A stretch of 64,000 bases of DNA from Stenomitos frigidus ULC18 (GCF_003003795.1 NZ_PVWK01000027.1:1-64000); one strand, 5' to 3'. Positions 1 to 64,000 are shown, numbered from the stretch's first letter. A program made the numbers and translations. Notes: a model not told the origin generated them from the sequence alone.

Positions 1-1
1 T

Positions 2-1609
2 GGGAGCGGCCCCGCTGCGATGAGTTTGGCGCGTGAGTTCATGGGAACTAACACAAGAGTTTGTGTGTTGGAAAGCGGTGGCCTAGAGGTTGACCCACAG
101 GCACAGACACTCTCGGAGGCAACCACCACGGGCGATCCGTTTTTACCACCGCATGTGACGCGTCACCGTCAGCTTGGCGGCAATGCTAATATCTGGTCAA
201 TTAAGATCGGCAGTGGGCAGATGGGCGTTCGCTATGCGCCTCTGGACGACATTGATTTCGAGCAACGCGATTGGCTGCCCTACAGCGGTTGGCCTTTTTC
301 ACGATCGCACCTGGCCCCGTTCTATCAACGTGCTCAGGCAGCCTGTCAAGCTGGACCGTTTGACTATGACGCAGAAAGCTGGGAGAGCGAAACAACTGCC
401 CGACTGCCTCTTGATTGCGATCGAGTGACGACGACCATGTTCCAGTTTGGGCCTCGTGATGCCTTTGCGTCTGAGTCTCGTGACGCGTTGGCGCAGGCAA
501 AAAACATCACGGTTTACTACAACGCTACGGCTGTAGAACTGCATGCAAACGAACCAGCACAAACGGTTACTCGTGTTCGTGTGGCAACCTTCGAGGGCGG
601 ACACTTTGCCGTTGCTGCAAAGATTTTTATCCTCGCGAAAGGTGGCTTGGAAAATGCCCGCTTGCTGCTAGTCTCGCAGCAACAGCAGCCATCTGGTTTG
701 GGTAATCAGCATGATCTGGTGGGTCGTTTTTTCATGGATCATCCCCTCGTTGATGGTGGTATGTTCATCCCGAAAAGCCCCAAGCTGATTGACAAAATGG
801 CTCTGTATGATCTGCGTCAGGTTAAGCAAGTGCCTGTTATGGGTAAATTGACGCTCTCGAAAGCACTGATGCAGCGCGAACAGCTCTTAAATGTGGGTGT
901 GTTGATGTTCCCACGAGCCAGCCTACGTCAGTCTAGAGCGATCGTGGCATTCAAAACGTTAGGCGAAACGATCGCGGCTGGTGAACGACCGGATCAGATT
1001 CCCAAACGGCTCTATGAAATGCTTCAAGGGCTGGATTATGTTGCGATCGCCGCTTATCTCGCCGCAACCAAAAAGCAGTCTCTCTTTCACGGTTTTGGAC
1101 GCGGTGGTTGGTCAGAGCTATCGCATAATCACCGCCGCTTCAAAATGTTTCAGTTGTTTTATCAGACCGAGCAGGCACCCAATCCTCATAATCGGTTGAC
1201 CTTATCCTCAGAGCGAGACGCGTTAGGCTGTCAAAAGCTGGAGTTGCACTGGCGTTGGCGTGATCTTGACGCTGAGAGCATCCGTCGCACCCACGAATTG
1301 TTGACAGCAGAGATCGCGCGATCAGGCCTGGGTGAACTGCGGCGTGAAGGGTCTGAACCACTCCAAGTCCTGTCGCCTTCTGGCGTCGCCCATCACATGG
1401 GCACCACACGCATGCACATTGATCCGAAGCAGGGCGTTGTGGATGAACAGTGCTGTGTGCATGGCCTGACAAATCTCTTTATTGCCGGAAGTTCGGTGTT
1501 TCCGACGGGCGGTTATGCGAACCCGACGTTGACCATTGTGGCACTGTCGCTCCGTTTGGCAGACCATGTGAAGCAGGTGCTCCAGCAAGCGTTGATCGAA
1601 GTTCGGTGA
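2..1609 (+). CDS. GMC-family oxidoreductase, 5'-truncated by the window edge
   Basis: The open frame runs in from the left edge: the first full codons read GSGPAAMSLA, which is the end of the FAD-binding Rossmann glycine motif, so the ATG at 20 is internal and the true start lies before the window. Other GMC features are the N-terminal FAD contact region (RQLGGNANIW near residue 57 of the visible part) and a C-terminal GMC block with GTTRMH and NPTLTIVALSLRLADH. Family knowledge says such flavoproteins oxidise alcohols, sugars or sterols. Unlike the two GMC enzymes at 25-30 kb, this one has no CxxCxxC cluster in mid-protein, so it belongs to another subfamily. Substrate unknown. Confidence 0.9.
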   Translation, partial: GSGPAAMSLAREFMGTNTRVCVLESGGLEVDPQAQTLSEATTTGDPFLPPHVTRHRQLGGNANIWSIKIGSGQMGVRYAPLDDIDFEQRDWLPYSGWPFSRSHLAPFYQRAQAACQAGPFDYDAESWESETTARLPLDCDRVTTTMFQFGPRDAFASESRDALAQAKNITVYYNATAVELHANEPAQTVTRVRVATFEGGHFAVAAKIFILAKGGLENARLLLVSQQQQPSGLGNQHDLVGRFFMDHPLVDGGMFIPKSPKLIDKMALYDLRQVKQVPVMGKLTLSKALMQREQLLNVGVLMFPRASLRQSRAIVAFKTLGETIAAGERPDQIPKRLYEMLQGLDYVAIAAYLAATKKQSLFHGFGRGGWSELSHNHRRFKMFQLFYQTEQAPNPHNRLTLSSERDALGCQKLELHWRWRDLDAESIRRTHELLTAEIARSGLGELRREGSEPLQVLSPSGVAHHMGTTRMHIDPKQGVVDEQCCVHGLTNLFIAGSSVFPTGGYANPTLTIVALSLRLADHVKQVLQQALIEVR

Positions 1610-1644
1610 CACTAGACTTTACCGTTATTGCTAACCCGTTGTTG

Positions 1645-1665
1645 CTAAGGATCGTGGATTAAATA
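1645..1665 (+). repeat. GGATCGTGGAT-core repeat, copy 1
   Basis: A 21-base motif matched exactly at 1786-1806 and at 19 of 21 positions on the minus strand at 34316-34336. Confidence 0.7.
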
Positions 1666-1785
1666 ACATCGGTCATCCTCACGGTAAGGGCTTAGCCTTC
1701 GGCAGGGTTGCCTTCGGCTACGGTAAGCGCTTTTACCCGAATGCTAAGCCCCTACAAAATTGTCGGTTTTATTGAATTCTCATTC

Positions 1786-1806
1786 CTAAGGATCGTGGAT
1801 TAAATA
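1786..1806 (+). repeat. GGATCGTGGAT-core repeat, copy 2
   Basis: Identical over 21 bases to the copy at 1645-1665. The two copies flank a segment containing TTCGG-type inverted runs. Confidence 0.7.
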
Positions 1807-1925
1807 AAATTGACAAATTGCTTACATGTAGGGGCGGGCCGTGCGCGCCTACGGGAAATGCCGAAGTGATTAAATTCGTGTTTCTAAGCTTCGGGGGCTG
1901 TGCAGCAACCAGGCTGCTTCGTGAG

Positions 1926-1970
1926 CAACCAGGTTTTTGAGTATCCCTTTGGTGCTTAAAAACCTGGTTG
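1926..1970. repeat. Stem-loop with 13-bp perfect stem
   Basis: CAACCAGGTTTTT at 1926-1938 pairs perfectly with AAAAACCTGGTTG at 1958-1970. It lies between the GMC gene and the LCP gene and belongs to a CAACCAGG-type dispersed palindrome; related CAACCAGG text lies just upstream near 1908. It could also help end transcription of the GMC gene, but no T-run follows directly. Confidence 0.65.
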
Positions 1971-2249
1971 TTCAGAAACCGTGTGTAAGTCCTACTAGAA
2001 GGGTCTAGATGCTTTTCCGCAGCCTCTCATTCGTGATCAGGCGCTTGTTTTTACCACGTCTAAACCACTATTGCTGTTGTATAGGGCACCCAAGGCTCGA
2101 TCGCGGCCTCATAGAGTGTACAGAGGTAATTCTGTCTGGATGCAGATCAGGTCTAGGGCAAGCTCGCGCTATAATCTCGACAAGTTAGGTTCGGTAGTCT
2201 GAATGGGCGGGCTGTAGTTGCCTGAGTTCAATAAAAAGGATCGCTGGTA

Positions 2250-3623
2250 GTGACACAAATTGAAAGAGGCGCGAATGTTCATCAGTCCAAAGGACACTTA
2301 CGTTCTACCGTTCCACTACAGCCATTAGTCGCTCATCCATCACCCCAGAAAGATCCTTCCTCTCAGTGGTTTTTGAAGCGGTTAACCTTGGTGGCAGTGG
2401 CAGCGCTTTCTACCGCTATCGGCATTACGGTTGCGCTTGTGCTTCCGCTGCCAACGGGCAGCGCATTGAATCAAAAAGGGGCACAGCCGTCAGACAAAAA
2501 CCTTTGGCAGTCTGGCTTTCAGTATCAGGTGGGTCGCCCAGTCAACATTCTGGTCATGGGCATCGATCGTGTCCCTGGCGCCAAGTCAGGCTCAAAAGAG
2601 CTTTTTAATGGGCGCAGCGACACGATGTTAATGCTACGAGTAGACCCAACGGACGACTCGGTCAAACTGTTGTCGGTACCGCGTGATACTCAGGTTGACA
2701 TTCCCAATGTTGGGGTCACCAAGATTAACGATGCCAATGTCAGAGGCGGCGCAGAACTGGCCGCTAAAACGGTGAGTGGCGTTTTGAATGGCATTACCAT
2801 CGATCGCTATGTACGAGTTGATACCGAAGCCTTTCGAGAACTGGTTGATCAGCTGGGTGGGGTTGAGGTCTACGTCCCCGAGGCCATGTCGTATGTGGAT
2901 AAAACCCAAAAACTCACGATCAACCTTGCTGCTGGGTTGCAAACGTTGAATGGCAACCAGGCAGAGCAGTTTGCTCGGTTTCGCCACGATGCCTATGGCG
3001 ATATTGGACGCGTGCAGCGTCAACAGACGTTGCTTAAAGCCTTACTAAAACGAGTCACTAATCCAGCAGTCATCCCACGACTACCTGGATTGGTGTCGGC
3101 GATGCAGAAGTATATTGACACCAACCTGAGCGTGGAAGAGATGCTTGCCCTGACGGGTGCTGGGCGTCAATTGAGTCAGGGTAATTTTAAGATGGTGATG
3201 CTACCCGGTCGTTTTAGCACTCCCACCGAGTTCAATGCCAGCTATTGGATCATGAACCCTGAGGGGCGCGATCGCGTTATGAAGCAGTACTTCAACATCG
3301 ATCCAACGACTGCGACAAGCGACCAGATTCGTTCTGCCAACGACCTTAAAATTGCCATTCAAAATGCTTCGAGCAAAACAGACGCTGCTGATCAGCTACG
3401 TCGCTATCTCGTGAAACGAGGGTTTTCTAACGTCTACGTTGCTTCTGATTGGTCAGAGAAACAGAGCCAGACTCAAATTATTGCGCAGCAGGGCGATCTG
3501 ACGAATGCCGAAACGCTGAAAGGCTTGCTAGGAATTGGTCGAGTAGAAGCCGATTCAACAGGCGATCTAGAATCTGACCTGACGATTCGTCTGGGGGACG
3601 ACTGGACAACTCCAGCAAACTAA
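2250..3623 (+). CDS. LCP (LytR-CpsA-Psr) family protein with LytR C-terminal domain
   Basis: LCP enzymes transfer lipid-linked glycopolymers to peptidoglycan or other acceptors on the outer face of the inner membrane. The GTG start at 2250 follows AAAAAGGA with 9 bases spacing. A cytoplasmic N-terminus (1-44), one transmembrane helix (about 45-66) and an LCP domain (about 78-270) are visible, with the typical NILVMGIDR, RSDTMLMLRVD and LSVPRDTQVDIP motifs and the later RFRHDAYGDIGRVQRQQ block. A LytR_C-like domain follows (about 365-440). The length of 457 residues is normal for a two-domain member. No glycan operon is adjacent, so the polymer is unknown. Confidence 0.93.
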   Translation: MTQIERGANVHQSKGHLRSTVPLQPLVAHPSPQKDPSSQWFLKRLTLVAVAALSTAIGITVALVLPLPTGSALNQKGAQPSDKNLWQSGFQYQVGRPVNILVMGIDRVPGAKSGSKELFNGRSDTMLMLRVDPTDDSVKLLSVPRDTQVDIPNVGVTKINDANVRGGAELAAKTVSGVLNGITIDRYVRVDTEAFRELVDQLGGVEVYVPEAMSYVDKTQKLTINLAAGLQTLNGNQAEQFARFRHDAYGDIGRVQRQQTLLKALLKRVTNPAVIPRLPGLVSAMQKYIDTNLSVEEMLALTGAGRQLSQGNFKMVMLPGRFSTPTEFNASYWIMNPEGRDRVMKQYFNIDPTTATSDQIRSANDLKIAIQNASSKTDAADQLRRYLVKRGFSNVYVASDWSEKQSQTQIIAQQGDLTNAETLKGLLGIGRVEADSTGDLESDLTIRLGDDWTTPAN

Positions 3624-3704
3624 CTGAGTTTGAAGGTGTCGCTCGTTTGCGTTTAGTTGTTAGATTGAAGCAATGATTTTCTGACTCTTAGGTCATATTT
3701 TTCC

Positions 3705-4223
3705 ATGCAACTGTCTGCAATGAAGCTTATGAGACGCTCTCTAGTGGTCTTGCTGGCGATCGCGCTGGCGTGGCTGTGGGTGCTGCTAGGAGCCGCACCA
3801 GCGCTGGCTCAAGCAAAAACGATCAACTACAGCAATACCAATTTAGATAACCGGGACTTTTCCAACGCCGACATGGTTGGCAGTGTTTTTGTGGCTGCCG
3901 AGATGCGAGGCACTAACTTTGCTGGAGCCAATATGGTGGGTGCCATTTTGACAAAGGGCAATCTTTTAGGGGCGAACTTGACGGGTGCCAATTTGGAAAA
4001 TGCGTTGGGCGATCGCGTCACCTTCTATAAAGCCAATCTGACGAATGCCATTCTGGTGGGAGCCACCCTGTCTAGCAGCATTTTTGAAGACGCAGACATC
4101 ACTGGAGCTGATTTCACCGATGCGATTATCGATCGCTACGATCTGACTCAACTCTGCAAGCGCGCGACGGGCGTTAATCCAGCAACGGGTGTTGCCACGC
4201 GTGAAAGCTTGGGCTGTCGTTGA
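3705..4223 (+). CDS. Exported pentapeptide-repeat protein
   Basis: 172 residues. An N-terminal hydrophobic stretch ending AAPALAQA looks like a Sec signal peptide, so the protein is probably periplasmic or thylakoid-luminal. The mature part consists of A(N/D)LxN/G-type pentapeptide repeats (residues about 50-145: [28 protein letters not shown]), which fold as a right-handed beta-helix. A short tail contains two Cys (LCKRATG and a C-terminal LGCR), possibly a disulfide. Three in-frame ATGs (3705, 3720, 3729) make the exact start uncertain. Function of the family is mostly unknown. Confidence 0.9.
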
Positions 4224-4239
4224 GACGGGATGATCAACG

Positions 4240-5310
4240 CTAGCGGCCTCTCCGGCGACGCGATCGCTGAGTTGACCGCCGTGCTGCTCCTGCCAGCATG
4301 ACGACAGAACCCAGTAGAGCCGCGACCGATCGAGCGTTATGGGATGCTGCTGGTTGACGCACTGGTATCACGCTGCCATCATCCTGGCTGGCGGCACGAT
4401 CGGTTAGCAACTCTGCTCGTGACTGGTTAGCTGGCGAGATCCAAACGGCATGAGTACTGGGTGTAATCTCAGAGCCACGATACTTGGCAAACACCTGGGT
4501 AAACTCCGCGCCAAACAGAATAATCTGAGCCGAGTAGAACACCCATAGCAGAATGACGACCAGTGAACCGGCTGCCCCATACGCTGAAGTTGCGCCGCTA
4601 CTACCCAGGTAAAGTCCAATCAGAAACTTGCCGATGTTGAACAATAAAGCAGTTGTAGCGGCACCGATCCATAAGTCTTTCCAGGCAACGTTGACATCAG
4701 GCAAAAATTTGTAGATGGCAGCGAACAAAAGCGTGATGAAACCGAAGGAGACAAAAAAATTGACTAGTTGACCCACGATCGCCACATCGGGTAGCAAATG
4801 GTTGAAAAAGGTGCCGATCGCGGCCAGTGCTGCCGACAGTACCAGCGATACCAGCAACAGAAAGCCAATCACTAGCACCATCGCAAACGACAAAAAGCGT
4901 GCCTGAAGGAAACTTCTAATCCCCTGTCCTGGTTTTGGTTTGACTCCCCAGATTGTATTCAGCGCATCCTGCAATTGCCCAAACACACCGGACGCCCCAA
5001 ACAACAGCGTGGCTACACCGACGATTGTGGCGACCGTTCCGCCCGAGCCAGGTCGATGCGCGTTTTGAATCATCGACTGAATAACGGTCGCCCCTTCTTT
5101 ACCGACCAGCCCTTGAATTTGACCAACAATTTCACCGCGTGCCGCATCCTCCCCAAACGCAATGCCTGCGATCGTGATCGCAATCAACAGCAGTGGAGCC
5201 AACGAAAAGATCGTGTAGTATGCTAGGGCAGCCGCCCACAGTGGCACTTTATCTTCTTGCCATTCCGTCACCGTCGCTTTGAGCAGCTTGAAAACAACCT
5301 TTGGCTTCAT
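4240..5310 (-). CDS. YihY/virulence factor BrkB family membrane protein
   Basis: 356 residues with about six transmembrane helices. The family signatures are present: VPLWAAALAYYTIFSLAPLLLI near the N-terminus and GSLVVILLWVFYSAQIILFGAEFTQVFAKYRGS near residue 260. The family was once annotated as RNase BN, but that link was withdrawn; its role remains unclear (envelope or transport). A charged, Arg-rich tail of about 90 residues (ending RRSTQRSRRRRGR) extends the protein beyond the usual core and includes one more hydrophobic stretch. The start overlaps the stop of a possible 85-codon gene in an ATGA arrangement. Confidence 0.92.
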   Translation of the reverse strand: MKPKVVFKLLKATVTEWQEDKVPLWAAALAYYTIFSLAPLLLIAITIAGIAFGEDAARGEIVGQIQGLVGKEGATVIQSMIQNAHRPGSGGTVATIVGVATLLFGASGVFGQLQDALNTIWGVKPKPGQGIRSFLQARFLSFAMVLVIGFLLLVSLVLSAALAAIGTFFNHLLPDVAIVGQLVNFFVSFGFITLLFAAIYKFLPDVNVAWKDLWIGAATTALLFNIGKFLIGLYLGSSGATSAYGAAGSLVVILLWVFYSAQIILFGAEFTQVFAKYRGSEITPSTHAVWISPANQSRAELLTDRAASQDDGSVIPVRQPAASHNARSVAALLGSVVMLAGAARRSTQRSRRRRGR

Positions 5311-5564
5311 GCCCCAATCCCTCTTACCGTGCGATCGCCGTCTCGGTCATCATCGGATGCAAGTTGTAATGGCACATCGGTCTGAAGAATGGCATATGAT
5401 GGGTGCTCACAGAGATCAACCATATCTGCCGGGATAGGAGTGACAAAAACGCTCCCTGCAGAGGTCTCACCAGGGGTGTATTGCGAGTCGTCTGTTCTCC
5501 TGCTTTCATCGAAGGTAGTCTCCTGAATTTCCGTTAAGTAATGCTGCAACCTTCCGTCAAACAA
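5307..5564 (-). CDS. Possible small acidic protein upstream of yihY-like gene
   Basis: Up to 85 codons in an open frame whose TGA overlaps the ATG of the YihY-family gene (ATGA), suggesting translational coupling. The sequence is acidic and protein-like (EHPSYAIL, SDDDRDGDRTVRG). The frame opens with TTG and overlaps the divergent L,D-transpeptidase start by 24 bases, so the real start is probably further in. A second frame with a good AGGAG site (ATG at 5509) competes with it but gives an unconvincing, basic peptide. Not recognised; low confidence. Confidence 0.35.
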   Translation of the reverse strand: MFDGRLQHYLTEIQETTFDESRRTDDSQYTPGETSAGSVFVTPIPADMVDLCEHPSYAILQTDVPLQLASDDDRDGDRTVRGIGA

Positions 5565-6275
5565 GCGTTTGCGCTGTCAAAAACCAGAACGCGTGCGCTA
5601 TTGACCTTTAGAGTACGTTTGCTATTAGTGAGTTTTTTGGCACTGTCGTTGGCCATATTAGCCGACCAGCCATCCTCTGCAAGCTCGTCGGCTCAGCCAG
5701 CTCAAACGACTGAGAATCCAGCAGCGCCTCCACAGGCATCGCCAAAGCCACCTGAACAGGAGAACGCAAAGCCGCCCAGCCATCTACGGATACCAGCGGC
5801 ACTCGCGCCTTATCTTGATCCCGGTTTTCATCCAGACTTGCGGTTTGAGCCAGACTTATCGCCGACTGATGCCGACACACAAGCCCTGCGGCTAGAAATT
5901 CGCCTGAGTCGTCGTCAGGTCACGCTGTATCGCGGTGAGACACCCCTGAAGAGCTACGCGATCGCGGTGGGTCGTCCTGGTTGGGAAACCCCTGTAGGTA
6001 CGTATGAAGTCAAGCAAATGATCAAAAACCCGACCTGGGTGCACCCGTTGCAAAAGGGTGTCGTGATTCCAGGCGGCGATCCCGAAAATCCTCTGGGTCG
6101 CTACTGGATTGGTTTCTGGACAGATGGTAAAAACTGGATTGGGTTTCATGGCACGCCTACACCTCGCTCAGTCGGTCGGGCTGCCTCGCATGGCTGTGTG
6201 CGCATGTACAACAAGGATGTAGAAGAACTCTTTAAGCAAGTGACCCTTGGCACCGTGGTAAAGGTTGTGAAGTAA
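5541..6275 (+). CDS. L,D-transpeptidase (YkuD domain)
   Basis: YkuD enzymes make 3-3 cross-links in peptidoglycan or attach proteins to it. The 244-residue protein has a hydrophobic N-terminal segment (about 23-45, signal peptide or anchor), a Pro/Ala/Gln-rich linker (46-80) and a YkuD domain (about 115-243). The catalytic signature is visible: a His in FHGTPTP followed by ASHGCVRM with Cys at residue 219. RLEIRLSRRQVTLYRG and VGRPGWETPVGTYEV are also typical of the family. Divergent from the YihY gene. Confidence 0.95.
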   Translation: MLQPSVKQAFALSKTRTRALLTFRVRLLLVSFLALSLAILADQPSSASSSAQPAQTTENPAAPPQASPKPPEQENAKPPSHLRIPAALAPYLDPGFHPDLRFEPDLSPTDADTQALRLEIRLSRRQVTLYRGETPLKSYAIAVGRPGWETPVGTYEVKQMIKNPTWVHPLQKGVVIPGGDPENPLGRYWIGFWTDGKNWIGFHGTPTPRSVGRAASHGCVRMYNKDVEELFKQVTLGTVVKVVK

Positions 6276-8297
<2,022 letters not shown>

Positions 8298-8360
8298 TAG
8301 ATCAGTGGTTAGTTTTTGGTTGCTGGTAGAGCGATCGCAGTCTAAAGCAGCCAGAGACTC

Positions 8361-8482
8361 TAGGGAGATTTCTAGCAGATAAAAGACTCGTAGGGGCAGG
8401 TTTGCTCACAAGGTGAACGGCTAGAGGGCAAAACGCTAGCAAAACCTGCCCGCACCCAACGGTAAATTTTTCCTCGGAAGTC
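8361..8482. repeat. MITE-like element with internal hairpin, copy A
   Basis: Similar along its length to 41705-41830. The left end resembles TAGGGAGATTTCTAGCA and the right end CTCGGAAGTC; inside, GGGCAGGTTT (8394-8403) pairs with AAACCTGCCC (8442-8451). It ends two bases before the stop codon of the GAF-LuxR gene on the opposite strand. Confidence 0.6.
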
Positions 8483-8484
8483 TA

Positions 8485-9981
8485 CTAGCTTGAGGTTTGA
8501 GTCTGCGATCGCTCCAAGTTTTCTGGGTTGATCCAACCATTGCGCGTGGCCTGATACAGTGCCTGGAAACGTGTCTTAGCTTTGAGCTTGACCAGAATGT
8601 TATTGATATGGAATTTGACGGTGCGATCGCTGATGTATAGGGTGTTGGCAATATCGCGATCGCGCAAGCCTTGAGCCAGGAGCGTCATAATTTCTTGTTC
8701 GCGCTCAGACAGCTTCTTTGCCTCAGCCTCTGCTTTGAGCGCTAAGCCCCAGGTCTCTCCTTGAGTGACAGCTTCGACCGCAGCATGGAGTTGGGCAGGC
8801 GTAATCGTCAAATCAATTTTGGCGCTTGCCTGCTTAGGCACTGGCTGTGTCTGCGTCGCCACCCAGAGAATCGGGTTACGGGTTTCCAGTAGCGCAGGAT
8901 GGTCTGTAAGCACCGGGACGGTCACCGTTTCTGCGGTAGCACAAACAGTTAACCCTGCCAGATAGGCCAGTTGTGTGAACGCCATCTGCAAAACAGGCAA
9001 GCCGCACTGAATATGTACGTGTGGGCCTAATACGCAGCCAGGATAGGGAACAGACAGCAATACTTGTGCCGCACGCTGATCAGCCCCCGCATAGCTCTGT
9101 AAACTACCGCCCAAGCAGGTCGCTGCAAACAAAAGTTCGCCAAGCGGTGAGGTACTAGGATGACCGTTTGGCGACGCTTTGGGCATCAGAGAAGAGGCCA
9201 TTGCTTCTAGAGAGATTTGTGCGGTGCCATACGTTAAGCGGCAGTACATGCACTGCATGTCACGCAAGATTTCCGCTGCCCGCAAAAATAGATACGTCAG
9301 CGGTGCTGACAGCGGAATTTCGGTACCCACTAGCGTCAGGCGTACATTGGCTAAAAGACCTGCCAACTGCTCAGAGAGGGGGCTAAAGCTATGATGATTG
9401 TGTTTAGCAGTCATCCAGGTTTGTTTTTCCTGGTGCCAGGCTTGCTTTGCTTGTTGATGATGCAGCGCAATTTCGAGGGCGATCGTAACCGTAGCACAGA
9501 GGCTCTGTAAAACCTCCAGAAATTCGGGTGCCATGGCCTGTCGGCTAAAGACAGCCAGCACACCCACCACATCACCACCAGCCGTGAGAGGATAGCCAGC
9601 AAAGCCATGAATACCGTTGGCGATCGCCCAGTCGCGATCGCGCACCCATATCTCATCCGCCAAAGCATTGCTGAGAAACGGAATGCCATTCTGGGCAATT
9701 TTGCCCACCTTAAAGGCTCCCATTGGCACTCTGGCAAACGAACCATCAATGCGGGTGTACATACCTGATGAGGCAACGAGGCACAGGGCTGTACGATCGG
9801 GCTCAACGAGCCAGATGCGAGCAAACGCACAGCCAAATTCAGCCACCATGCCATCAGTGACTCGACGTGCGATCGCTTCTGGTTCAAGGCAACCGCTAAG
9901 ACTACAGGCAATCACATTGCCTTGCTGTAGATCAAATAAAAGTTGAGTAGAGTCTAGAAAACCAGAATTCGACTCAGGCAC
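8485..9981 (-). CDS. GAF-domain LuxR-type transcriptional regulator
   Basis: 498 residues. A GAF domain covers about residues 25-185 (CAFARIWLVEPDR, GFAGYPLTAGGDVVGVLAVFSR). A middle region of about 200 residues, with AAEILRD and several Cys, is not recognised. A C-terminal LuxR/GerE helix-turn-helix occupies about 425-485 (LSEREQEIMTLLAQGLRDRDIA, SDRTVKFHINNILVKL). By family knowledge the GAF domain senses a small molecule, redox state or light (tetrapyrrole), and the HTH binds promoters. No chromophore Cys can be assigned with confidence. No kinase is adjacent. Confidence 0.9.
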   Translation of the reverse strand: MPESNSGFLDSTQLLFDLQQGNVIACSLSGCLEPEAIARRVTDGMVAEFGCAFARIWLVEPDRTALCLVASSGMYTRIDGSFARVPMGAFKVGKIAQNGIPFLSNALADEIWVRDRDWAIANGIHGFAGYPLTAGGDVVGVLAVFSRQAMAPEFLEVLQSLCATVTIALEIALHHQQAKQAWHQEKQTWMTAKHNHHSFSPLSEQLAGLLANVRLTLVGTEIPLSAPLTYLFLRAAEILRDMQCMYCRLTYGTAQISLEAMASSLMPKASPNGHPSTSPLGELLFAATCLGGSLQSYAGADQRAAQVLLSVPYPGCVLGPHVHIQCGLPVLQMAFTQLAYLAGLTVCATAETVTVPVLTDHPALLETRNPILWVATQTQPVPKQASAKIDLTITPAQLHAAVEAVTQGETWGLALKAEAEAKKLSEREQEIMTLLAQGLRDRDIANTLYISDRTVKFHINNILVKLKAKTRFQALYQATRNGWINPENLERSQTQTSS

Positions 9982-10056
9982 GAGGAGCGTCTACAAAGCG
10001 ATCCTTCCCATTGAGACGCAATTACATAAGGGAGTTTGTATCTGAAAGTACAATCC

Positions 10057-10084
10057 AGCACTACCCAATACTGTGGGTAGTGCT
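10057..10084. repeat. 11-bp perfect hairpin
   Basis: AGCACTACCCA (10057-10067) pairs with TGGGTAGTGCT (10074-10084) across a 6-base loop. TTAAAT follows on the plus strand. It may act as a terminator or be a REP-like element. Confidence 0.6.
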
Positions 10085-10147
10085 TTAAATCCAATCGTTT
10101 AGGGAGCGGCGCCAAGATAACGTACCAGTCAGTCGTAAACGTTGGTG

Positions 10148-10170
10148 GGGATATGGCAGTGCCATATCCC
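10148..10170. repeat. 10-bp perfect hairpin with 3-base loop
   Basis: GGGATATGGC and GCCATATCCC are separated by AGT. Probably a REP-like element. Confidence 0.6.
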
Positions 10171-10202
10171 TACGTCGGGATACTATTTGTCTGGCAAGTC
10201 TC

Positions 10203-10246
10203 TTACGTCTATAGAAGCGCTAGAAACAAGGCCTCTACAGACGTAA
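10203..10246. repeat. Inverted repeat TTACGTCT...AGACGTAA
   Basis: The outer 8 bases of each arm match perfectly and similarity extends inward (TTACGTCTATAGAAGC against TTACGTCTGTAGAGGC when reversed). Third of three palindromes in this gap. Confidence 0.5.
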
Positions 10247-10291
10247 ATCACCCCCAACTAAAACTCCATCAGCCTGCGTTTGAACGAGCCC

Positions 10292-10678
10292 TTATGGAGC
10301 ACCAAAACCGACAGGACTAGGGCTTTTTGCTGCTGGTTTGGCACTAGTTTGATGGGATACTTGTGCACGATCGCCCTGCCCTTGCGGCTCTCTAGTGGAT
10401 ACGGTTCTTGTATCACCTAAAGCTGCATCCTCGTCATCCCAGCCTAATGGCTCAACCGGCATTTCTAGTAGCTCAATCATGCAGCTTTGCACCGATTGCT
10501 CAACGCAGGTATCGACTTGCTTCACTTCGATCGGGTTTCCTAGTGTGTCATGACGCATGGTTTCTGACATCACCGTGCAGCTTTGTTGGGCTTGTTGAAG
10601 GCACTCTTCATAACGTCGTCGTTGTAGAGTACACTGACGGGCATATTCTTCTAAATCGGTTTTGAAAAGTTGCGACAT
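10292..10678 (-). CDS. Small protein with regularly spaced cysteines, unknown function
   Basis: 128 residues, with a strong AGGAGG site just upstream of the ATG (the gap reads ACGGCCTTGCT). The N-terminal half is helical and carries C16-x9-C26-x7-C34 and later C58-x7-C66, a spacing seen in helical-hairpin disulfide or metal-binding proteins. The C-terminal half is low-complexity, acidic then Ser/Pro/Ala-rich. No signal peptide is visible. I do not recognise the family. Confidence 0.75.
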   Translation of the reverse strand: MSQLFKTDLEEYARQCTLQRRRYEECLQQAQQSCTVMSETMRHDTLGNPIEVKQVDTCVEQSVQSCMIELLEMPVEPLGWDDEDAALGDTRTVSTREPQGQGDRAQVSHQTSAKPAAKSPSPVGFGAP

Positions 10679-11148
10679 AGCAAGGCCGTCCTCCTAAAAA
10701 AAGAGATGAAGTGAGTCGAGGTACGGTTTGGTTTCGTTGGAGTGTTTTGCAAAAAGAATGCATTGCAAACGATCGCTAGCAGCACATTAGTGCGCTGCCC
10801 GCTAGCACCAACCAGTCAAACGTTAAGCAACTAAATTGCTAAGCAATCAATGTTTAAGCGGTGCACTTTTTGCAGAGAGTCATCAGACTGGATTGGAACA
10901 CTGAAGGCAATTGGACGCCTCACTTCCTTCCTTATTTAATATCGCTCTTCTCAATTCGATCTGCCATACCATCCGTGATAATCCGGATAAATGGCTGTTG
11001 ACAATGCGGGGATCGCCCATTGGCTATGCTTTGGACAGACGTTAAGATCTCCAACCAATAGTTACGTTGTGTAAACCTTCCCTAAGATAGCCCAGCATCT
11101 AACCAGAACATAGACTCATCCGTGCATGTCGCGCATTCACACCAGCAT
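10679..11148. other. Intergenic region, no gene recognised
   Basis: 470 bases containing the promoter side of the 128-residue gene. Several GCTAGC/TTAAGC short inverted runs occur near 10770-10860. Open frames here are antisense shadows of the amidotransferase gene. Confidence 0.6.
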
Positions 11149-11898
11149 TTAGAACGACGCCTGCAGGATTTTTTGAGTGTTGACAGCAAGAAACTGCTGC
11201 ATGAAGCGATCAGCAAGTGGTGCCACCGACGGAGAATGAGACGCGGCTTCTGCCAGAAGTTGCGCCAACGTCGTATCTTGTATGTGGCTTTCCTCAAGTT
11301 CCTGCTCAATGAGGTCTGCACAACTGCCGAGTGCATGTTCGTCCATTTCGAGATGAAACTGAATCGCCCAAACCGCATTGCCGTAGCGAAATGCCTGGTT
11401 TGGGTACATGTTGCTAGTGGCAAGATGCACACAGTGTGACGGCAGTTCAAACGTGTCTTGATGTGATTCAAACACTTTAAATTGATCAGGGAAGCCCTGA
11501 AACAGTACATCTTCCTGACCCATTTCGGTGAGTTCCAGGTCACACCATCCGGCCTCCCGACCAGACTCACCACGATAAACGCGAGCACCTAGCACTCGCG
11601 CCAGGATTTGCGAACCTAAACAGATGCCTAAAAGCGGAATTTCTTGCGCGATCGCAGTTTCTAATAGTTTAAATTCTGTCTGTAGAAATGGATAGCGATC
11701 GTCTTCATACGCACTAACTGTACCGCCTAAAATGACAATGTGGGAGTAATGAGAGACTGGCTCTGTCAAGATCTCTCCTTGAGAAGTATCTAAATAACGA
11801 AACGGAATCTGAGCCTTTTTTACTGCCGTTTCTAGCATTCCCAAACTGCTGCAGGGCTCATGCCGGATCACCAAAAGGTTAGGAGAGTCAGTCATCAT
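11149..11898 (-). CDS. Stand-alone class I glutamine amidotransferase
   Basis: 249 residues, the GATase1 fold alone, as in GMP-synthase-like amidotransferases (YfeJ/GuaA-N type). The catalytic triad is visible: Cys93 in LLGICLGSQ, His182 and Glu184 in FHLEMD. HYSHIVILGG and FESHQDTFELP match the oxyanion and substrate-loop regions. By family the enzyme hydrolyses glutamine (or a gamma-glutamyl compound) and hands ammonia to a partner; no synthetase partner is adjacent, so the acceptor is unknown. ATG ATG start; either codon is possible. Confidence 0.9.
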   Translation of the reverse strand: MMTDSPNLLVIRHEPCSSLGMLETAVKKAQIPFRYLDTSQGEILTEPVSHYSHIVILGGTVSAYEDDRYPFLQTEFKLLETAIAQEIPLLGICLGSQILARVLGARVYRGESGREAGWCDLELTEMGQEDVLFQGFPDQFKVFESHQDTFELPSHCVHLATSNMYPNQAFRYGNAVWAIQFHLEMDEHALGSCADLIEQELEESHIQDTTLAQLLAEAASHSPSVAPLADRFMQQFLAVNTQKILQASF

Positions 11899-12315
11899 TT
11901 TACTTAAGTCTCAGGGTGCTAGTTTTACTGTTTTACCATCGTCAATGAGCGGCTTTCAGGCAGAGATGATTGGTTAATTGACCAATTTTTTGTAAGAGTT
12001 AGGTTTAGTGACTCTCTGATCGGTCATCATGAGTCGCCCAGGCAAAATCCGCCCCCACAGCGAACTACAGTTTGCAGCGGTCTAGTCAGCCGAGGCGCAC
12101 GGATGCTTTTCTTGCCTGCCTTGACGCTGCGATCGCAAAGCGGAAACCAGCTTGTTATAATAACCGATTCGCAGGGGAAGTTTGTCGCGTTTACAACATA
12201 AAACAAGAATATGATGAATTTCAAATATTTAGCCTTCTAATGGCTGTTTGAAGTGGTGCAAAAGAGGCAAGCCAGGGTAAAGTTTTAAGTGACGCTGTTG
12301 GGATGACTGTTAACC
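11899..12315. other. Intergenic region between divergent genes
   Basis: 417 bases between the amidotransferase (minus) and the first PhyH gene (plus). It must contain both promoters. I see no gene, strong palindrome or tandem repeat. Confidence 0.6.
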
Positions 12316-13206
12316 ATGTCTTTGCTTACTCAAGCACAAGTTACTCGTTTCCACGATGATGGTTTTCTCATTGTCGAAAATTTGCTGACGGATGCGATCG
12401 TCCAGCAGCTTGTAGAGCGCGTTGATCCTCTGTTTGCTGGCGAATTTGAAGCGGGAATGTATCCTGATGAATGGTACTGGAATCCTTATCTCGGACGACC
12501 CCACGCATCGGCGCAGATGAGTAATGTTTGGAAGAGCGATCGCGCCCTTGCCTCTGTCGTGCTCTCTGCCAAAATTGGGCAAATGAGCGCTGAATTGGGC
12601 CATTGGTCAGGTTCACGGCTGATATCGGATAGCTTGTGGATGAAGCCCTATGGTGCTTCGGAAACGACGCTGCATCAAGACTCGATGTACAACTTTTACT
12701 ACACGCCACAAGAAATTGTGGTTTGCTGGATTGCCCTCAGTCAGGCGATTCCCGGTGGCAGCACGATCGAGTACGTTCGTGGCTCTCACAAATGGACACT
12801 TTCAGAAGCGGTGCCTGAGTTTCATGCGGTAAACAGAGGCTATCGTGCGGCAATGGAGCAGGCAGCGGAGCAGGCTGGTATTACGCAACCAGAAGTATCA
12901 CTGTTAGCAATGCCTGCCGGAAGCTGCGTGTTTCATCATGGGCACATGTGGCATGGCTCGAACAAAAATCTCATGCCCAACACCGTGCGTCGAAGCCTGG
13001 TTGTAGCGCATGTACCAGTTAATGCACGCTTTAAGTCGACCGATGCTTACGTTCAAGGTGGCTATCTTCCTGGTCGCTATAAGCGGTACGGTGACGACAC
13101 AATGGATGAGAGCTTTTTCCCGATCGTCTGGCAGCAGGACGGCTACCGCACGCCATTTTTAGCCGACTACTGTGAAGACGCACTAGCGATGGCTGTCGCT
13201 TGTTGA
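12316..13206 (+). CDS. Phytanoyl-CoA dioxygenase (PhyH) family protein, intact iron site
   Basis: Fe(II)/2-oxoglutarate oxygenase of the PhyH family, 296 residues. The facial triad is present: His120 and Asp122 (LHQD) and His213 (MWHGS), with a 2-oxoglutarate-binding Arg in the following TVRRS. WIALSQAIPGGSTIEYVRGSHKW is the typical central block. Family members hydroxylate fatty acyl-CoAs, small metabolites or natural products; the substrate cannot be read from the sequence. A paralog lies 285 bases downstream on the same strand. Confidence 0.93.
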   Translation: MSLLTQAQVTRFHDDGFLIVENLLTDAIVQQLVERVDPLFAGEFEAGMYPDEWYWNPYLGRPHASAQMSNVWKSDRALASVVLSAKIGQMSAELGHWSGSRLISDSLWMKPYGASETTLHQDSMYNFYYTPQEIVVCWIALSQAIPGGSTIEYVRGSHKWTLSEAVPEFHAVNRGYRAAMEQAAEQAGITQPEVSLLAMPAGSCVFHHGHMWHGSNKNLMPNTVRRSLVVAHVPVNARFKSTDAYVQGGYLPGRYKRYGDDTMDESFFPIVWQQDGYRTPFLADYCEDALAMAVAC

Positions 13207-13239
13207 ATTTTAGCGATCAGCTATTAGCCATTAGCTAGT

Positions 13240-13274
<35 letters not shown>

Positions 13275-13339
13275 TCTAAAGCGTCGGTTGACTGCTAACG
13301 TTCCATCAACTGGATCTTCTTTGATCAATGGATTTGAGC

Positions 13340-13446
13340 AATGGGTTGATTATTTTAGGAAAGGTGATAGCTGACTGCTAATAGCTGATGGCTGACGGCT
13401 AATATGCTGATGGCTAATAGCTGATCGCTGACCGCTGACCGCTCAC
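13340..13446. repeat. Heptamer-type repeats GCTGATGGCTAATA and GCTGACC
   Basis: Imperfect runs of GCTAATA, GCTGATG and GCTGACC. The last copies (13427-13440) are complementary to the five GGTCAGC copies upstream. Confidence 0.7.
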
Positions 13447-13490
13447 ACACACTAATTTTCCAACACAAAGAGACTCACTGGACTCACTGT

Positions 13491-14411
13491 ATGACGCACC
13501 AACCTGTGCAACTGACTGAAGCGCAAAGAAGCCAGTTTCAAACCGATGGCTTTCTGGTTTTAGAGTCGTTTTTAGCGCCAGAATGGGTCGATCGCATTGC
13601 CAGTCGCTTTGATCCGTTGTTTGCGACGCAATTTGAAACGGGTGTCTATCCCGATGAATGGCACGGGCGACCGGGATTGAGCCAACCCAATGCTACCCGT
13701 CAAATGAGCGGACTTTGGCGATGCGATCGCACGGTTGCCAGCTTTTCATTTTCTGCCGAAATTGCACGCCTCAATGCCACGCTGGCTGGCTGGAATGGTG
13801 GGCGCTTTGCGATCGATAGCTGCTGGATTAAACCACCGGACGCGCCAGCAGTGAGTTTCCATCGCAATAATACTTATGCGGCTTGTATTGCTCCGTCTAC
13901 CATGATCACCTGCTGGATTGCGTTGAGTGACGCCATCGCAACCGCTGGCACACTTGAAGTCGTTCCCGGTTCCCATCAGTGGCACTGTGAAGATCAACCC
14001 CGCTTTTTGCACGCGCTGAAAGACGACTATCGCCAACCGCTCTGGCAAGCAGCCGCAGCGGCAGGCGTGGCAAAGCCAGAGATTGTGGCGATCGAACTAC
14101 CACCGGGTGGCTGCGTCTTTGTGCATGGCGACCTCTGGCATGGTTCGGCAGGCAACACCACCACTGATCGCACTCGCCGCAGTTTTGCGGTCAGTACGTT
14201 TCCGGCTGATGCGGCTTTTCGACCACCTGGAGATGCTTATGGGTATATCTTCAGCCGCTATCGCCGTATGGGAACGTCAGAGATGGATGAGAGCTTTTTC
14301 CCTGTGCTTTGGATACCAGACGGCTATCGATCGCCAATGGTAACAGCGTATTGCGGCGATGCGCTAGCAGTGCCAGCCCAATCGCCGCCTCAGGTTGCGA
14401 TCGTGTCTTGA
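13491..14411 (+). CDS. PhyH-family paralog with altered HxD motif (HRN)
   Basis: 306 residues, clearly paralogous to the upstream PhyH protein: both begin LT-QAQ/EAQ..F..DGF, share YPDEW near residue 50, WIALS in the centre and EMDESFFP..W..DGYR near the end. The metal motif differs: LHQD of the first protein is replaced by FHRN (His124, Asn126), while the distal His217 (LWHGS) and the following RRS Arg remain. By family knowledge the Asp is an iron ligand, so activity may be lost or changed. No frameshift or stop is visible, so the gene seems maintained. Confidence 0.9.
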   Translation: MTHQPVQLTEAQRSQFQTDGFLVLESFLAPEWVDRIASRFDPLFATQFETGVYPDEWHGRPGLSQPNATRQMSGLWRCDRTVASFSFSAEIARLNATLAGWNGGRFAIDSCWIKPPDAPAVSFHRNNTYAACIAPSTMITCWIALSDAIATAGTLEVVPGSHQWHCEDQPRFLHALKDDYRQPLWQAAAAAGVAKPEIVAIELPPGGCVFVHGDLWHGSAGNTTTDRTRRSFAVSTFPADAAFRPPGDAYGYIFSRYRRMGTSEMDESFFPVLWIPDGYRSPMVTAYCGDALAVPAQSPPQVAIVS

Positions 14412-14516
14412 GCCAATACTGCAAAGCCTATGGTTTTCCAGTAAGAGTCTGAGGCCTTAGACTACCTCATTGTTTTGAGCGAGCTTCAGAGTTTACTATG
14501 AGGGTCTAGAGTCCAG

Positions 14517-14936
14517 ATGCTTCCGTTTATGGCTTTACTGCTTGCATTCGCGCTGGGTTTCGTGTCGGGATTACGGGCCTTTACAGCCCCTGCCGCTTTA
14601 TTTCTAGCACGGGGTGGAATTGCAGGCATTGTGCTTGCAGTGTTGGCTGTGGCTGAGTTGGTTGGTGATAAGCTGCCGCAAATGACCTCTCGCACAAGTC
14701 CTCCAGCTTTAATCGCTCGTTTGATTAGTGGTGGTGTTGTGGGGTGGTTCATTGCAGCGGCGCACAGCGGCCCTGCACCAGTCGGAGCGATCATCGGCGT
14801 CGTAGGAGCACTGGTTGGCGCTTATGGCGGTAAAGCTGCACGTATAGCAGCGATCGACCGGATTGGCGCCATTCCCGCTGCTTTGATTGAAGATGTGATC
14901 GCGATCGCGCTGGCTGCTTTTGTCGTGACCCGATAG
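14517..14936 (+). CDS. Small integral membrane protein, DUF4126-like
   Basis: 139 residues with three to four hydrophobic helices. GLRAFTAPAAL, ELVGDKLPQMTSRT and PAALIEDVIAI are the recognisable DUF4126-type signatures. Function unknown. The start at 14517 has GAGGGTC upstream with a suitable gap. A second, more distant DUF4126-type gene lies at 43259. Confidence 0.8.
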   Translation: MLPFMALLLAFALGFVSGLRAFTAPAALFLARGGIAGIVLAVLAVAELVGDKLPQMTSRTSPPALIARLISGGVVGWFIAAAHSGPAPVGAIIGVVGALVGAYGGKAARIAAIDRIGAIPAALIEDVIAIALAAFVVTR

Positions 14937-15148
14937 GCAGTCTAATCTTTTCGTTTGAGCGACTTACCTTTAATGCTTACCCTTCGGTCATTGGTCATTA
15001 GGCATTCTCAGAGAGAAATGACTTTAGACTGCCCAATAAAGTGGTGCGTTTGCTTTACAGCAACTCACCTTACAAGATCGACGATCGCATGTTCTCTTTG
15101 AAGAACCTTGTTCTGTCGCTCCGGTGCCTGCGATCGTTAGCCAGGTTC

Positions 15149-15823
15149 TCAGTCCCACCAGAAAAACCAGTAGGGCGAGTTGAGCAGGGTACCCGCGAGA
15201 TAACTGATTGATTCACAGCCTTGCTCAACAATGTCAGGACAGTAAAAATATTGCTCCCACGCAAGCTCGATGGCGGTTGCCTGATCACGAGGCGGGTTGG
15301 TGACGATGCATTCTATGACGTCGCCAGAGAGGCCGGCGATCTGCGCCCCAAATTGGGTTTGCCATTTGCGGTGAAAGACACAATGAATTTCTGCTTCGGG
15401 ACAGGCATTCCATGCACCGTATTTTAGAACGGCTGGTAACTGCCACGGCTCTTTGATGGTTGCAAGACCGAGGAAGATCTCAGGTTTGATTTCGCCCGTC
15501 AATATATCTCGGTGTAGGTTCACTGAACCCTTTTCAGGGACATCACCAGTCCAGGTACCAAGCATATCTTCAGCTGAGAATTCATCCTCTGCGGCTTCCT
15601 CACGACGCTCAGCAAGCCACTGATCGACATCGACAGCCATCGATCGCTGAATGATTTCGGCAGTAGACTGGTCGTAAAATTCGGCCGCTTCATTGATGCG
15701 TTGCAATGACTCCGCGTCACCGATGAGGAAAGGATAGTCGCCAGTTTTTGGAAACAACTCACGTCGCAGGTAGAGAGCATCAAGTGCTTTAGAACCAGCA
15801 ATTTTAAAAGTCGTGAACGCCAT
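15149..15823 (-). CDS. DUF4253 domain protein
   Basis: 224 residues. The C-terminal half carries the DUF4253 signature: LPAVLKYGAWNACPE, CVFHRKWQTQFGAQI and the final NSPYWFFWWD. The N-terminal 100 residues are acidic and less conserved. The family is widespread in bacteria, often near immunity or toxin genes, but nothing of that kind is adjacent here. Function unknown. The TetR gene upstream (also minus strand) is about 100 bases away, so co-transcription is possible but unproven. Confidence 0.88.
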   Translation of the reverse strand: MAFTTFKIAGSKALDALYLRRELFPKTGDYPFLIGDAESLQRINEAAEFYDQSTAEIIQRSMAVDVDQWLAERREEAAEDEFSAEDMLGTWTGDVPEKGSVNLHRDILTGEIKPEIFLGLATIKEPWQLPAVLKYGAWNACPEAEIHCVFHRKWQTQFGAQIAGLSGDVIECIVTNPPRDQATAIELAWEQYFYCPDIVEQGCESISYLAGTLLNSPYWFFWWD

Positions 15824-15919
15824 TGATTGCTCCTACTGGTCACTATGGTTAGACAAAAACGCGCTACATGGAAAGAGGCGTCCGGTTGATGGTTACTAGC
15901 GCTTTAGGAAGAGGCAACG

Positions 15920-16531
15920 TCAACGAGCTTTATAGAGTGCTTGGCACGGATCTATCCGTGTTCCTGAATCTGCAAGCGAAGGGCAGGTTGTTAGAAGTGT
16001 GTCTGGTAAGGTGGACAAAACGCGTTGAAACGGTGCTGTATCACCTAACCCTTTTGCCAGGATCAGAGCGCCTTGAATTTGCAAAATGGCATCTTCAGCA
16101 CGCTGTCGAGCTACCGTTGCATCAATCCCTGCATCGATCGCAACACCTGCCAGAGCATCAATCCACACATTGAGCACGTGTTGGATTTGAGTATGGAACA
16201 TATCGTTGGCTTCGCCCAAGGCCAGCATCGCCAGCAAGCAAGCCTGCTGACCGTGATTATAGAACGCATCCACGCTTCGAGCCATTGCTAGCAGACGCTC
16301 AACTGGGTCAGCGTTGCTGCGTAACGGTATCAGCATACCAAATTCCAACTTGCCTTTAAGATGCTCTAGAACAGCGCCACCCATCTCCTCCTTCCCACCA
16401 GGGAAGTGGTGATAGAGACTTGCCTTGCCTAACCCCGTTGCGCTTGAGAGCCGTGCCAGCGTTGCGCCCTCATAGCCATACTGCCGAAATACATTGACCA
16501 AACGGCCAACCGCTTCCTCTCTCAACATCAT
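15920..16531 (-). CDS. TetR-family transcriptional repressor
   Basis: About 204 residues from the ATG at 16531 (a GTG four codons upstream is an alternative). An N-terminal helix-turn-helix is seen at about 10-55 (GYEGATLARLSSATGLGKAS, then LYHHFPGGKEEM), followed by an all-helical ligand domain with FYNHGQQACLLAMLALGEA as in the YxaF/LmrA-type subgroup. It is divergent from the GST-oxidase-DUF1348 operon, and two copies of a TACC..GGTA palindrome lie between them, so it very likely represses that operon and itself. The ligand is probably a small electrophile or drug (inference). Confidence 0.92.
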   Translation of the reverse strand: MMLREEAVGRLVNVFRQYGYEGATLARLSSATGLGKASLYHHFPGGKEEMGGAVLEHLKGKLEFGMLIPLRSNADPVERLLAMARSVDAFYNHGQQACLLAMLALGEANDMFHTQIQHVLNVWIDALAGVAIDAGIDATVARQRAEDAILQIQGALILAKGLGDTAPFQRVLSTLPDTLLTTCPSLADSGTRIDPCQALYKAR

Positions 16532-16547
16532 TTGTGTCAACACTCTA

Positions 16548-16576
16548 TTGACAGTATACCGAACGATTGGTACATT
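16548..16576 (+). promoter_or_regulatory. Possible promoter for the GST operon
   Basis: TTGACA at 16548-16553 and TACATT at 16571-16576 are 17 bases apart and overlap the first operator-like palindrome, as expected for a repressor-controlled promoter. The -10 box is weak. Confidence 0.4.
16557..16572. promoter_or_regulatory. TetR operator-like palindrome, copy 1
   Basis: TACCGAACGATTGGTA, an imperfect palindrome (12 of 16 positions symmetric), repeated identically 27 bases further on. Located between the divergent tetR and GST genes. Confidence 0.7.
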
Positions 16577-16583
16577 GTATCTG

Positions 16584-16599
16584 TACCGAACGATTGGTA
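16584..16599. promoter_or_regulatory. TetR operator-like palindrome, copy 2
   Basis: Exact second copy of the 16-base palindrome at 16557-16572; the flanking ACATT is also repeated. Confidence 0.7.
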
Positions 16600-16644
16600 C
16601 ATTAAAAGTTTTAAAAGTAGTCAGCGGTCAGTCCAGGATTTAAA

Positions 16645-16728
16645 GCTGAAGGCTGATAGCTGAAGGCTGATAGCTGAAGGCTGATAGCTGAAGGCTGATA
16701 GCTGAAGGCTGATAGCTGAAGGCTGATA
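16645..16728. repeat. Six perfect copies of a 14-bp repeat in the GST leader
   Basis: GCTGAAGGCTGATA repeated six times without a mismatch (two heptamers, GCTGAAG and GCTGATA). It lies between the operators and the GST ribosome-binding site and so would be in the 5' leader if the promoter at the operators is used. Confidence 0.9.
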
Positions 16729-16760
16729 GCTAACTCTCATAACACAAAGAGGATTCTTAA

Positions 16761-17357
16761 ATGGTCAAGCTGTATGATTTTCTACTCTCTGGCAATTGCT
16801 ACAAAGTCAGGCTGCTACTCTCTTTACTGGGAGTGGAGCATGAACTGGTCGCCGTTGATTTAAAGTCGGGAGAACACAAAAAACCGCCTTTCTTAGCATT
16901 GAATGCCTTTGGTCAAGTGCCTGTGCTAGTCGATGGGGATGTGGTGATACGCGACTCTCAGGCAATTTTGGTTTATCTGGCACGGCGCTATGGTGGGTCA
17001 GACTGGCTTCCCGAAGATGCCGCGTTGCTGGGTAAAGTTTCCCAATGGCTCTCAACGGCATCTAAAGAAATTGCCAATACGGTAGCGACAGCAAGATTGC
17101 ACTATCTCTTTGGTGCATCGATCGACGTGGCAGCCATAGAGAAACAGTCCTACACCGTGCTGAAGGCCATTGATGAGCATCTGGCAACACGGCAATGGTT
17201 GGAGTGCGATCGGCCCACGATCGCTGATCTTGCCTGCTTTCCATATATCGGACTGGCAGCTGATGGCAAGCTTTCGCTAGACGCCTACCCAAATATCGTG
17301 GCTTGGATCGATCGCATTAAACAACTTCCTGGCTATGTAGGCATGCCGGGTTTGTAG
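16761..17357 (+). CDS. Glutathione S-transferase family protein
   Basis: 198 residues. Thioredoxin-like N-terminal domain (1-78: SGNCYKVRLLLSLLGVEHELV, FGQVPVLVDGDVVIRDSQAI, where VPVL and DSQAI are the glutathione-binding positions) and a helical C-terminal domain with RPTIADLACFPYI. By family it conjugates glutathione to electrophiles or reduces peroxides and disulfides. First gene of a three-gene same-strand group under apparent TetR control. AGAGGA precedes the ATG at 16761. Confidence 0.93.
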   Translation: MVKLYDFLLSGNCYKVRLLLSLLGVEHELVAVDLKSGEHKKPPFLALNAFGQVPVLVDGDVVIRDSQAILVYLARRYGGSDWLPEDAALLGKVSQWLSTASKEIANTVATARLHYLFGASIDVAAIEKQSYTVLKAIDEHLATRQWLECDRPTIADLACFPYIGLAADGKLSLDAYPNIVAWIDRIKQLPGYVGMPGL

Positions 17358-17391
17358 TTCAAATTTTGAACGTGAGATAAAGGAGCTTCTC

Positions 17392-18291
17392 ATGGCAGTC
17401 TTTCATGCTGGGGAACAAGCAGTGCAAGCAAGGGTTGGTGTACAGGCTGAAGCCGATCGCCTGACGCATTTGTTGGGCGCAGTAATTAAGCCGGCTGCTC
17501 AGGAGTTCTTACAAAACCAAACCTGGGCGATCGCGAGTACGGTGGACGGCAGCGGCAATGTGTGGGCATCAATGCTCACGGGTAAAGCAGGGTTCGTGCA
17601 GCCGATCGCAGAGCAATGTGTGCAAATCAATGCCGTTCCCCTTGCAGGCGATCCGTTACGTGAAACGTTGCAGTCTGGTCACGATCTGGGGTTGTTGGTG
17701 ATTGATTTGGCAACGCGACGACGCTTGAGGCTGAACGGCACCGTTGAGATTCAAGCAGATGGACGTATCCATCTCCACACCCAACAGGCGTATTTCAACT
17801 GCCCCAAATATATTCAACTGCGTCACTTCGATCCTCAAGTGAGTTCTGAAGCAGCGTTACCGGAGACGATCATGAGCCAATCGTTGTCACCGCAACAGCA
17901 GCAATGGCTGGCTCAAACGGACACCTTTTTCATCGCCAGCAGCCATCCAGATGGTGCCGATGCTTCTCATCGTGGTGGCAATCCGGGCTTTGTGCAGGTG
18001 ATCAGCGATACCAAACTGCTGTTCCCAGATTATGCCGGAAACAATATGTTCAACACTTTTGGCAATTTGTTTCAGAACCCACACGCCGGGTTGCTGTCCA
18101 TCGCTTTTGAACGTGGTGAAACGCTGCAACTGACTGGCACCGCTCAGATTATTTGGGACTCAGAGCGCCTCTCAGAGTTTGCTGGTGCTCAACGGTTAGT
18201 GGAATTTGAGTTGAGTCAGGCGATCGCCACTACCAACGCTACGCCTCTACGCTGGCAATTCATAGAATACTCACCATATAACCCCGTCTAA
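17392..18291 (+). CDS. Pyridoxamine 5'-phosphate oxidase-like FMN-binding protein
   Basis: 299 residues with two halves that both resemble split-barrel flavin-binding domains (first [18 protein letters not shown] at about 45-60; second [22 protein letters not shown] at about 180-200, then [21 protein letters not shown]). This matches the PNPOx-like family often described as FAD/FMN-binding general stress proteins. Starts 34 bases after the GST gene with GGAGC upstream, so co-transcribed. Likely reduces or oxidises a small toxic compound; substrate unknown. Confidence 0.88.
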
Positions 18292-18322
18292 CTTAAATTC
18301 ACATCCATTCATAGGACAACCG

Positions 18323-18748
18323 ATGGAAACGAAACCACCTCTACCACCCTTCACGTTAGAAACGGCCAAAGCAAAAGTGCAAGCCGCCGAAGATGCCTGG
18401 AATACCCGCAATCCCGATCGCGTCGCGCTTGCCTACACCCCAGATTCGCAATGGCGTAACCGCTCAGAGTTTTTGAACGGTCGTGAAGAAATTACACTCT
18501 TTTTGCGTCGCAAGTGGGATAAAGAATTGGATTATCGGCTCAGAAAAGAACTGTGGAGCATTACTGATAACCGTATCTCTGTCCGCTTTGAATATGAGTG
18601 GCACGATGAAGCCGGACAATGGTATCGCTCATACGGCAATGAACAATGGGAGTTTGCCGTAAATGGGCTCATGCAACGACGCGAAGCCAGCATTAACGAT
18701 GTGCTGATCCAGGAAGCCGATCGCAAGTTTCGTTGGGAACGAACCTGA
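18323..18748 (+). CDS. DUF1348 / NTF2-like protein
   Basis: 141 residues. The DUF1348 hallmarks are unmistakable: [47 protein letters not shown] and [15 protein letters not shown]2-like cone fold, often a small-molecule-binding or isomerase-like scaffold. Third gene in the TetR-controlled group, 31 bases after the oxidase. Function unknown; repeated association with detoxification genes fits a stress role (inference). Confidence 0.92.
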
Positions 18749-18975
18749 TCTGAACGAAGCAGTGCACCTTAATTGATGGATATAACTTCAATAGCAGCAA
18801 TCAGCAGTTGTGAGCGATCGCTGATTTTTGAGTGAATGTAGAATGAACACGACATAATTTGAGCCAAGTTGACACCACATGCGCTAATCATTATGGTGAG
18901 CGTATCGGGTTCTCACCCAAATGCCATGACGATGAGCTGTAAAGAGTGTAGGTGCCTGCTCTTACTATTATAAAG

Positions 18976-19317
18976 ATGTCAAACAGGTTCTATAAGCAAC
19001 TGATGGGAAAAAACGGCAAGCCCTACGTCAATTCCGATCGCAAAGTGGTTCTGGTAGATGAAGGCAACAAAGCTCAGATGGAGCCCAAGTTAGAGACAAT
19101 TTGCCATTGTCATCATGCCACAATAGAAGACCTGCACGGCAAACGGTGCTATCTCCACCGACGACAAGAAGGCATTTATCCAGCTTTCGAGGAGTTTTAT
19201 ATTGTTGCTCCCAAGCTAGCGAAAAACAAATGCCGCAACCTGAAAGCCTTTGATCAGCATTGGAGAGCGCTGACAGGACCCGCTAAACCGGTTCAGTTAA
19301 GTCTCTTTGCTCCCTAA
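18976..19317 (+). CDS. Unknown protein ending in a sliding-clamp-binding-like motif
   Basis: 113 residues from the ATG at 18976, or 121 from a GTG at 18952; neither has a strong ribosome-binding site. Basic protein with a CHCHH cluster near the middle (ETICHCHHATIEDL) and a second Cys (GKRCYLHRR), which could bind a metal. The last residues are VQLSLFAP: QLSLF matches the bacterial beta-clamp-binding pentapeptide consensus QL(S/D)LF. The position at the extreme C-terminus is where such motifs usually sit. Family not recognised. Confidence 0.6.
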   Translation: MSNRFYKQLMGKNGKPYVNSDRKVVLVDEGNKAQMEPKLETICHCHHATIEDLHGKRCYLHRRQEGIYPAFEEFYIVAPKLAKNKCRNLKAFDQHWRALTGPAKPVQLSLFAP

Positions 19318-19605
19318 CCCTAAGTACAGACATGATGGCTGCGATCGCGGCGGCTCGCCTGTCCCGTGAAGCTTTGGCGATCTACCACAATCAGTGGTCC
19401 AGAGCAAATCGACAGGGTCTCATCCGCCGTCAGCCATACGCTACGAGTCTTGAAGGGGAATGCTTATGGTACGGCTTTGCTTAGTGCGGACATCGATCAG
19501 GATGTCATTGCTTTTTTTCAAAGCACCTTGAGGCACTCAAGCGCGTTGTACTGTCAAAGTTGGTGACGGTAGTGTAGCTAAGCACCAAGAGCGAATGAAG
19601 CGTGA

Positions 19606-20871
19606 TCACGTTAGCACTGGCAACTTAACACTGACGATCGTCCCACTTTCTAGCGTCGATTGAATCGCTAACGTACCACCATGCGCCTGCACAATGCGTT
19701 TGGTAATGGCTAGCCCTAACCCAGTGCCACCGGGCTTCGTCGAACAGAAGGGTTGGGTCAGTTTGGGTAGAACATCCGCTGGAATTGGCGCTCCACTATT
19801 ATGAACATTGATAGAGACAGCATCTGGAGTGGAACGATCGACATCACATCTGACAACTTCTCCCGCTGGGATTGCCTCGCAGGCATTACGAATGAGATTA
19901 ATCAGCACTTGCTTAAGTTTATCGGCATCGCCTGAAATTTTTACCGTAGAGACAGCAGGTATAAACTCAATTTGACGCTCTTGTGCTTCTGGCATCTCGC
20001 GGCTTGTTGCCAGTAGTTTGGGAAGAAACTCGTTTAGCTCCAACTCAACCAGTTGCAAGATATGAGGCTTAGCATATTGCAAAATCTCACCCAAGAGACG
20101 CTCCAAGCGATTTGCTTCATCAAGAGCAAGTACCAGGCGTTCTTGCGCCGGTATCGCCAAAACGATTTTTTTGAAATACTTTAACCCCATCATGATCGTT
20201 GTCAGGGGATTACGAATTTCATGCACAATCATGGCAGCAAATTCACCAATTGCGGCTAGCCGTTCTTTTTCAAGCAGTTGAGCTTGAGCCACACGCAATT
20301 CTTCAGTCCGCTTTTGGACTTCCGCTTCTAGTGCTTCATTAAATTGGCGCTGTTGCTGGTAGAGATGATAATGATCGATCGCCGTTGCTGCCCGTTCAGC
20401 AAACAGTTCAACAATCTGAATTTCTGCTGGTGTAAACTCGCGCGGTTGCTGATGAAATGAACAGACCGTACCAATCATTTCGCTTTCAGCCGTTCGCAGT
20501 GGTACACCTAAATACGCCCGATAGCCTTCTGCTGGTTCGCCATATTCTGGTTGCGCGATCGCGTCTTTCACCGCTAACGTACACCGTTTTTGGATCACGG
20601 TGCTGGTCAACTGACCATGCAGAGAGTACACTCGAGGCGCATCGCCCATGTCCAGGCTACTTGCCAAAACGGTTTCAAAGCCTTCCTGGCAAAGGGTGAC
20701 GACCGTCCAATCCACATTGACCAATTGGCTGACTGCACAGGCGATGTCGTGTAAATAGCAACTTAGCTCCCCAGTGCGATAGTTAAGGGAAGACAAGATT
20801 GCCATTGCCTGCCGCTCTCGCTGCCAGACACGGTACTGTGCGGATTCATCATCTTCTTGAATGTAACTCAT
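19606..20871 (-). CDS. GAF-domain sensor histidine kinase (orphan)
   Basis: 421 residues, no transmembrane segment, so cytosolic. GAF domain at about 25-170, a coiled-coil linker (about 170-205), HisKA with phospho-acceptor His217 in VHEIRNP, and HATPase_c with N-box INLIRNACEAIP and G-box GTGLGLAITKRIVQAHGG. All catalytic boxes look intact. No response regulator is adjacent, so the partner is elsewhere. It precedes the redox/carbohydrate block on the opposite strand and may regulate it (inference only). Confidence 0.94.
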   Translation of the reverse strand: MSYIQEDDESAQYRVWQRERQAMAILSSLNYRTGELSCYLHDIACAVSQLVNVDWTVVTLCQEGFETVLASSLDMGDAPRVYSLHGQLTSTVIQKRCTLAVKDAIAQPEYGEPAEGYRAYLGVPLRTAESEMIGTVCSFHQQPREFTPAEIQIVELFAERAATAIDHYHLYQQQRQFNEALEAEVQKRTEELRVAQAQLLEKERLAAIGEFAAMIVHEIRNPLTTIMMGLKYFKKIVLAIPAQERLVLALDEANRLERLLGEILQYAKPHILQLVELELNEFLPKLLATSREMPEAQERQIEFIPAVSTVKISGDADKLKQVLINLIRNACEAIPAGEVVRCDVDRSTPDAVSINVHNSGAPIPADVLPKLTQPFCSTKPGGTGLGLAITKRIVQAHGGTLAIQSTLESGTIVSVKLPVLT

Positions 20872-21137
20872 GGGAATGAACTACCTGCATCAAGAATGTA
20901 ATCTCATAAAATTTATCATGTTTTGTCGGTGAAAAAGCACTGAGCCGCTGTACTCAACCAGCTAAACATAAAAGCTTGCTGAGAATAACCTTAAAAAATT
21001 CTCGCTGCAATCTCAGGATTGCGGACTGAACTCCTTAGAAATTTATCATCTTGCGATCATGATGCCCAGCAACAATGGTCGGTGAATTTGATAATCACAA
21101 ACACGGCTTACTAATGTTGATTAAGGAAATTTCAACG

Positions 21138-21674
21138 ATGAACGTGAAACGTTGGATTTTGTTAAGTTTAGCGTCCTTGGTCTTTATTGGTTATGTAGGC
21201 AGAACCATCAAGAATCAGGCGGCTGAAAGCCCTCTTCCTTCGGCTACAAGTGCTGCTGCACAATCGATAACGTCAGAATTGATTGCTCAAGCAATGAATT
21301 CCACAAAGCCAACAACGATCAAGTCTGGCAGTTTTGCCTCTGGCGAACAATCCACTCAGGGAACGGCACGGATTATCGCCCAAGACGGCAAACTCTTTCT
21401 GGAACTTGGTGAGGGCTTTAAGACCTCCAACAAGGGTCCCGATCTCGTTGTAATTCTACATCGCTCTAGTAATGTATTGGGTGCCACAAAGCCACCCGCG
21501 TATCCGTTGCAAGCAGGGGATTATCTGCTTCTGGCACCGTTACGTAAATTTAGCGGTACTCAGCGGTATGCCATTCCTGCAACAGTCAATGTAGCAGAGT
21601 ATCAATCTGCTGCCATCTGGTGCCGCAAGTTTAATGCAACGTTTGGTGCTGCCAAGTTGGTTAGCAGTCGGTAG
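21138..21674 (+). CDS. DM13-domain protein, exported
   Basis: 178 residues from the ATG at 21138, chosen because AAGGAAAT precedes it at good spacing and MNVKRWILLSLASLVFIGYVG is a clear signal/anchor; an in-frame ATG at 21075 is less likely. The DM13 domain covers about 75-178: GSFASGEQSTQGTARI, KTSNKGPDLVVIL, and CRKFNATFGAAKL with the near-invariant Cys. DM13 domains are predicted redox domains, by family knowledge often coupled to hydroxylases or electron transfer. First gene of the downstream redox block, 68 bases before the SDR gene. Confidence 0.88.
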   Translation: MNVKRWILLSLASLVFIGYVGRTIKNQAAESPLPSATSAAAQSITSELIAQAMNSTKPTTIKSGSFASGEQSTQGTARIIAQDGKLFLELGEGFKTSNKGPDLVVILHRSSNVLGATKPPAYPLQAGDYLLLAPLRKFSGTQRYAIPATVNVAEYQSAAIWCRKFNATFGAAKLVSSR

Positions 21675-21742
21675 TCAGTAGTTGTTATCAAGCACAAAGA
21701 ACGAACCACAAACAACACATCGATCCGATAAGGAGAAACCTC

Positions 21743-22540
21743 ATGACACTTAAAGGCAAAGTTGCTCTTGTGACGGGCAGTAGCCAGGGTATTGGACAGG
21801 GCATTGTTCTACGGTTGGCTCAAGCAGGAGCCGATGTCGTGATTAACTACCGCTCTCACCCAGAAGGCGCTGAAGAAACCCTGGAGAAGGTGAAGGCGAT
21901 CGGGGGTAAGTGCTATCTGGCAGAGTGTCCACAGTCCCAGGCTTATACGGTTCAAGCAGACTTAGGCAATGTGGATATGGTGCGCGAGCTGATTGCTGAA
22001 AGTATTGGGCATTTTGGCAAGCTGGATATTCTCGTAAACAATGCTGGCATTGAGAAACACGCGCCATTTTGGGACGTGACGGAAGCAGATTATGATGCAG
22101 TGCTGAATGTCAATTTAAAGGGTGTGTTCTTTGCCACGCAAACCTTTGTGCAGCATTTGATGGAAACGAAGCGTCCTGGCAAAATCATCAATATTAGTTC
22201 AGTGCATGAGGATCTCCCCTTCCCCAATTTCACGGCATACTGCGTTAGCAAGGGCGGGATGAAAATGTTTACCCGTAATCTGGCAGTGGAATTGGGTGCT
22301 TTGGGTATCACCATTAACAACGTTGCACCAGGCGCGATCGAAACGCCCATTAACACCAAACTGCTGAATGACCCCGAAAAACTCGGTGCCTTGCTCAAAA
22401 ATATTCCACTGGGTCGCTTAGGGCAACCGCAGGATGTAGCGTCCCTGGTAGCATTCCTGGCTTCGTCCAATGCCGATTACATCACCGGCAGCACATTCTT
22501 TGTAGATGGTGGGTTGCTTTGGAATTACCAGGAGCAATAG
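21743..22540 (+). CDS. SDR-family dehydrogenase, glucose 1-dehydrogenase-like
   Basis: 265 residues with all SDR motifs: TGSSQGIGQGI (cofactor), NNAG, catalytic Ser in ISSVHE and YCVSKGG. Closest in type to glucose/ribitol dehydrogenases. An unusual insertion of about 15 residues (GGKCYLAECPQSQAYTVQADL) lies after beta-strand 3. AAGGAG precedes the ATG. The aquaglyceroporin gene begins 31 bases downstream, so the two are probably one unit; the pair suggests polyol or sugar metabolism. Confidence 0.93.
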   Translation: MTLKGKVALVTGSSQGIGQGIVLRLAQAGADVVINYRSHPEGAEETLEKVKAIGGKCYLAECPQSQAYTVQADLGNVDMVRELIAESIGHFGKLDILVNNAGIEKHAPFWDVTEADYDAVLNVNLKGVFFATQTFVQHLMETKRPGKIINISSVHEDLPFPNFTAYCVSKGGMKMFTRNLAVELGALGITINNVAPGAIETPINTKLLNDPEKLGALLKNIPLGRLGQPQDVASLVAFLASSNADYITGSTFFVDGGLLWNYQEQ

Positions 22541-22571
22541 TGAAGGGATGAAGGATGAAGGGTGAAACGGT

Positions 22572-23396
22572 ATGAATGCTTTACGTCATCACTATCCGGA
22601 ATATCTGATGGAAGCTTTTGGCTTAGGTCTCTTCATGGTTTCTGCCAGTATTGCGACAGCGGTCTTGGAGCATCCAGCTTCACTGATCCATCAGTTCATT
22701 GCTGATCCACTCGCGCGACGATTGATGATTGGGATTACGATGGGATTGACCGCGATCGCCATCATCTACTCTCCCTGGGGCAAACAATCTGGCGCACATC
22801 TAAATCCAGTTGTCACTCTTACCTTTTTTCGTTTAGGTAAGGTTAAACGGATGGATGCCCTTTTTTACATCCTGGCACAATTTGTGGGCGGTTTGCTGGG
22901 AGTGCTGCTGGCAGCAAAGCTTCTAGGAACGTCGATCGCTCATCCCACCGTTAGTTACATTGTCACCATTCCCGGAGCGGGTGGAACTGCGATCGCTTTT
23001 CTGGCAGAACTGATCATTTCCTTTGGCATCATGATGATGATTCTGGTCGTTTCCAATACACCGACACTGGCACGCTTTACTGGAGTCTTCGCAGGACTAT
23101 TGATTGCGACTTACATCACCTTAGAAGCGCCCCTCTCTGGCATGAGTATGAATCCCGCTCGCACATTGGCTTCTGCAATTCCCGCTCATAACTGGACGGC
23201 TCTTTGGATCTATTTTACTGCCCCACTCTTGGGAATGTTAGCTGCGTCTGAGGTTTATGTCCGCTGGAAAGGACGAAAAGCGATACGCTGCGCCAAATTG
23301 CACCATCACAACACTAAACGCTGCATTTTTCGCTGTGGCTACCGCGAACCGATGGTCGGTAATAGATCACAGCGATTAAGCGATCCATTGCTGTAA
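22572..23396 (+). CDS. MIP-family channel (aquaporin/aquaglyceroporin) with Cys-His tail
   Basis: 274 residues, six transmembrane helices. The two pore boxes are HLNPVVTL (NPV rather than NPA) and MNPARTLAS (canonical NPA). The altered first box is known in some bacterial MIP proteins. After the last helix comes a tail of about 40 residues with CAKLHHHNTKRCIFRC, that is C-x3-HHH-x4-C-x3-C, which looks like a metal-binding element rather than a random tail. Substrate (water, glycerol, metalloid or peroxide) cannot be told. Confidence 0.92.
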   Translation: MNALRHHYPEYLMEAFGLGLFMVSASIATAVLEHPASLIHQFIADPLARRLMIGITMGLTAIAIIYSPWGKQSGAHLNPVVTLTFFRLGKVKRMDALFYILAQFVGGLLGVLLAAKLLGTSIAHPTVSYIVTIPGAGGTAIAFLAELIISFGIMMMILVVSNTPTLARFTGVFAGLLIATYITLEAPLSGMSMNPARTLASAIPAHNWTALWIYFTAPLLGMLAASEVYVRWKGRKAIRCAKLHHHNTKRCIFRCGYREPMVGNRSQRLSDPLL

Positions 23397-23492
23397 AGCA
23401 ACTGCTCAAACGCTTTAATTTGAACGAGCTAATCTTCTAAAGTGCCCCTACCTGGGTTGTATCAGTCAGCCGTCATTTATGAGGAACTCAGT

Positions 23493-24833
23493 ATGTTTGA
23501 GAGTCTTGCAAGAATTCAGCATCCCTTTGCCAGAAGTTTAACCGCCGGATTGACAGCCCTTTCAGCGATCGCTCTTGCCTCTGCGATCGTCATAGGAGTA
23601 ACCAAATCAAAAGACGAATCTGCTTACAAAACAGCGTTGTATACCTCCTTGATTGGAGCCGGATGTGGCGCATTCTTTGGTCTTGCTTATACAAATAAGA
23701 GAGATCAGAAAAACACAACTCAAACGTTACGTGATGGACAATCTACTCAAGCAACCGAAAGCACGGACTGGAAAGACTGGCGCAACTTTGTCGTCATTCG
23801 CAAAGTAAAAGAAAGTGAGGAAATTACCTCCTTCTACTTAGAGCCAGAAGATAAGGGCGATATTCCAACGTTTCAACCTGGTCAGTTTCTCACTATTAAA
23901 TTGGATATTTCAGGACAAGCAAGACCGATCATTCGCACCTATTCGCTATCAGACTATCCTGAACCACATGTATACTATCGCCTCTCCATCAAGCGGGAAC
24001 TGATGCCAAGCGGGTTGGATGTCCCACCAGGCATTGCCTCAAATTTTATGCATGATCAGATTCATGAGGGTGCGGTGATTCCGGCAAAGCCCCCCAGCGG
24101 TAAATTCATCCTGGATGTAAATAAGACATTGCCTGCGGTGCTGATTAGTAATGGAGTTGGCATTACACCCATGATTAGCATGGCAAAAGCGGCTACTCGT
24201 CTAAATCCCGATCGCCCCGTTTGGTTTCTACATGGTGCACGCGATGGCAGGTTTCATGCGTTTCGTGATGAGATCAGGGCGATCGCAGCGCAAAACTCTA
24301 ATTTGATGCTTCATTTCGCTTACAGCCGTCCCCGTGACGAAGATGCGAATCATCACCACAGCGTCGGCTACGTCGATACGGCTCTCATTCAATCTCTGGT
24401 GATGCAAGAAGCCGAGTATTTTCTGTGTGGTTCGCCGCCCTTTTTAGAATCCATCCGTAGCGGTTTAAAGCAGGCGGGTGTACCTGACAACCATGTCTTT
24501 TTTGAGATGTTCACCAAGGCAAGTAAGGCAACCAGCGATCGCGTAACCACTGACGTTGACCACGCCGACGTTGAAGCAGCAGAAATCGTCTTTGCCCAAT
24601 CCAATCAAACAGTCATTTGGCAAGGGGATGCCGATAGCCTTCTAGCGTTTGCGGAAGCCAATGGGTTGAACCCTCCGTATAGTTGTCGTCAAGGGATTTG
24701 TGGCACCTGCGAGTGCAAACTTCTAGAGGGTGAAGTGGACTATCAAACAGCGCCTACAGCTGCGATCGAGGACGGTTCAGTACTCATTTGTATCTCTAAA
24801 CCAAAGACCGCTAAAGTTGTCCTCGAATTGTAG
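23493..24833 (+). CDS. Membrane-anchored flavin reductase-ferredoxin hybrid
   Basis: 446 residues from ATG 23493, chosen over 23442 because GAGGA lies 7 bases upstream. N-terminal hydrophobic helices (about 15-65) are followed by an FAD-binding barrel (about 90-200, with RTYSLSDYPEP), an NAD-binding domain (about 200-335, GVGITPMISM, YFLCGSPPF) and a C-terminal plant-type 2Fe-2S ferredoxin domain (Cys398, 403, 406 and 433). This is the architecture of hydroxylase or nitric-oxide-dioxygenase-like reductases. It would pass electrons from NAD(P)H to a partner such as the neighbouring oxidoreductases (inference). Confidence 0.92.
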   Translation: MFESLARIQHPFARSLTAGLTALSAIALASAIVIGVTKSKDESAYKTALYTSLIGAGCGAFFGLAYTNKRDQKNTTQTLRDGQSTQATESTDWKDWRNFVVIRKVKESEEITSFYLEPEDKGDIPTFQPGQFLTIKLDISGQARPIIRTYSLSDYPEPHVYYRLSIKRELMPSGLDVPPGIASNFMHDQIHEGAVIPAKPPSGKFILDVNKTLPAVLISNGVGITPMISMAKAATRLNPDRPVWFLHGARDGRFHAFRDEIRAIAAQNSNLMLHFAYSRPRDEDANHHHSVGYVDTALIQSLVMQEAEYFLCGSPPFLESIRSGLKQAGVPDNHVFFEMFTKASKATSDRVTTDVDHADVEAAEIVFAQSNQTVIWQGDADSLLAFAEANGLNPPYSCRQGICGTCECKLLEGEVDYQTAPTAAIEDGSVLICISKPKTAKVVLEL

Positions 24834-25171
24834 AGGCAGGTTTATTCAAACGACTGTTGCTCTGTTTTATGTTCTGTTGAGCTTGCCTCTTCTCTCATCG
24901 TTCTAAGTGGATGTTTTAAAAGTCTTACTTGTTGTAGCAAATCGTACAGATCCCCCTAAATCCCCCTTAGGAAGGGGGACTTAAAGACTGTTTCCCCCTT
25001 TTTAAGGGGGGCTAGGGGGGATCTCTGAGTGCTAAACATCACAGACAATTCTTTTTTTAATACCCTCTAAGCGAAACTTTCAGCCAAGCATCAGCTTTAG
25101 ATCCGGTAGACCAAGCATACTGACCGATATTCAAACTTTGCCATGATTCTCTTCAACAAGGAACGCATGAA
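24834..25171. other. Intergenic region with a large cyanobacterial palindrome
   Basis: 338 bases with no gene. The main content is the palindrome at 24948-25024. AAGGA at 25157-25161 is the ribosome-binding site of the downstream GMC gene. Confidence 0.7.
24948..25024. repeat. Dispersed palindrome AGATCCCCC...GGGGGATCT
   Basis: The arms AGATCCCCCTAA/TAGGGGGGATCT and the inner pairs CCCCCTTAGGAAGGGGG and CCCCCTTTTTAAGGGGG form a cruciform-like element of 77 bases. Such elements are common in cyanobacterial genomes and are usually regarded as non-autonomous mobile repeats. Confidence 0.8.
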
Positions 25172-26752
25172 ATGTCTACAATGAACCATTACGACATTAT
25201 TATCATTGGCACAGGTGCAGGGGGTGGCACCCTGACCTATCGTTTAGCCCAAAGCGGTAAGAAGATTCTGGTGCTGGAGCGAGGTCCTTTTCTACCCAGG
25301 GAAAAAGAAAACTGGGATGTGAAAACGGTGTTCAATAGCGATCGCTACCACAACTCTGAAGTCTGGTACGACAAAGATGGCAAGGAACTCCATCCCGGCA
25401 TGAGTTATTTTGTCGGTGGCAACACAAAAGTCTATGGTGCGGCACTGTTCCGTCTCCGCGAAAAAGACTTTGAGAAATTTCAGCACAGAGATGGTATTTC
25501 ACCCGAATGGCCGCTGAAGTACAAGGACTTCGAACCTTATTACGTACAGGCAGAAAAGCTTTACCAGGTGCATGGAAAAGGTGGGGAAGATCCAACTGAA
25601 CCGTTTCGGAGTGCAGAGTTTCCCTATCCTGCTGTGAGCCATGAAGCGCGCATCCAAGAAATTTCAGAGGTCTTACAGTCCAAAGGTCTGCATCCTTACC
25701 ACACACCTGTTGGCATTCACTTAAATGAGGCACAACGCTATCTGAGCGAGTGTATTCGGTGCAATACCTGTGATGGGTTTCCATGCCTGGTTCATGCCAA
25801 GTCGGACGCTGAAGTCAGCACGGTTCGTCCGGTGATGGGAGCAGACAATGTGACGCTGTTGACAGACGCTAAGGTGCTGAAACTGCACACGAGCCCTTCT
25901 GGACGCGAAATCTCCAGCGTTGAGGTAGAAGTGCGTGACCCAGAATCAGGGCAGGTTCATGTGCAGCAGTTTTCTGGCGATATAGTGGCGATCGCATGTG
26001 GTGCCATCAATACGTCTGTCCTGCTGCTCAAATCTGCGAATGAAACGCATCCGCATGGACTCGCCAACCGTTCTGATCTGGTCGGACGCAATTTTATGAA
26101 GCACGTGTTGGGTTCCATTATCGGTGTCAGTAAAAAGCCGAATCCCACGAAGTTTCAGAAAACTCTATCTATCAATGACTTTTACTGGGGTGAGGATGGT
26201 TACGACTATCCAATGGGACAAATTCAAACCCTGGGCAAAGTTAGTAAAGAAGCGTTGGAAGGCAATGCTGCCGCCTATGCACCGCTGACCCCTGAAGACG
26301 TTGCGACTCATTCCATTGACTGGTGGCTCACCGTTGAAGATCTGCCCGATCCCAACAATCGCATTCGAGTCGATGGTGACAAAATCATTCTGGACTACAC
26401 GGAAAACAATTTGGAAGCCTACGATCGCCTGGAGCAGCGCTGGATCGAGATCTTGAAATCCATTGAATGCGGACAGGCAATTATGCCGAACTGCTCTTAC
26501 TTTGCGGGTGCGGGTCAAACCTATACAGGCAGACTGCCTCTGGATGGCGTTGGGCATCAAGTTGGCACCTGTCGCTTCGGGGATGATCCGACCACCTCGG
26601 TGTTAGATCTCAATTGCCGTACCCATGACATTGACAATCTCTACATTACCGATGGTAGCTTTTTCTGTTCTAGTGGTGCTGTGAACCCGACTTTAACGAT
26701 CATTGCGAATGCGTTGCGAGTAGGAGACCACCTGATTGAACGACTGAAATGA
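25172..26752 (+). CDS. GMC oxidoreductase with four-Cys motif (paralog 1)
   Basis: 526 residues. FAD-binding GTGAGGGTLTYRLA at about 13-26, VGGNTKVYGAALFR around 88-101, and a C-terminal GMC domain with HQVGTCRFGDDP, an active-site His-type position and NPTLTIIANALRVGDH. A cysteine cluster C194-x2-C197-x2-C200-x4-C205 (CIRCNTCDGFPC) lies in the hinge region, where FAD-dependent glucose/gluconate dehydrogenases carry Cys ligands for a 3Fe-4S cluster. No signal peptide is visible. Likely oxidises a sugar or polyol; substrate unknown. Paralog at 28842. Confidence 0.9.
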   Translation: MSTMNHYDIIIIGTGAGGGTLTYRLAQSGKKILVLERGPFLPREKENWDVKTVFNSDRYHNSEVWYDKDGKELHPGMSYFVGGNTKVYGAALFRLREKDFEKFQHRDGISPEWPLKYKDFEPYYVQAEKLYQVHGKGGEDPTEPFRSAEFPYPAVSHEARIQEISEVLQSKGLHPYHTPVGIHLNEAQRYLSECIRCNTCDGFPCLVHAKSDAEVSTVRPVMGADNVTLLTDAKVLKLHTSPSGREISSVEVEVRDPESGQVHVQQFSGDIVAIACGAINTSVLLLKSANETHPHGLANRSDLVGRNFMKHVLGSIIGVSKKPNPTKFQKTLSINDFYWGEDGYDYPMGQIQTLGKVSKEALEGNAAAYAPLTPEDVATHSIDWWLTVEDLPDPNNRIRVDGDKIILDYTENNLEAYDRLEQRWIEILKSIECGQAIMPNCSYFAGAGQTYTGRLPLDGVGHQVGTCRFGDDPTTSVLDLNCRTHDIDNLYITDGSFFCSSGAVNPTLTIIANALRVGDHLIERLK

Positions 26753-26798
26753 CTTATGGCGTTAGCTTTGTAAACTCTCTAATCAATGGCCATTGACT

Positions 26799-27677
26799 AT
26801 GACTACAACCTGGCACATGACAAAAAAAATCAAGCCTCAAGTCCTGACTGAAGGTAGACTGCAATTGCATTATGCAATCCAGTTTATTGCCGCTACAGGC
26901 ACGGCCTTGGCAGAAGCACTCCCAGATTACAGCCACACCAGCTTGTCGTGGCATCCAGTTTTAGAAGTATTTGTGGGTGCAGCCATTCGAGCCGCTCAAC
27001 CGTTTCAAGTGGCGCTTGATCCAGTCAATCTGAAATTAATCCTCTTGAATCAGCAGAGTGAAGCGATCGTATCCCTTCCCTTACATGGAAAGACGATGGT
27101 AGAAGGACTAAGCTGGCTTCAGCAAGCGGTTTCTCAACTGGGTGCAGATGCCAGCAAAATTGCGTTTCTGGATTATCCACCCGATGACTTTCCTGATCAT
27201 CCCCTGGCTCACGGTGCCACCTTTGATGCCAGTCAACCATCAGCGTTGAGCGAACTGACCGATTACTACGTCAATACGTATCTACTCTTTCAATCCATCA
27301 TCACAGCGAATGAGGATGCAACCGCTATCCGTATCTGGCCGCATCACTTCGATATGGCAACACTCATCATGCTTCCCGGTACTAGAAATGGAAGCGCACT
27401 CACAGTCGGCGTTGGTTTATCGCCTGGAGACGCCAACTATAACGAGCCCTATTGGTACGTGTCGCCCTATCCCTATCCAGACACAGCCAGTCTTCCTGTT
27501 CTCGACGGTCATGGCTTTTGGCATACTCAGCACTGGGTGGGGGCGGTATTGCCTGCATCCCAACTCACTGAGTTTAGCAGTGTGGAAGCGCAACAGCAGC
27601 AAGTTGAAGCCTTCTTACAATCTGCATTAGCCCTGTCAATCTCCCTTCTTCAGCCTGTATCTCCTGCCAAGGTTTGA
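26799..27677 (+). CDS. Unknown protein with IWPHHFD motif (DUF5996-like)
   Basis: 293 residues from ATG 26799 (a TTG six bases upstream is the alternative). The conserved-looking core is AIRIWPHHFDMATLIML followed by VGVGLSPGDANYNEPYWYVSPYPYP, which resembles DUF5996-type proteins; His, Asp, Trp and Tyr suggest a binding pocket. No signal peptide or membrane segment. It sits between a GMC gene and a VOC gene, its stop just before the VOC start, so it is surely co-transcribed with them. Biochemical function unknown. Confidence 0.8.
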   Translation: MTTTWHMTKKIKPQVLTEGRLQLHYAIQFIAATGTALAEALPDYSHTSLSWHPVLEVFVGAAIRAAQPFQVALDPVNLKLILLNQQSEAIVSLPLHGKTMVEGLSWLQQAVSQLGADASKIAFLDYPPDDFPDHPLAHGATFDASQPSALSELTDYYVNTYLLFQSIITANEDATAIRIWPHHFDMATLIMLPGTRNGSALTVGVGLSPGDANYNEPYWYVSPYPYPDTASLPVLDGHGFWHTQHWVGAVLPASQLTEFSSVEAQQQQVEAFLQSALALSISLLQPVSPAKV

Positions 27678-27679
27678 CA

Positions 27680-28777
27680 ATGCCTACACGATTTCATAAA
27701 CGACTCCAGCGATCGCTCCTCTCTGTCATTGCCTTTGCGGTGATTGTTGCGGCACCTCAACAGCACGCAGATTCCCAAAGTGCGCTGTCGAGTCAGGCAA
27801 CAACCCCGGTTCAACTGGCTCAAACCCAGACGGTTCAGAACGCCGTGGTTGCAGTCGAGTCAGTGGGTATGACCGTTTCGGATATGGATCGGGCAGTCGC
27901 TTTTTACTCGAATGTCTTGTCGTTCAAGAAAGTCTCTGATGTGGAAGTGCTGGGGACGGAGTATGAACAACTGCAAGGGCTTTTTGGTGTGCGGTTGCGA
28001 GTAGTGAAATTACAACTGGGTAATGAATTGCTTGAGCTAACCGAATATCTCACACCCAAGGGGCGACCCATTCCCATTGATTCCTGTAGCAACGATCGTT
28101 GGTTTCAACATAGTGCGATCGCCGTCAGCGATATGGATCAAGCCTATCAACACTTACGTAAATTTAAAGTACAACACGCTTCTACGGCTCCCCAACGTAT
28201 TCCTGACTCCAATCAAGCTGCCGCAGGCATTCGTGCGTTCTACTTTAAAGATCCAGATGGACATAATTTAGAAATTATTTACTTTCCATCTGGCAAAGGT
28301 GATCCGAAATGGCAAAAGCCAACGAATCAAATATTTTTAGGCATTGATCACACGGCGATCGTGGTCTCTAATACAGCAGCCAGCCTTAAATTTTACCGGG
28401 ATTTGCTGGGTCTGAGAGTGGCAGGGGAAAGCCTGAATTACGGCACTGAGCAGGAACATCTTAACAATGTGCAAGGTGCGCGACTGCACATTAGCGGGTT
28501 GCGTTCTCCTGCTGGACCCGGCATTGAGTTCTTGGAATACCTGAAACCAACGGATGGGCGATCGCTCCCTGCCGATGCTAGACCGAATGATCTGTTGCAC
28601 TGGCAAACCACTCTAGTGGTAAAGGATGTAGGGGCGATCGCCGAACGATTGCGACTTAATCAAGCCACGTTCATCTCTCCTAAGGTTGTGACCATTCCAG
28701 AGCAAAGACTAGGCTTCAAAAAAGCATTAATCGTACGCGATCCGGATGGTCATGCAATGCGCTTAGTTGAAAAATAG
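27680..28777 (+). CDS. Exported protein with two VOC (glyoxalase/dioxygenase-fold) domains
   Basis: 365 residues from ATG 27680, 3 bases after the previous stop. The N-terminal SLLSVIAFAVIVAAP looks like a signal peptide, unusual for a VOC protein. VOC domain 1 at about 54-195 (VGMTVSDMDRAVAFYSNVL ... KDPDGHNLEIIYF) and VOC domain 2 at about 215-365 (IDHTAIVVSNTAASLKFYRDLLGL ... RDPDGHAMRLVEK). Metal-ligand His and Glu positions at strand ends are present in both. Such enzymes isomerise, cleave or epimerise small molecules with a divalent metal; here it may act in the periplasm on a product of the neighbouring oxidases (inference). Confidence 0.88.
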   Translation: MPTRFHKRLQRSLLSVIAFAVIVAAPQQHADSQSALSSQATTPVQLAQTQTVQNAVVAVESVGMTVSDMDRAVAFYSNVLSFKKVSDVEVLGTEYEQLQGLFGVRLRVVKLQLGNELLELTEYLTPKGRPIPIDSCSNDRWFQHSAIAVSDMDQAYQHLRKFKVQHASTAPQRIPDSNQAAAGIRAFYFKDPDGHNLEIIYFPSGKGDPKWQKPTNQIFLGIDHTAIVVSNTAASLKFYRDLLGLRVAGESLNYGTEQEHLNNVQGARLHISGLRSPAGPGIEFLEYLKPTDGRSLPADARPNDLLHWQTTLVVKDVGAIAERLRLNQATFISPKVVTIPEQRLGFKKALIVRDPDGHAMRLVEK

Positions 28778-28841
28778 CCTACGTTGCCTTTGCTGCACGT
28801 CCATCCCCTCATCGCCCCATCTGCCCATCCCCCATCTCCCC

Positions 28842-30401
28842 ATGACGACTCACTACGACCTCATCATCATCGGCACTGGAGCAGGCGGCGGCACCCTTGC
28901 CTATCGTCTCGCGCCTACTGGCAAAAAGATTCTCATCCTGGAGCGCGGTTCGTTCTTGCCTAGAGAAAAAGCCAACTGGGACACTGTGCAAGTGGTACAG
29001 CAAGAGCGTTACCACACGTCAGAAGTTTGGTATGACCACAAAGGACAGGCAATCCATCCCGGTGTCGGTTACTTTGTCGGCGGTAACACTAAAGTCTATG
29101 GCGGTGCCCTCTTTCGCTGGCGAGAACAGGATTTTGATCGGGTCATTCATAAAGGTGGCATCTCTCCCGCATGGCCACTCAAGTACCGCGACTTCGAGCC
29201 ATATTACACGCAAGCAGAACAGCTTTACGAGGTGCATGGTCAGCATGGTATTGATCCGACCGAGCCTCCTGCAAGCGAGGCATACCCCTATCCCGCTATC
29301 AGCCACGAACCCCGCATTCAAGAAATACACGATACCTTGCAGAATCAAGGCTATCATCCATTTTACCTACCGTTGGCGGTTAAGCTAAACGAAGTCAATC
29401 GTCGCTTGAGCGCCTGTATTCGCTGCAATACCTGTGATGGTTTCCCCTGTTTGGTCGATGCAAAAGCTGATGCGGATGTCACCTGTGTGCGCCCTGCCGA
29501 GCAATACACCAATGTGACGCTGTTGACAGAAGCAAAGGTCAAACAGCTACATACCAATCCTTCTGGGCGAGAAGTTACAGCCGTAGAAGTCGAACTAAAC
29601 GGTGAAACTCATTTGTTTTGGAGTGACATTGTTGTGGTTGCTTGTGGTGCGATTAACTCTGCGGCGCTGCTGTTAAAATCAGCCAATGACAACCATCCAA
29701 ACGGGCTGGCAAACAGTTCTGATCAAGTTGGACGCAACTTAATGAAGCATCAGAATGGTGCCATTATTGGAGTCACTACAAAAGCGAATTTGACAACCTT
29801 TCAGAAAACGATGGCGGTGAATGATTTTTACTGGGGGGATGAGGAATTCGACTATCCGATGGGTCATGTGCAATTGCTGGGTAAAATCAATGCCGATATG
29901 ATTGCTCAGGAATCTCCTTCGTTTTTGGGGCTGTCGTTTCGGGAACAGCATGCGTTTGAGACGATCGCGTCTCACTCCGTCGATTGGTGGCTGACAGCGG
30001 AAGACTTGCCTTACCCGAATAATCGCGTCACCTTGCGGGGAGAGTCCATTCAATTACATTACACCGAGAACAATACCGAAGCCTACGATCGCTTACTGAA
30101 TCGATGGATTGGCGTTCTCAAAGGCATTGGCTGCGGTGAGCAAATCATTCCTGCCTCCTTCTACTTCCGCAAAAAGCTACCCTTGCAAGGTGTGGCGCAT
30201 CAGTGTGGCACCTGTCGCTTTGGTGACGATCCAGCGACGTCTGTCCTTGATCTCAACTGCCGCACCCATGATGTAGACAATCTCTACGTGGTGGATGGCA
30301 GTTTCTTCCGCTCCAGTGCGGCTGTTAATCCCACGCTGACGATTATTGCGAATGCGTTGCGGGTGGGTGATCATTTGGTTGAACGCATGGGTGCGACATA
30401 G
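28842..30401 (+). CDS. GMC oxidoreductase with four-Cys motif (paralog 2)
   Basis: 519 residues from ATG 28842. An upstream in-frame extension is encoded by a C-rich spacer (28795-28841) and is not likely translated. Clearly paralogous to the GMC enzyme at 25172: same FAD motif GTGAGGGTLAYRLA, same VGGNTKVYGGALFR, and the same CIRCNTCDGFPC cluster (first Cys at residue 192). The C-terminal HQCGTCRFGDDP differs from paralog 1 by one extra Cys. The two genes probably arose by duplication around the intervening DUF5996-like and VOC genes. Confidence 0.9.
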   Translation: MTTHYDLIIIGTGAGGGTLAYRLAPTGKKILILERGSFLPREKANWDTVQVVQQERYHTSEVWYDHKGQAIHPGVGYFVGGNTKVYGGALFRWREQDFDRVIHKGGISPAWPLKYRDFEPYYTQAEQLYEVHGQHGIDPTEPPASEAYPYPAISHEPRIQEIHDTLQNQGYHPFYLPLAVKLNEVNRRLSACIRCNTCDGFPCLVDAKADADVTCVRPAEQYTNVTLLTEAKVKQLHTNPSGREVTAVEVELNGETHLFWSDIVVVACGAINSAALLLKSANDNHPNGLANSSDQVGRNLMKHQNGAIIGVTTKANLTTFQKTMAVNDFYWGDEEFDYPMGHVQLLGKINADMIAQESPSFLGLSFREQHAFETIASHSVDWWLTAEDLPYPNNRVTLRGESIQLHYTENNTEAYDRLLNRWIGVLKGIGCGEQIIPASFYFRKKLPLQGVAHQCGTCRFGDDPATSVLDLNCRTHDVDNLYVVDGSFFRSSAAVNPTLTIIANALRVGDHLVERMGAT

Positions 30402-30542
30402 GATGTTCAATCATCTTTGGATGTCCCTCTTTGAATCGGCTGTTCCTTGAATCTGGCTGATGGAATCCAAGCAAATGTTTTTGATGATGGCACGATCGCG
30501 TGAGCTAGCAAAACTAATTTTTTGTATAAGGTGACATTCACG

Positions 30543-33257
30543 ATGGCAACTCCAACTCAAGAAGAACTGCGGTTAGAAGAAGCAATCGCCCACAAAGCCC
30601 ACTGGCGGCGATGGGGACCCTATTTGAGCGATCGCCAGTGGGGTACCGTACGCGAAGATTACAGTCAGTATGGCACTGCCTGGGACTACTTCCCCCATGA
30701 CCAGGCACGTTCGCGTGCCTACCGCTGGGGTGAAGATGGGTTATTGGGGATTTCCGATAACCATCAACGGCTGTGCTTTGCGATCGCCCTGTGGAATGAG
30801 GAAGATCCCATCTTGAAAGAGCGCTTATTTGGGCTAACAGGCAGCGAGGGGAATCATGGTGAAGATGTCAAAGAATACTACTTCTACCTGGACAATACCC
30901 CCACGCATTCTTATATGAAAGCGCTGTATAAGTATCCGCATCAAGCCTTTCCCTATACTCAATTGGTAGAAGAGAATCGTCACCGCGATCGCCATCAACC
31001 AGAATATGAGTTGCTGGATACGGGAGTCTTTAATGAGAATCGCTACTTTGATGTGTTTGTGGAATATGCCAAGCGATCGGCGGAAGATGTGCTGATCCAA
31101 ATTACTGTCATCAATCGCGGCACGGAAGCAAAAACGCTACATTTGTTGCCGACCCTCTGGTTTCGTAATACCTGGTCATGGAATGGAGATGCAGAGAAGC
31201 CAACCCTACAAGCACTGCAATCGGGTCATGATGGACGCGTTATCGGTGCCTTCCATCCGACATTAGGAAACCGGTGGCTTTATGCTCCAGGCAAGGCAGA
31301 CATTCTTTTTACAGAAAACGAGACCAATCATGAGCGCGCCTTTGGCACTCCGAATGCTTCCCCCTATGTGAAAGATGGCATTAATGATTATGTTGTCAAC
31401 GGCTGCAAAGAAACGGTGAATCCTGCCCAGACAGGCACAAAAGCGGCTATTCACTATGTCTTCATGCTTTTACCTGGAGAAACCAAAACGATTCAATTAC
31501 GACTCAGTGATGTCCCAAATTTAACCGACCCGTTGGGGCATGAATTTAACGCAGCGTTTGCAGCGCGAAAACAGGAAGCCGATGCCTTTTACCAGCGCAT
31601 TACGCCGTTTCCACTTAGTGACGATCAGCGCCATGTCCAGCGGCAAGCCTTTGCTGGCATGTTGTGGTGCAAGCAGTATTATCACTACGTGATTGAAGAC
31701 TGGTTGAAAGGTGATGCTGCTGCACCGAAGCCGCCGATAGAACGCAAGCGCGGTCGAAATCGTGAGTGGTTCCATCTCTATACCGATGATATTCTCTCCA
31801 TGTGTGATAAGTGGGAATATCCCTGGTTTGCTGCCTGGGATCTCGCCTTTCATTGCGTGACCCTGGCGATGATTGATCCTGACTTTGCCAAATACCAGTT
31901 AGATGTGCTGACGCGGGAATGGTATATGCACCCCAACGGGCAAATACCAGCTTACGAATGGGCGTTTGGCGATGTGAATCCGCCGGTTCATGCCTGGGCC
32001 ACCTGGCGGGTTTATCAAATTGAGCAAAAGATGTATGGGAGAGCCGATCGCCAGTTTCTAGAGCGCGTTTTTCAAAAACTCATGCTCAATTTTACCTGGT
32101 GGGTCAATCGCAAAGATACTGAAGGCAATAATGTCTTCCAGGGTGGCTTTCTGGGCTTAGACAATATTGGTGTCTTCGATCGCAGCGCCACACTTCCCAC
32201 CGGGGGACATATCGATCAATCCGATGGCACCAGTTGGATGGGGATGTATTGCCTCAATATGTTGACCATCGCTTTGGAGCTAGCCAAAACCAATCCCGTC
32301 TACGAAGACATTGCGACCAAGTTTTTTGAGCACTATCTCTATATTGCCGATGCCATGAATCACATCGGCGATATGGAAGCCTCGCTCTGGAACGAAGCCG
32401 ATGGATTCTACTATGATGTACTGCATTTACCGGACGATCGCCAGATTGAAATGAAAGTGCGATCGATGGTTGGTCTCATTCCCCTCTTTGCGGTTGAAAC
32501 GCTGGCACCAGAAACCTTGCAACAACTGCCAAATTTCAAAAAACGTCTGGAGTGGTTCATCCAAAATCGTCCTGATTTACGGCGAAATGTCGCTTGTATG
32601 GAAACAAGAGGCATGGGTGCAACCCGCTTGCTGGCGATCGCTTCGCAGGAAAAGCTCAGACGCATTCTACAAAAAATGCTGGATGAGTCAGAATTCTTTG
32701 GTGACTATGGCATCCGAGCCGTCTCTCGTTATCATGCTGACCATCCTTACATTTTTTATGCCAACGGCATGGAGTGCCGGGTGGACTATGAACCCGCTGA
32801 ATCCAGCAGTGGACTGTTTGGTGGTAATTCTAACTGGCGTGGTCCGGTCTGGTTTCCAGTCAATTATTTACTCATTGAATCACTGCAAAAGTTTCATCAC
32901 TATCTGGGTGATACCTTTAAAGTTGAATGCCCCACTGGCTCCGGTCAAATGCTTACACTCAAAGAGGTAGCATCAGCCTTATCACAACGATTGACTCAGA
33001 TCTTTCTGAAAAACGCAGCGGGCTATCGTCCAGTGTATGGCGGCAGTGAAACGTTTCAGACCGATCCGCACTGGCGTGATTTTATCCTGTTCTATGAATA
33101 CTTCCACGGCGATAACGGAGCAGGCATTGGTGCCAGCCATCAAACGGGTTGGACTGGCTTAGTCGCTCAACTCCTTCAGCAGCTTGGTGAAGATGACAAG
33201 CAAGATCAGCCGCTAAACCCCACTCAGGCAACGATCGAAACAACCACGTTTCGATAA
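30543..33257 (+). CDS. GH63-like (MGH1-type) glucosidase
   Basis: 904 residues from ATG 30543 (TTG 30522 is a weaker alternative). Large (alpha/alpha)6-barrel glucosidase of the MGH1/GH63-like type: N-terminal [21 protein letters not shown], central [39 protein letters not shown], and C-terminal [21 protein letters not shown] and [38 protein letters not shown] regions, where the acidic residues are typical catalytic positions. No signal peptide, so cytosolic. By family it releases glucose or mannosylglycerate-type products from alpha-glucosides; downstream neighbour of the GMC/VOC genes. Confidence 0.92.
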
Positions 33258-33347
33258 GCTGTTGCTGCTTATAAAAAGAAGCAACATACGCTAGGAGCAG
33301 GTTTAGCTCACTACTGCGTCAACAAGTTGTATCAACACATGGTCGGT

Positions 33348-33509
33348 AGTGCGCATAGTACAGTTTGGGGCTATGACTTCATGGGCGATTCCAATATCAT
33401 TGAGGTTTAGATTCGTTACCTGTACCTGTATCTGAAGTTAGAAGAGAAGGGTGAGAAACGATTCATTCATACGGTACATGGTGTAGGCTACGCCTTGCGG
33501 GAGGTATAA
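33348..33509 (+). pseudogene. Relic of an OmpR-type response regulator C-terminus
   Basis: Reading from 33363 gives VWGYDFMGDSNIIEV, a stop (TAG at 33408-33410), then [20 protein letters not shown] and [12 protein letters not shown] with a TAA at 33507-33509. This is the winged-helix end of an OmpR/PhoB regulator (family consensus VWGYDF.GDSNIIEVYIRYLR.KLE ... IHTVRGVGYVLRE broken into parts). The first TAG replaces the Tyr of EVYIRYLR, and two residues are duplicated in YLYLYL. The receiver domain is absent. Confidence 0.8.
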
Positions 33510-33511
33510 AG

Positions 33512-33841
33512 ATGACAACAAAGCTGCGAGTCAGTGACCAACTCCCCGATTTTGTATGGCCTAATCACCAGAATGAACAAACAGCGCTTTCTCAGTTGAC
33601 ACAGCCTACTCTGATGGATCAAAGACTAGGTTTTCTGGATGGTTATCCACTCATTTTGGTGTTTTACCGAGGCTTTTTTTGCACCCGTGATCGTCAGCAA
33701 TTCCAAATTCAAATTTTGACAATGGCATGGATTAGGCTAGAGGATGAATCAGCACCAATGTCAGGGCAGCTGCATAGAGCCGTTGACCATCAGTTTTGGA
33801 GTTTTGTTGGTCTATCTGGTTCAAACCATTCCTGGAATTGA
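33512..33841 (+). pseudogene. Truncated AhpC/TSA-family (redoxin) gene
   Basis: Starts 2 bases after the response-regulator stop. Residues 1-67 look like the start of a thiol peroxidase/redoxin: LRVSDQLPDFVWPNHQNEQ, LGFLDGYPLILVFYRGFFC with the peroxidatic-type Cys, TRDRQQF. After about residue 70 the sequence stops resembling the family, so the rest of the frame is fused to unrelated DNA. Probably non-functional. Confidence 0.7.
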
Positions 33842-34277
33842 AGACCCTCGCCAAGGCCTGCGTTTCTGGCAATTCACTCAGCGGCAACCGATCCAAGTAG
33901 GTTTGCTCTGCTGCTGAGAGGCGATCTGAAAGCTGTTGAAACAGACGGCTATTGCTCGTTGAGCGATCGCGTCTTCTGGATATGCCCAATGGTGCGGCCA
34001 TTGCCATGAAATCCGACTGCGATCGCAGGTATGGGCCCGGGCAGCGGAAAACTATTACTGGAAATTGGGAGACCAACCCCAACGCTCCGGCAGCTTCCCC
34101 ACCGAAGTCAGTAACAATATCGTCCCCTTCAATGCATCGCGGTCTGAGGATGCCCAGCAGCGGATTCAAGCCGTCGTGCAACAACTGGAAACCTTGAGCA
34201 CTTTCCCCACTACCATTACCGCCCGGGTGGAAGCGATCATCGCCCAGGGCATTAGTTCCAAAACCCTCTACCGCCAC
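33732..34277 (-). pseudogene. Unidentified minus-strand coding-like fragment
   Basis: The C-terminal part of this frame reads protein-like (RLFQQLSDRLSAAEQTYLD and RLPLSELPETQALARVFNS) but the N-terminal half looks like shadow sequence of the opposite strand. Probably the 3' part of a gene of unknown family, cut at about 33990. Confidence 0.3.
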
Positions 34278-34322
34278 CTGGACTTTGGCACCACAAGCTT
34301 GATAATTTCCGGTCTTATTTGA
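33963..34322 (+). pseudogene. Unidentified plus-strand coding-like fragment
   Basis: Open from just after a TGA at 33960 to a stop at 34320. Contains WCGHCHEIRLRSQVWARAAE and, further on, SKTLYRHLDFG, which read like a real protein. There is no start codon in context. It ends at the GGATCGTGGAT repeat. Family not recognised; possibly a fragment of a mobile-element gene. Confidence 0.35.
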
Positions 34323-34336
34323 TCCACGATCCTAAG
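34316..34336 (-). repeat. GGATCGTGGAT-core repeat, copy 3
   Basis: On the minus strand, 19 of 21 positions match the copies at 1645-1665 and 1786-1806. Confidence 0.6.
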
Positions 34337-34407
34337 GTGTTTCCCTCTCGAGCGGCGTTTGAGCAGAGCCAGTTAGCTTTGCAATGAGTGCCTCAGCTTG
34401 ATTCAAC

Positions 34408-35550
34408 CTACCCAACAAAATCCCAGCCAGCAAAATGAAACGCATCCTGGAACAGGAGGATCGCAAAATAGCAGAGAAGGGCATAGCCCCAGCGGGGGTA
34501 ACGGGTTAGCCAAAGACCTAGCCCCACCGATACAGAAACAATGCCGTACAAATAGCGAGCGGTAGAAGCCGTGGAAAGGCCCGATGTGACTCCAGCCGAC
34601 AGGAGTAACACCAACGAAACAACACCATAAGCCGTAACAACTGGAGGCATTTGAGTGCGAAAACGCCACAGCAGAAACACGCTTATGGACAAGGCAAGAA
34701 CAGCAAAGAGGCTCGTTTTGTCTAGCGTCAACGCATTCTTAACAATCTCCAACAGCGATTCATGCTCCCATCCTTGCTGGGTGTGGATGAATGCCAGTGG
34801 ATCGCCAAACCGCACACCAGAGTATAAGCAAAAGAGAAGCAATCCACCACTAGCTGCTAGCCCCGTCACATAGGCGATCGGTGGTCGAGCTTCTTTCCAG
34901 GCCAAAAAGAGAAACGCCGGAATCAAGCTCATCCCAAACACTCTGGAGGCAGAAGCCAAAGCGCCCCAAAAAGCAGCCCAACCATAGTGGTGTTGATCAT
35001 AGGCGCGTAACGCGGCTGTCGAGACCAAAAGAAAAAGCCCTTCTGTGTAGGCAACTGTACCAAACAGTGAAGAGGGATATAAGACAAACACGGCAGCGAC
35101 CCATTTCGCAGTCTGAATACTATGAGACTCCGCCACCCAAAAATACAACAGTATGACAGTTCCCAGCAGCGCCAGGTTATTCACAAGGGGCGCTGCAACC
35201 TCAAACTGCAACCCTAAAGACATCACTCCACGCAGAACCACGGGGAATAAGGGAAAGAAAGCGATCGAATGTTGTTGTCCATCGTTGACATATTCATAGC
35301 CTTCGATCGCGATACTGCGATACCACTTACCATCCCAATGCGAGAAAAGTTCCCAACCGCGTTGGGGTATATAGCCAGGTACAAAATCATGCGGACTGCT
35401 GCCCAAGGCCCATTCAGTATGTACAGGCGATGTAAACACCAGCGGTGCCAGTAACTGCATCGCAGCAATAATAAGGAGTCGGCTGAGCAACCAGATGGCA
35501 AGGACGAAAAGGATACCGTTTGTTTGAGAGGATGACTGAAAAGCCTTCAT
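34408..35550 (-). CDS. PIG-V-like mannosyltransferase (integral membrane)
   Basis: 380 residues, about nine transmembrane helices. GWELFSHWDGKWYRSIAIEGYEY near residue 65 is the typical HWDxxWY motif of the PIG-V/GT-C group, in which the Asp follows the first luminal loop. AFFPLFPVVLRGVMSLG and VAYTEGLFLLVSTAALRAYDQ are also characteristic. Such enzymes use polyprenyl-phosphate sugars on the outer side of the membrane. Last gene of a four-gene minus-strand glycan group. Confidence 0.88.
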   Translation of the reverse strand: MKAFQSSSQTNGILFVLAIWLLSRLLIIAAMQLLAPLVFTSPVHTEWALGSSPHDFVPGYIPQRGWELFSHWDGKWYRSIAIEGYEYVNDGQQHSIAFFPLFPVVLRGVMSLGLQFEVAAPLVNNLALLGTVILLYFWVAESHSIQTAKWVAAVFVLYPSSLFGTVAYTEGLFLLVSTAALRAYDQHHYGWAAFWGALASASRVFGMSLIPAFLFLAWKEARPPIAYVTGLAASGGLLLFCLYSGVRFGDPLAFIHTQQGWEHESLLEIVKNALTLDKTSLFAVLALSISVFLLWRFRTQMPPVVTAYGVVSLVLLLSAGVTSGLSTASTARYLYGIVSVSVGLGLWLTRYPRWGYALLCYFAILLFQDAFHFAGWDFVG

Positions 35551-35598
35551 GGTTCCATGTCTAGCTGGTTTACCTGACTGAATCGATGTTCAAAGACA

Positions 35599-37224
35599 TC
35601 ACGGCTCTGGCAACGATCGTTGCGCTTCCCAGACGCTATTCCAGGAATCTTCAAAGACAGAGACCGTGCGCTGATGATAGGTAGCCTCAAACTGTTGCCT
35701 AAAGACTGGCGGCAGATTGAATAAAAAGATTGACTCAACGTCCGCCGGCAAATTGTTGACCGGAAACGAATTCCCCACAGGCGGCAGCAACAAAAATTGA
35801 GTTGTTGGTTTGACAAGATAACTCAAGGAAATCATGCTGGCAGGATTATAGCTGTAGGCATCAGTGATAATCAGTGGGCGATCGCTCTCATTAATCAGTG
35901 CAGCAACTTGAGGATAGTTGGAATTGAGGACCTTATTCCACCAGGTGTTCGACTGCGTATACACACTACAGGAAAGCACACCCAGAAACATGAGGAGGGC
36001 AAATGTCAGCGTGGCAAACCGCATTCGCCAGTACTGCCGCTGAGTGCCGTCGATCGCTAGAAGGTAGACAACCGCTAACTGCAAACCCATGAAGCAAGGG
36101 AACAAATAGCGTGTCACCATGAAGCGTTGGCCCCCAGATAAAAGATCCGGTACTCCCAACGCTAAGGCTGTACCACCTATAAAGGTTAGCAAAAACCACC
36201 AAATGCGTGTTGGAGCCGTACGGCAAAGACGATACACCGCATAACCCTGGAGACTCAGAATCGGCAACGCTAGCACATAGGCAATGGGATCGCTCCAATC
36301 AAAATTGAAATCGACAAAACTTCGGCTGAAATTAAAAACAGTTGACTGCAGGTTAATCATCAGAGGCAACGACACTGATGTCCAGGAGGTCGTCACTGCC
36401 AACGCATTTCCTGCCGTAACCATAACGTACACCCAGGGACTGAACAGCAGCAGCACAATAAAAAGCGTAGCCAGGTAGAAAACGGTGCGTTTTCCCACAC
36501 GCAGTGGCAGCCTGAAGCACTGGTTTCCATCATCCAGCACGATCGTATAGAACCAGTGCCCGACCACAATCCATACAGTGAATAAAGCCGTATAGAAGGC
36601 GATCGCCAGCGACACGCCATACCAAACCCAATTGCGCCAGGTCGCAACACGCATAGCACGTAGCAGAAGTGCACTGTTCACTAAGATCAACACGCTCCAA
36701 ACGCCGTACTCGCGCGCTTCCTGTGCATAGGCCAATTGAAGCGGTGACACAGCAAAGAGCGCGATCGCAAGCCACCCTGCTAAGGCAGATTCAAACAGCT
36801 CCAGACACAACCAGTACACAGCTGGAAACAGTAATAGACCGAGTAGAGCGGAAAGGCTGCGGATTGCTGCCGGAGATGTGCCCCATACCATCGCCCAAAA
36901 CCGTAAGAGGAGATAGTACAAGGGTGGATGCTGAACATCTTCCGCTCCTTTACGGATCATCATGTCTTGCAGCGTCAGCGTCGGCACAAATTGTTGATAG
37001 GCCAGTAAATCAGCCGGTCTGACCAGTCGGTTCTGGAACAGTTCATCACTAAAATATTTACCAGGACGAGCCGTAATCACCATCGATGTGTAGGCTTCGT
37101 CATGCCAATACACCTTGCGATCCAAATGAATGAAGCGAAAACAAATCGCCAGCACTAACAGAGCGAGACTCAGCAGACGAACGGCTCTGATTAGCCGAGG
37201 GTTGGAAGAGTTGGGAGGCGACAT
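35599..37224 (-). CDS. ArnT/PMT-like glycosyltransferase (GT39 type)
   Basis: 541 residues from ATG 37224, which is preceded by GGAAGG; a GTG at 37305 would add 27 residues. About ten to twelve transmembrane helices. RKVYWHDEAYTSMVITARPG near the N-terminus is the conserved acidic loop (DE) of GT-C enzymes that use polyprenyl-phosphate sugars, and EDVQHPPLYYLLLRFW is the next conserved block. Probably adds a sugar to a lipid, glycan or protein outside the membrane. Downstream of the deacetylase and GT2 genes. Confidence 0.9.
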   Translation of the reverse strand: MSPPNSSNPRLIRAVRLLSLALLVLAICFRFIHLDRKVYWHDEAYTSMVITARPGKYFSDELFQNRLVRPADLLAYQQFVPTLTLQDMMIRKGAEDVQHPPLYYLLLRFWAMVWGTSPAAIRSLSALLGLLLFPAVYWLCLELFESALAGWLAIALFAVSPLQLAYAQEAREYGVWSVLILVNSALLLRAMRVATWRNWVWYGVSLAIAFYTALFTVWIVVGHWFYTIVLDDGNQCFRLPLRVGKRTVFYLATLFIVLLLFSPWVYVMVTAGNALAVTTSWTSVSLPLMINLQSTVFNFSRSFVDFNFDWSDPIAYVLALPILSLQGYAVYRLCRTAPTRIWWFLLTFIGGTALALGVPDLLSGGQRFMVTRYLFPCFMGLQLAVVYLLAIDGTQRQYWRMRFATLTFALLMFLGVLSCSVYTQSNTWWNKVLNSNYPQVAALINESDRPLIITDAYSYNPASMISLSYLVKPTTQFLLLPPVGNSFPVNNLPADVESIFLFNLPPVFRQQFEATYHQRTVSVFEDSWNSVWEAQRSLPEP

Positions 37225-37339
37225 CGATAGACTACCTTCCGGAGCAACAGCGCCTGCTAGTGACCCCACGATCGGGTCAGTATCAGCCGTCACTAAGGAT
37301 AGCACTCAGTGTCTATGCAATCAGTATCAGGGCATGGGT

Positions 37340-38122
37340 TCACAACTGTCCCATGGCGTGCACCAGTTTAAACTCAGAAAACGTAATAAACTCAGCTTGC
37401 GGCAGCAACCACGTCAAATAACGTTCTAAGCGTAACAGCATCACATTGCCGGAATGACGTTTGACGTAACCTGGCAGCTTAAAGGACGTGATATCTATAA
37501 ATTCCCAGGGGTGGAAATAGAGGTTGAGATAGCGATCGCACTGTAAGGTCAACTGGCTAGCAACTTTGTACACCAGCAGCGGCAGATTTTTGAAGCTCAG
37601 CCAGAACAACGGAAAGCGGATGAGAGGCGTGACAGAAACTGGAATTTGCAGTAGTTGCTGTGAGTAAAAAGCCGTGCGCTTTTGCCAGAAATTGTTGTAA
37701 CGCCCCGGCAAATAAGTTGGATTCATCGACGAGTTGTAAACATAGCCTGCTGCTGCGATCGCGCGATCACTCACCGCTTGCAGCCGCGCCATGCGAAAGC
37801 CAGTCACAGCAGTATGAGTAATGCCTTCGAGGACGTCTTTTGAGAGGCGTAAATCTGACACTGCAAAGGAGTCATGATAGAAGCCGTGCGAGGCAACTTC
37901 ATGCGTCTGGGCAAGCGATCGCACCACATGCGGATGCTGCTTCGCGAAATTCGCAGTCACAAAAAAAGTAGACCGAATCTGCAGTTGTTCCAACAGCGGC
38001 AAGAGCGCTTCTAAGCCCTTGAGCGAAACCGCAAACTTAACGGCTGGTTCAAGTAGTTGTCCGTATTCTTCTGGAATATCAAACTCTTCTAAATCAAAGC
38101 TCAGCAGAACAACCTTAGTCAT
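37340..38122 (-). CDS. Polysaccharide deacetylase (NodB-type)
   Basis: 260 residues. VVLLSFDLEEFDIPEEYG at the N-terminus is the first NodB motif (D then E rather than DD), and ASHGFYHDSF with VRSLAQTHEV is the HxxxH metal-binding motif (SHGFYH). TGFRMARLQ is motif 3 with an Arg, and LYFHPWEFID is the His motif near the C-terminus. By family it removes acetyl groups from N-acetylated sugars of a glycan or lipid-linked sugar. Its start overlaps the GT2 stop by 8 bases, so the two are translationally coupled. Confidence 0.9.
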   Translation of the reverse strand: MTKVVLLSFDLEEFDIPEEYGQLLEPAVKFAVSLKGLEALLPLLEQLQIRSTFFVTANFAKQHPHVVRSLAQTHEVASHGFYHDSFAVSDLRLSKDVLEGITHTAVTGFRMARLQAVSDRAIAAAGYVYNSSMNPTYLPGRYNNFWQKRTAFYSQQLLQIPVSVTPLIRFPLFWLSFKNLPLLVYKVASQLTLQCDRYLNLYFHPWEFIDITSFKLPGYVKRHSGNVMLLRLERYLTWLLPQAEFITFSEFKLVHAMGQL

Positions 38123-39026
38123 ACCGTTTCGTCATGTCGTAGTAGCGAATTCTGAATAGATCAAGCAGCATTCTGAGTGAATCCTTCAACAAATGCACAT
38201 TGGACGTCTTTTGTGCGTGGTGCATCGAAACAGATACTGGAATCTCGCCGATTTGACAGCCTTGTTTTTTTGCTAGATAAACCAGCTCAACATCAAAGGA
38301 GAATCCCGTTAATACTTGTTTCGCAAACAAACGTCGAGCGGTTTGCATTCGAAACCCCTTAATGCCTGCTTGCATATCGCTAAAGTTCAGCGCCAAAATC
38401 CATTGAGAGAGCAGATTGAAAACGCGTCCAGCCAGTCGGCGTGTCGGATGCACACCCTTTGCACCACCCGGCAACAGATTGCGACAGCCAATCACGATAT
38501 CCGCCTCTTTCAGCTCGTCGAGTAGCCGATCAAGATGATCGAGCGAATAGGCCAAGTCGCTATCCAAAAAGCAGACATAGTCACCCGCCCCTAATGCAAC
38601 GCCTGTCTTAACCGCATGCCCTTTACCTCGGCAAGGCGTATACGATGCTAATGTCATCTGCTCGGTTTGACAATGAGCTAATCGACTTTCCAGCCGTTGC
38701 TGCGTCTGATCAACAGAACCATCATTCACGAAAATGAATTGGTAGGTAGGGTGATAACGGGCGTACTCAAGCACCGCATCAAACGTCTCGTTAATACACG
38801 CTTGTTCGTTATATATGGGCAGTACAACGGTTACCTTATAAGGCTTAAGTCGCCGCTCTGTTTGAACGCGATCGTACGCCACCGTATCGGACGCACCCTG
38901 TTGGAGCAACGGGTGCTCTGCAAAGGCCAAGGGCTCCCATTGCCATACGCTTTTGGCTTGACAGCGTTGCTTCCAACCTGCTTGCCGAAACCAAGACAAC
39001 GAAGGCTTTCTTAACAGCCACCCCAT
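38115..39026 (-). CDS. GT2 glycosyltransferase (dolichyl-phosphate glucosyltransferase-like)
   Basis: 303 residues. GT-A fold: VTVVLPIYNEQACINETFDAV at about 64-84, FVNDGSVDQTQQRL, and FLDSDLAYSLDHLDRLL with the DxD-type metal site. AGIKGFRMQTARRLF and FSFDVELVYLAKKQGCQIGEIPV are typical of the DPG/DPM synthase group, which make polyprenyl-phosphate sugars. There is an N-terminal extension of about 60 residues. GGAGG precedes the ATG at 39026. First gene of the operon; it may supply the polyprenyl-phosphate donor for the two GT-C enzymes downstream. Confidence 0.92.
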   Translation of the reverse strand: MGWLLRKPSLSWFRQAGWKQRCQAKSVWQWEPLAFAEHPLLQQGASDTVAYDRVQTERRLKPYKVTVVLPIYNEQACINETFDAVLEYARYHPTYQFIFVNDGSVDQTQQRLESRLAHCQTEQMTLASYTPCRGKGHAVKTGVALGAGDYVCFLDSDLAYSLDHLDRLLDELKEADIVIGCRNLLPGGAKGVHPTRRLAGRVFNLLSQWILALNFSDMQAGIKGFRMQTARRLFAKQVLTGFSFDVELVYLAKKQGCQIGEIPVSVSMHHAQKTSNVHLLKDSLRMLLDLFRIRYYDMTKRYD

Positions 39027-39598
39027 GCTCTTCCTCCATCAACCTAATGCAAAAGACTATTCTCTTTGGCTAGGAGCAGTGACAAAACGCTTTTTCACTG
39101 CTAACAAGCGGCCATAAAGGGCAGAGAAGTTTGGGATTATTCGTAGCAGTTGGCAAACCTTGATCCCAGAGAAACATCGGCTGGGAATCTAACTGAAAGA
39201 CTGCTCGACTAAGCCATCGCAAAGAACAATAGACTGATACTCAACCCAAGTGCAGTTGGGCTGCAATCTAATCAATAGAAGGACGTCAAACTTACGCTTG
39301 CGCTAACACATCTAGTCAAACAGAGAGCACCATCATAAGGCCATCATCAAAACAATAGACACGCTAAAATCAAACAGCCAAATTTTCCAGTGATCAGCAG
39401 TTTAGTCAACCCTTGCTCTTGCAGCAAGGGCATCATCAATGCACTCATAGAAAAGATACAGGTGAATGAGCTCACTGATCATAAATTTTCTCTAGTTAGC
39501 CTCACAATCATACTGTCAATGCGTCCAATTGCTGTGTCAATCAGATGACGAAGATGAGCGGGTGAGTCATGCCAATACCGACCATTGAGTCAGTGAAA
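39027..39598. other. Intergenic region, no gene recognised
   Basis: 572 AT-leaning bases separating the glycan operon from the lipid operon. It must contain the glycan operon promoter. A near-direct repeat GCAAGGGCATCATCAATG/CATCATAAGGCCATCATC is present, otherwise nothing stands out. Confidence 0.6.
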
Positions 39599-40429
39599 TC
39601 AGGCCTTCGATGTAAGAAAAGGCACAATTAAAGCCGCTAGCTCAGCAGCATGCTTTTGCGGCAGAGCATGATCAGCGTTGGGAATGACTGCCAGTTGAGC
39701 GTTCGAAATCTCGTTGGCATACGTTTGCGAATGCCAAAGGGGAATCGTCTCATCCCGATCGCCCGTGATCACCAGTGTGGGCACTTGCAAACGGTAAATC
39801 TCTTTCTCTACGGTGTCGATCGCGTCTTCTGGCCGCAGGCGATCGAGCAAAAATGAACAGGCAGCAGGTTGGGCCATTAGTTCCTGACGAAACCAGGCGA
39901 TCTGATCGACTGCCGGACGTTGACCGATGATTGAGGCGATCGGTTTTGCCAGCTTGAGCGCCCAATCCACAGCCGGAGTCCGCCAGAGCAAAGGACGTAG
40001 ATGATCGTAACGCCCACAAAAGCTATCGTCTCGAATGCCTGCCGGAGCCGCCAGCAACAACCCTTTCACGGCTTCTGGATACGCTAAGGCATAGGCTGCT
40101 CCGACCCAACCGCCAAACGAGTGGCCTACTATGTAGCATGACTCAATCTTCAAAGCCGCCAATACCTGATGGACAAACGCAACTTCTTGCGCGATGTCAT
40201 AACGGATGGGGGGCTTTGAAGAATCGCCAAAACCCAACAAATCCAGACCGATACAACGCACGTGAGGCTCCATCAACGCCATCAGCGGTAGCCAATTGGT
40301 GGCATCACCTAAAAAGCCATGCAGCATGATGAGCGGAGCACCGCTACCCCGCTCCAAGTAAGCAGCCGTATGAGAAGACTGACCGGGAACTAGATCCGAT
40401 CGCAAGGTAAGAATTTGCTTTTCGATCAA
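39599..40429 (-). CDS. Alpha/beta hydrolase
   Basis: 276 residues. The nucleophile elbow GHSFGGWVG contains the catalytic Ser; LIMLHGFLGDATNW is the oxyanion-hole loop; VITGDRDETIPLW supplies the Asp and NADHALPQKHA the His. Lipase/esterase or haloperoxidase-like, substrate unknown. The frame has no ATG near its beginning; it opens with TTG at 40429, directly after the TAG of the upstream methyltransferase, so it is probably translated by coupling. Downstream of a CFA-type methyltransferase, it may act on a lipid (inference). Confidence 0.9.
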   Translation of the reverse strand: MIEKQILTLRSDLVPGQSSHTAAYLERGSGAPLIMLHGFLGDATNWLPLMALMEPHVRCIGLDLLGFGDSSKPPIRYDIAQEVAFVHQVLAALKIESCYIVGHSFGGWVGAAYALAYPEAVKGLLLAAPAGIRDDSFCGRYDHLRPLLWRTPAVDWALKLAKPIASIIGQRPAVDQIAWFRQELMAQPAACSFLLDRLRPEDAIDTVEKEIYRLQVPTLVITGDRDETIPLWHSQTYANEISNAQLAVIPNADHALPQKHAAELAALIVPFLTSKA

Positions 40430-41563
40430 CTACGCGTGCACCATGAGATATTGACCGTTCCCATTATATTCGCCATCGCACGTCGCAAAGATCGTTCCCA
40501 GTAGGAGTAGGTAAAATCGCCAAAGCCGCCGAAATTTTGCGTAATCCATGCCATATTCTAAATGCTGGATACTTTCTTGATTAGCATCAAAGCGTTCTAA
40601 CCAGTCTGTCAGCGTCTTATGATAGTTGGTGCCATTCATGTACCAGCGATCAATCGTCTTCAGATCGCGGTTGTGGTGAGGCACTGCGTCATAGTTCCAG
40701 TAGCGACCGTGCGGGAAAATGTACTTATGCGTAAAGCCAGACGACATATGGTTGGGAATACGGACGGTGATGATGTGAATAAAGACCTTTCCTCCGCTCC
40801 TAAGCAGTGATGCCAGTTTTTGGAAGGCGTTAGTCAAATTCCCAACATGACAGAAGACCCCGATTGAAAGAATTTTGTCAAACTTTTCGTCAAACTGAGC
40901 CTCGTTTAAGTCGCCTTCATAGAGCGTAAACCGTCCAGAACTCAGGTAACTGTTAGGGTCTTGCATTTTGTGACGCATGTATTCACATTGTTCATGACTC
41001 AAGTTCAACCCTGTGAAGCGCACATTCGGAAACTTAGAAAGAATGTAGTTGGGTACACACCCCCAACCACAACCAAAATCCAGAATATGGTCGCCATCAG
41101 TAATCCCTAACCGCTCAATGACCTGATCGATCATGTGCCTTTGGGCTTCTTCTAAATTCGCAGCACCGTTTTGCCAAAAGCCTGTACTGTACTTGGGATA
41201 AATGACATCCCAATCTCCTAACATCCGATTCAGCATTGCTTGAGGTCGATCGTATTGCACTTTCATGAGTTCTCGCGAACTTTCAGCAATGCCACTAGAT
41301 TCCTCTAAGACCCAATCATAGGGAGCCAGCAGCCCAGGACTATGTTTAAATAAGATGGGCATAGACGTATGGATCATCGATCGAAAGACCGAGTCCGGTA
41401 TTTCCAAACCGTTAATATACACTTCCGCTAGTGCCATTTGCAAAGCATCGACGACTCTAGCGGCTCCTCGTGTTGCTTTATACGCGATCGGTGTTTTGAG
41501 ATTAATGTCGCCTGTAATGGGAAGATACTTTTGAAGCGTTGGAAATGCGTTGGCAGAGGTCAT
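40430..41563 (-). CDS. CFA-synthase-like SAM-dependent methyltransferase
   Basis: 377 residues. Class I methyltransferase with motif I LDFGCGWGCVPNYIL at about 155-170, LNLSHEQCEYM and ILSIGVFCHVGNLTNAF. The N-terminal 120 residues, with YDWVLEESSGIAESS, and the arrangement GFWQNGAANLEEAQRHMID match cyclopropane-fatty-acid-phospholipid synthase-like proteins. By family such enzymes methylate or cyclopropanate unsaturated lipids, sterols or other lipids. Together with the adjacent desaturase and hydrolase it suggests lipid modification. Length normal. Confidence 0.9.
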   Translation of the reverse strand: MTSANAFPTLQKYLPITGDINLKTPIAYKATRGAARVVDALQMALAEVYINGLEIPDSVFRSMIHTSMPILFKHSPGLLAPYDWVLEESSGIAESSRELMKVQYDRPQAMLNRMLGDWDVIYPKYSTGFWQNGAANLEEAQRHMIDQVIERLGITDGDHILDFGCGWGCVPNYILSKFPNVRFTGLNLSHEQCEYMRHKMQDPNSYLSSGRFTLYEGDLNEAQFDEKFDKILSIGVFCHVGNLTNAFQKLASLLRSGGKVFIHIITVRIPNHMSSGFTHKYIFPHGRYWNYDAVPHHNRDLKTIDRWYMNGTNYHKTLTDWLERFDANQESIQHLEYGMDYAKFRRLWRFYLLLLGTIFATCDGEYNGNGQYLMVHA

Positions 41564-42034
41564 TTTAGCTTGTCTCCATTTAAGATATTGACCAGCGAAT
41601 CAATCGTGCAATCCAGCGTGAGACACAGAATGAAAACAGCTTAGGAGATTTTCAGAAAACAAATTGCTAATAACTTGCCCATCTTACTGAGGGGCGCAAG
41701 GTCTTAGGAGCTTTCTAGCAAACAAAAGACCCGTAGGGGGAAGGTTTGACACCAAAGCGATCGGCTGAAGGCAAAGACACTGGCAAAACCTGCCTTCTAC
41801 CAGGCGGCGGTACCTTTTTTCTCGGAAATCACCTTGCGCCCCTCATCAGCACAATCTTTTGCAGAAAATACCCAAACAAACGCGTAAAGCTCATTGATGG
41901 TTTGCATCAACGCGCTGACACACATTGACTGAGCGAATCGAGGTGAAGCAAATTCAAGAATCTGCTACGAAAGAAAATTTCATCTTTTGAGAAATTATAG
42001 TCATTCTGAAGCCTTTTGCAACCGCAAGCCAGGT
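41564..42034. other. Intergenic region with a MITE-like element
   Basis: 471 bases between the methyltransferase and desaturase genes, both on the minus strand. Contains the element at 41705-41830; nothing else is recognised. Confidence 0.7.
41705..41830. repeat. MITE-like element with internal hairpin, copy B
   Basis: Similar along its length to 8361-8482: left end TAGGAGCTTTCTAGCA, shared AAAAGAC.CGTAGGGG, GGCTGAAGGCAAAGAC, GGCAAAACCTGCC and right end CTCGGAAATC. Confidence 0.6.
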
Positions 42035-42940
42035 TTAGCTCGATTTTTCTGCTTCAGTCGCCATCGCCAAATTTTGATGGCTAGGGTCTTTAGCGCGATC
42101 GATAAGTTCTATTTCGGACGGCACTCGAATTTTTGACGCTAGATTGAAAATCTCAAGCAGCTTGATTAACCAGAATGTAGGATCAGGCAAATAAGCAACC
42201 TGTCCCTTTTGCAGGGTGATGCCATGTCGAGCGGATGACTGAAAAGCATGATGCAAATTATGCCAGCCTTCACCGAAGGTCAGAAGCGCGACGAACCAAT
42301 TATTTCGACTGCCATCGTTAGTACGAAAGGGTTGTTCGCCAACGAGATGGGTGAGTGAGTTCACCGTTGCAACCCCGTGAAAGAGCACAGTCGTGCTGAG
42401 GAAAAAGGCCACGAGATAATCCATGCCACCCATGAAATATGAGATCGCACCGAGCGCAATGGTAGGAAGAAAGTGCAACCGATCGATCAGTCTTAAAACA
42501 ACATCACTTTCAACATCAGCAGGTAACTTTGCAGGCAAAAAAACTGAGGAGAATAGCCATCCTACCTGAGACCACCAAAAGCCTTTTGCTCCTTTGCATG
42601 GTTGGTAGGGCGAATGTGGATCACGCTCCTGGTCAGAGAATTGATGATGCGCCATATGGTGCGCTTTCCACCAACTCGGTCCCATTTGTCCAGCCGCAGC
42701 TGCGACAATGCTGCCCAGCCACAAAACTGGCATTGGTGCTTGATAGCTCTTGTGCGTCAACAGTCGATGATAAATGCCCGTCGTAGCAAACATCCGAATG
42801 GCGTATAGTGCCACTGCCCAGGCAATTGCCCCCACAGATAAACCAGTAAAAAGAACGAGTAGTGCACCAAAATGACTCACCACGATTAGCGTAGGGCCCA
42901 TGAGATAAGAAGCAAGCGTGAGTTGAGAGTAGGGCTTCAT
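42035..42940 (-). CDS. Acyl-lipid/acyl-CoA desaturase
   Basis: 301 residues from the Met at 42940, chosen because AAGGAAAC lies upstream; an ATG-less extension to 42988 is unlikely. The three His boxes of membrane di-iron desaturases are visible: HRLLTH, HHMAHH and HNLHH (GEGWHNLHHAF). WLGSIVAAAAGQMGPSWW and DSD/ERDPHSPYQ are typical of the delta-9 (stearoyl) type. About four transmembrane helices. It introduces a double bond into fatty acyl chains of membrane lipids. Adjacent to a CFA-type methyltransferase. Confidence 0.93.
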   Translation of the reverse strand: MKPYSQLTLASYLMGPTLIVVSHFGALLVLFTGLSVGAIAWAVALYAIRMFATTGIYHRLLTHKSYQAPMPVLWLGSIVAAAAGQMGPSWWKAHHMAHHQFSDQERDPHSPYQPCKGAKGFWWSQVGWLFSSVFLPAKLPADVESDVVLRLIDRLHFLPTIALGAISYFMGGMDYLVAFFLSTTVLFHGVATVNSLTHLVGEQPFRTNDGSRNNWFVALLTFGEGWHNLHHAFQSSARHGITLQKGQVAYLPDPTFWLIKLLEIFNLASKIRVPSEIELIDRAKDPSHQNLAMATEAEKSS

Positions 42941-43258
42941 TAAGCGTTTAGTTTCCTTAGGAGCAAATAGACAGATAGCGGTTCGCACGCCAATAGGTAC
43001 ACTTTACACTTCACTTTCAACACACTGCCTTCACAGACCGTGCCCTGCTTCTTCCAGCAACCTCCTGATATCGAAAGCTCATCGCGATCGAAAGCCTGCA
43101 AGCAACCATGCAGTCTGTTACTTTTTGCAATTGCTCATACCCCACTGCACAGTGGCGCAAAAAAAGCCAAACTAGGAATAGTAGGATGCTACTGCTAACG
43201 TGAATGAGAGTGGTTATTTCTAGCAACAACGGGGGCGAAATTTAGTTCGACCATTCCT
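42941..43258. other. Intergenic region between divergent genes
   Basis: 318 bases, no gene recognised; contains both promoters of the divergent desaturase and DUF4126 genes. Confidence 0.6.
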
Positions 43259-43855
43259 ATGATTGAAATCCTGGCTGTGCTCTCTGCTTCTGCAGCAGCG
43301 GGGATGAGAATTGCGCTCCCGCTGTTGCTCATTGGGTTGCTGTATGGCGGCAGCTTATGGTCGCGAGTGCCGCTGCTATCACACATTCCGCCGCCAGTCG
43401 TTTTGGGCGTGCTGGTCAGTTGGTCTTTGGTCGAGGTGTTTGCGTCTAAAGATCGGCTAGGGCGACGATCGCTACACCTGGTTCAACTACTCTTTAGCCC
43501 GCTGGTGGGGGCGATTATGGGCATGGCCGTGGCACAGGCTGCTGGCATCCCTACCTGGTTGGTCTGGCTATTGGGCGGCATCGGCGGGCTGGTCGCACTG
43601 GTGCTGCAACTGGTGCAGGTCGGTTGGTTTTACCGCTTAAAGCAAATTCCTCTCTGGGTCGTCTTCGCACAAGATGGGCTCTGCTTTTTACTGGTGTTAT
43701 TTGCGCTGGATGCACCCCGACAGGGTGGTTTGATTGCCTTGTTACTGTTATGGCTCGCGATTCGTAGTTCCAAGGAATGGCGACGCTGGTATTTAGAGCA
43801 GACGCAAGGAACCGATCGCCACCACCCAAGACGCTACAAGCAAGACCCCGATTGA
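43259..43855 (+). CDS. DUF4126 membrane protein
   Basis: 198 residues. MIEILAVLSASAAAGMRIALPLLLIGLL and PPPVVLGVLVSWSLVEVFASK are typical of the cyanobacterial DUF4126 family. Four to five transmembrane helices; the C-terminus is basic and soluble (ending RRYKQDPD). Function unknown. Only three bases separate its stop from the stop of the convergent ABC ATPase gene. Confidence 0.85.
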   Translation: MIEILAVLSASAAAGMRIALPLLLIGLLYGGSLWSRVPLLSHIPPPVVLGVLVSWSLVEVFASKDRLGRRSLHLVQLLFSPLVGAIMGMAVAQAAGIPTWLVWLLGGIGGLVALVLQLVQVGWFYRLKQIPLWVVFAQDGLCFLLVLFALDAPRQGGLIALLLLWLAIRSSKEWRRWYLEQTQGTDRHHPRRYKQDPD

Positions 43856-43858
43856 CGC

Positions 43859-44935
43859 TCACTGCCGTACTAAAGAATCGCCCGACTCCACATCAAACCA
43901 GTGAAGTTCTTCGGGCACCAGCGTCAGAGACAACTCCCGATTTGCCCATAGCTCTGGTGGCAGCAACAATCGCAGCACGATCGGATCACCCTTAGCGTTC
44001 GGTACTTTGACACTAACGAGATTGTGCATCCCCAGATTCTCAACGAGAAACACCTTGCCTTTAAGGGTGGCAGTCATGTCCGCTTTGGTGAGGTAGACAT
44101 GCTCTGGACGGATGCCCAACACAATTTGAGGCGGCATAGTGGGTAGGTCAGGGAGAGGAGTTTTGAAGTCTCCCAACAGCGCATAGTTGCCCTCGCAAGC
44201 AAGCGTAAACAAATTCATTTGAGGACTGCCCACAAAACCAGCGACAAACTGATTGGCTGGATGGTTGTAAATCTGTTCTGGCGCATCCAGTTGTTGCAGA
44301 TAGCCATTGTTGAGTACGGCAACTCGAGTTGAGAGCGTCATAGCTTCCGTTTGGTCATGGGTGACGTAAACGACAGGCGCTTTTTGCACCGAGAAAATCT
44401 GCTTCAGGTCAGCGCGGACATGTTCTCGTAACAAGGCATCCAGGTTGCTAAGAGGCTCGTCCAGCAAAAACACGTCCGATCGCCGCACCAAGGCCCGTCC
44501 CACAGCGACCCGCTGACGTTGTCCACCCGAAAGTTGCCCCGGTTTGCGATGCATCAGGTCATCCAGTCCCAGAATCTCTGACACTTCGGCAATCCGTTTT
44601 TCAATTTCATCGGTCGGCACTTTCTTGAGTTTCAACCCGGCACGGAGGTTTTCGCGCACATTTAAGTGTGGGTACAGCGCATAGCTCTGGAACACCATTG
44701 CAATGTTGCGATCGCCTGGTCGTTCGTTAGTAACATCGCGATCGCCAATCAACACCTGTCCCCGTGTGGGCTGTTCTAACCCCGCAATCATGCGTAAGAT
44801 CGTCGATTTCCCGCAACCAGATGGCCCTAGTAAACTCAACACATCGCCATCTTCAACCGAGAGGCTGATGTCTTTGACAGGAATGACTTTGGGGGTGAAT
44901 GTTTTGTTAAGGTTTCTAAGTTCAAGTCGAGACAT
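43859..44935 (-). CDS. Sugar-type ABC transporter ATPase (UgpC/MalK-like)
   Basis: 358 residues from ATG 44935. A longer frame to 45058 exists, but its N-terminal extension is encoded by two copies of a GGAAGGATGAAGGATAAGTC spacer, so I reject it. Walker A GPSGCGKST, Q-loop VFQSYALYPH, signature LSGGQRQRVAVGRA, Walker B VFLLDEPLSNLD, H-loop YVTHDQTEAM. The C-terminal 130 residues form the TOBE/OB regulatory domain of MalK/UgpC-type ATPases. It has no permeases next to it, and may serve the sugar permeases at 60.7-64 kb, as shared ATPases are common in cyanobacteria (inference). Confidence 0.95.
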   Translation of the reverse strand: MSRLELRNLNKTFTPKVIPVKDISLSVEDGDVLSLLGPSGCGKSTILRMIAGLEQPTRGQVLIGDRDVTNERPGDRNIAMVFQSYALYPHLNVRENLRAGLKLKKVPTDEIEKRIAEVSEILGLDDLMHRKPGQLSGGQRQRVAVGRALVRRSDVFLLDEPLSNLDALLREHVRADLKQIFSVQKAPVVYVTHDQTEAMTLSTRVAVLNNGYLQQLDAPEQIYNHPANQFVAGFVGSPQMNLFTLACEGNYALLGDFKTPLPDLPTMPPQIVLGIRPEHVYLTKADMTATLKGKVFLVENLGMHNLVSVKVPNAKGDPIVLRLLLPPELWANRELSLTLVPEELHWFDVESGDSLVRQ

Positions 44936-44937
44936 GG

Positions 44938-45045
44938 AAGGAAAGGATGAAGGATAAGTCAGAGTTTTGAATTTTGAGTTGGAAGACAAGGGACGAATAG
45001 GGAAGGATGAAGGATAAGTCAGAGAGTCTTGAGTTTTGAATGAAG
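44938..45045. repeat. Direct repeat GGAAGGATGAAGGATAAGTC, two copies
   Basis: AAAGGATGAAGGATAAGTC (about 44941-44961) and GGAAGGATGAAGGATAAGTC (45001-45020) with flanking TTTTGAATT/TTTTGAATG matches. Resembles the GGATGAAGGATGAAGGGTG spacer at 22546-22566 and the reverse-complement text in front of the permease gene at 62220-62240. Confidence 0.7.
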
Positions 45046-45058
45046 CGTTCCATCTCAC

Positions 45059-45677
45059 TGGTTAATTCAGTCTCCTTACCCACAGCCCAATGGCACTGGC
45101 TCCCTGTTTCGGCAGCTAACACCAACTAGACCCATAGCTCATAGCCTTTAGCATCAACAAACGGCAACAGTTCAGCCAGCGGCACCATCAGGCCTTGGTT
45201 TGCACTTGAACTTGTGGAGAAGGGAGGCGAACACAAACTACTGCTCTATGCTCGCTCGTGCCTTTTGCTACGTCTTTTTCTAAGTAGCGTTACCAGACTG
45301 GGGTAGTGCCACTTAGGGCAAGACCACGAAAAGACTAAAGTAGTCAAATCAATGCCTCAAAGCTTCTGACCATAATTGATCATTTTCCGAGCTTCCTGAA
45401 AAAGCTCTATCAAAACTTACAGTAACTTAACCTGCGGACAACATCTTAAGAGGATAAGTTGAGTCAATGGGTCTGCAAGCATAAAGTTAGCAAATTGCTC
45501 AACTTAGGCGATTTCCAGCAAATATTTTACCCTTCGACTCTGCTCAGGGTGCAAGGTGGCTGAGCGGAGTCGTTGGCGTAGCCTGCCTGTAGGGCATAGA
45601 CAGCGGGTAGTTTGTTTACTAGAAATCTCCTTATCCTTTCATTCACATTTTGAAAGAAGTAAGGCTTAAAAAAAGAA
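45059..45677. other. Intergenic region before tRNA-Leu
   Basis: About 620 bases without a gene. The ABC ATPase promoter must lie near its low-coordinate end. A MITE-like element occupies 45504-45633. Confidence 0.65.
45504..45633. repeat. MITE-like element, copy C
   Basis: The left end TTAGGCGATTTCCAGCA and the right end ACTAGAAATCTCCTTA are inverted relative to each other. Inside, CTTCGACTCTGCTCAG pairs imperfectly with CTGAGCGGAGTCG. Ends 45 bases before tRNA-Leu. Confidence 0.6.
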
Positions 45678-45759
45678 TGCGGATGGCGAGACTCGAACTC
45701 GCAAGGACAATGCCACACGCACCTCAAGCGTGCGCGTATACCAATTCCGCCACATCCGC
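45678..45759 (-). tRNA. tRNA-Leu(GAG)
   Basis: 82 nucleotides on the minus strand. GCGGATG at the 5' end pairs with CATCCGC, followed by discriminator A. The anticodon loop TTGAGGT gives anticodon GAG (CUC/CUU codons), a long variable arm (class II) is present, and the T arm reads GTTCGAGTC. CCA is not encoded. No intron. Confidence 0.95.
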
Positions 45760-46108
45760 ACAAACTGGCTCGAAAAACCAGATTCTTTCGTTTGAACTAC
45801 GCCTCTAGCCTGAAGAATCGACAGGATCTAATGACTGATCATTAGATAGAGCCTGGTTCAGACTGCAGCCCTGAGGTTTGGTCTGCTTTGAGACTTACTA
45901 AGCATAGCAAAAAGCGGTCAGAGGTTTACAATCGCACTACTAAATTCGTTTAAAAGAGTTTGGGAACTAATCGATCGCGCATGGGTCTATCCAGAAGTGA
46001 GAGCCAGCAGTCGCCCGATTGATACGCTACGAAAAAATATTGTCTGCGTTTAGAATTGTCTGCGTTTTACTAGTGGGAGTAGGTGCTGTGACATTACAAC
46101 AGAAAGCA

Positions 46109-47059
46109 ATGAGACTGAGTGCGTGGGGATTGTGCGCGAGTTTAAGCCTTGTGCTGTTGAGTGGGACGGGCGATCGAGCAGTGACGATCGCGCAATCGTT
46201 ACCCTCAACAGCTACACCCTCAATAGGCACACCCTCAACAACGATATCGCCCAGCCAGACCAGTAGCACTTACGTACCGATTCCCGATGCCACCATTGCC
46301 GAACTGCTGAAGCTAGCTGGCGTTACCCGCGACGATGTGGTGTATAGCCTCGGCTCTGGTGATGGCAGGCTGACGATCGCGGCAGTCAAAACGTACGGAG
46401 TGCGGCGAAGTGTGGGGGTAGAAACCAACCCTGAACTGGTGCAATTAAGTAACACCAACGCTCAGCAGGCAGGTGTGGGCAGTAGCGCCCAGTTTCTCCA
46501 GCAAGATCTGGTGCAAGCCGATTTTCGTGATGCTAGTGTCGTGAACCTTGATGCGTCATCTGACACGGCTCTCAAACTGCGCGCCAGACTCTTGAGTGAA
46601 TTGAAACCAGGCACTCGCATTGTTGCTCGCACGCCTGCGCTCGGTGACTGGAAACCCGATAAGACGATTACTGTTCCTGGTGCGTCATCACCCCAAACTC
46701 TCTACTATTGGGTGGTGCCCGAACGCCTTGCTGGTGATTGGAAAGGACGGGTAGAATACGCAACCGGACGTGCTCAGACGTATACGCTGCGGTTTACCCA
46801 ACAGTTTCAGCAGGTTAAGGGTGACGCGATCGTGGAGGGTAAGAAATACACCATCCCTAACATTACGCTCATGGGCGATCGGCTCACCTTCAACCGCACC
46901 GAAACGATTCAAGGGCAGCAAGGCATAGTTCAATTTAACGGACGCATTGAAGGCGACATGCTGAAAGGCACTGCTGGCGTTAAATGGGGCATTTTGGCGA
47001 GAAACTTCCCGATCTTGGCTCAACGGAGTACGACGCTTCGAGGAAGAGCGCTGCGGTAG
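46109..47059 (+). CDS. Class I SAM methyltransferase-like protein with N-terminal signal
   Basis: 316 residues from ATG 46109; a longer frame opens with TTG at 46019, and GTG 46088 is another choice. The N-terminus MRLSAWGLCASLSLVLLSG looks like a signal peptide or anchor, followed by a Ser/Thr/Pro linker. Residues about 80-205 are a class I methyltransferase: motif I VVYSLGSGDGRLTIAAVK, SVGVETNPELV, DASSDTALKLRARLLSELKPG, then GDWKPDKT. The last 100 residues resemble a beta-rich domain of unknown type. A methyltransferase with an export signal is unusual because SAM is cytosolic. Confidence 0.75.
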   Translation: MRLSAWGLCASLSLVLLSGTGDRAVTIAQSLPSTATPSIGTPSTTISPSQTSSTYVPIPDATIAELLKLAGVTRDDVVYSLGSGDGRLTIAAVKTYGVRRSVGVETNPELVQLSNTNAQQAGVGSSAQFLQQDLVQADFRDASVVNLDASSDTALKLRARLLSELKPGTRIVARTPALGDWKPDKTITVPGASSPQTLYYWVVPERLAGDWKGRVEYATGRAQTYTLRFTQQFQQVKGDAIVEGKKYTIPNITLMGDRLTFNRTETIQGQQGIVQFNGRIEGDMLKGTAGVKWGILARNFPILAQRSTTLRGRALR

Positions 47060-47311
47060 GATTTAGCGGTCAGCTATCAGCGATCAGCGGTCAGCGGTCA
47101 GAAAAAATTGATGGCTGACCGTTACAGCATTCCCCGTAAGGGTAGGGACGCACGGCCTGCGCCCCTACCTGTAGACCATTTACCGACTTTATTAAATCCA
47201 GGCTTTTAAGAAAATTTCCAGACTGACAAATGATGGATCTGCTGATCAGTCTTCTATTCTAGGGACGCAAGGCTCTGCGCCCTACAGCGGTAAAATCTTC
47301 TCAGAAAATGC
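47060..47311. other. Intergenic region with heptamers and a GTAGGG hairpin
   Basis: 252 bases without a gene. CAGCGGT heptamers (47065-47120), the hairpin at 47141-47169 and the element at 47215-47316. Confidence 0.6.
47141..47169. repeat. Hairpin GGTAGGGACGCA...TGCGCCCCTACC
   Basis: Imperfect inverted repeat of the GTAGGGGCGCA type, also seen at 1828-1852 and 51371-51406. Confidence 0.6.
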
Positions 47312-47316
47312 CTAAG
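47215..47316. repeat. MITE-like element, copy D
   Basis: Left end TTTAAGAAAATTTCCAGAC and right end TCTCAGAAAATGCCTAAG are inverted. Internal AGGGACGCAAGGCTCTGCGCCCT palindrome. The right end contains the stop codon of the ribbon-helix-helix gene (47312-47314). Confidence 0.5.
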
Positions 47317-47527
47317 TAATTAGAATCTCTTTAACGACGCGATCGCCCTCCACAACACCGAGCGTGCGACCGACATGTCGTTGTTCTTGAGCAATGTTGT
47401 ATAGCGCTAAGCCAGTACGTAAAACTTCTGCCATATTTTTGCCAGATTCGTCTGCCAATTTTTGCAGCAAATCATAGGCTTCGGGAGTCAGGTCTAGATT
47501 CAAACGTTTCTTCTTCGCAGCAGTCAT
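47312..47527 (-). CDS. Ribbon-helix-helix DNA-binding protein
   Basis: 71 residues. KRLNLDLTPEAYDLLQKLADESGKNMAEVLRTGLALY is the ribbon-helix-helix (CopG/MetJ/Arc) fold split as beta-strand, helix, turn, helix. Such proteins act as small repressors, sometimes as antitoxins; no toxin gene is adjacent. The stop codon lies inside a MITE-like element, so the last residues may have been changed by an insertion. Confidence 0.82.
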   Translation of the reverse strand: MTAAKKKRLNLDLTPEAYDLLQKLADESGKNMAEVLRTGLALYNIAQEQRHVGRTLGVVEGDRVVKEILIT

Positions 47528-47998
47528 CGTTCCTCACACATTTCATCAAAAATCAGCAGCAATCACCTCTACAGCTGTTGCCGGAGAGTGCAAAGCATTG
47601 AAATCAAAGAGGTTTGGGAACAAAGCTCCCAAGCGGGAATTTTACCTCTGCACCCTGTCCCGACTCACTTGTTTAGAGCATGAAGCAATCGATCAAGCGC
47701 CTGAAACCGCACAAAGCCAACTGGCTCACGGCAAAATTCAGAGCCTTAGCTCAAGCTCTTTCTTTAGGAGAAGGCATCGCAAGCCTTCGACTGGACTTAG
47801 GATCTTTGCCCAGCTAGTACAACGCTGTTGAAAGCGTTATCTCGCATTTGCACAATCTACCACATATCAATGGTGTACTGCAAACATAAATTATATATAA
47901 ATTTAAACATATAAATCCACGCCGATTAGATGGGCGTTTGTTGCACATACGGCTATTTCGTTAGCCGTATATGTGGGCTTGGACGTCGTTGACGATCG

Positions 47999-48223
47999 CT
48001 ACCGCGACAGCGCTGCCCAAAAGCCACCGAATAAAAAAGAGCTTACTGCTAGCAGCAGTGTTCTGCCCAGATAGGGTAAGAGCCATTCCATTGGCAACGT
48101 CACGTTGAATGTTAGGAGTACGAGATGCAGTGGCAGTAGAACCAGCAGCAGCAGGTAGATGCTTTTCAACAGCCAACCCGTCAACCGAAGGGCAATATTG
48201 TAGCGGGGCGCTTGCTTGTTCAT
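47999..48223 (-). CDS. Small two-helix membrane protein
   Basis: 74 residues. AGGAGG lies upstream of ATG 48223. Two hydrophobic helices (LLKSIYLLLLVLLPLHLVLLTF and LGRTLLLAVSSFLFGGFWAAL). Not recognised. Downstream of the 65-residue gene on the same strand, with a strong hairpin between them. Confidence 0.7.
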   Translation of the reverse strand: MNKQAPRYNIALRLTGWLLKSIYLLLLVLLPLHLVLLTFNVTLPMEWLLPYLGRTLLLAVSSFLFGGFWAALSR

Positions 48224-48240
48224 CGGTACAGCCTCCTAAA

Positions 48241-48270
48241 CACAGCGCCCAACCGAGGTTGAGCGCTGTG
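48241..48270. terminator. Strong hairpin between two small genes
   Basis: CACAGCGC (48241-48248) pairs with GCGCTGTG (48263-48270), with further pairing AACC/GGTT inside and one mismatch. No T-run follows on either strand, so it may attenuate or stabilise mRNA rather than terminate. Confidence 0.5.
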
Positions 48271-48295
48271 ATCGATTAGTTTTCGTTGTGGTACT

Positions 48296-48493
48296 TTATT
48301 TCTCTGCCTTAATCGATGCATCTGGCGCGGGCACATAGGTTGTGGTTCCGCTTAGCCAAGCCGTTTTATGAATGACGGTTTTACCGCCTTCTTGCGTCAT
48401 CGTTAAGTCTCCAAATAACGGGCGCTCCAACTTGAGAGTAGAGTCACCGTCCCGGTCTTTGATCACAATGCGCTCATAGCTTTCATCGGTCAT
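48296..48493 (-). CDS. Small hypothetical protein
   Basis: 65 residues with AAGGAGAAGGGTT before the ATG, a good ribosome-binding site. Charged, beta-rich sequence with KDRDGDSTLKLERPLFG and GGKTVIHKTAWLSG. No signal or membrane segment. Not recognised. Probably co-transcribed with the downstream 74-residue membrane protein. Confidence 0.72.
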   Translation of the reverse strand: MTDESYERIVIKDRDGDSTLKLERPLFGDLTMTQEGGKTVIHKTAWLSGTTTYVPAPDASIKAEK

Positions 48494-48616
48494 AACCCTT
48501 CTCCTTGGATAACGATTACATTGAATACTGGATTTATGTATTCAGTATTCAATTAATATCCAAAATACTACATAAATTTTGTGTAATCAAGTGGGGTGAG
48601 AAATTGCCTTATCGCA

Positions 48617-49396
48617 TTAGCCTGGTGGGAACGTTCCTTCCCGTACTTCAGCGCCATAGGCCTGCACCGCCTGAGTAATGGTTTCCCGTAAATTGATGTA
48701 GGACTTGGCGAAGGGCGGTTGATGTACCGAAAGACCAAGCAAATCAGCGGTTACCAGCACCTGCCCGTCACAGTGGGGGCCAGCTCCAATGCCGATCGTG
48801 GGGATCGTGAGCTTTTGGGTGATTTGGTGCGCGAGATCGGTGGGGATGTGTTCCAAAACAATGGCAAAGGCACCAGCGTTTTCCAGCGCGATCGCCTCTG
48901 CCAAAATATGTTCTGCCGTTTCGGGAGACTTGCCCTGCTGACGATAACCTAGACGGTGTACCGCCTGCGGCGTGAGCCCCACATGCCCAACAACGGGAAT
49001 CCCCGCCTGCACTAGTTGAGCGACGGTCGCCACGATCGCCGGATTGCCACCTTCCAGCTTGACAGCCTGTACCCCAGTTTCTTTCAACGCGCGACCCGCT
49101 GAATGTAGCGCCTGCTGCACACTTTCTTGATAGCTCATGAAGGGCAAGTCAGCGACCAGTAGCGCTCGCTTGACACCGCGTCGTACCGCTTTGGCGTGAT
49201 GAAGAATCTCATCCAGCGTGATTGGCAACGTGGTGTCGTAACCCAATGCCACCATTGCCAGCGAGTCGCCAACCAGAATCAGGTCAACGCCGGCCTCGTC
49301 TAATACGTGAGCAAGAGCATAATCCCAGGCCGTCAAGGCAACGATCGCGCGTCCTTGCTGCTTCCATTGGGCTAATTGATGAGTCGTAACTGACAT
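48617..49396 (-). CDS. panB: 3-methyl-2-oxobutanoate hydroxymethyltransferase
   Basis: 259 residues from ATG 49396; the 30-residue extension to 49486 is hydrophobic but not typical of PanB, so the start is set at MSVTTHQL. First step of pantothenate synthesis: transfers a hydroxymethyl group from methylene-tetrahydrofolate to 2-oxoisovalerate. [69 protein letters not shown] and [16 protein letters not shown] are all characteristic. Metal-binding Asp positions (GDS, ADLPF) intact. Cytosolic. Confidence 0.96.
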
Positions 49397-49576
49397 CAGA
49401 CGGATACGAGAAAAGGGTATAGGAAATAGCGTACAGAGGAGGAGACCCAGGAGAAAGGTACAGATAACCGAATGCTCTGCTGCCAAGGGTCTGCGTTCTC
49501 ACACAACTTCATGGTGAGATCCAAAAACAGCTCACCTCTCTACACCCTACACCTTGCGCTCTTCCACCCGACTGCC

Positions 49577-50704
49577 TTATGGGCTGTTGCGACGAAATGT
49601 ATTGTGTGACCCCGTACGAAACGTTGACATGCTCACCCAAGCGAGCCCTTCGCTCGTGCCAACCCAGAGCTTGTCGCCAGTATCAGGTGACAGAGAAAGA
49701 ATGCGACTGGAGGGCAATCTCGCGATCGCGCCTGCCGAGGCACCATTGAAGGGGTTAATCCGCAGCAAGCCGTTTGTGGTGCCAATCCAGAGGCTGTTCA
49801 CTTTGTCAAACTGGAGCGCTGTCACGTTTTGCCCCCGCAAGGGCGTGACCGATCGCACCTGTCCAGCTTGGTCCAGTTCCAGTAAGCCATTGGGTGTGCC
49901 GATCCAAAGCGTCCCCCACGGGCTCAACGCTAAAGTCTGCACAGTGGTTCCTGGCAGATTGCCAACCCGCTTCATTACGCTTGCGCTGGCAGTGTTAATT
50001 TGCACCAGTCCATCCAGGGTGCCCACCCAGAGGTTGCCATCGGCATCGAGACTTAAGGCATTGGCACTGACACCGGGTAGGTTTTTGAGCGTCGTCATCA
50101 GCAACCCACGATCGGGGCTAATGAGCGCCAGTCCATCATCCGTACCAACCCACAAATAGCCACGTGTATCGATCAGCAAAGAGAGTACGCGGTTAGACGG
50201 TAACGAAAAGTTTTGTGCAGTGACTGCACCAGTACGGGGATCAAGGCGCGCTAAGCCTTCGTAAGTGCCAACCCAGAGACGTCCAACGTGATCGATGGCT
50301 AAGGCTCCAACCGTTTGGTTCGGCAAACTAATCCGTGCCCGAACCTTGCCGCTCGCAGGGTTAATTTGTGCCAGTCCTTGCCAGGAGCCGACCCAAAGCG
50401 TACTGCTGCCATAGCGCTGAAGGGCGCTCACACGGTAATCGGCGTCGATCGTCTGCTCTTCCTGCTGCTGTCGCTGATTGGGCAGGGGGTTTACTGTCGG
50501 AGGGGGGGCTGCGGAGGGATAAAGAGGTGCAGCAGCAGGATCGCCCGTTGTCTGTGCCAGGGTGCGCTGGGACGTGTGGGTAGAAGCACTGCGAGTCTCG
50601 CTAGTGGGGTGGGCAAGGCCCGATCGCCCACTGATCTCTTGAAGACTCAAGAGCAGCAAGGCTATGCTAAGCGATCGCCCCAAGAAGACTGCACGGTACA
50701 CCAT
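49577..50704 (-). CDS. Exported two-component-regulator-type propeller protein
   Basis: 375 residues. GGAGGGTGAG precedes the ATG. A signal peptide (about 1-30) and a Pro/Gln linker are followed by a beta-propeller built from about seven to eight repeats of the form LWVGTxxGLxxINPxxGxV (for example LWVGTYEGLARLDPRTGAV, LWVGTDDGLALISP, LWIGTTNGLLRINP). These Reg_prop repeats are the extracellular sensing half of hybrid two-component systems, here without a kinase. Probably a periplasmic or thylakoid-luminal binding scaffold. Confidence 0.9.
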   Translation of the reverse strand: MVYRAVFLGRSLSIALLLLSLQEISGRSGLAHPTSETRSASTHTSQRTLAQTTGDPAAAPLYPSAAPPPTVNPLPNQRQQQEEQTIDADYRVSALQRYGSSTLWVGSWQGLAQINPASGKVRARISLPNQTVGALAIDHVGRLWVGTYEGLARLDPRTGAVTAQNFSLPSNRVLSLLIDTRGYLWVGTDDGLALISPDRGLLMTTLKNLPGVSANALSLDADGNLWVGTLDGLVQINTASASVMKRVGNLPGTTVQTLALSPWGTLWIGTPNGLLELDQAGQVRSVTPLRGQNVTALQFDKVNSLWIGTTNGLLRINPFNGASAGAIARLPSSRILSLSPDTGDKLWVGTSEGLAWVSMSTFRTGSHNTFRRNSP

Positions 50705-51118
50705 AACTCACCCTCCACCAATGACAAAACTAGCGCCCACAGCCACTCATACTTGCTGATGAAATAGCAGAGGCTCGCCTCTTGCGCCTCATGATACTGC
50801 TAGTTCTGACAGATGAACGACAGACTTGCATAAGGAACGATAGACTTGACTGATAACGCTATCGTGTTTTGTCAGAGCTTTTTTTGAGGAATTTAAAACC
50901 TCATACAACCACACCAAAAACCAAAACTATTCTTTTCGGCACTACAAAAAGGACAGTTTGGCAGCCCTGTTGCTTACGCTTCATGCCTCTGCTGCGCAAC
51001 TTGAGAAGATTCAGATTTGAGCTTATTGAGGTGAGCTTATTAAGGGTACGATCGACCACCATCGTGTGATGGGAATTATGCCATTACCTACCCCACCAGG
51101 CCTTTGCCTGCCCCAGCC
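50705..51118. other. Intergenic region, no gene recognised
   Basis: 414 bases between divergent genes. Contains an imperfect direct repeat GAACGACAGACTTG / GAACGATAGACTTG (50814-50827, 50837-50850) of unknown meaning. Confidence 0.55.
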
Positions 51119-51346
51119 ATGTTCAACACAAAAGCGGCGATTCCAATTTTTCTGATTTTGGCTCTAGTCTTTATTGGTTTCGGCGATCAATTCCTGCCTC
51201 AACCGTTGCGTAGCGCCAGCTTTAAAACTCGCGTTGCCTTAAATAGCTTGATGACTGGCTCTTTCAAGCTTTGGCAGCCCAAAGCAGATCCCAATGCCCG
51301 CACAGAACGCGCTATAGAGCAGCAAGAGTCAGGGAAAAGTCCTTAG
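51119..51346 (+). CDS. Small single-pass membrane protein
   Basis: 75 residues from ATG 51119 (a TTG five codons earlier is less likely). One hydrophobic helix, AAIPIFLILALVFIGFGDQFLP, then a basic-to-polar tail. Looks conserved in style with short cyanobacterial membrane proteins of unknown role. Ends before a perfect 16-bp hairpin. Confidence 0.65.
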   Translation: MFNTKAAIPIFLILALVFIGFGDQFLPQPLRSASFKTRVALNSLMTGSFKLWQPKADPNARTERAIEQQESGKSP

Positions 51347-51370
51347 GTCGTTTCCAAGAAAGTTTTTACC

Positions 51371-51406
51371 CTTGGTAGGGGCGCACATCCGTGCGCCCCT
51401 ACCAAG
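51371..51406. repeat. Perfect 16-bp hairpin with 4-base loop
   Basis: CTTGGTAGGGGCGCAC pairs exactly with GTGCGCCCCTACCAAG. Same GTAGGGGCG-type repeat as at 1828 and 47141, and preceded by TTAGGTCGTTTCC, an end like that of the MITE-like elements. May also end transcription upstream of leuB. Confidence 0.75.
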
Positions 51407-51537
51407 CGCTTTTGCGTGTGTGGCAAAGCTAGAGTTGAGTCCATCTCACGGTATGATCGTTAGCCTGACAAGCCTGTCAGCCTCGTTGCGGCACATTCGC
51501 TGTGGCAAAGGTTAGCACTCGCGTTTAACGACACACT

Positions 51538-52626
51538 ATGACTCAGCTCTACCGTATTACGCTACTTCCCGGTGATGGCATTGGTCCCGAAATTATGGCA
51601 GTTGCCGTCGAGGTGCTGAAGGTCATTGGTCAGCAATTGGATCTGTCATTTGAGTTTCAGGAGGCGCTCATGGGTGGGGCGGCGATCGACGCCAAGGGTG
51701 AGCCGCTACCAGCCGAAACCTTGGAATGGTGCAAAAGTAGTGATGCCGTGCTGCTAGCGGCGATCGGGGGCTACAAATGGGATACATTACCCCGTCATTT
51801 GCGCCCTGAGACAGGTTTGCTGGGGCTGCGTGCGGGTTTGGGGCTGTTCGCCAACCTGCGCCCTGCCAAAATTTTGCCTCAGCTCGTGGATGCCTCCAGC
51901 CTAAAGCGCGAAATCGTGGAAGGGGTAGACATTATGGTTGTGCGGGAATTGACGGGCGGCGTTTATTTTGGACAGCCCAAAGGCATTTTCGCCACCGAAA
52001 CGGGTGAAAAGCGTGGCGTCAACACAATGGCGTATACCGAGTCAGAAATCGATCGGATCGGTCGCGTTGGGTTTGAAACGGCACAGAAGCGGGGCAAGAA
52101 ACTCTGCTCAGTCGATAAGGCCAATGTGCTGGAAGTGTCGCAACTCTGGCGCGATCGCATCACGGCTCTCGCGCCTGAATATCCCGATGTAGAACTGTCT
52201 CACATGTATGTGGATAACGCTGCGATGCAGCTCGTGCGCTGGCCCAAGCAGTTTGACACGATCGTCACCAGCAATCTGTTTGGCGACATTCTCTCCGATG
52301 CGGCTGCCATGCTGACAGGAAGTATTGGGATGCTGCCGTCTGCAAGTTTGGGCGCGTCTGGCCCCGGCGTTTTCGAGCCTGTCCACGGTTCTGCTCCCGA
52401 TATTGCCGGACAAGATAAGGCAAACCCTCTGGCACAGATCTTGAGTGCAGCGATGATGTTGCGCTATGGCTTAAATCAACCTGTTGCCGCCGATCGCATT
52501 GAGCAAGCGGTACTGACCGTTTTGGATAAGGGCAACCGAACAGGCGACATCATGTCTGAAGGGATGACGCTCTTGGGCTGTCAGGCAATGGGCAAGGCGC
52601 TCATCCAGGCACTCCAATCCGTATAG
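51538..52626 (+). CDS. leuB: 3-isopropylmalate dehydrogenase
   Basis: 362 residues, normal length. Third step of leucine synthesis: oxidative decarboxylation of 3-isopropylmalate with NAD+. [19 protein letters not shown] at the N-terminus, [19 protein letters not shown], the [14 protein letters not shown] substrate loop, [13 protein letters not shown], and the metal-binding [27 protein letters not shown] with [13 protein letters not shown]. Catalytic Lys (DKANVLE), Tyr (GVYFG) and Asp positions are all present. Cytosolic homodimer. Apparently monocistronic. Confidence 0.97.
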
Positions 52627-52901
52627 TTTTATAAAGAATTGGCGCGATCGGCTCCAACCCGTCGAACCTGAGTATACTTTTACGAGGTTTCCGTCGCTTT
52701 GGGTGCTGGTTCTCTTCTGCCAAACCGCTGGTTCCAGGCTCAACACTAGAACACTCGGATGCATGGGCATGTTCTAAGCGTGTCTAGGATCTGAATTTTT
52801 TTGACCTTTTGAGGCGGTCATCGAGGGTTAATTTAAAGGAATGAGCCCTTCCTGAGAACGTACAGATATACTAAAGTCAGCAAAAACAAAGGGGCAAAAA
52901 G

Positions 52902-53165
52902 GTGGTATACGTTTCGCAGAAACAGAATCAAGGCAGGGTGGATGACTCGGACTTTACGGCGTTACTAGACCCCGCTCTGATTCGTTCAGCGCGGCTCATC
53001 TACACAACCTACTACGAAGTGCATCCCGGCCTCATTCAACGGCCGCTAGGAGTCGCAATCAATCGCTTTACGCATCGAGGCAAGCTGATCTTTTCTGGAA
53101 AGCCCGTTTTGCTGCCCCAGGAATGCTTTGTGCCGTTTAGCCAGATTGAGTCGGAGATGTATTAG
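52902..53165 (+). CDS. Conserved-looking hypothetical protein
   Basis: 87 residues, GTG start at 52902 (GGTGGTATAC). Tyr-rich middle (ARLIYTTYYEVHPGLIQRPLG) and FVPFSQIESEMY at the end. No signal peptide, membrane helix or known motif. Followed by a hairpin at 53208-53264. I do not recognise the family. Confidence 0.65.
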   Translation: MVYVSQKQNQGRVDDSDFTALLDPALIRSARLIYTTYYEVHPGLIQRPLGVAINRFTHRGKLIFSGKPVLLPQECFVPFSQIESEMY

Positions 53166-53207
53166 GGGATCAGGTTTGGGGTGTAGGGGCTTTCGGTGGG
53201 TACTAAA

Positions 53208-53264
53208 CCCCGACTTCTGAATCAGGTTCAACCAACGTCTCAGAATTGAACAAAGAAGTCGGGG
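53208..53264. terminator. Long-loop inverted repeat, terminator-like
   Basis: CCCCGACTTCT (53208-53218) pairs with AGAAGTCGGGG (53254-53264) across a 35-base loop, followed by CTTTC and further T-rich bases. It may terminate the 87-residue gene. The long loop makes this less certain. Confidence 0.5.
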
Positions 53265-53371
53265 CTTTCGATCGCTTCTTTACGTTGAGCAGCAACACTT
53301 TTTCTGTAGCAGCGGGGTAAGTTAAACGTGTAAGCCGACTGTTGGCAATACGTTCCCTAGCCGTTTTTCTC

Positions 53372-54193
53372 ATGGACTTTTTATTTGAGCTGCCTGCGGC
53401 GATCGCGGTCTTCATTCTAGGAGCATCGATTGGTAGCTTCTTAAATGTAGTGGTGTATCGGTTGCCTGCGGGCTTGTCGCTAATGTTTCCGCCTTCGCGC
53501 TGCCCGCAATGTTTGCATCGTTTGGGCAAGCGTGAGAATATCCCGGCGCTGGGTTGGCTCTTGCTCAAGGGGCGATGTCGGCACTGCAAACGTCCGATTT
53601 CTGCCCGCTACCCTTTAGTGGAAGCGGCTACCGGGCTTTTCTTTCTTTTCACATTCTGGACGTTTGGTTGGACGTGGCAAACGATCGGCTACTGGATATT
53701 TTTAAGCTGGTTGGTGGCACTGTCGCTGATTGACCTGGATACAATGACCCTGCCAAATCCACTCACACAATCAGGATTGGTGATCGGACTGCTGTTTCAG
53801 GCCTTGGTTGGCTTCTCGGTGAATGCTAGCTTCACAGGGGCTTTGACCCAACTGATGCATGGTGTTTTGGGTGCGGTTGTAGGGTTGTGGTTGCTGGATC
53901 TGATTGCGATCGCGGGCTCAATGGCGTTGGGACAAGCAGCCATGGGTGCGGGTGATGCCAAGCTCGCTGCCATGATGGGCGCCTGGTTGGGCTGGAAGTA
54001 TTTGCTGCTGGCAGGCTTTCTTGCCTGCGCGATCGGAGCCTTTGCTGGCGGTGGTGCGATCGCGCTAGGCTGGCTCGATCGTCGTCAGGCAATGCCCTTT
54101 GGCCCGTTTTTAGCACTCGGTTCGGCGATCGTGGTGTTTTTAGGTGAGGCGATCCTGACAACCTATTTTCGGGTGTTCTTTCCGCTGGCATAA
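53372..54193 (+). CDS. pilD: Prepilin peptidase (A24 family, PilD)
   Basis: 273 residues from ATG 53372; ten more residues from a TTG at 53342 are unlikely. Cleaves and N-methylates type IV prepilins at the inner membrane. ASIGSFLNVVVYRLPAG is the start of the family, the zinc-type CPQC...CRHC pairs lie at about 50-80, SLIDLDTMTLPN supplies the first catalytic Asp, and MGAGDAKLAAMMGAWLG the second. About seven transmembrane helices. No pilin genes are adjacent. Confidence 0.94.
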   Translation: MDFLFELPAAIAVFILGASIGSFLNVVVYRLPAGLSLMFPPSRCPQCLHRLGKRENIPALGWLLLKGRCRHCKRPISARYPLVEAATGLFFLFTFWTFGWTWQTIGYWIFLSWLVALSLIDLDTMTLPNPLTQSGLVIGLLFQALVGFSVNASFTGALTQLMHGVLGAVVGLWLLDLIAIAGSMALGQAAMGAGDAKLAAMMGAWLGWKYLLLAGFLACAIGAFAGGGAIALGWLDRRQAMPFGPFLALGSAIVVFLGEAILTTYFRVFFPLA

Positions 54194-54341
54194 GGGGAAT
54201 TTTAGAGGGAGAAATTAGGAAACAGAAGACTCTGGGGACGCGGTGGGAGTGAGGGAAGTCCCTTTTGCATAGCGGCCTCACGAAGTGTTCAAAGAGCGAT
54301 GCCCCTTCTGCCCCCTTTGCCCCCCTCTACCCCTTGCCCCC

Positions 54342-57320
54342 ATGTCATCACAACTATTCGATCACACGACTGATCAACTGACTGCTGCACATCAGCAGTA
54401 CCAGGCAGGACAAGTTGCGGAAGCGGAAGCGCTTTACCATCAGGTATTGGAGCAGCATCCAGAACAGATTGCAGCCTTGACCTGGTTGGCGTTAATTGCA
54501 GATCAGGCGGGTAGACCGGAGGAGAGCGTTGGCTATTACGATCGCCTTCTGACAGTGCAGCCGAGTGCAGAAGCGCACAGTAATCTAGGAACGCTGCTGT
54601 GTCGTTTGGGGCGCATACAGGAGGCGATCGCGCACCAGCAACAGGCGGTAGTGCTGAAACCGAATCAACCGGAGACGCAGTACAACCTGGGTGTTATCTT
54701 GAATCAGGCTGGTCAGGTGGAGGAGGCGATCGCCCAGTATCGGCAGGTGCTCACGCTGGAGCCAAACTACGGCGCGGCGCACAACAATCTGGCGATGGCG
54801 TTGTACAAACAGGGCAAGGTAGAGGAGGCGATCGCCCATTACCAGCAGGCCGTCACGCTTAATCCCAGCCATGTGAACGCGCACAATGGTTTGGGTGTTG
54901 CTTTGTTTCGGCAGGGGCTGGTGGAGCAAGCGATTGAGCATTATGAACGCGCGATCGCCCTTCAGCCGGATTCCTTCAGCGCTTATAACAACCTGGGGAC
55001 AGCACTCCAGAGGCAGGGCAAACTGGAAGAGGCGGCTGGGTATTACCGACAAGCACTTGAGCTGAAGCCAGATTACGCCAGCGCTCACGATAATCTAGGC
55101 ACGGTACTGCAAGAGCAGGGACAGGTGGACGAGGCGATCGTCTACTATCGGCGGGCGCTGGCACTTGACCCAACTCTTGCCAATGCTTACAACAATTTGG
55201 GTTCGGCACTCCAGGCACAGGGCAAATTGGAGGAGGCGATCGCTAGTTGCCTCAAAGCGATCCAGCTGCAGCCGGATCATGCGGATGCTCACAACAACTA
55301 CGCTAGCGGGCTGGTGGATCAGGGGAAATTTGAGACGGCGATCGAGCATTATCGGCAGGCGATTCACTACAGTCTTGACCATGCCAACGCTCACTTGAAC
55401 TTGGGCATTGTGCTGCTGTTGCTGGGTGACCTGAAGCAAGGCTTTGAAGAGTATCACTGGCGCTGGCAGAGTCGGCAATGCTCGTCGCTACGCTATCCCA
55501 ATGCGCTCTGGGACGGTTCGGATTTGCAGGGCAAAGTCATTTTGCTGACGGCAGAGCAAGGCTATGGCGACACCATTCAGTTTGCGCGGTATGCCAGTCT
55601 GGTGGCACAGCGGGGTGGACATGTGGTGATTGCCTGCCAGAAGCCGCTGCTAAGATTGCTGAACACCATTCCAGGCATCGATCGCTGCGTCGATCGCGAA
55701 AATGTGGATGTCCAAACAAACGTTCATGCGCCGTTACTGGATCTGCCGCTGCTGCTGGGAACGACGCTAGAAAACATTCCAGGGGATGTGCCTTACCTGT
55801 CGCCAGCGTCTGATTTTAAGTTGCCTGTGGTCGATCGCTCTTTGAACGCATCAGATCATCAAGGCACTCCAGGCGCTCATCCACCCTTTAAAGTCGGGAT
55901 TGTTTGGGCTGCAAATCCCGATAGTTCTACCAGTGGCAGACGCTCTTGTGCCTTAGACCAGTTTTTAGCCCTGTTAGAGTTGCCTGGAGTTGCCCTCTAC
56001 AGCCTCCAAAAGAATCCGTCCGAAGCTGATTTAGTGCGACTGGCAGCGCAGGCAACCGTACAGGACTTGCACACGCAGCTGCATGATTTTGCCGATACTG
56101 CCGCTGCGATCGCCCAACTGGATCTGGTGATCAGTGTCGATACCGCCGTTGCACACCTCGCTGGTGCCCTTGGTAAGCCGGTTTGGACACTACTGGCAAA
56201 CGTCGCTGACTGGCGCTGGCTGCGCGATCGAGACAATACGCCCTGGTATCCCACCATGCGCCTGTTTCGGCAAGAGCAGGATGGTGATTGGGATGGCGTT
56301 TTTGAACGAGTGGCAGAGGCGTTGCGATCGGTAGTGGGGCAGCAGGCAGAGGGAGCAGGAGAGGTAGGGGGAGCAGAGGGAGCAGAGGAAGTCCCCATCC
56401 TCCCAGCCCCCCAGCCAGCCAGCCCCTCAGACTCTCCCTTCCAACTCAAAACGCCTTCCCCCCACACCCCACACCCCACACCCCACACCCCTTCCCCCCT
56501 CCCCCCCAACGGTTTCAATCGGCTGCAAGTCTGTCGCCACGGGACGTTTTTGTATAATCGCAACGATCTCTACATTGGTCGATCGCTGGAGCTGTATGGC
56601 GAGTGGAGCGAAGGAGAAGTGGCGCTGTTCCAACCGCTCATTCGAGCCGGTGACGTGGTCGTAGAAGTGGGTGCGAATATTGGTACGCATACCGTCTTTT
56701 TTGCGAAAGCGGTGGGTGCGCAGGGTAGCGTACTGGCGATCGAGCCGCAGCGGATTGTGTATCAAACGCTATGTGCAAATCTGGCGCTCAATAGTCTTAC
56801 CAACGTGCATGGCTACGCGATCGCACTGGGTGAAGCTCCAGGTTTTGCCCAGATTCCGGCGCTCGACTATCACCAGCTCAACAACTATGGTGGTGTGAGT
56901 CTCAGCCAGCACGATCGCAGCCAGAAAGCTGCTGGAGAGCAGGCTGTTGGAGAGAGAGTCCAAATTGCGACGCTGGACAGTTTTGCTTTACCGCAATGCC
57001 GTCTGCTGAAAATTGATGTGGAAGGGATGGAACTAGCGGCGCTCAAAGGCGCAACGGAAACGATTCAGCGATGTCAACCAATTTTGTATCTTGAGAACGA
57101 TCGCCAGGACAAAGCCGCCGCGCTGATTCAATATCTGGTTGAGCTTGGCTATGAGCTGTATTGGCACTGTCCACCCATTTATAACCCAAATAACTTCTTG
57201 CAAAATCCGCAAAACGTTTTTGGCAACACAATCTCTGTCAATATGCTAGGGCTTTTACCAGGGCACCGCCTTGCGATCGAAGGGTTAGAACGAGTGACTG
57301 TTGCAAAGGCGATCGTCTGA
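54342..57320 (+). CDS. TPR - glycosyltransferase-like - FkbM methyltransferase fusion
   Basis: 992 residues from ATG 54342; the GTG frame to 54285 is a C-rich spacer and not likely translated. Order: TPR array (about 1-370, ten or more repeats of the form AYNNLGTALQRQGKLEEAAGY), a GT9/heptosyltransferase-like domain (about 375-665: LTAEQGYGDTIQFARYASLV, DLVISVDTAVAHLAGALGKPVW), a low-complexity Gly/Ala/Glu then Pro/His/Thr linker (about 665-730) and an FkbM methyltransferase (about 735-970: EVGANIGTHTVFFAKAVG, LLKIDVEGMELAALKGA). Roles inferred: scaffold plus sugar transfer and O-methylation of a glycan. A second FkbM tail relic lies 700 bases downstream. Confidence 0.9.
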   Translation: MSSQLFDHTTDQLTAAHQQYQAGQVAEAEALYHQVLEQHPEQIAALTWLALIADQAGRPEESVGYYDRLLTVQPSAEAHSNLGTLLCRLGRIQEAIAHQQQAVVLKPNQPETQYNLGVILNQAGQVEEAIAQYRQVLTLEPNYGAAHNNLAMALYKQGKVEEAIAHYQQAVTLNPSHVNAHNGLGVALFRQGLVEQAIEHYERAIALQPDSFSAYNNLGTALQRQGKLEEAAGYYRQALELKPDYASAHDNLGTVLQEQGQVDEAIVYYRRALALDPTLANAYNNLGSALQAQGKLEEAIASCLKAIQLQPDHADAHNNYASGLVDQGKFETAIEHYRQAIHYSLDHANAHLNLGIVLLLLGDLKQGFEEYHWRWQSRQCSSLRYPNALWDGSDLQGKVILLTAEQGYGDTIQFARYASLVAQRGGHVVIACQKPLLRLLNTIPGIDRCVDRENVDVQTNVHAPLLDLPLLLGTTLENIPGDVPYLSPASDFKLPVVDRSLNASDHQGTPGAHPPFKVGIVWAANPDSSTSGRRSCALDQFLALLELPGVALYSLQKNPSEADLVRLAAQATVQDLHTQLHDFADTAAAIAQLDLVISVDTAVAHLAGALGKPVWTLLANVADWRWLRDRDNTPWYPTMRLFRQEQDGDWDGVFERVAEALRSVVGQQAEGAGEVGGAEGAEEVPILPAPQPASPSDSPFQLKTPSPHTPHPTPHTPSPLPPNGFNRLQVCRHGTFLYNRNDLYIGRSLELYGEWSEGEVALFQPLIRAGDVVVEVGANIGTHTVFFAKAVGAQGSVLAIEPQRIVYQTLCANLALNSLTNVHGYAIALGEAPGFAQIPALDYHQLNNYGGVSLSQHDRSQKAAGEQAVGERVQIATLDSFALPQCRLLKIDVEGMELAALKGATETIQRCQPILYLENDRQDKAAALIQYLVELGYELYWHCPPIYNPNNFLQNPQNVFGNTISVNMLGLLPGHRLAIEGLERVTVAKAIV

Positions 57321-57387
57321 AGTGGGGAGTTGGTAGACTGCCGGCGTAGCAGTAGGAGATAATCCATCCAAACGCAGCAAATTGGGT

Positions 57388-57885
57388 ATGCAAAAAATTG
57401 ACCGTCAGCGTGAGCATCAGGCAAACGAACGAACGTTTTTAGCATGGTTGCGAACCGCCATTGCGCTTATTGGCTTTGGGTTTGCGATTGCCCGCTTTGG
57501 TCTGTTCCTGCGTGAACTGCAATCTGCCTTGACGCACCAGGACGTAGTGCCACCGTCGTTTCTCAGCTCTCAAAGCATTGGCATTGTGCTGGTTGTGACG
57601 GGCATTGTGGTGATTCCGCTCTCTGTATGGCGCTACAATCGCGTCTTTAGCCAGATCGAGCGAGGTGATTACCAACCCAATCATCTCATTGTTTGGGTGA
57701 CCGCTGGAGTGGTGACAATTTTGGGCATTGCTAGCATTCCCCTGATGGTTTGGCGACAGTCAACACCTACGCCCTCTCGTCAAAGCCGTGCCATAGTCTT
57801 ACCCGCAAAGCATGTTACCCCAACGTCAACCCGTCAACTACGAAGCAGATTTGTAAGCAATTCAGAAAACTATCTCAATCGTTGA
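57388..57885 (+). CDS. DUF202 membrane protein
   Basis: 165 residues from ATG 57388 (TTG 57382 is an alternative). QREHQANERTFLAWLRTAIALIGFGFAIARFG is the DUF202 (YidH-type) signature, followed by two more hydrophobic helices (GIVLVVTGIVVIPLSVW, LIVWVTAGVVTILGIASIPLMVW). The C-terminus is a basic, Thr/Ser-rich tail, longer than usual. Function unknown. It separates the FkbM fusion gene from an FkbM tail relic. Confidence 0.9.
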   Translation: MQKIDRQREHQANERTFLAWLRTAIALIGFGFAIARFGLFLRELQSALTHQDVVPPSFLSSQSIGIVLVVTGIVVIPLSVWRYNRVFSQIERGDYQPNHLIVWVTAGVVTILGIASIPLMVWRQSTPTPSRQSRAIVLPAKHVTPTSTRQLRSRFVSNSENYLNR

Positions 57886-58534
57886 GCTAAAGCACAATCA
57901 TCAAAGCCATAGCACTGCAAATGAAGAGCCAACGATTGAATGCATTATCTTGTTACGTTTGGTTAAAATTTGTGCTGACATTGTTCATCGATCGTAACCC
58001 CAAAAACTTTGCTCAAATTCCGAGCAATGTGTTCGGAAACATCACCTCAGTTAATCTGCTGAGGCTTAGACAAGCCACAGTGTTGCTATCAACGGCTCAA
58101 ACTTTGTAAAGGTTTCTAACGAAGGCTTTAATGTCTTTCTCAAGAAAGATGTGAGCCATCTTTCTACCGCAGTAGCTTATAGTCCAGCATGCACGTAATC
58201 CTTGATATATCAGAGTTTCAACCAGATTTACGCATAGACAATCAATACCTTGAATTGTAAAGAAACAAATCTGCGTCGATCGCTCTTTGTGCCATAAATT
58301 TCTGGCTTAAAGAGCGGCTTGTATGCGTTGGTGTCATTAAATAAAGGGCTTCGATGCAATCGCTGTCCTCGATTGGGTAAACCGTTGTGCCCGATTGCGT
58401 TGCTGAATGAAAATATTTAGTACAAGCTTTATTCTGCGCAAGAAAGTAAGGGCTAAATCAACTTGATGTTTATGAAATGCGGTTCATGACCCTGCGATTC
58501 ATGGATCAAATATATCGTTTGAGGAGTTCATTCA
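57886..58534. other. Intergenic region with an FkbM tail relic
   Basis: 649 bases. Apart from the relic at 57985-58075 nothing coding is recognised. GAGGAG near 58520 is the porin ribosome-binding site. Confidence 0.65.
57985..58075 (+). pseudogene. Relic of an FkbM methyltransferase C-terminus
   Basis: Translation gives DRNPKNFAQIPSNVFGNITS then VNLLRL, which aligns residue by residue with the end of the FkbM domain of the fusion gene (YNPNNFLQNPQNVFGNTISV then NMLGLL). Sixteen or so positions match with no gap. There is no matching N-terminal part, so this is a broken duplicate, about 800 bases downstream of its relative. Confidence 0.65.
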
Positions 58535-60211
58535 ATGAATCATTTAATTTGTAATTTATTACTAAGTTCAGCCGTTTTAATGGTTCCCTGTGTCGGGTTT
58601 CAGTCTACGATCGCGGCTCCTAATCAGACGGTAAATCGCGCTCAAGCCGCAGCACCAGCATCGCCCCGATCGAGTCAGCAGATCGCACAAGACAGCTCGG
58701 ATACACAAAATGGTGCCGATGAAGAACCCATGCTGCAAGTGACTGCCGTTTCACAACTGTCAGATATCCGGCCGACGGATTGGGCTTTTCAAGCGTTACA
58801 GTCGTTAGTGGAACGCTACGGCTGCATTGCGGGCTACCCCGATCGTACGTTTCGAGGCAATCGGGCGCTGACTCGCTATGAATTTGCGGCTGGACTAAAT
58901 GCCTGTCTCGATCGCATCAATGAACTCATTGCTGCTGGCACCGCTAATCTTGTGAAAAAAGAAGATTTAGTCGCGCTACAACGGTTGCAAGAAGAATTTG
59001 CGGCTGAGCTAGCCACACTCCGGGGTCGCGTGGGGGCACTAGAGGCACAGACTGCCACACTCGAACGACAGCAGTTCTCCACCACCACGAAACTGACGGG
59101 TGAGAATGTCTTTGGTGTTGTCAGCGTCTTAGGTGGCGATCGAGCCGATGGTGTACGCGCTGATCGAGTCCCCACTTTCGGCTATAGAGTAAGGCTAAAT
59201 CTGGAAACAAGCTTTAGTGGCAGAGATCTGCTTACGACCCGGTTTCAAGCAAACAATGTCACTCCGCTTGGTGGCACGACAGTCGCAGGAGGTGGTCTCG
59301 GTGCCCTCCGCACGAATGAAGGGCGCGTTGAATTTGACGGTGACAGTCGCGGGTCGGTTGGCATTGGGTTGCTGCGCTATCGTTTTCCGATCGGGCCTCG
59401 CACAAACATTTACCTTGCTGGAGCAGGCAACGGCTTTGTGGATATCGACGCGTCACAGCAGTTAAATCCTTACTTTGATGGGGGTGCCGTTTCACTGTTT
59501 GGGCTGCGCAACTCGATTTACAATTACTCCGGCGGTACGGGCTTTGGTTTACGTCACTTCTTTAACGATACGTTCGAATTAAACTTGGGCTATCTAGTGC
59601 CTAACGCGAACGATCCCAGTGCTAAAAATGGTTTGTTCAACGGGCAATATGGTGCCCTGGCGCAGCTAGTGGTTAACTTAAGCCCAGCTAGCAAGATTGG
59701 ATTCACTTACATCAATGCCTACAGCCCATTTCCTGACAGAATACAACCTGATATTGCCTCTAGCCTGGGCGCGACTGGCAGCAATTTGGCGAACAGTAAC
59801 TTTGGCACCTCTGTAAGCACCAACGCCTTCGGCTTCTCAGGCAGCATCAACTTTAATCCTAACGTGTCTCTGGCTGGCTGGGTTGGCTACTCTCAGCAGC
59901 GCTACATCAACAAGGGCGATGGCGAGGTCTGGAACTGGATGGTTGGGTTAGCGTTTCCCGATTTGGGCAGAAAAGGGGATTTGGGTGGCATTTTGGTGGG
60001 GATGGAACCGAAGTTAACCAGCCTGACTAACGGCGTGAATGGTGGACAGGCCGATCGCGATACATCGCTGCATGTGGAAGGCTTCTACCGCTTTCGGATC
60101 AGCGATAATATTGCGATTACGCCCGGTATCATCTGGTTGACTGCACCGAATCATGACGATCGCAACGACGATGTTTTTGTCGGCGTGTTACGAACTGTCT
60201 TCTATTTCTAA
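58535..60211 (+). CDS. SLH-OprB type outer-membrane porin
   Basis: 558 residues. GAGGAG precedes the ATG. Signal peptide (about 1-27), an SLH domain (about 68-120: LSDIRPTDWAFQALQSLVERYGC, GYPDRTFRGNRALTRYEFAAGLNAC) that binds peptidoglycan-linked polymer, a coiled coil (about 125-180: LVALQRLQEEFAAELATLRGRVGALE) and a C-terminal OprB-like beta-barrel ending in VLRTVFYF, with the final aromatic residue needed for barrel assembly. Family members in cyanobacteria take up ions (such as iron) or sugars. Sugar ABC transporter genes follow on the same strand. Confidence 0.93.
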   Translation: MNHLICNLLLSSAVLMVPCVGFQSTIAAPNQTVNRAQAAAPASPRSSQQIAQDSSDTQNGADEEPMLQVTAVSQLSDIRPTDWAFQALQSLVERYGCIAGYPDRTFRGNRALTRYEFAAGLNACLDRINELIAAGTANLVKKEDLVALQRLQEEFAAELATLRGRVGALEAQTATLERQQFSTTTKLTGENVFGVVSVLGGDRADGVRADRVPTFGYRVRLNLETSFSGRDLLTTRFQANNVTPLGGTTVAGGGLGALRTNEGRVEFDGDSRGSVGIGLLRYRFPIGPRTNIYLAGAGNGFVDIDASQQLNPYFDGGAVSLFGLRNSIYNYSGGTGFGLRHFFNDTFELNLGYLVPNANDPSAKNGLFNGQYGALAQLVVNLSPASKIGFTYINAYSPFPDRIQPDIASSLGATGSNLANSNFGTSVSTNAFGFSGSINFNPNVSLAGWVGYSQQRYINKGDGEVWNWMVGLAFPDLGRKGDLGGILVGMEPKLTSLTNGVNGGQADRDTSLHVEGFYRFRISDNIAITPGIIWLTAPNHDDRNDDVFVGVLRTVFYF

Positions 60212-60764
60212 AGCGCTTATTGCTTCCATCAGCGTTGCCATTTTGTTTAAAGACCTCAGATTTGCTGATCTCAATACGGTTTACTGCTTTATATGAGATC
60301 AGCAAGCCTGATGCTAACGAGCCTATACGGATACGATTGTAAAGTCTTAATTAATGGCGTACAGTCAGTAGTCAGTGGTTGCCATAACGTTTAAATATCT
60401 GTTTCTCGCAAGCCCAAACGTGCGCCAGTAAACATTTTTTTAATTTATTTACAAGTATCTTCAACAAAGTTAATAGCGTTCTCACTTAAATAATTCTTGG
60501 GATAGACCCTGCAATGGTCGATCGTTTGTATTCTTAAAGGAATAGCTTTATACGCTTTGCGACAGATGAGTTTTTAAGCTTAACCTCTTAATAAGATTGA
60601 GCCTGGACAGACGTTAACTATTATTCTCAAACGCTTAATGACGGGAACCTGCTGGAGACTTTTTACAAGATTTTTGTGAAGAAGCCCAGGTTCTTTAAAC
60701 AATTCGATGACTGCAACAATAGAAAAATTTCGCTGCATTACCGTCTCAGGTTGGGCTTTTTCCA
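60212..60764. other. Intergenic region, no gene recognised
   Basis: 553 bases, AT-rich, between the porin and the binding-protein genes. GATCAGCAA/TTGCTGATC inverted text (about 60258-60306) could form a stem. The transporter promoter probably lies in the last 200 bases. Confidence 0.6.
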
Positions 60765-62093
60765 ATGAACTTTGTGCGATCGCTCAAACAGTTTTTCAAG
60801 CAACGTTGGCACCAATCGCGACGTTTTCGGATCGGTAGCTGGATTGTATTAACGGTGCTGAGTGCCTTGTTGGTTGCCGTTCCCGTTGTGCTGTCACAAC
60901 AGCCAGTCACGCTACGACTGCTGATGTTGGCTCCCGACATTCCACCCTACAAGGTCTTGGTGAAAGCCTTTGAAGCGGAGAATCCGGGTATTCGCATTCA
61001 ACTGGATGAAGGCCCTAACTCCGCAAACACCAATGAAGACCTCTACACCACTTCGTTTCTGTTAGGCAATTCTCCCTATGACCTCATCAATATGGATGTG
61101 GTCTGGACACCCAAATTTGCAGCCGCAGGTTGGTTGCTCGATCTCACCGATGAAGTTTCGCCGCAGGATCTCGCTGGGTTTTCGCCACAAGCAGTAGAAA
61201 GTGGACGCTATGAAAAGCGGCTTTACCGAATGCCGGTGCGATCGGATGCTGGTGTCCTCTACTACCGCAAAGACCTGATTGAGCAGGCTGGGTTGCAGCC
61301 TCCTAAGACGCTGGATGATCTCATGAGCATCTCGAAGACGCTGCAAGAAAAGAAGGCGGCTCGCTGGGGCTATTTGTGGCAGGGTCGCCAGTATGAGGGG
61401 TTGATCACGATGTTTGTGGAAGTGCTGAAGGGCTTTGGCGGTTTTTGGATTGATCCTCAATCGCTTGATGTGGGTCTCGATCGCCCTGAAGCTGTACGCG
61501 CCGCTGAGTTTTTGAGGCAAACGATCACGCAGGGCGTTTCACCTCCTGGCGTGACTACTTATGTGGAAGAAGATACGCGGCGCATCTTTCAGGCGGGTGA
61601 TGCTGTTTTCCTCCGTAACTGGCCCTATGCCTGGGAGTTGGTTAATAAAGACGATTCGCGCATCAAAGGCAAGGTTGGCATCATGCCGATGGTGCCAGCA
61701 CCCGGTCAACCCGTAGGTGGTTCCTGCCTCGGTGGTTGGGGTGTCGGCATTGCTAAAACGACGCGGCATCCTCAAGAAGCGCTAAAGGCAGTGAAGTTCC
61801 TCACCAGCCAAGCGCCCCAGAAGGCATATATCTTGGCATCAGGCTATGTACCCAGCCGTCGTAATCTCTTTAACGATCCAGAGATTGTTGCTAAATACAG
61901 CCACTATCCTCAACTGCTCAAAGTGGTGGATCAAGCAGTACTGCGGCCATCGATCGCCCAATACGCTCAAGCCTCAGATATCCTTCAACGCTATCTCAGT
62001 GCCGCTTTGACTAATCAACAAACGCCAGAGGAAGCAATGAAAGCTGCCTCTGGAGAGACACGACGGTTGCTGGAAGCAGGGAAGAAGAAATGA
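60765..62093 (+). CDS. Sugar ABC transporter substrate-binding protein
   Basis: 442 residues. One hydrophobic helix near the N-terminus (about 28-48) with no lipobox Cys, so the protein is either anchored or secreted. Extracellular solute-binding family 1: VTLRLLMLAPDIPPYKVLVKAFEAENPGIRI, DLINMDVVWTPKFAAAGWLLDLT, the central RMPVRSDAGVLYYRKDLIEQAG, VFLRNWPYAWELVN and GSCLGGWGVGIAKTTRHPQEALKAVKF. Likely binds a disaccharide or compatible solute such as trehalose or glucosylglycerol (inference). The permease frame follows directly. Confidence 0.93.
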   Translation: MNFVRSLKQFFKQRWHQSRRFRIGSWIVLTVLSALLVAVPVVLSQQPVTLRLLMLAPDIPPYKVLVKAFEAENPGIRIQLDEGPNSANTNEDLYTTSFLLGNSPYDLINMDVVWTPKFAAAGWLLDLTDEVSPQDLAGFSPQAVESGRYEKRLYRMPVRSDAGVLYYRKDLIEQAGLQPPKTLDDLMSISKTLQEKKAARWGYLWQGRQYEGLITMFVEVLKGFGGFWIDPQSLDVGLDRPEAVRAAEFLRQTITQGVSPPGVTTYVEEDTRRIFQAGDAVFLRNWPYAWELVNKDDSRIKGKVGIMPMVPAPGQPVGGSCLGGWGVGIAKTTRHPQEALKAVKFLTSQAPQKAYILASGYVPSRRNLFNDPEIVAKYSHYPQLLKVVDQAVLRPSIAQYAQASDILQRYLSAALTNQQTPEEAMKAASGETRRLLEAGKKK

Positions 62094-62250
62094 GGAGGCA
62101 GGAGTGAAAGTTTTGAGTTCTCCTCTACCGCTCTTGCTTCCCCTGCCCCCTCTGCCCCCTCTGCCTCCCCTGTCTACTGCCTCCTCTTTTTCCTTTACCT
62201 TCTCCCACCGACTAGCCTTTCATCCTTCATCCTTTCTTCTTTCTCCCCTC

Positions 62251-63156
62251 ATGCACACTACAAAAGCAACAACCATTCGGTCACGGGAACAGTGGGTGGG
62301 ATTGTACTTACTCCTACCATCGATCGTGGTTCTTTTGTTGGTGTTTGCCTACCCCATCTTGCGATCGATCTGGCTAGGGTTTTTTGCGGAGAACCTGGGG
62401 ACAGAGCTAAAACCAGTCTTTGCTGGGCTTAGTAATTACGAGCGGATTCTTGGCGACGGACATTTTTGGCAAACCTTGGGAGTGACAACTCGGTTTACAG
62501 TCATCTCGGTTGTGCTGGAACTGATTTTGGGCATGTGCATTGCCCTGGTGCTCAACCAGCCATTTCGTGGACGTAATGTACTTCGTACGGTGGCAATTAT
62601 TCCTTGGGCGCTGCCAACCGCACTCATTGCATTGGGTTGGACGTGGATTTTTAACGATCAATACGGCATTGCCAATGACATTTTGCGGAATTTGGGGCTA
62701 ATCAGCACTGGTATTAATTGGTTGGGTGAGCCGTTTACAGCCACGATCGCCGTCATTTTTGCGGATGTTTGGAAAACCACGCCCTTCATCAGTCTGTTGC
62801 TGCTGGCAGGATTGCAATCTATTCCTGGCGACTTGTACGAAGCTTATTCCCTGGAGGGCGCGACATCCTGGCAAAGCTTTTGGCGGATTACAGTGCCGCT
62901 GCTGCTACCGCAAATTATCATCGCGATGCTGTTTCGCTTTGCTCAGGCGTTTGGCATTTTTGACCTGATTCAAGTCATGACGGGTGGCGGTCCCGGTGGT
63001 TCGACGGAGGTGGTGTCGCTCTATATTTACTCTAATGCGATGCGGTATCTCGATTTTGGCTATGCATCAGCCTTAATTGTGGTGACGTTTCTGTTGCTGA
63101 TGATTGCGGTGATGATTGGCAGCAGTTTGATTCGACGATCGCGAACAGCTGTATAA
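62251..63156 (+). CDS. Sugar ABC transporter permease (MalF-like)
   Basis: 301 residues from ATG 62251. The longer frame from GTG 62104 is rejected because it is a CCTCTGCCCC-type spacer translated into Leu/Pro repeats. Six transmembrane helices. The ATPase-contact EAA loop is DLYEAYSLEGATSWQSFWRI followed by TVPLLLP. Partner of the binding protein upstream and the second permease at 63344. Confidence 0.94.
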   Translation: MHTTKATTIRSREQWVGLYLLLPSIVVLLLVFAYPILRSIWLGFFAENLGTELKPVFAGLSNYERILGDGHFWQTLGVTTRFTVISVVLELILGMCIALVLNQPFRGRNVLRTVAIIPWALPTALIALGWTWIFNDQYGIANDILRNLGLISTGINWLGEPFTATIAVIFADVWKTTPFISLLLLAGLQSIPGDLYEAYSLEGATSWQSFWRITVPLLLPQIIIAMLFRFAQAFGIFDLIQVMTGGGPGGSTEVVSLYIYSNAMRYLDFGYASALIVVTFLLLMIAVMIGSSLIRRSRTAV

Positions 63157-63166
63157 GGAGTTTTTG

Positions 63167-63330
63167 GTTGTTAGTTGTTAGTTGTTAGAGCAATAGGAAG
63201 TGACTATGAAGTTGAAAAATTAAGCCTAATTACTTTTTCCGCCTAATCACTAACAACTACTACTTTCTCCGGTCTAACAACCAACAACTAATCATTACAG
63301 CCAACTTTCTCTTGTCTAACAACTAACAAC
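63167..63330. repeat. Inverted heptamer repeats GTTGTTA / TAACAAC
   Basis: Three tandem GTTGTTA copies (63167-63188) face several CTAACAAC copies (63250-63330), so the leader of the second permease can fold into hairpins. Confidence 0.75.
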
Positions 63331-63343
63331 GCTTGAAAAAACG

Positions 63344-64000
63344 ATGGCAACCGCACTTGATTCCAATCAATCAAACAATGCTCCTGCTCCCACCAAGCGG
63401 CAGACCATTTCCATAGGCAGAATTTTGTTTTGGGTTGCGGTGGTTGCGATCGCCATTTTCTGTTTGGCTCCCATGCTCTGGCAGGTGTTGACTTCATTTA
63501 AAGTAAATGAGGATATTGCGGCGGTACCCAACGTTTATTTCCCTACTCGGTTGACGCTAAATCACTACATTGAATTATTTAGCCGTCGTCCGTTTATGCG
63601 CTACATCTTGAACAGCGCGATCGTGTCCTTGATTTCGACGGTTGCGTGTTTGACGATTGGTTCTCCAGCCGCCTACGCACTCGCTCGATTACGGCCTCTA
63701 GGTGGCAAGATTGTTCAGGCAGCTGTTTTACTCATCACCCTGTTTCCTGGCATTTTGTTGCTTCAGGGTTTGCTCGAAATTGTGCAGTTTTTCCATCTGG
63801 GTAACAATTATTTAGCGCTGATCATTCCCTACACTGCCATCAATTTGCCCTTGACGATTCTGGTGATGCGGAGCTTTTTTGAGCAGTTACCCAAAGACCT
63901 CGAAGACGCTGCCAAAGTGGACGGTTACTCCATCTGGCAAATGTTGATCCAGATTGTGATGCCGCTCACCTTGCCAGCCCTGGTGACTACAGGCATTCTC
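63344..64000 (+). CDS. Sugar ABC transporter permease (MalG-like), cut by the window end
   Basis: 219 codons from ATG 63344 and still open at the last base, so the 3' end lies outside the window. Reads MATALDSNQSNNAPAPTK, a transmembrane helix (about 27-50), then the MalG-type core: FKVNEDIAAVPNVYFP, LTLNHYIELFSRRPFMRYI, SPAAYALARLRPLGG, and the EAA loop LEDAAKVDGYSIWQMLIQI. Second permease of the sugar transporter. Preceded by heptamer repeats. Confidence 0.94.
   Translation, partial: MATALDSNQSNNAPAPTKRQTISIGRILFWVAVVAIAIFCLAPMLWQVLTSFKVNEDIAAVPNVYFPTRLTLNHYIELFSRRPFMRYILNSAIVSLISTVACLTIGSPAAYALARLRPLGGKIVQAAVLLITLFPGILLLQGLLEIVQFFHLGNNYLALIIPYTAINLPLTILVMRSFFEQLPKDLEDAAKVDGYSIWQMLIQIVMPLTLPALVTTGIL

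Follow-up and report, generated by a model that had tools for sequence, protein, structure and literature searches.

GMC-A and GMC-B, two GMC oxidoreductases encoded within a 64-kb stretch of Stenomitos frigidus ULC18 DNA (the whole of which is termed here the window), are likely to be FAD-dependent sugar or polyol dehydrogenases, probably cytoplasmic, in which a surface loop containing four Cys residues would hold an iron-sulfur cluster, most likely [4Fe-4S], that relays electrons onward. The Fe-S GMC dehydrogenases known to date have three Cys and a 3Fe-4S cluster; they are secreted, are tied to a hitchhiker subunit and a cytochrome, and are relevant to glucose sensing electrodes. On sequence grounds, the four-Cys loop is a variation on these enzymes, with one extra Cys and no partner subunits; and the existence of a widespread four-Cys family that does without hitchhiker and cytochrome points to an enzyme of simpler make-up, whose cluster may be [4Fe-4S]. 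No description of a four-Cys Fe-S GMC enzyme was found in the open-access papers examined that name both '4Fe-4S' and 'glucose-methanol-choline', and GMC goes unmentioned in an open-access review on flavoenzymes with Fe-S centers (PMC8097209).

Both genes (Table 1) are intact open reading frames, that of GMC-B opening with a TTG at 28767. The proteins match GMC_oxred_N and GMC_oxred_C above the curated Pfam cut-off and, when aligned with homologs, keep the catalytic His/Asn pair; judged by these features, they are members of the GMC oxidoreductase superfamily. Each starts at its Rossmann strand and has no N-terminal hydrophobic segment, as judged from the sequence. An earlier, sequence-only reading of this DNA had described GMC-A and GMC-B as adjacent; because two genes intervene, they are instead near neighbours. 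The first of these intervening genes encodes a protein with no match in Pfam, NCBIfam or PDB. The same reading correctly noted both that a Cys cluster occurs mid-protein in GMC-A and GMC-B and that the GMC protein encoded at the start of the window has none.

Table 1. Features of the window, with positions counted from its first nucleotide.
Feature	Position	Strand	Basis
GMC protein at window start	20-1609		GMC_oxred_C match only
DM13 protein with N-terminal hydrophobic helix	21075..21674	+	Pfam; sequence
SDR, glucose 1-dehydrogenase-like	21743..22540	+	domain match
MIP channel	22572..23396	+	Pfam
FNR-2Fe2S reductase (N-terminal TM helix; FAD, NAD(P) and plant-type 2Fe-2S domains)	23442..24833	+	Pfam; TM; Cys spacing
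GMC-A, four-Cys GMC oxidoreductase, 526 aa	25172..26752	+	GMC_oxred_N and GMC_oxred_C; H462/N505
Cys loop CIRCNTCDGFPC of GMC-A, residues 194-205 (C194, C197, C200, C205)	25751..25786	+	sequence
Protein of no known family	26793..27677	+	ORF between GMC-A and GMC-B
Double VOC (glyoxalase-fold) protein	27674..28777	+	domain match
GMC-B, four-Cys GMC oxidoreductase, 519 aa from ATG	28842..30401	+	GMC_oxred_N and GMC_oxred_C; H453/N496
Cys loop CIRCNTCDGFPC of GMC-B, residues 192-203 (C192, C195, C198, C203)	29415..29450	+	sequence
MGH1-like/GH63-like glycoside hydrolase	30522..33257	+	Pfam

The pattern formed by these Cys residues (termed here C1 to C4), namely C-x2-C-x2-C-x4-C, has no third occurrence in a six-frame translation of the 64-kb window. 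A chance origin is ruled out: the motif occurs twice, is confined to GMC-A and GMC-B and is conserved across phyla. Four-Cys loops also occur in a distant Paenibacillus homolog (CVRCGECVGFAC) and in another distant relative, L177 (CRICGHCANFAC). A C-x2-C-x2-C start is like that of 4Fe-4S ferredoxins, and the loop, with its fourth Cys, conforms to the [4Fe-4S] ferredoxin-like pattern, as a matter of spacing rather than of homology to ferredoxins. In the FAD-glucose dehydrogenase of Burkholderia cepacia (BcGDH), loop 197-229 holds a 3Fe-4S cluster 12-13 A from the FAD through Cys212, Cys218 and Cys222, that is, with C-x5-C-x3-C spacing (PMC6719666); the motif CxYCGFC, which the sequence-only reading had given for Fe-S GMC enzymes, is thus not that of the solved enzymes. 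Three-Cys loops with the BcGDH spacing occur likewise in fructose dehydrogenase (FDH) and in relatives from Paracoccus, Halobaculum, Deinococcus and Gluconobacter. When these are aligned with the window loops, C1, C3 and C4 correspond to BcGDH C212, C218 and C222, C2 is extra, and one more residue separates C3 from C4 than in loops of the three-Cys type.

These details bear on whether the loop might bind [3Fe-4S] just as FDH and BcGDH do, with the fourth Cys serving as no ligand. The nearest solved relatives do carry 3Fe-4S (PMC6719666), and three Cys suffice in natural variants; however, the extra Cys (C195 in GMC-B numbering) is invariant among 48 aligned homologs, and both the longer loop and its ferredoxin-like start point away from the three-Cys arrangement, so that a [3Fe-4S] center is the unlikelier outcome, albeit one to be taken seriously. 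A [4Fe-4S] cluster in the four-Cys form is accordingly favored here, though with restraint. The sequence-only reading had asked whether all four Cys are conserved: C192, C195 and C203 are invariant in the same 48 homologs, but C198 is Cys, Phe or His. Which residues would serve as ligands is uncertain, since the variants keep C1, C2 and C4, whereas BcGDH uses the equivalents of C1, C3 and C4. Natural variants differing at the third Cys alone offer a means of testing the cluster type.

The kinship of GMC-A and GMC-B with enzymes that carry a cluster is evident at the levels of both sequence and predicted structure. For each, the top PDB sequence matches are the FDH large subunit and the BcGDH alpha subunit (E about 1e-36). 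An AlphaFold2 model of GMC-B based on 48 homologs (pLDDT 87.6, pTM 0.92, with loop residues 191-210 at about 63-70) has FDH and BcGDH chains as its first nine fold matches (TM 0.82-0.84, E 1e-39 to 1e-45); these are followed, after a clear gap, by pyranose 2-oxidase and choline oxidase (TM about 0.6-0.7, E about 1e-27), which share the GMC superfamily fold with GMC-B but match it more poorly. The large subunit of Gluconobacter FDH (7w2j, 8jej) has in common with GMC-A and GMC-B the GMC fold, the catalytic His/Asn pair and a Cys cluster in the same loop, and the 3Fe-4S loop of BcGDH alpha (6a2u, 8grj) lies at the place equivalent to the window Cys loop. GMC-A and GMC-B probably act like FDH and BcGDH at the flavin-to-cluster step.

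The GMC superfamily includes many oxidases, and GMC-A and GMC-B could in principle reduce O2 directly, the loop being incidental; but the far worse match of oxidase folds to the GMC-B model, together with the linkage of relatives to respiratory genes (those for the CuA-less alternative respiratory terminal oxidase, ARTO, and for NDH-2 and DoxX occur next to their GMC genes), renders this improbable. The same kinship and linkage favor the view of the sequence-only reading that GMC-A and GMC-B are probably dehydrogenases rather than oxidases.

In other respects GMC-A and GMC-B depart from these relatives. FDH has three ligand positions, in contrast to the four Cys of the window loops, and functions as a complex of large subunit, small subunit and multihaem cytochrome c, whose genes do not occur near those of GMC-A and GMC-B. 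BcGDH is secreted with a Tat hitchhiker gamma subunit, to which it forms a disulfide through C213, whereas the window proteins have no hitchhiker partner; and its FAD is covalently attached to His105, which aligns with Val85 of GMC-B and with V, I, L or F in most members of the GMC-A/GMC-B family. The hitchhiker small subunit (PF13618, Gluconate_2-dh3) was not found in the Stenomitos frigidus ULC18 genome and is present in 5 of the 58 genomes searched, and no ORF with multiple CxxCH motifs lies within 6 kb of any GMC gene in the loci examined. Because these searches gave neither PF13618 in this genome nor a nearby multihaem cytochrome, and Val85 replaces His105, membership in FDH/BcGDH complexes is rejected. 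Fusion to a hitchhiker domain does occur in another cyanobacterial GMC protein, L096 (756 aa), which is about 31% identical to GMC-B and has a three-Cys loop, CTNRGFCQVGC, without the extra Cys; when the hitchhiker-fused GMC served as query against 146 cyanobacterial genomes, no match reached E <= 1e-60, a threshold too strict for this to be meaningful.

An indication that the Cys residues work together comes from the manner in which they are lost. All four Cys are present in 95 of 138 distinct homologs; 19 keep C1, C2 and C4 but lack the third, and 24 have none (21 through deletion of the whole loop, about 20 residues, and 3 through substitution); loops with one or two Cys do not occur in this set. 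Such an all-or-none pattern is expected if the Cys residues form one shared site. In a small, wider sample there are exceptions: an Aureimonas protein retains just one Cys, and in a divergent protein from Shinella the Cys residues are arranged differently. Taken together with the loop's position and with 3Fe-4S enzymes being the closest folds, this pattern gives good, if indirect, support to the Fe-S center proposed by the sequence-only reading, and binding of a cluster by the loop is very likely. That the Cys residues instead bind zinc or form disulfides, with a structural role only, is the least probable reading, for although four-Cys loops can bind Zn and disulfides are possible in oxidised samples, the homologous loop of FDH and BcGDH binds Fe-S, the Cys are lost all-or-none, and one paralog clade lost the whole loop yet remains about 55% identical, so that folding does not require the loop.

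Trees from which the loop columns were left out (made by a quick method, with no bootstrap and with some long branches) place the loop deletion in a single clade (28 rows, SH-aLRT 99), and indicate at least two independent replacements of the third Cys by Phe or His, in cyanobacteria and again in Caballeronia/Mesorhizobium. Four-Cys loops occur in Cyanobacteria and in eight other phylum-level groups (Chloroflexi, Planctomycetia, Ignavibacteria, Verrucomicrobia, Leptospirales, Gemmatimonadales, Bacteroidota and Azospirillum); in a phylum-wide draw of cyanobacteria, homologs at E <= 1e-100 are present in 42 of 292 genomes, loop-less paralogs counted. Some relatives without any Cys (L072 and L074) lie in the same gene neighborhood, which suggests that in certain contexts the cluster can be done without.

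We infer, then, for GMC-A and GMC-B a metal content, nuclearity, substrate, acceptor and compartment as follows. In the probable setting of the cytoplasm, the His/Asn pair would move a hydride from a sugar or polyol to FAD, from which electrons would leave singly through the Fe-S cluster in the loop; four Cys would bind [4Fe-4S], and natural variants without the third Cys would bind [3Fe-4S]; and the onward partner might be a quinone or the respiratory chain, a ferredoxin, or the nearby FNR-2Fe2S protein.

Neighboring genes (those within 8 kb of the 95 distinct four-Cys GMC genes) provide a further perspective on substrate and partner. SDR genes are the most common (71/95), followed by those for MIP channels (42), MGH1-like glycosidases (34), VOC proteins (24), proteins like that encoded at 26793-27677 (17), FNR-2Fe2S (12) and DM13 (8). 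Given the last two counts, neither FNR-2Fe2S nor DM13 can be a general partner; the proposal in the sequence-only reading that the ferredoxin hybrid or the DM13 protein could accept electrons is no more than suggestive, and the FNR-2Fe2S protein of the window is a rather doubtful candidate acceptor. The module recurs in part in other phyla, with MIP channels also in non-cyanobacterial loci, and has two further copies in the same genome: one (contig C37) with SDR, FMN reductase, MIP, FNR-2Fe2S, GMC, the unknown-family protein and VOC, and another (contig C34) with GMC, SDR, MGH and MIP. The GMC neighbors in Caballeronia and Mesorhizobium include SMP-30/gluconolactonase, cupin, DoxX and VOC (plus SDR and a glycosyl hydrolase in Mesorhizobium), hinting at aldose-to-lactone chemistry in these loci. 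A Methylacidiphilum GMC associated with acetol oxidation likewise adjoins a glyoxalase-type gene (PMC12235487), a likeness of gene layout.

The loop-less paralogs have a quite specific genomic context. Among 21 distinct members, 17 are encoded directly downstream of coxC, another 3 have cox genes no more than 8 kb away, and 1 has none in the stretch covered; the corresponding numbers for four-Cys GMCs are 3 of 95 directly downstream and 2 more within 8 kb. The operon upstream of the loop-less gene reads DUF2231-DUF2231-COX2-COX1-COX3, its COX2 being without CuA cysteines; ARTO has been described with such an operon (alr2729-alr2730-coxB3A3C3 in Anabaena), and from its gene content the operon is of ARTO type. 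The loop-less branch thereby supplies a definite candidate for a partner of ARTO that has so far gone unrecognised. All of its members have lost N496 and many have lost H453; because three four-Cys members that occupy this operon position (L071, L175 and L176) have N496S yet keep the loop, the catalytic change preceded loop loss.

By neighborhood, the four-Cys enzyme too is tied to respiration. A tentative and rather speculative extension is that four-Cys GMCs and loop-less paralogs together make up a branch that oxidises sugars and is wired to ARTO. The [4Fe-4S] GMC would pass electrons from sugar released by the neighboring glycosidase either into the quinone pool or straight to ARTO, while the loop-less GMC, its catalytic residues being altered, would be an accessory ARTO subunit; if so, ARTO would have a sugar supply of its own and one or more components not recognised so far. 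In two small-genome cyanobacteria (L220 and L222) the cox genes are followed in turn by loop-less GMC, MGH and four-Cys GMC, a side-by-side arrangement of ARTO, loop-less GMC, glycosidase and four-Cys GMC that points to sugar-to-respiration wiring.

GMC paralogs from which the entire C-x2-C-x2-C-x4-C loop, the candidate Fe-S site, has been deleted almost always lie immediately 3' of a cytochrome-oxidase operon of the ARTO type (the CuA-less alternative respiratory terminal oxidases). In these loop-less paralogs (the S. frigidus ULC18 copy at L059 together with those at loci L049, L075-L095, L216, L218, L220-L222, L226 and L227), the catalytic-pair Asn (N496 in GMC-B) is replaced, and in many cases His (H453) too. 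The GMCs at L071, L175 and L176 are intermediates: each occupies the ARTO operon position and keeps all four loop Cys, the catalytic Asn having already become Ser. At L220 and L222, from small cyanobacterial genomes, a four-Cys GMC, an MGH glycosidase, a loop-less GMC and the ARTO operon mutually adjoin.

The paralogs at L072 and L074, which are located in the same MIP-MGH-VOC module, retain the loop (FDGYPD) with none of its four Cys. All loop Cys are likewise gone from rhizobial relatives (L186, L187, L188 and L196; about 40% identical); at L186 and L188, the GMC gene has sugar ABC transporter genes 5' of it and another GMC gene close by on its 3' side.

At L037-L040 and L098-L101 a DoxX/MauE-like membrane protein gene is followed directly by the GMC-B ortholog, and in most of these loci an NDH-2-like flavoprotein gene likewise lies upstream; these neighbours possibly constitute a second respiratory wiring. 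Elsewhere a Gluconate_2-dh3 domain (the 'hitchhiker' small subunit of FDH/BcGDH complexes) is fused N-terminally to a cyanobacterial GMC, for a total of about 750 aa; in the one such fusion examined for the loop, at L096, the loop is of the three-Cys kind.

Locations of related GMC genes and modules
Feature	Location
Second SDR-MIP-FNR2Fe2S-GMC-unknown-VOC module, near-complete	own genome, contig C37, 1-14000 (L058)
Loop-less GMC paralog	own genome, contig C32, L059:9070-10596
Hitchhiker-fused GMC	L096:2560-4827
Other hitchhiker-fused GMCs	G009:C35, G025:C108, G047:C1

The GMC and SDR of the second module are 92% identical to their window counterparts. The 294-aa product of window positions 26793-27677 has no match in Pfam, NCBIfam or PDB; it occurs within 8 kb of 17 of the 95 four-Cys GMC genes.
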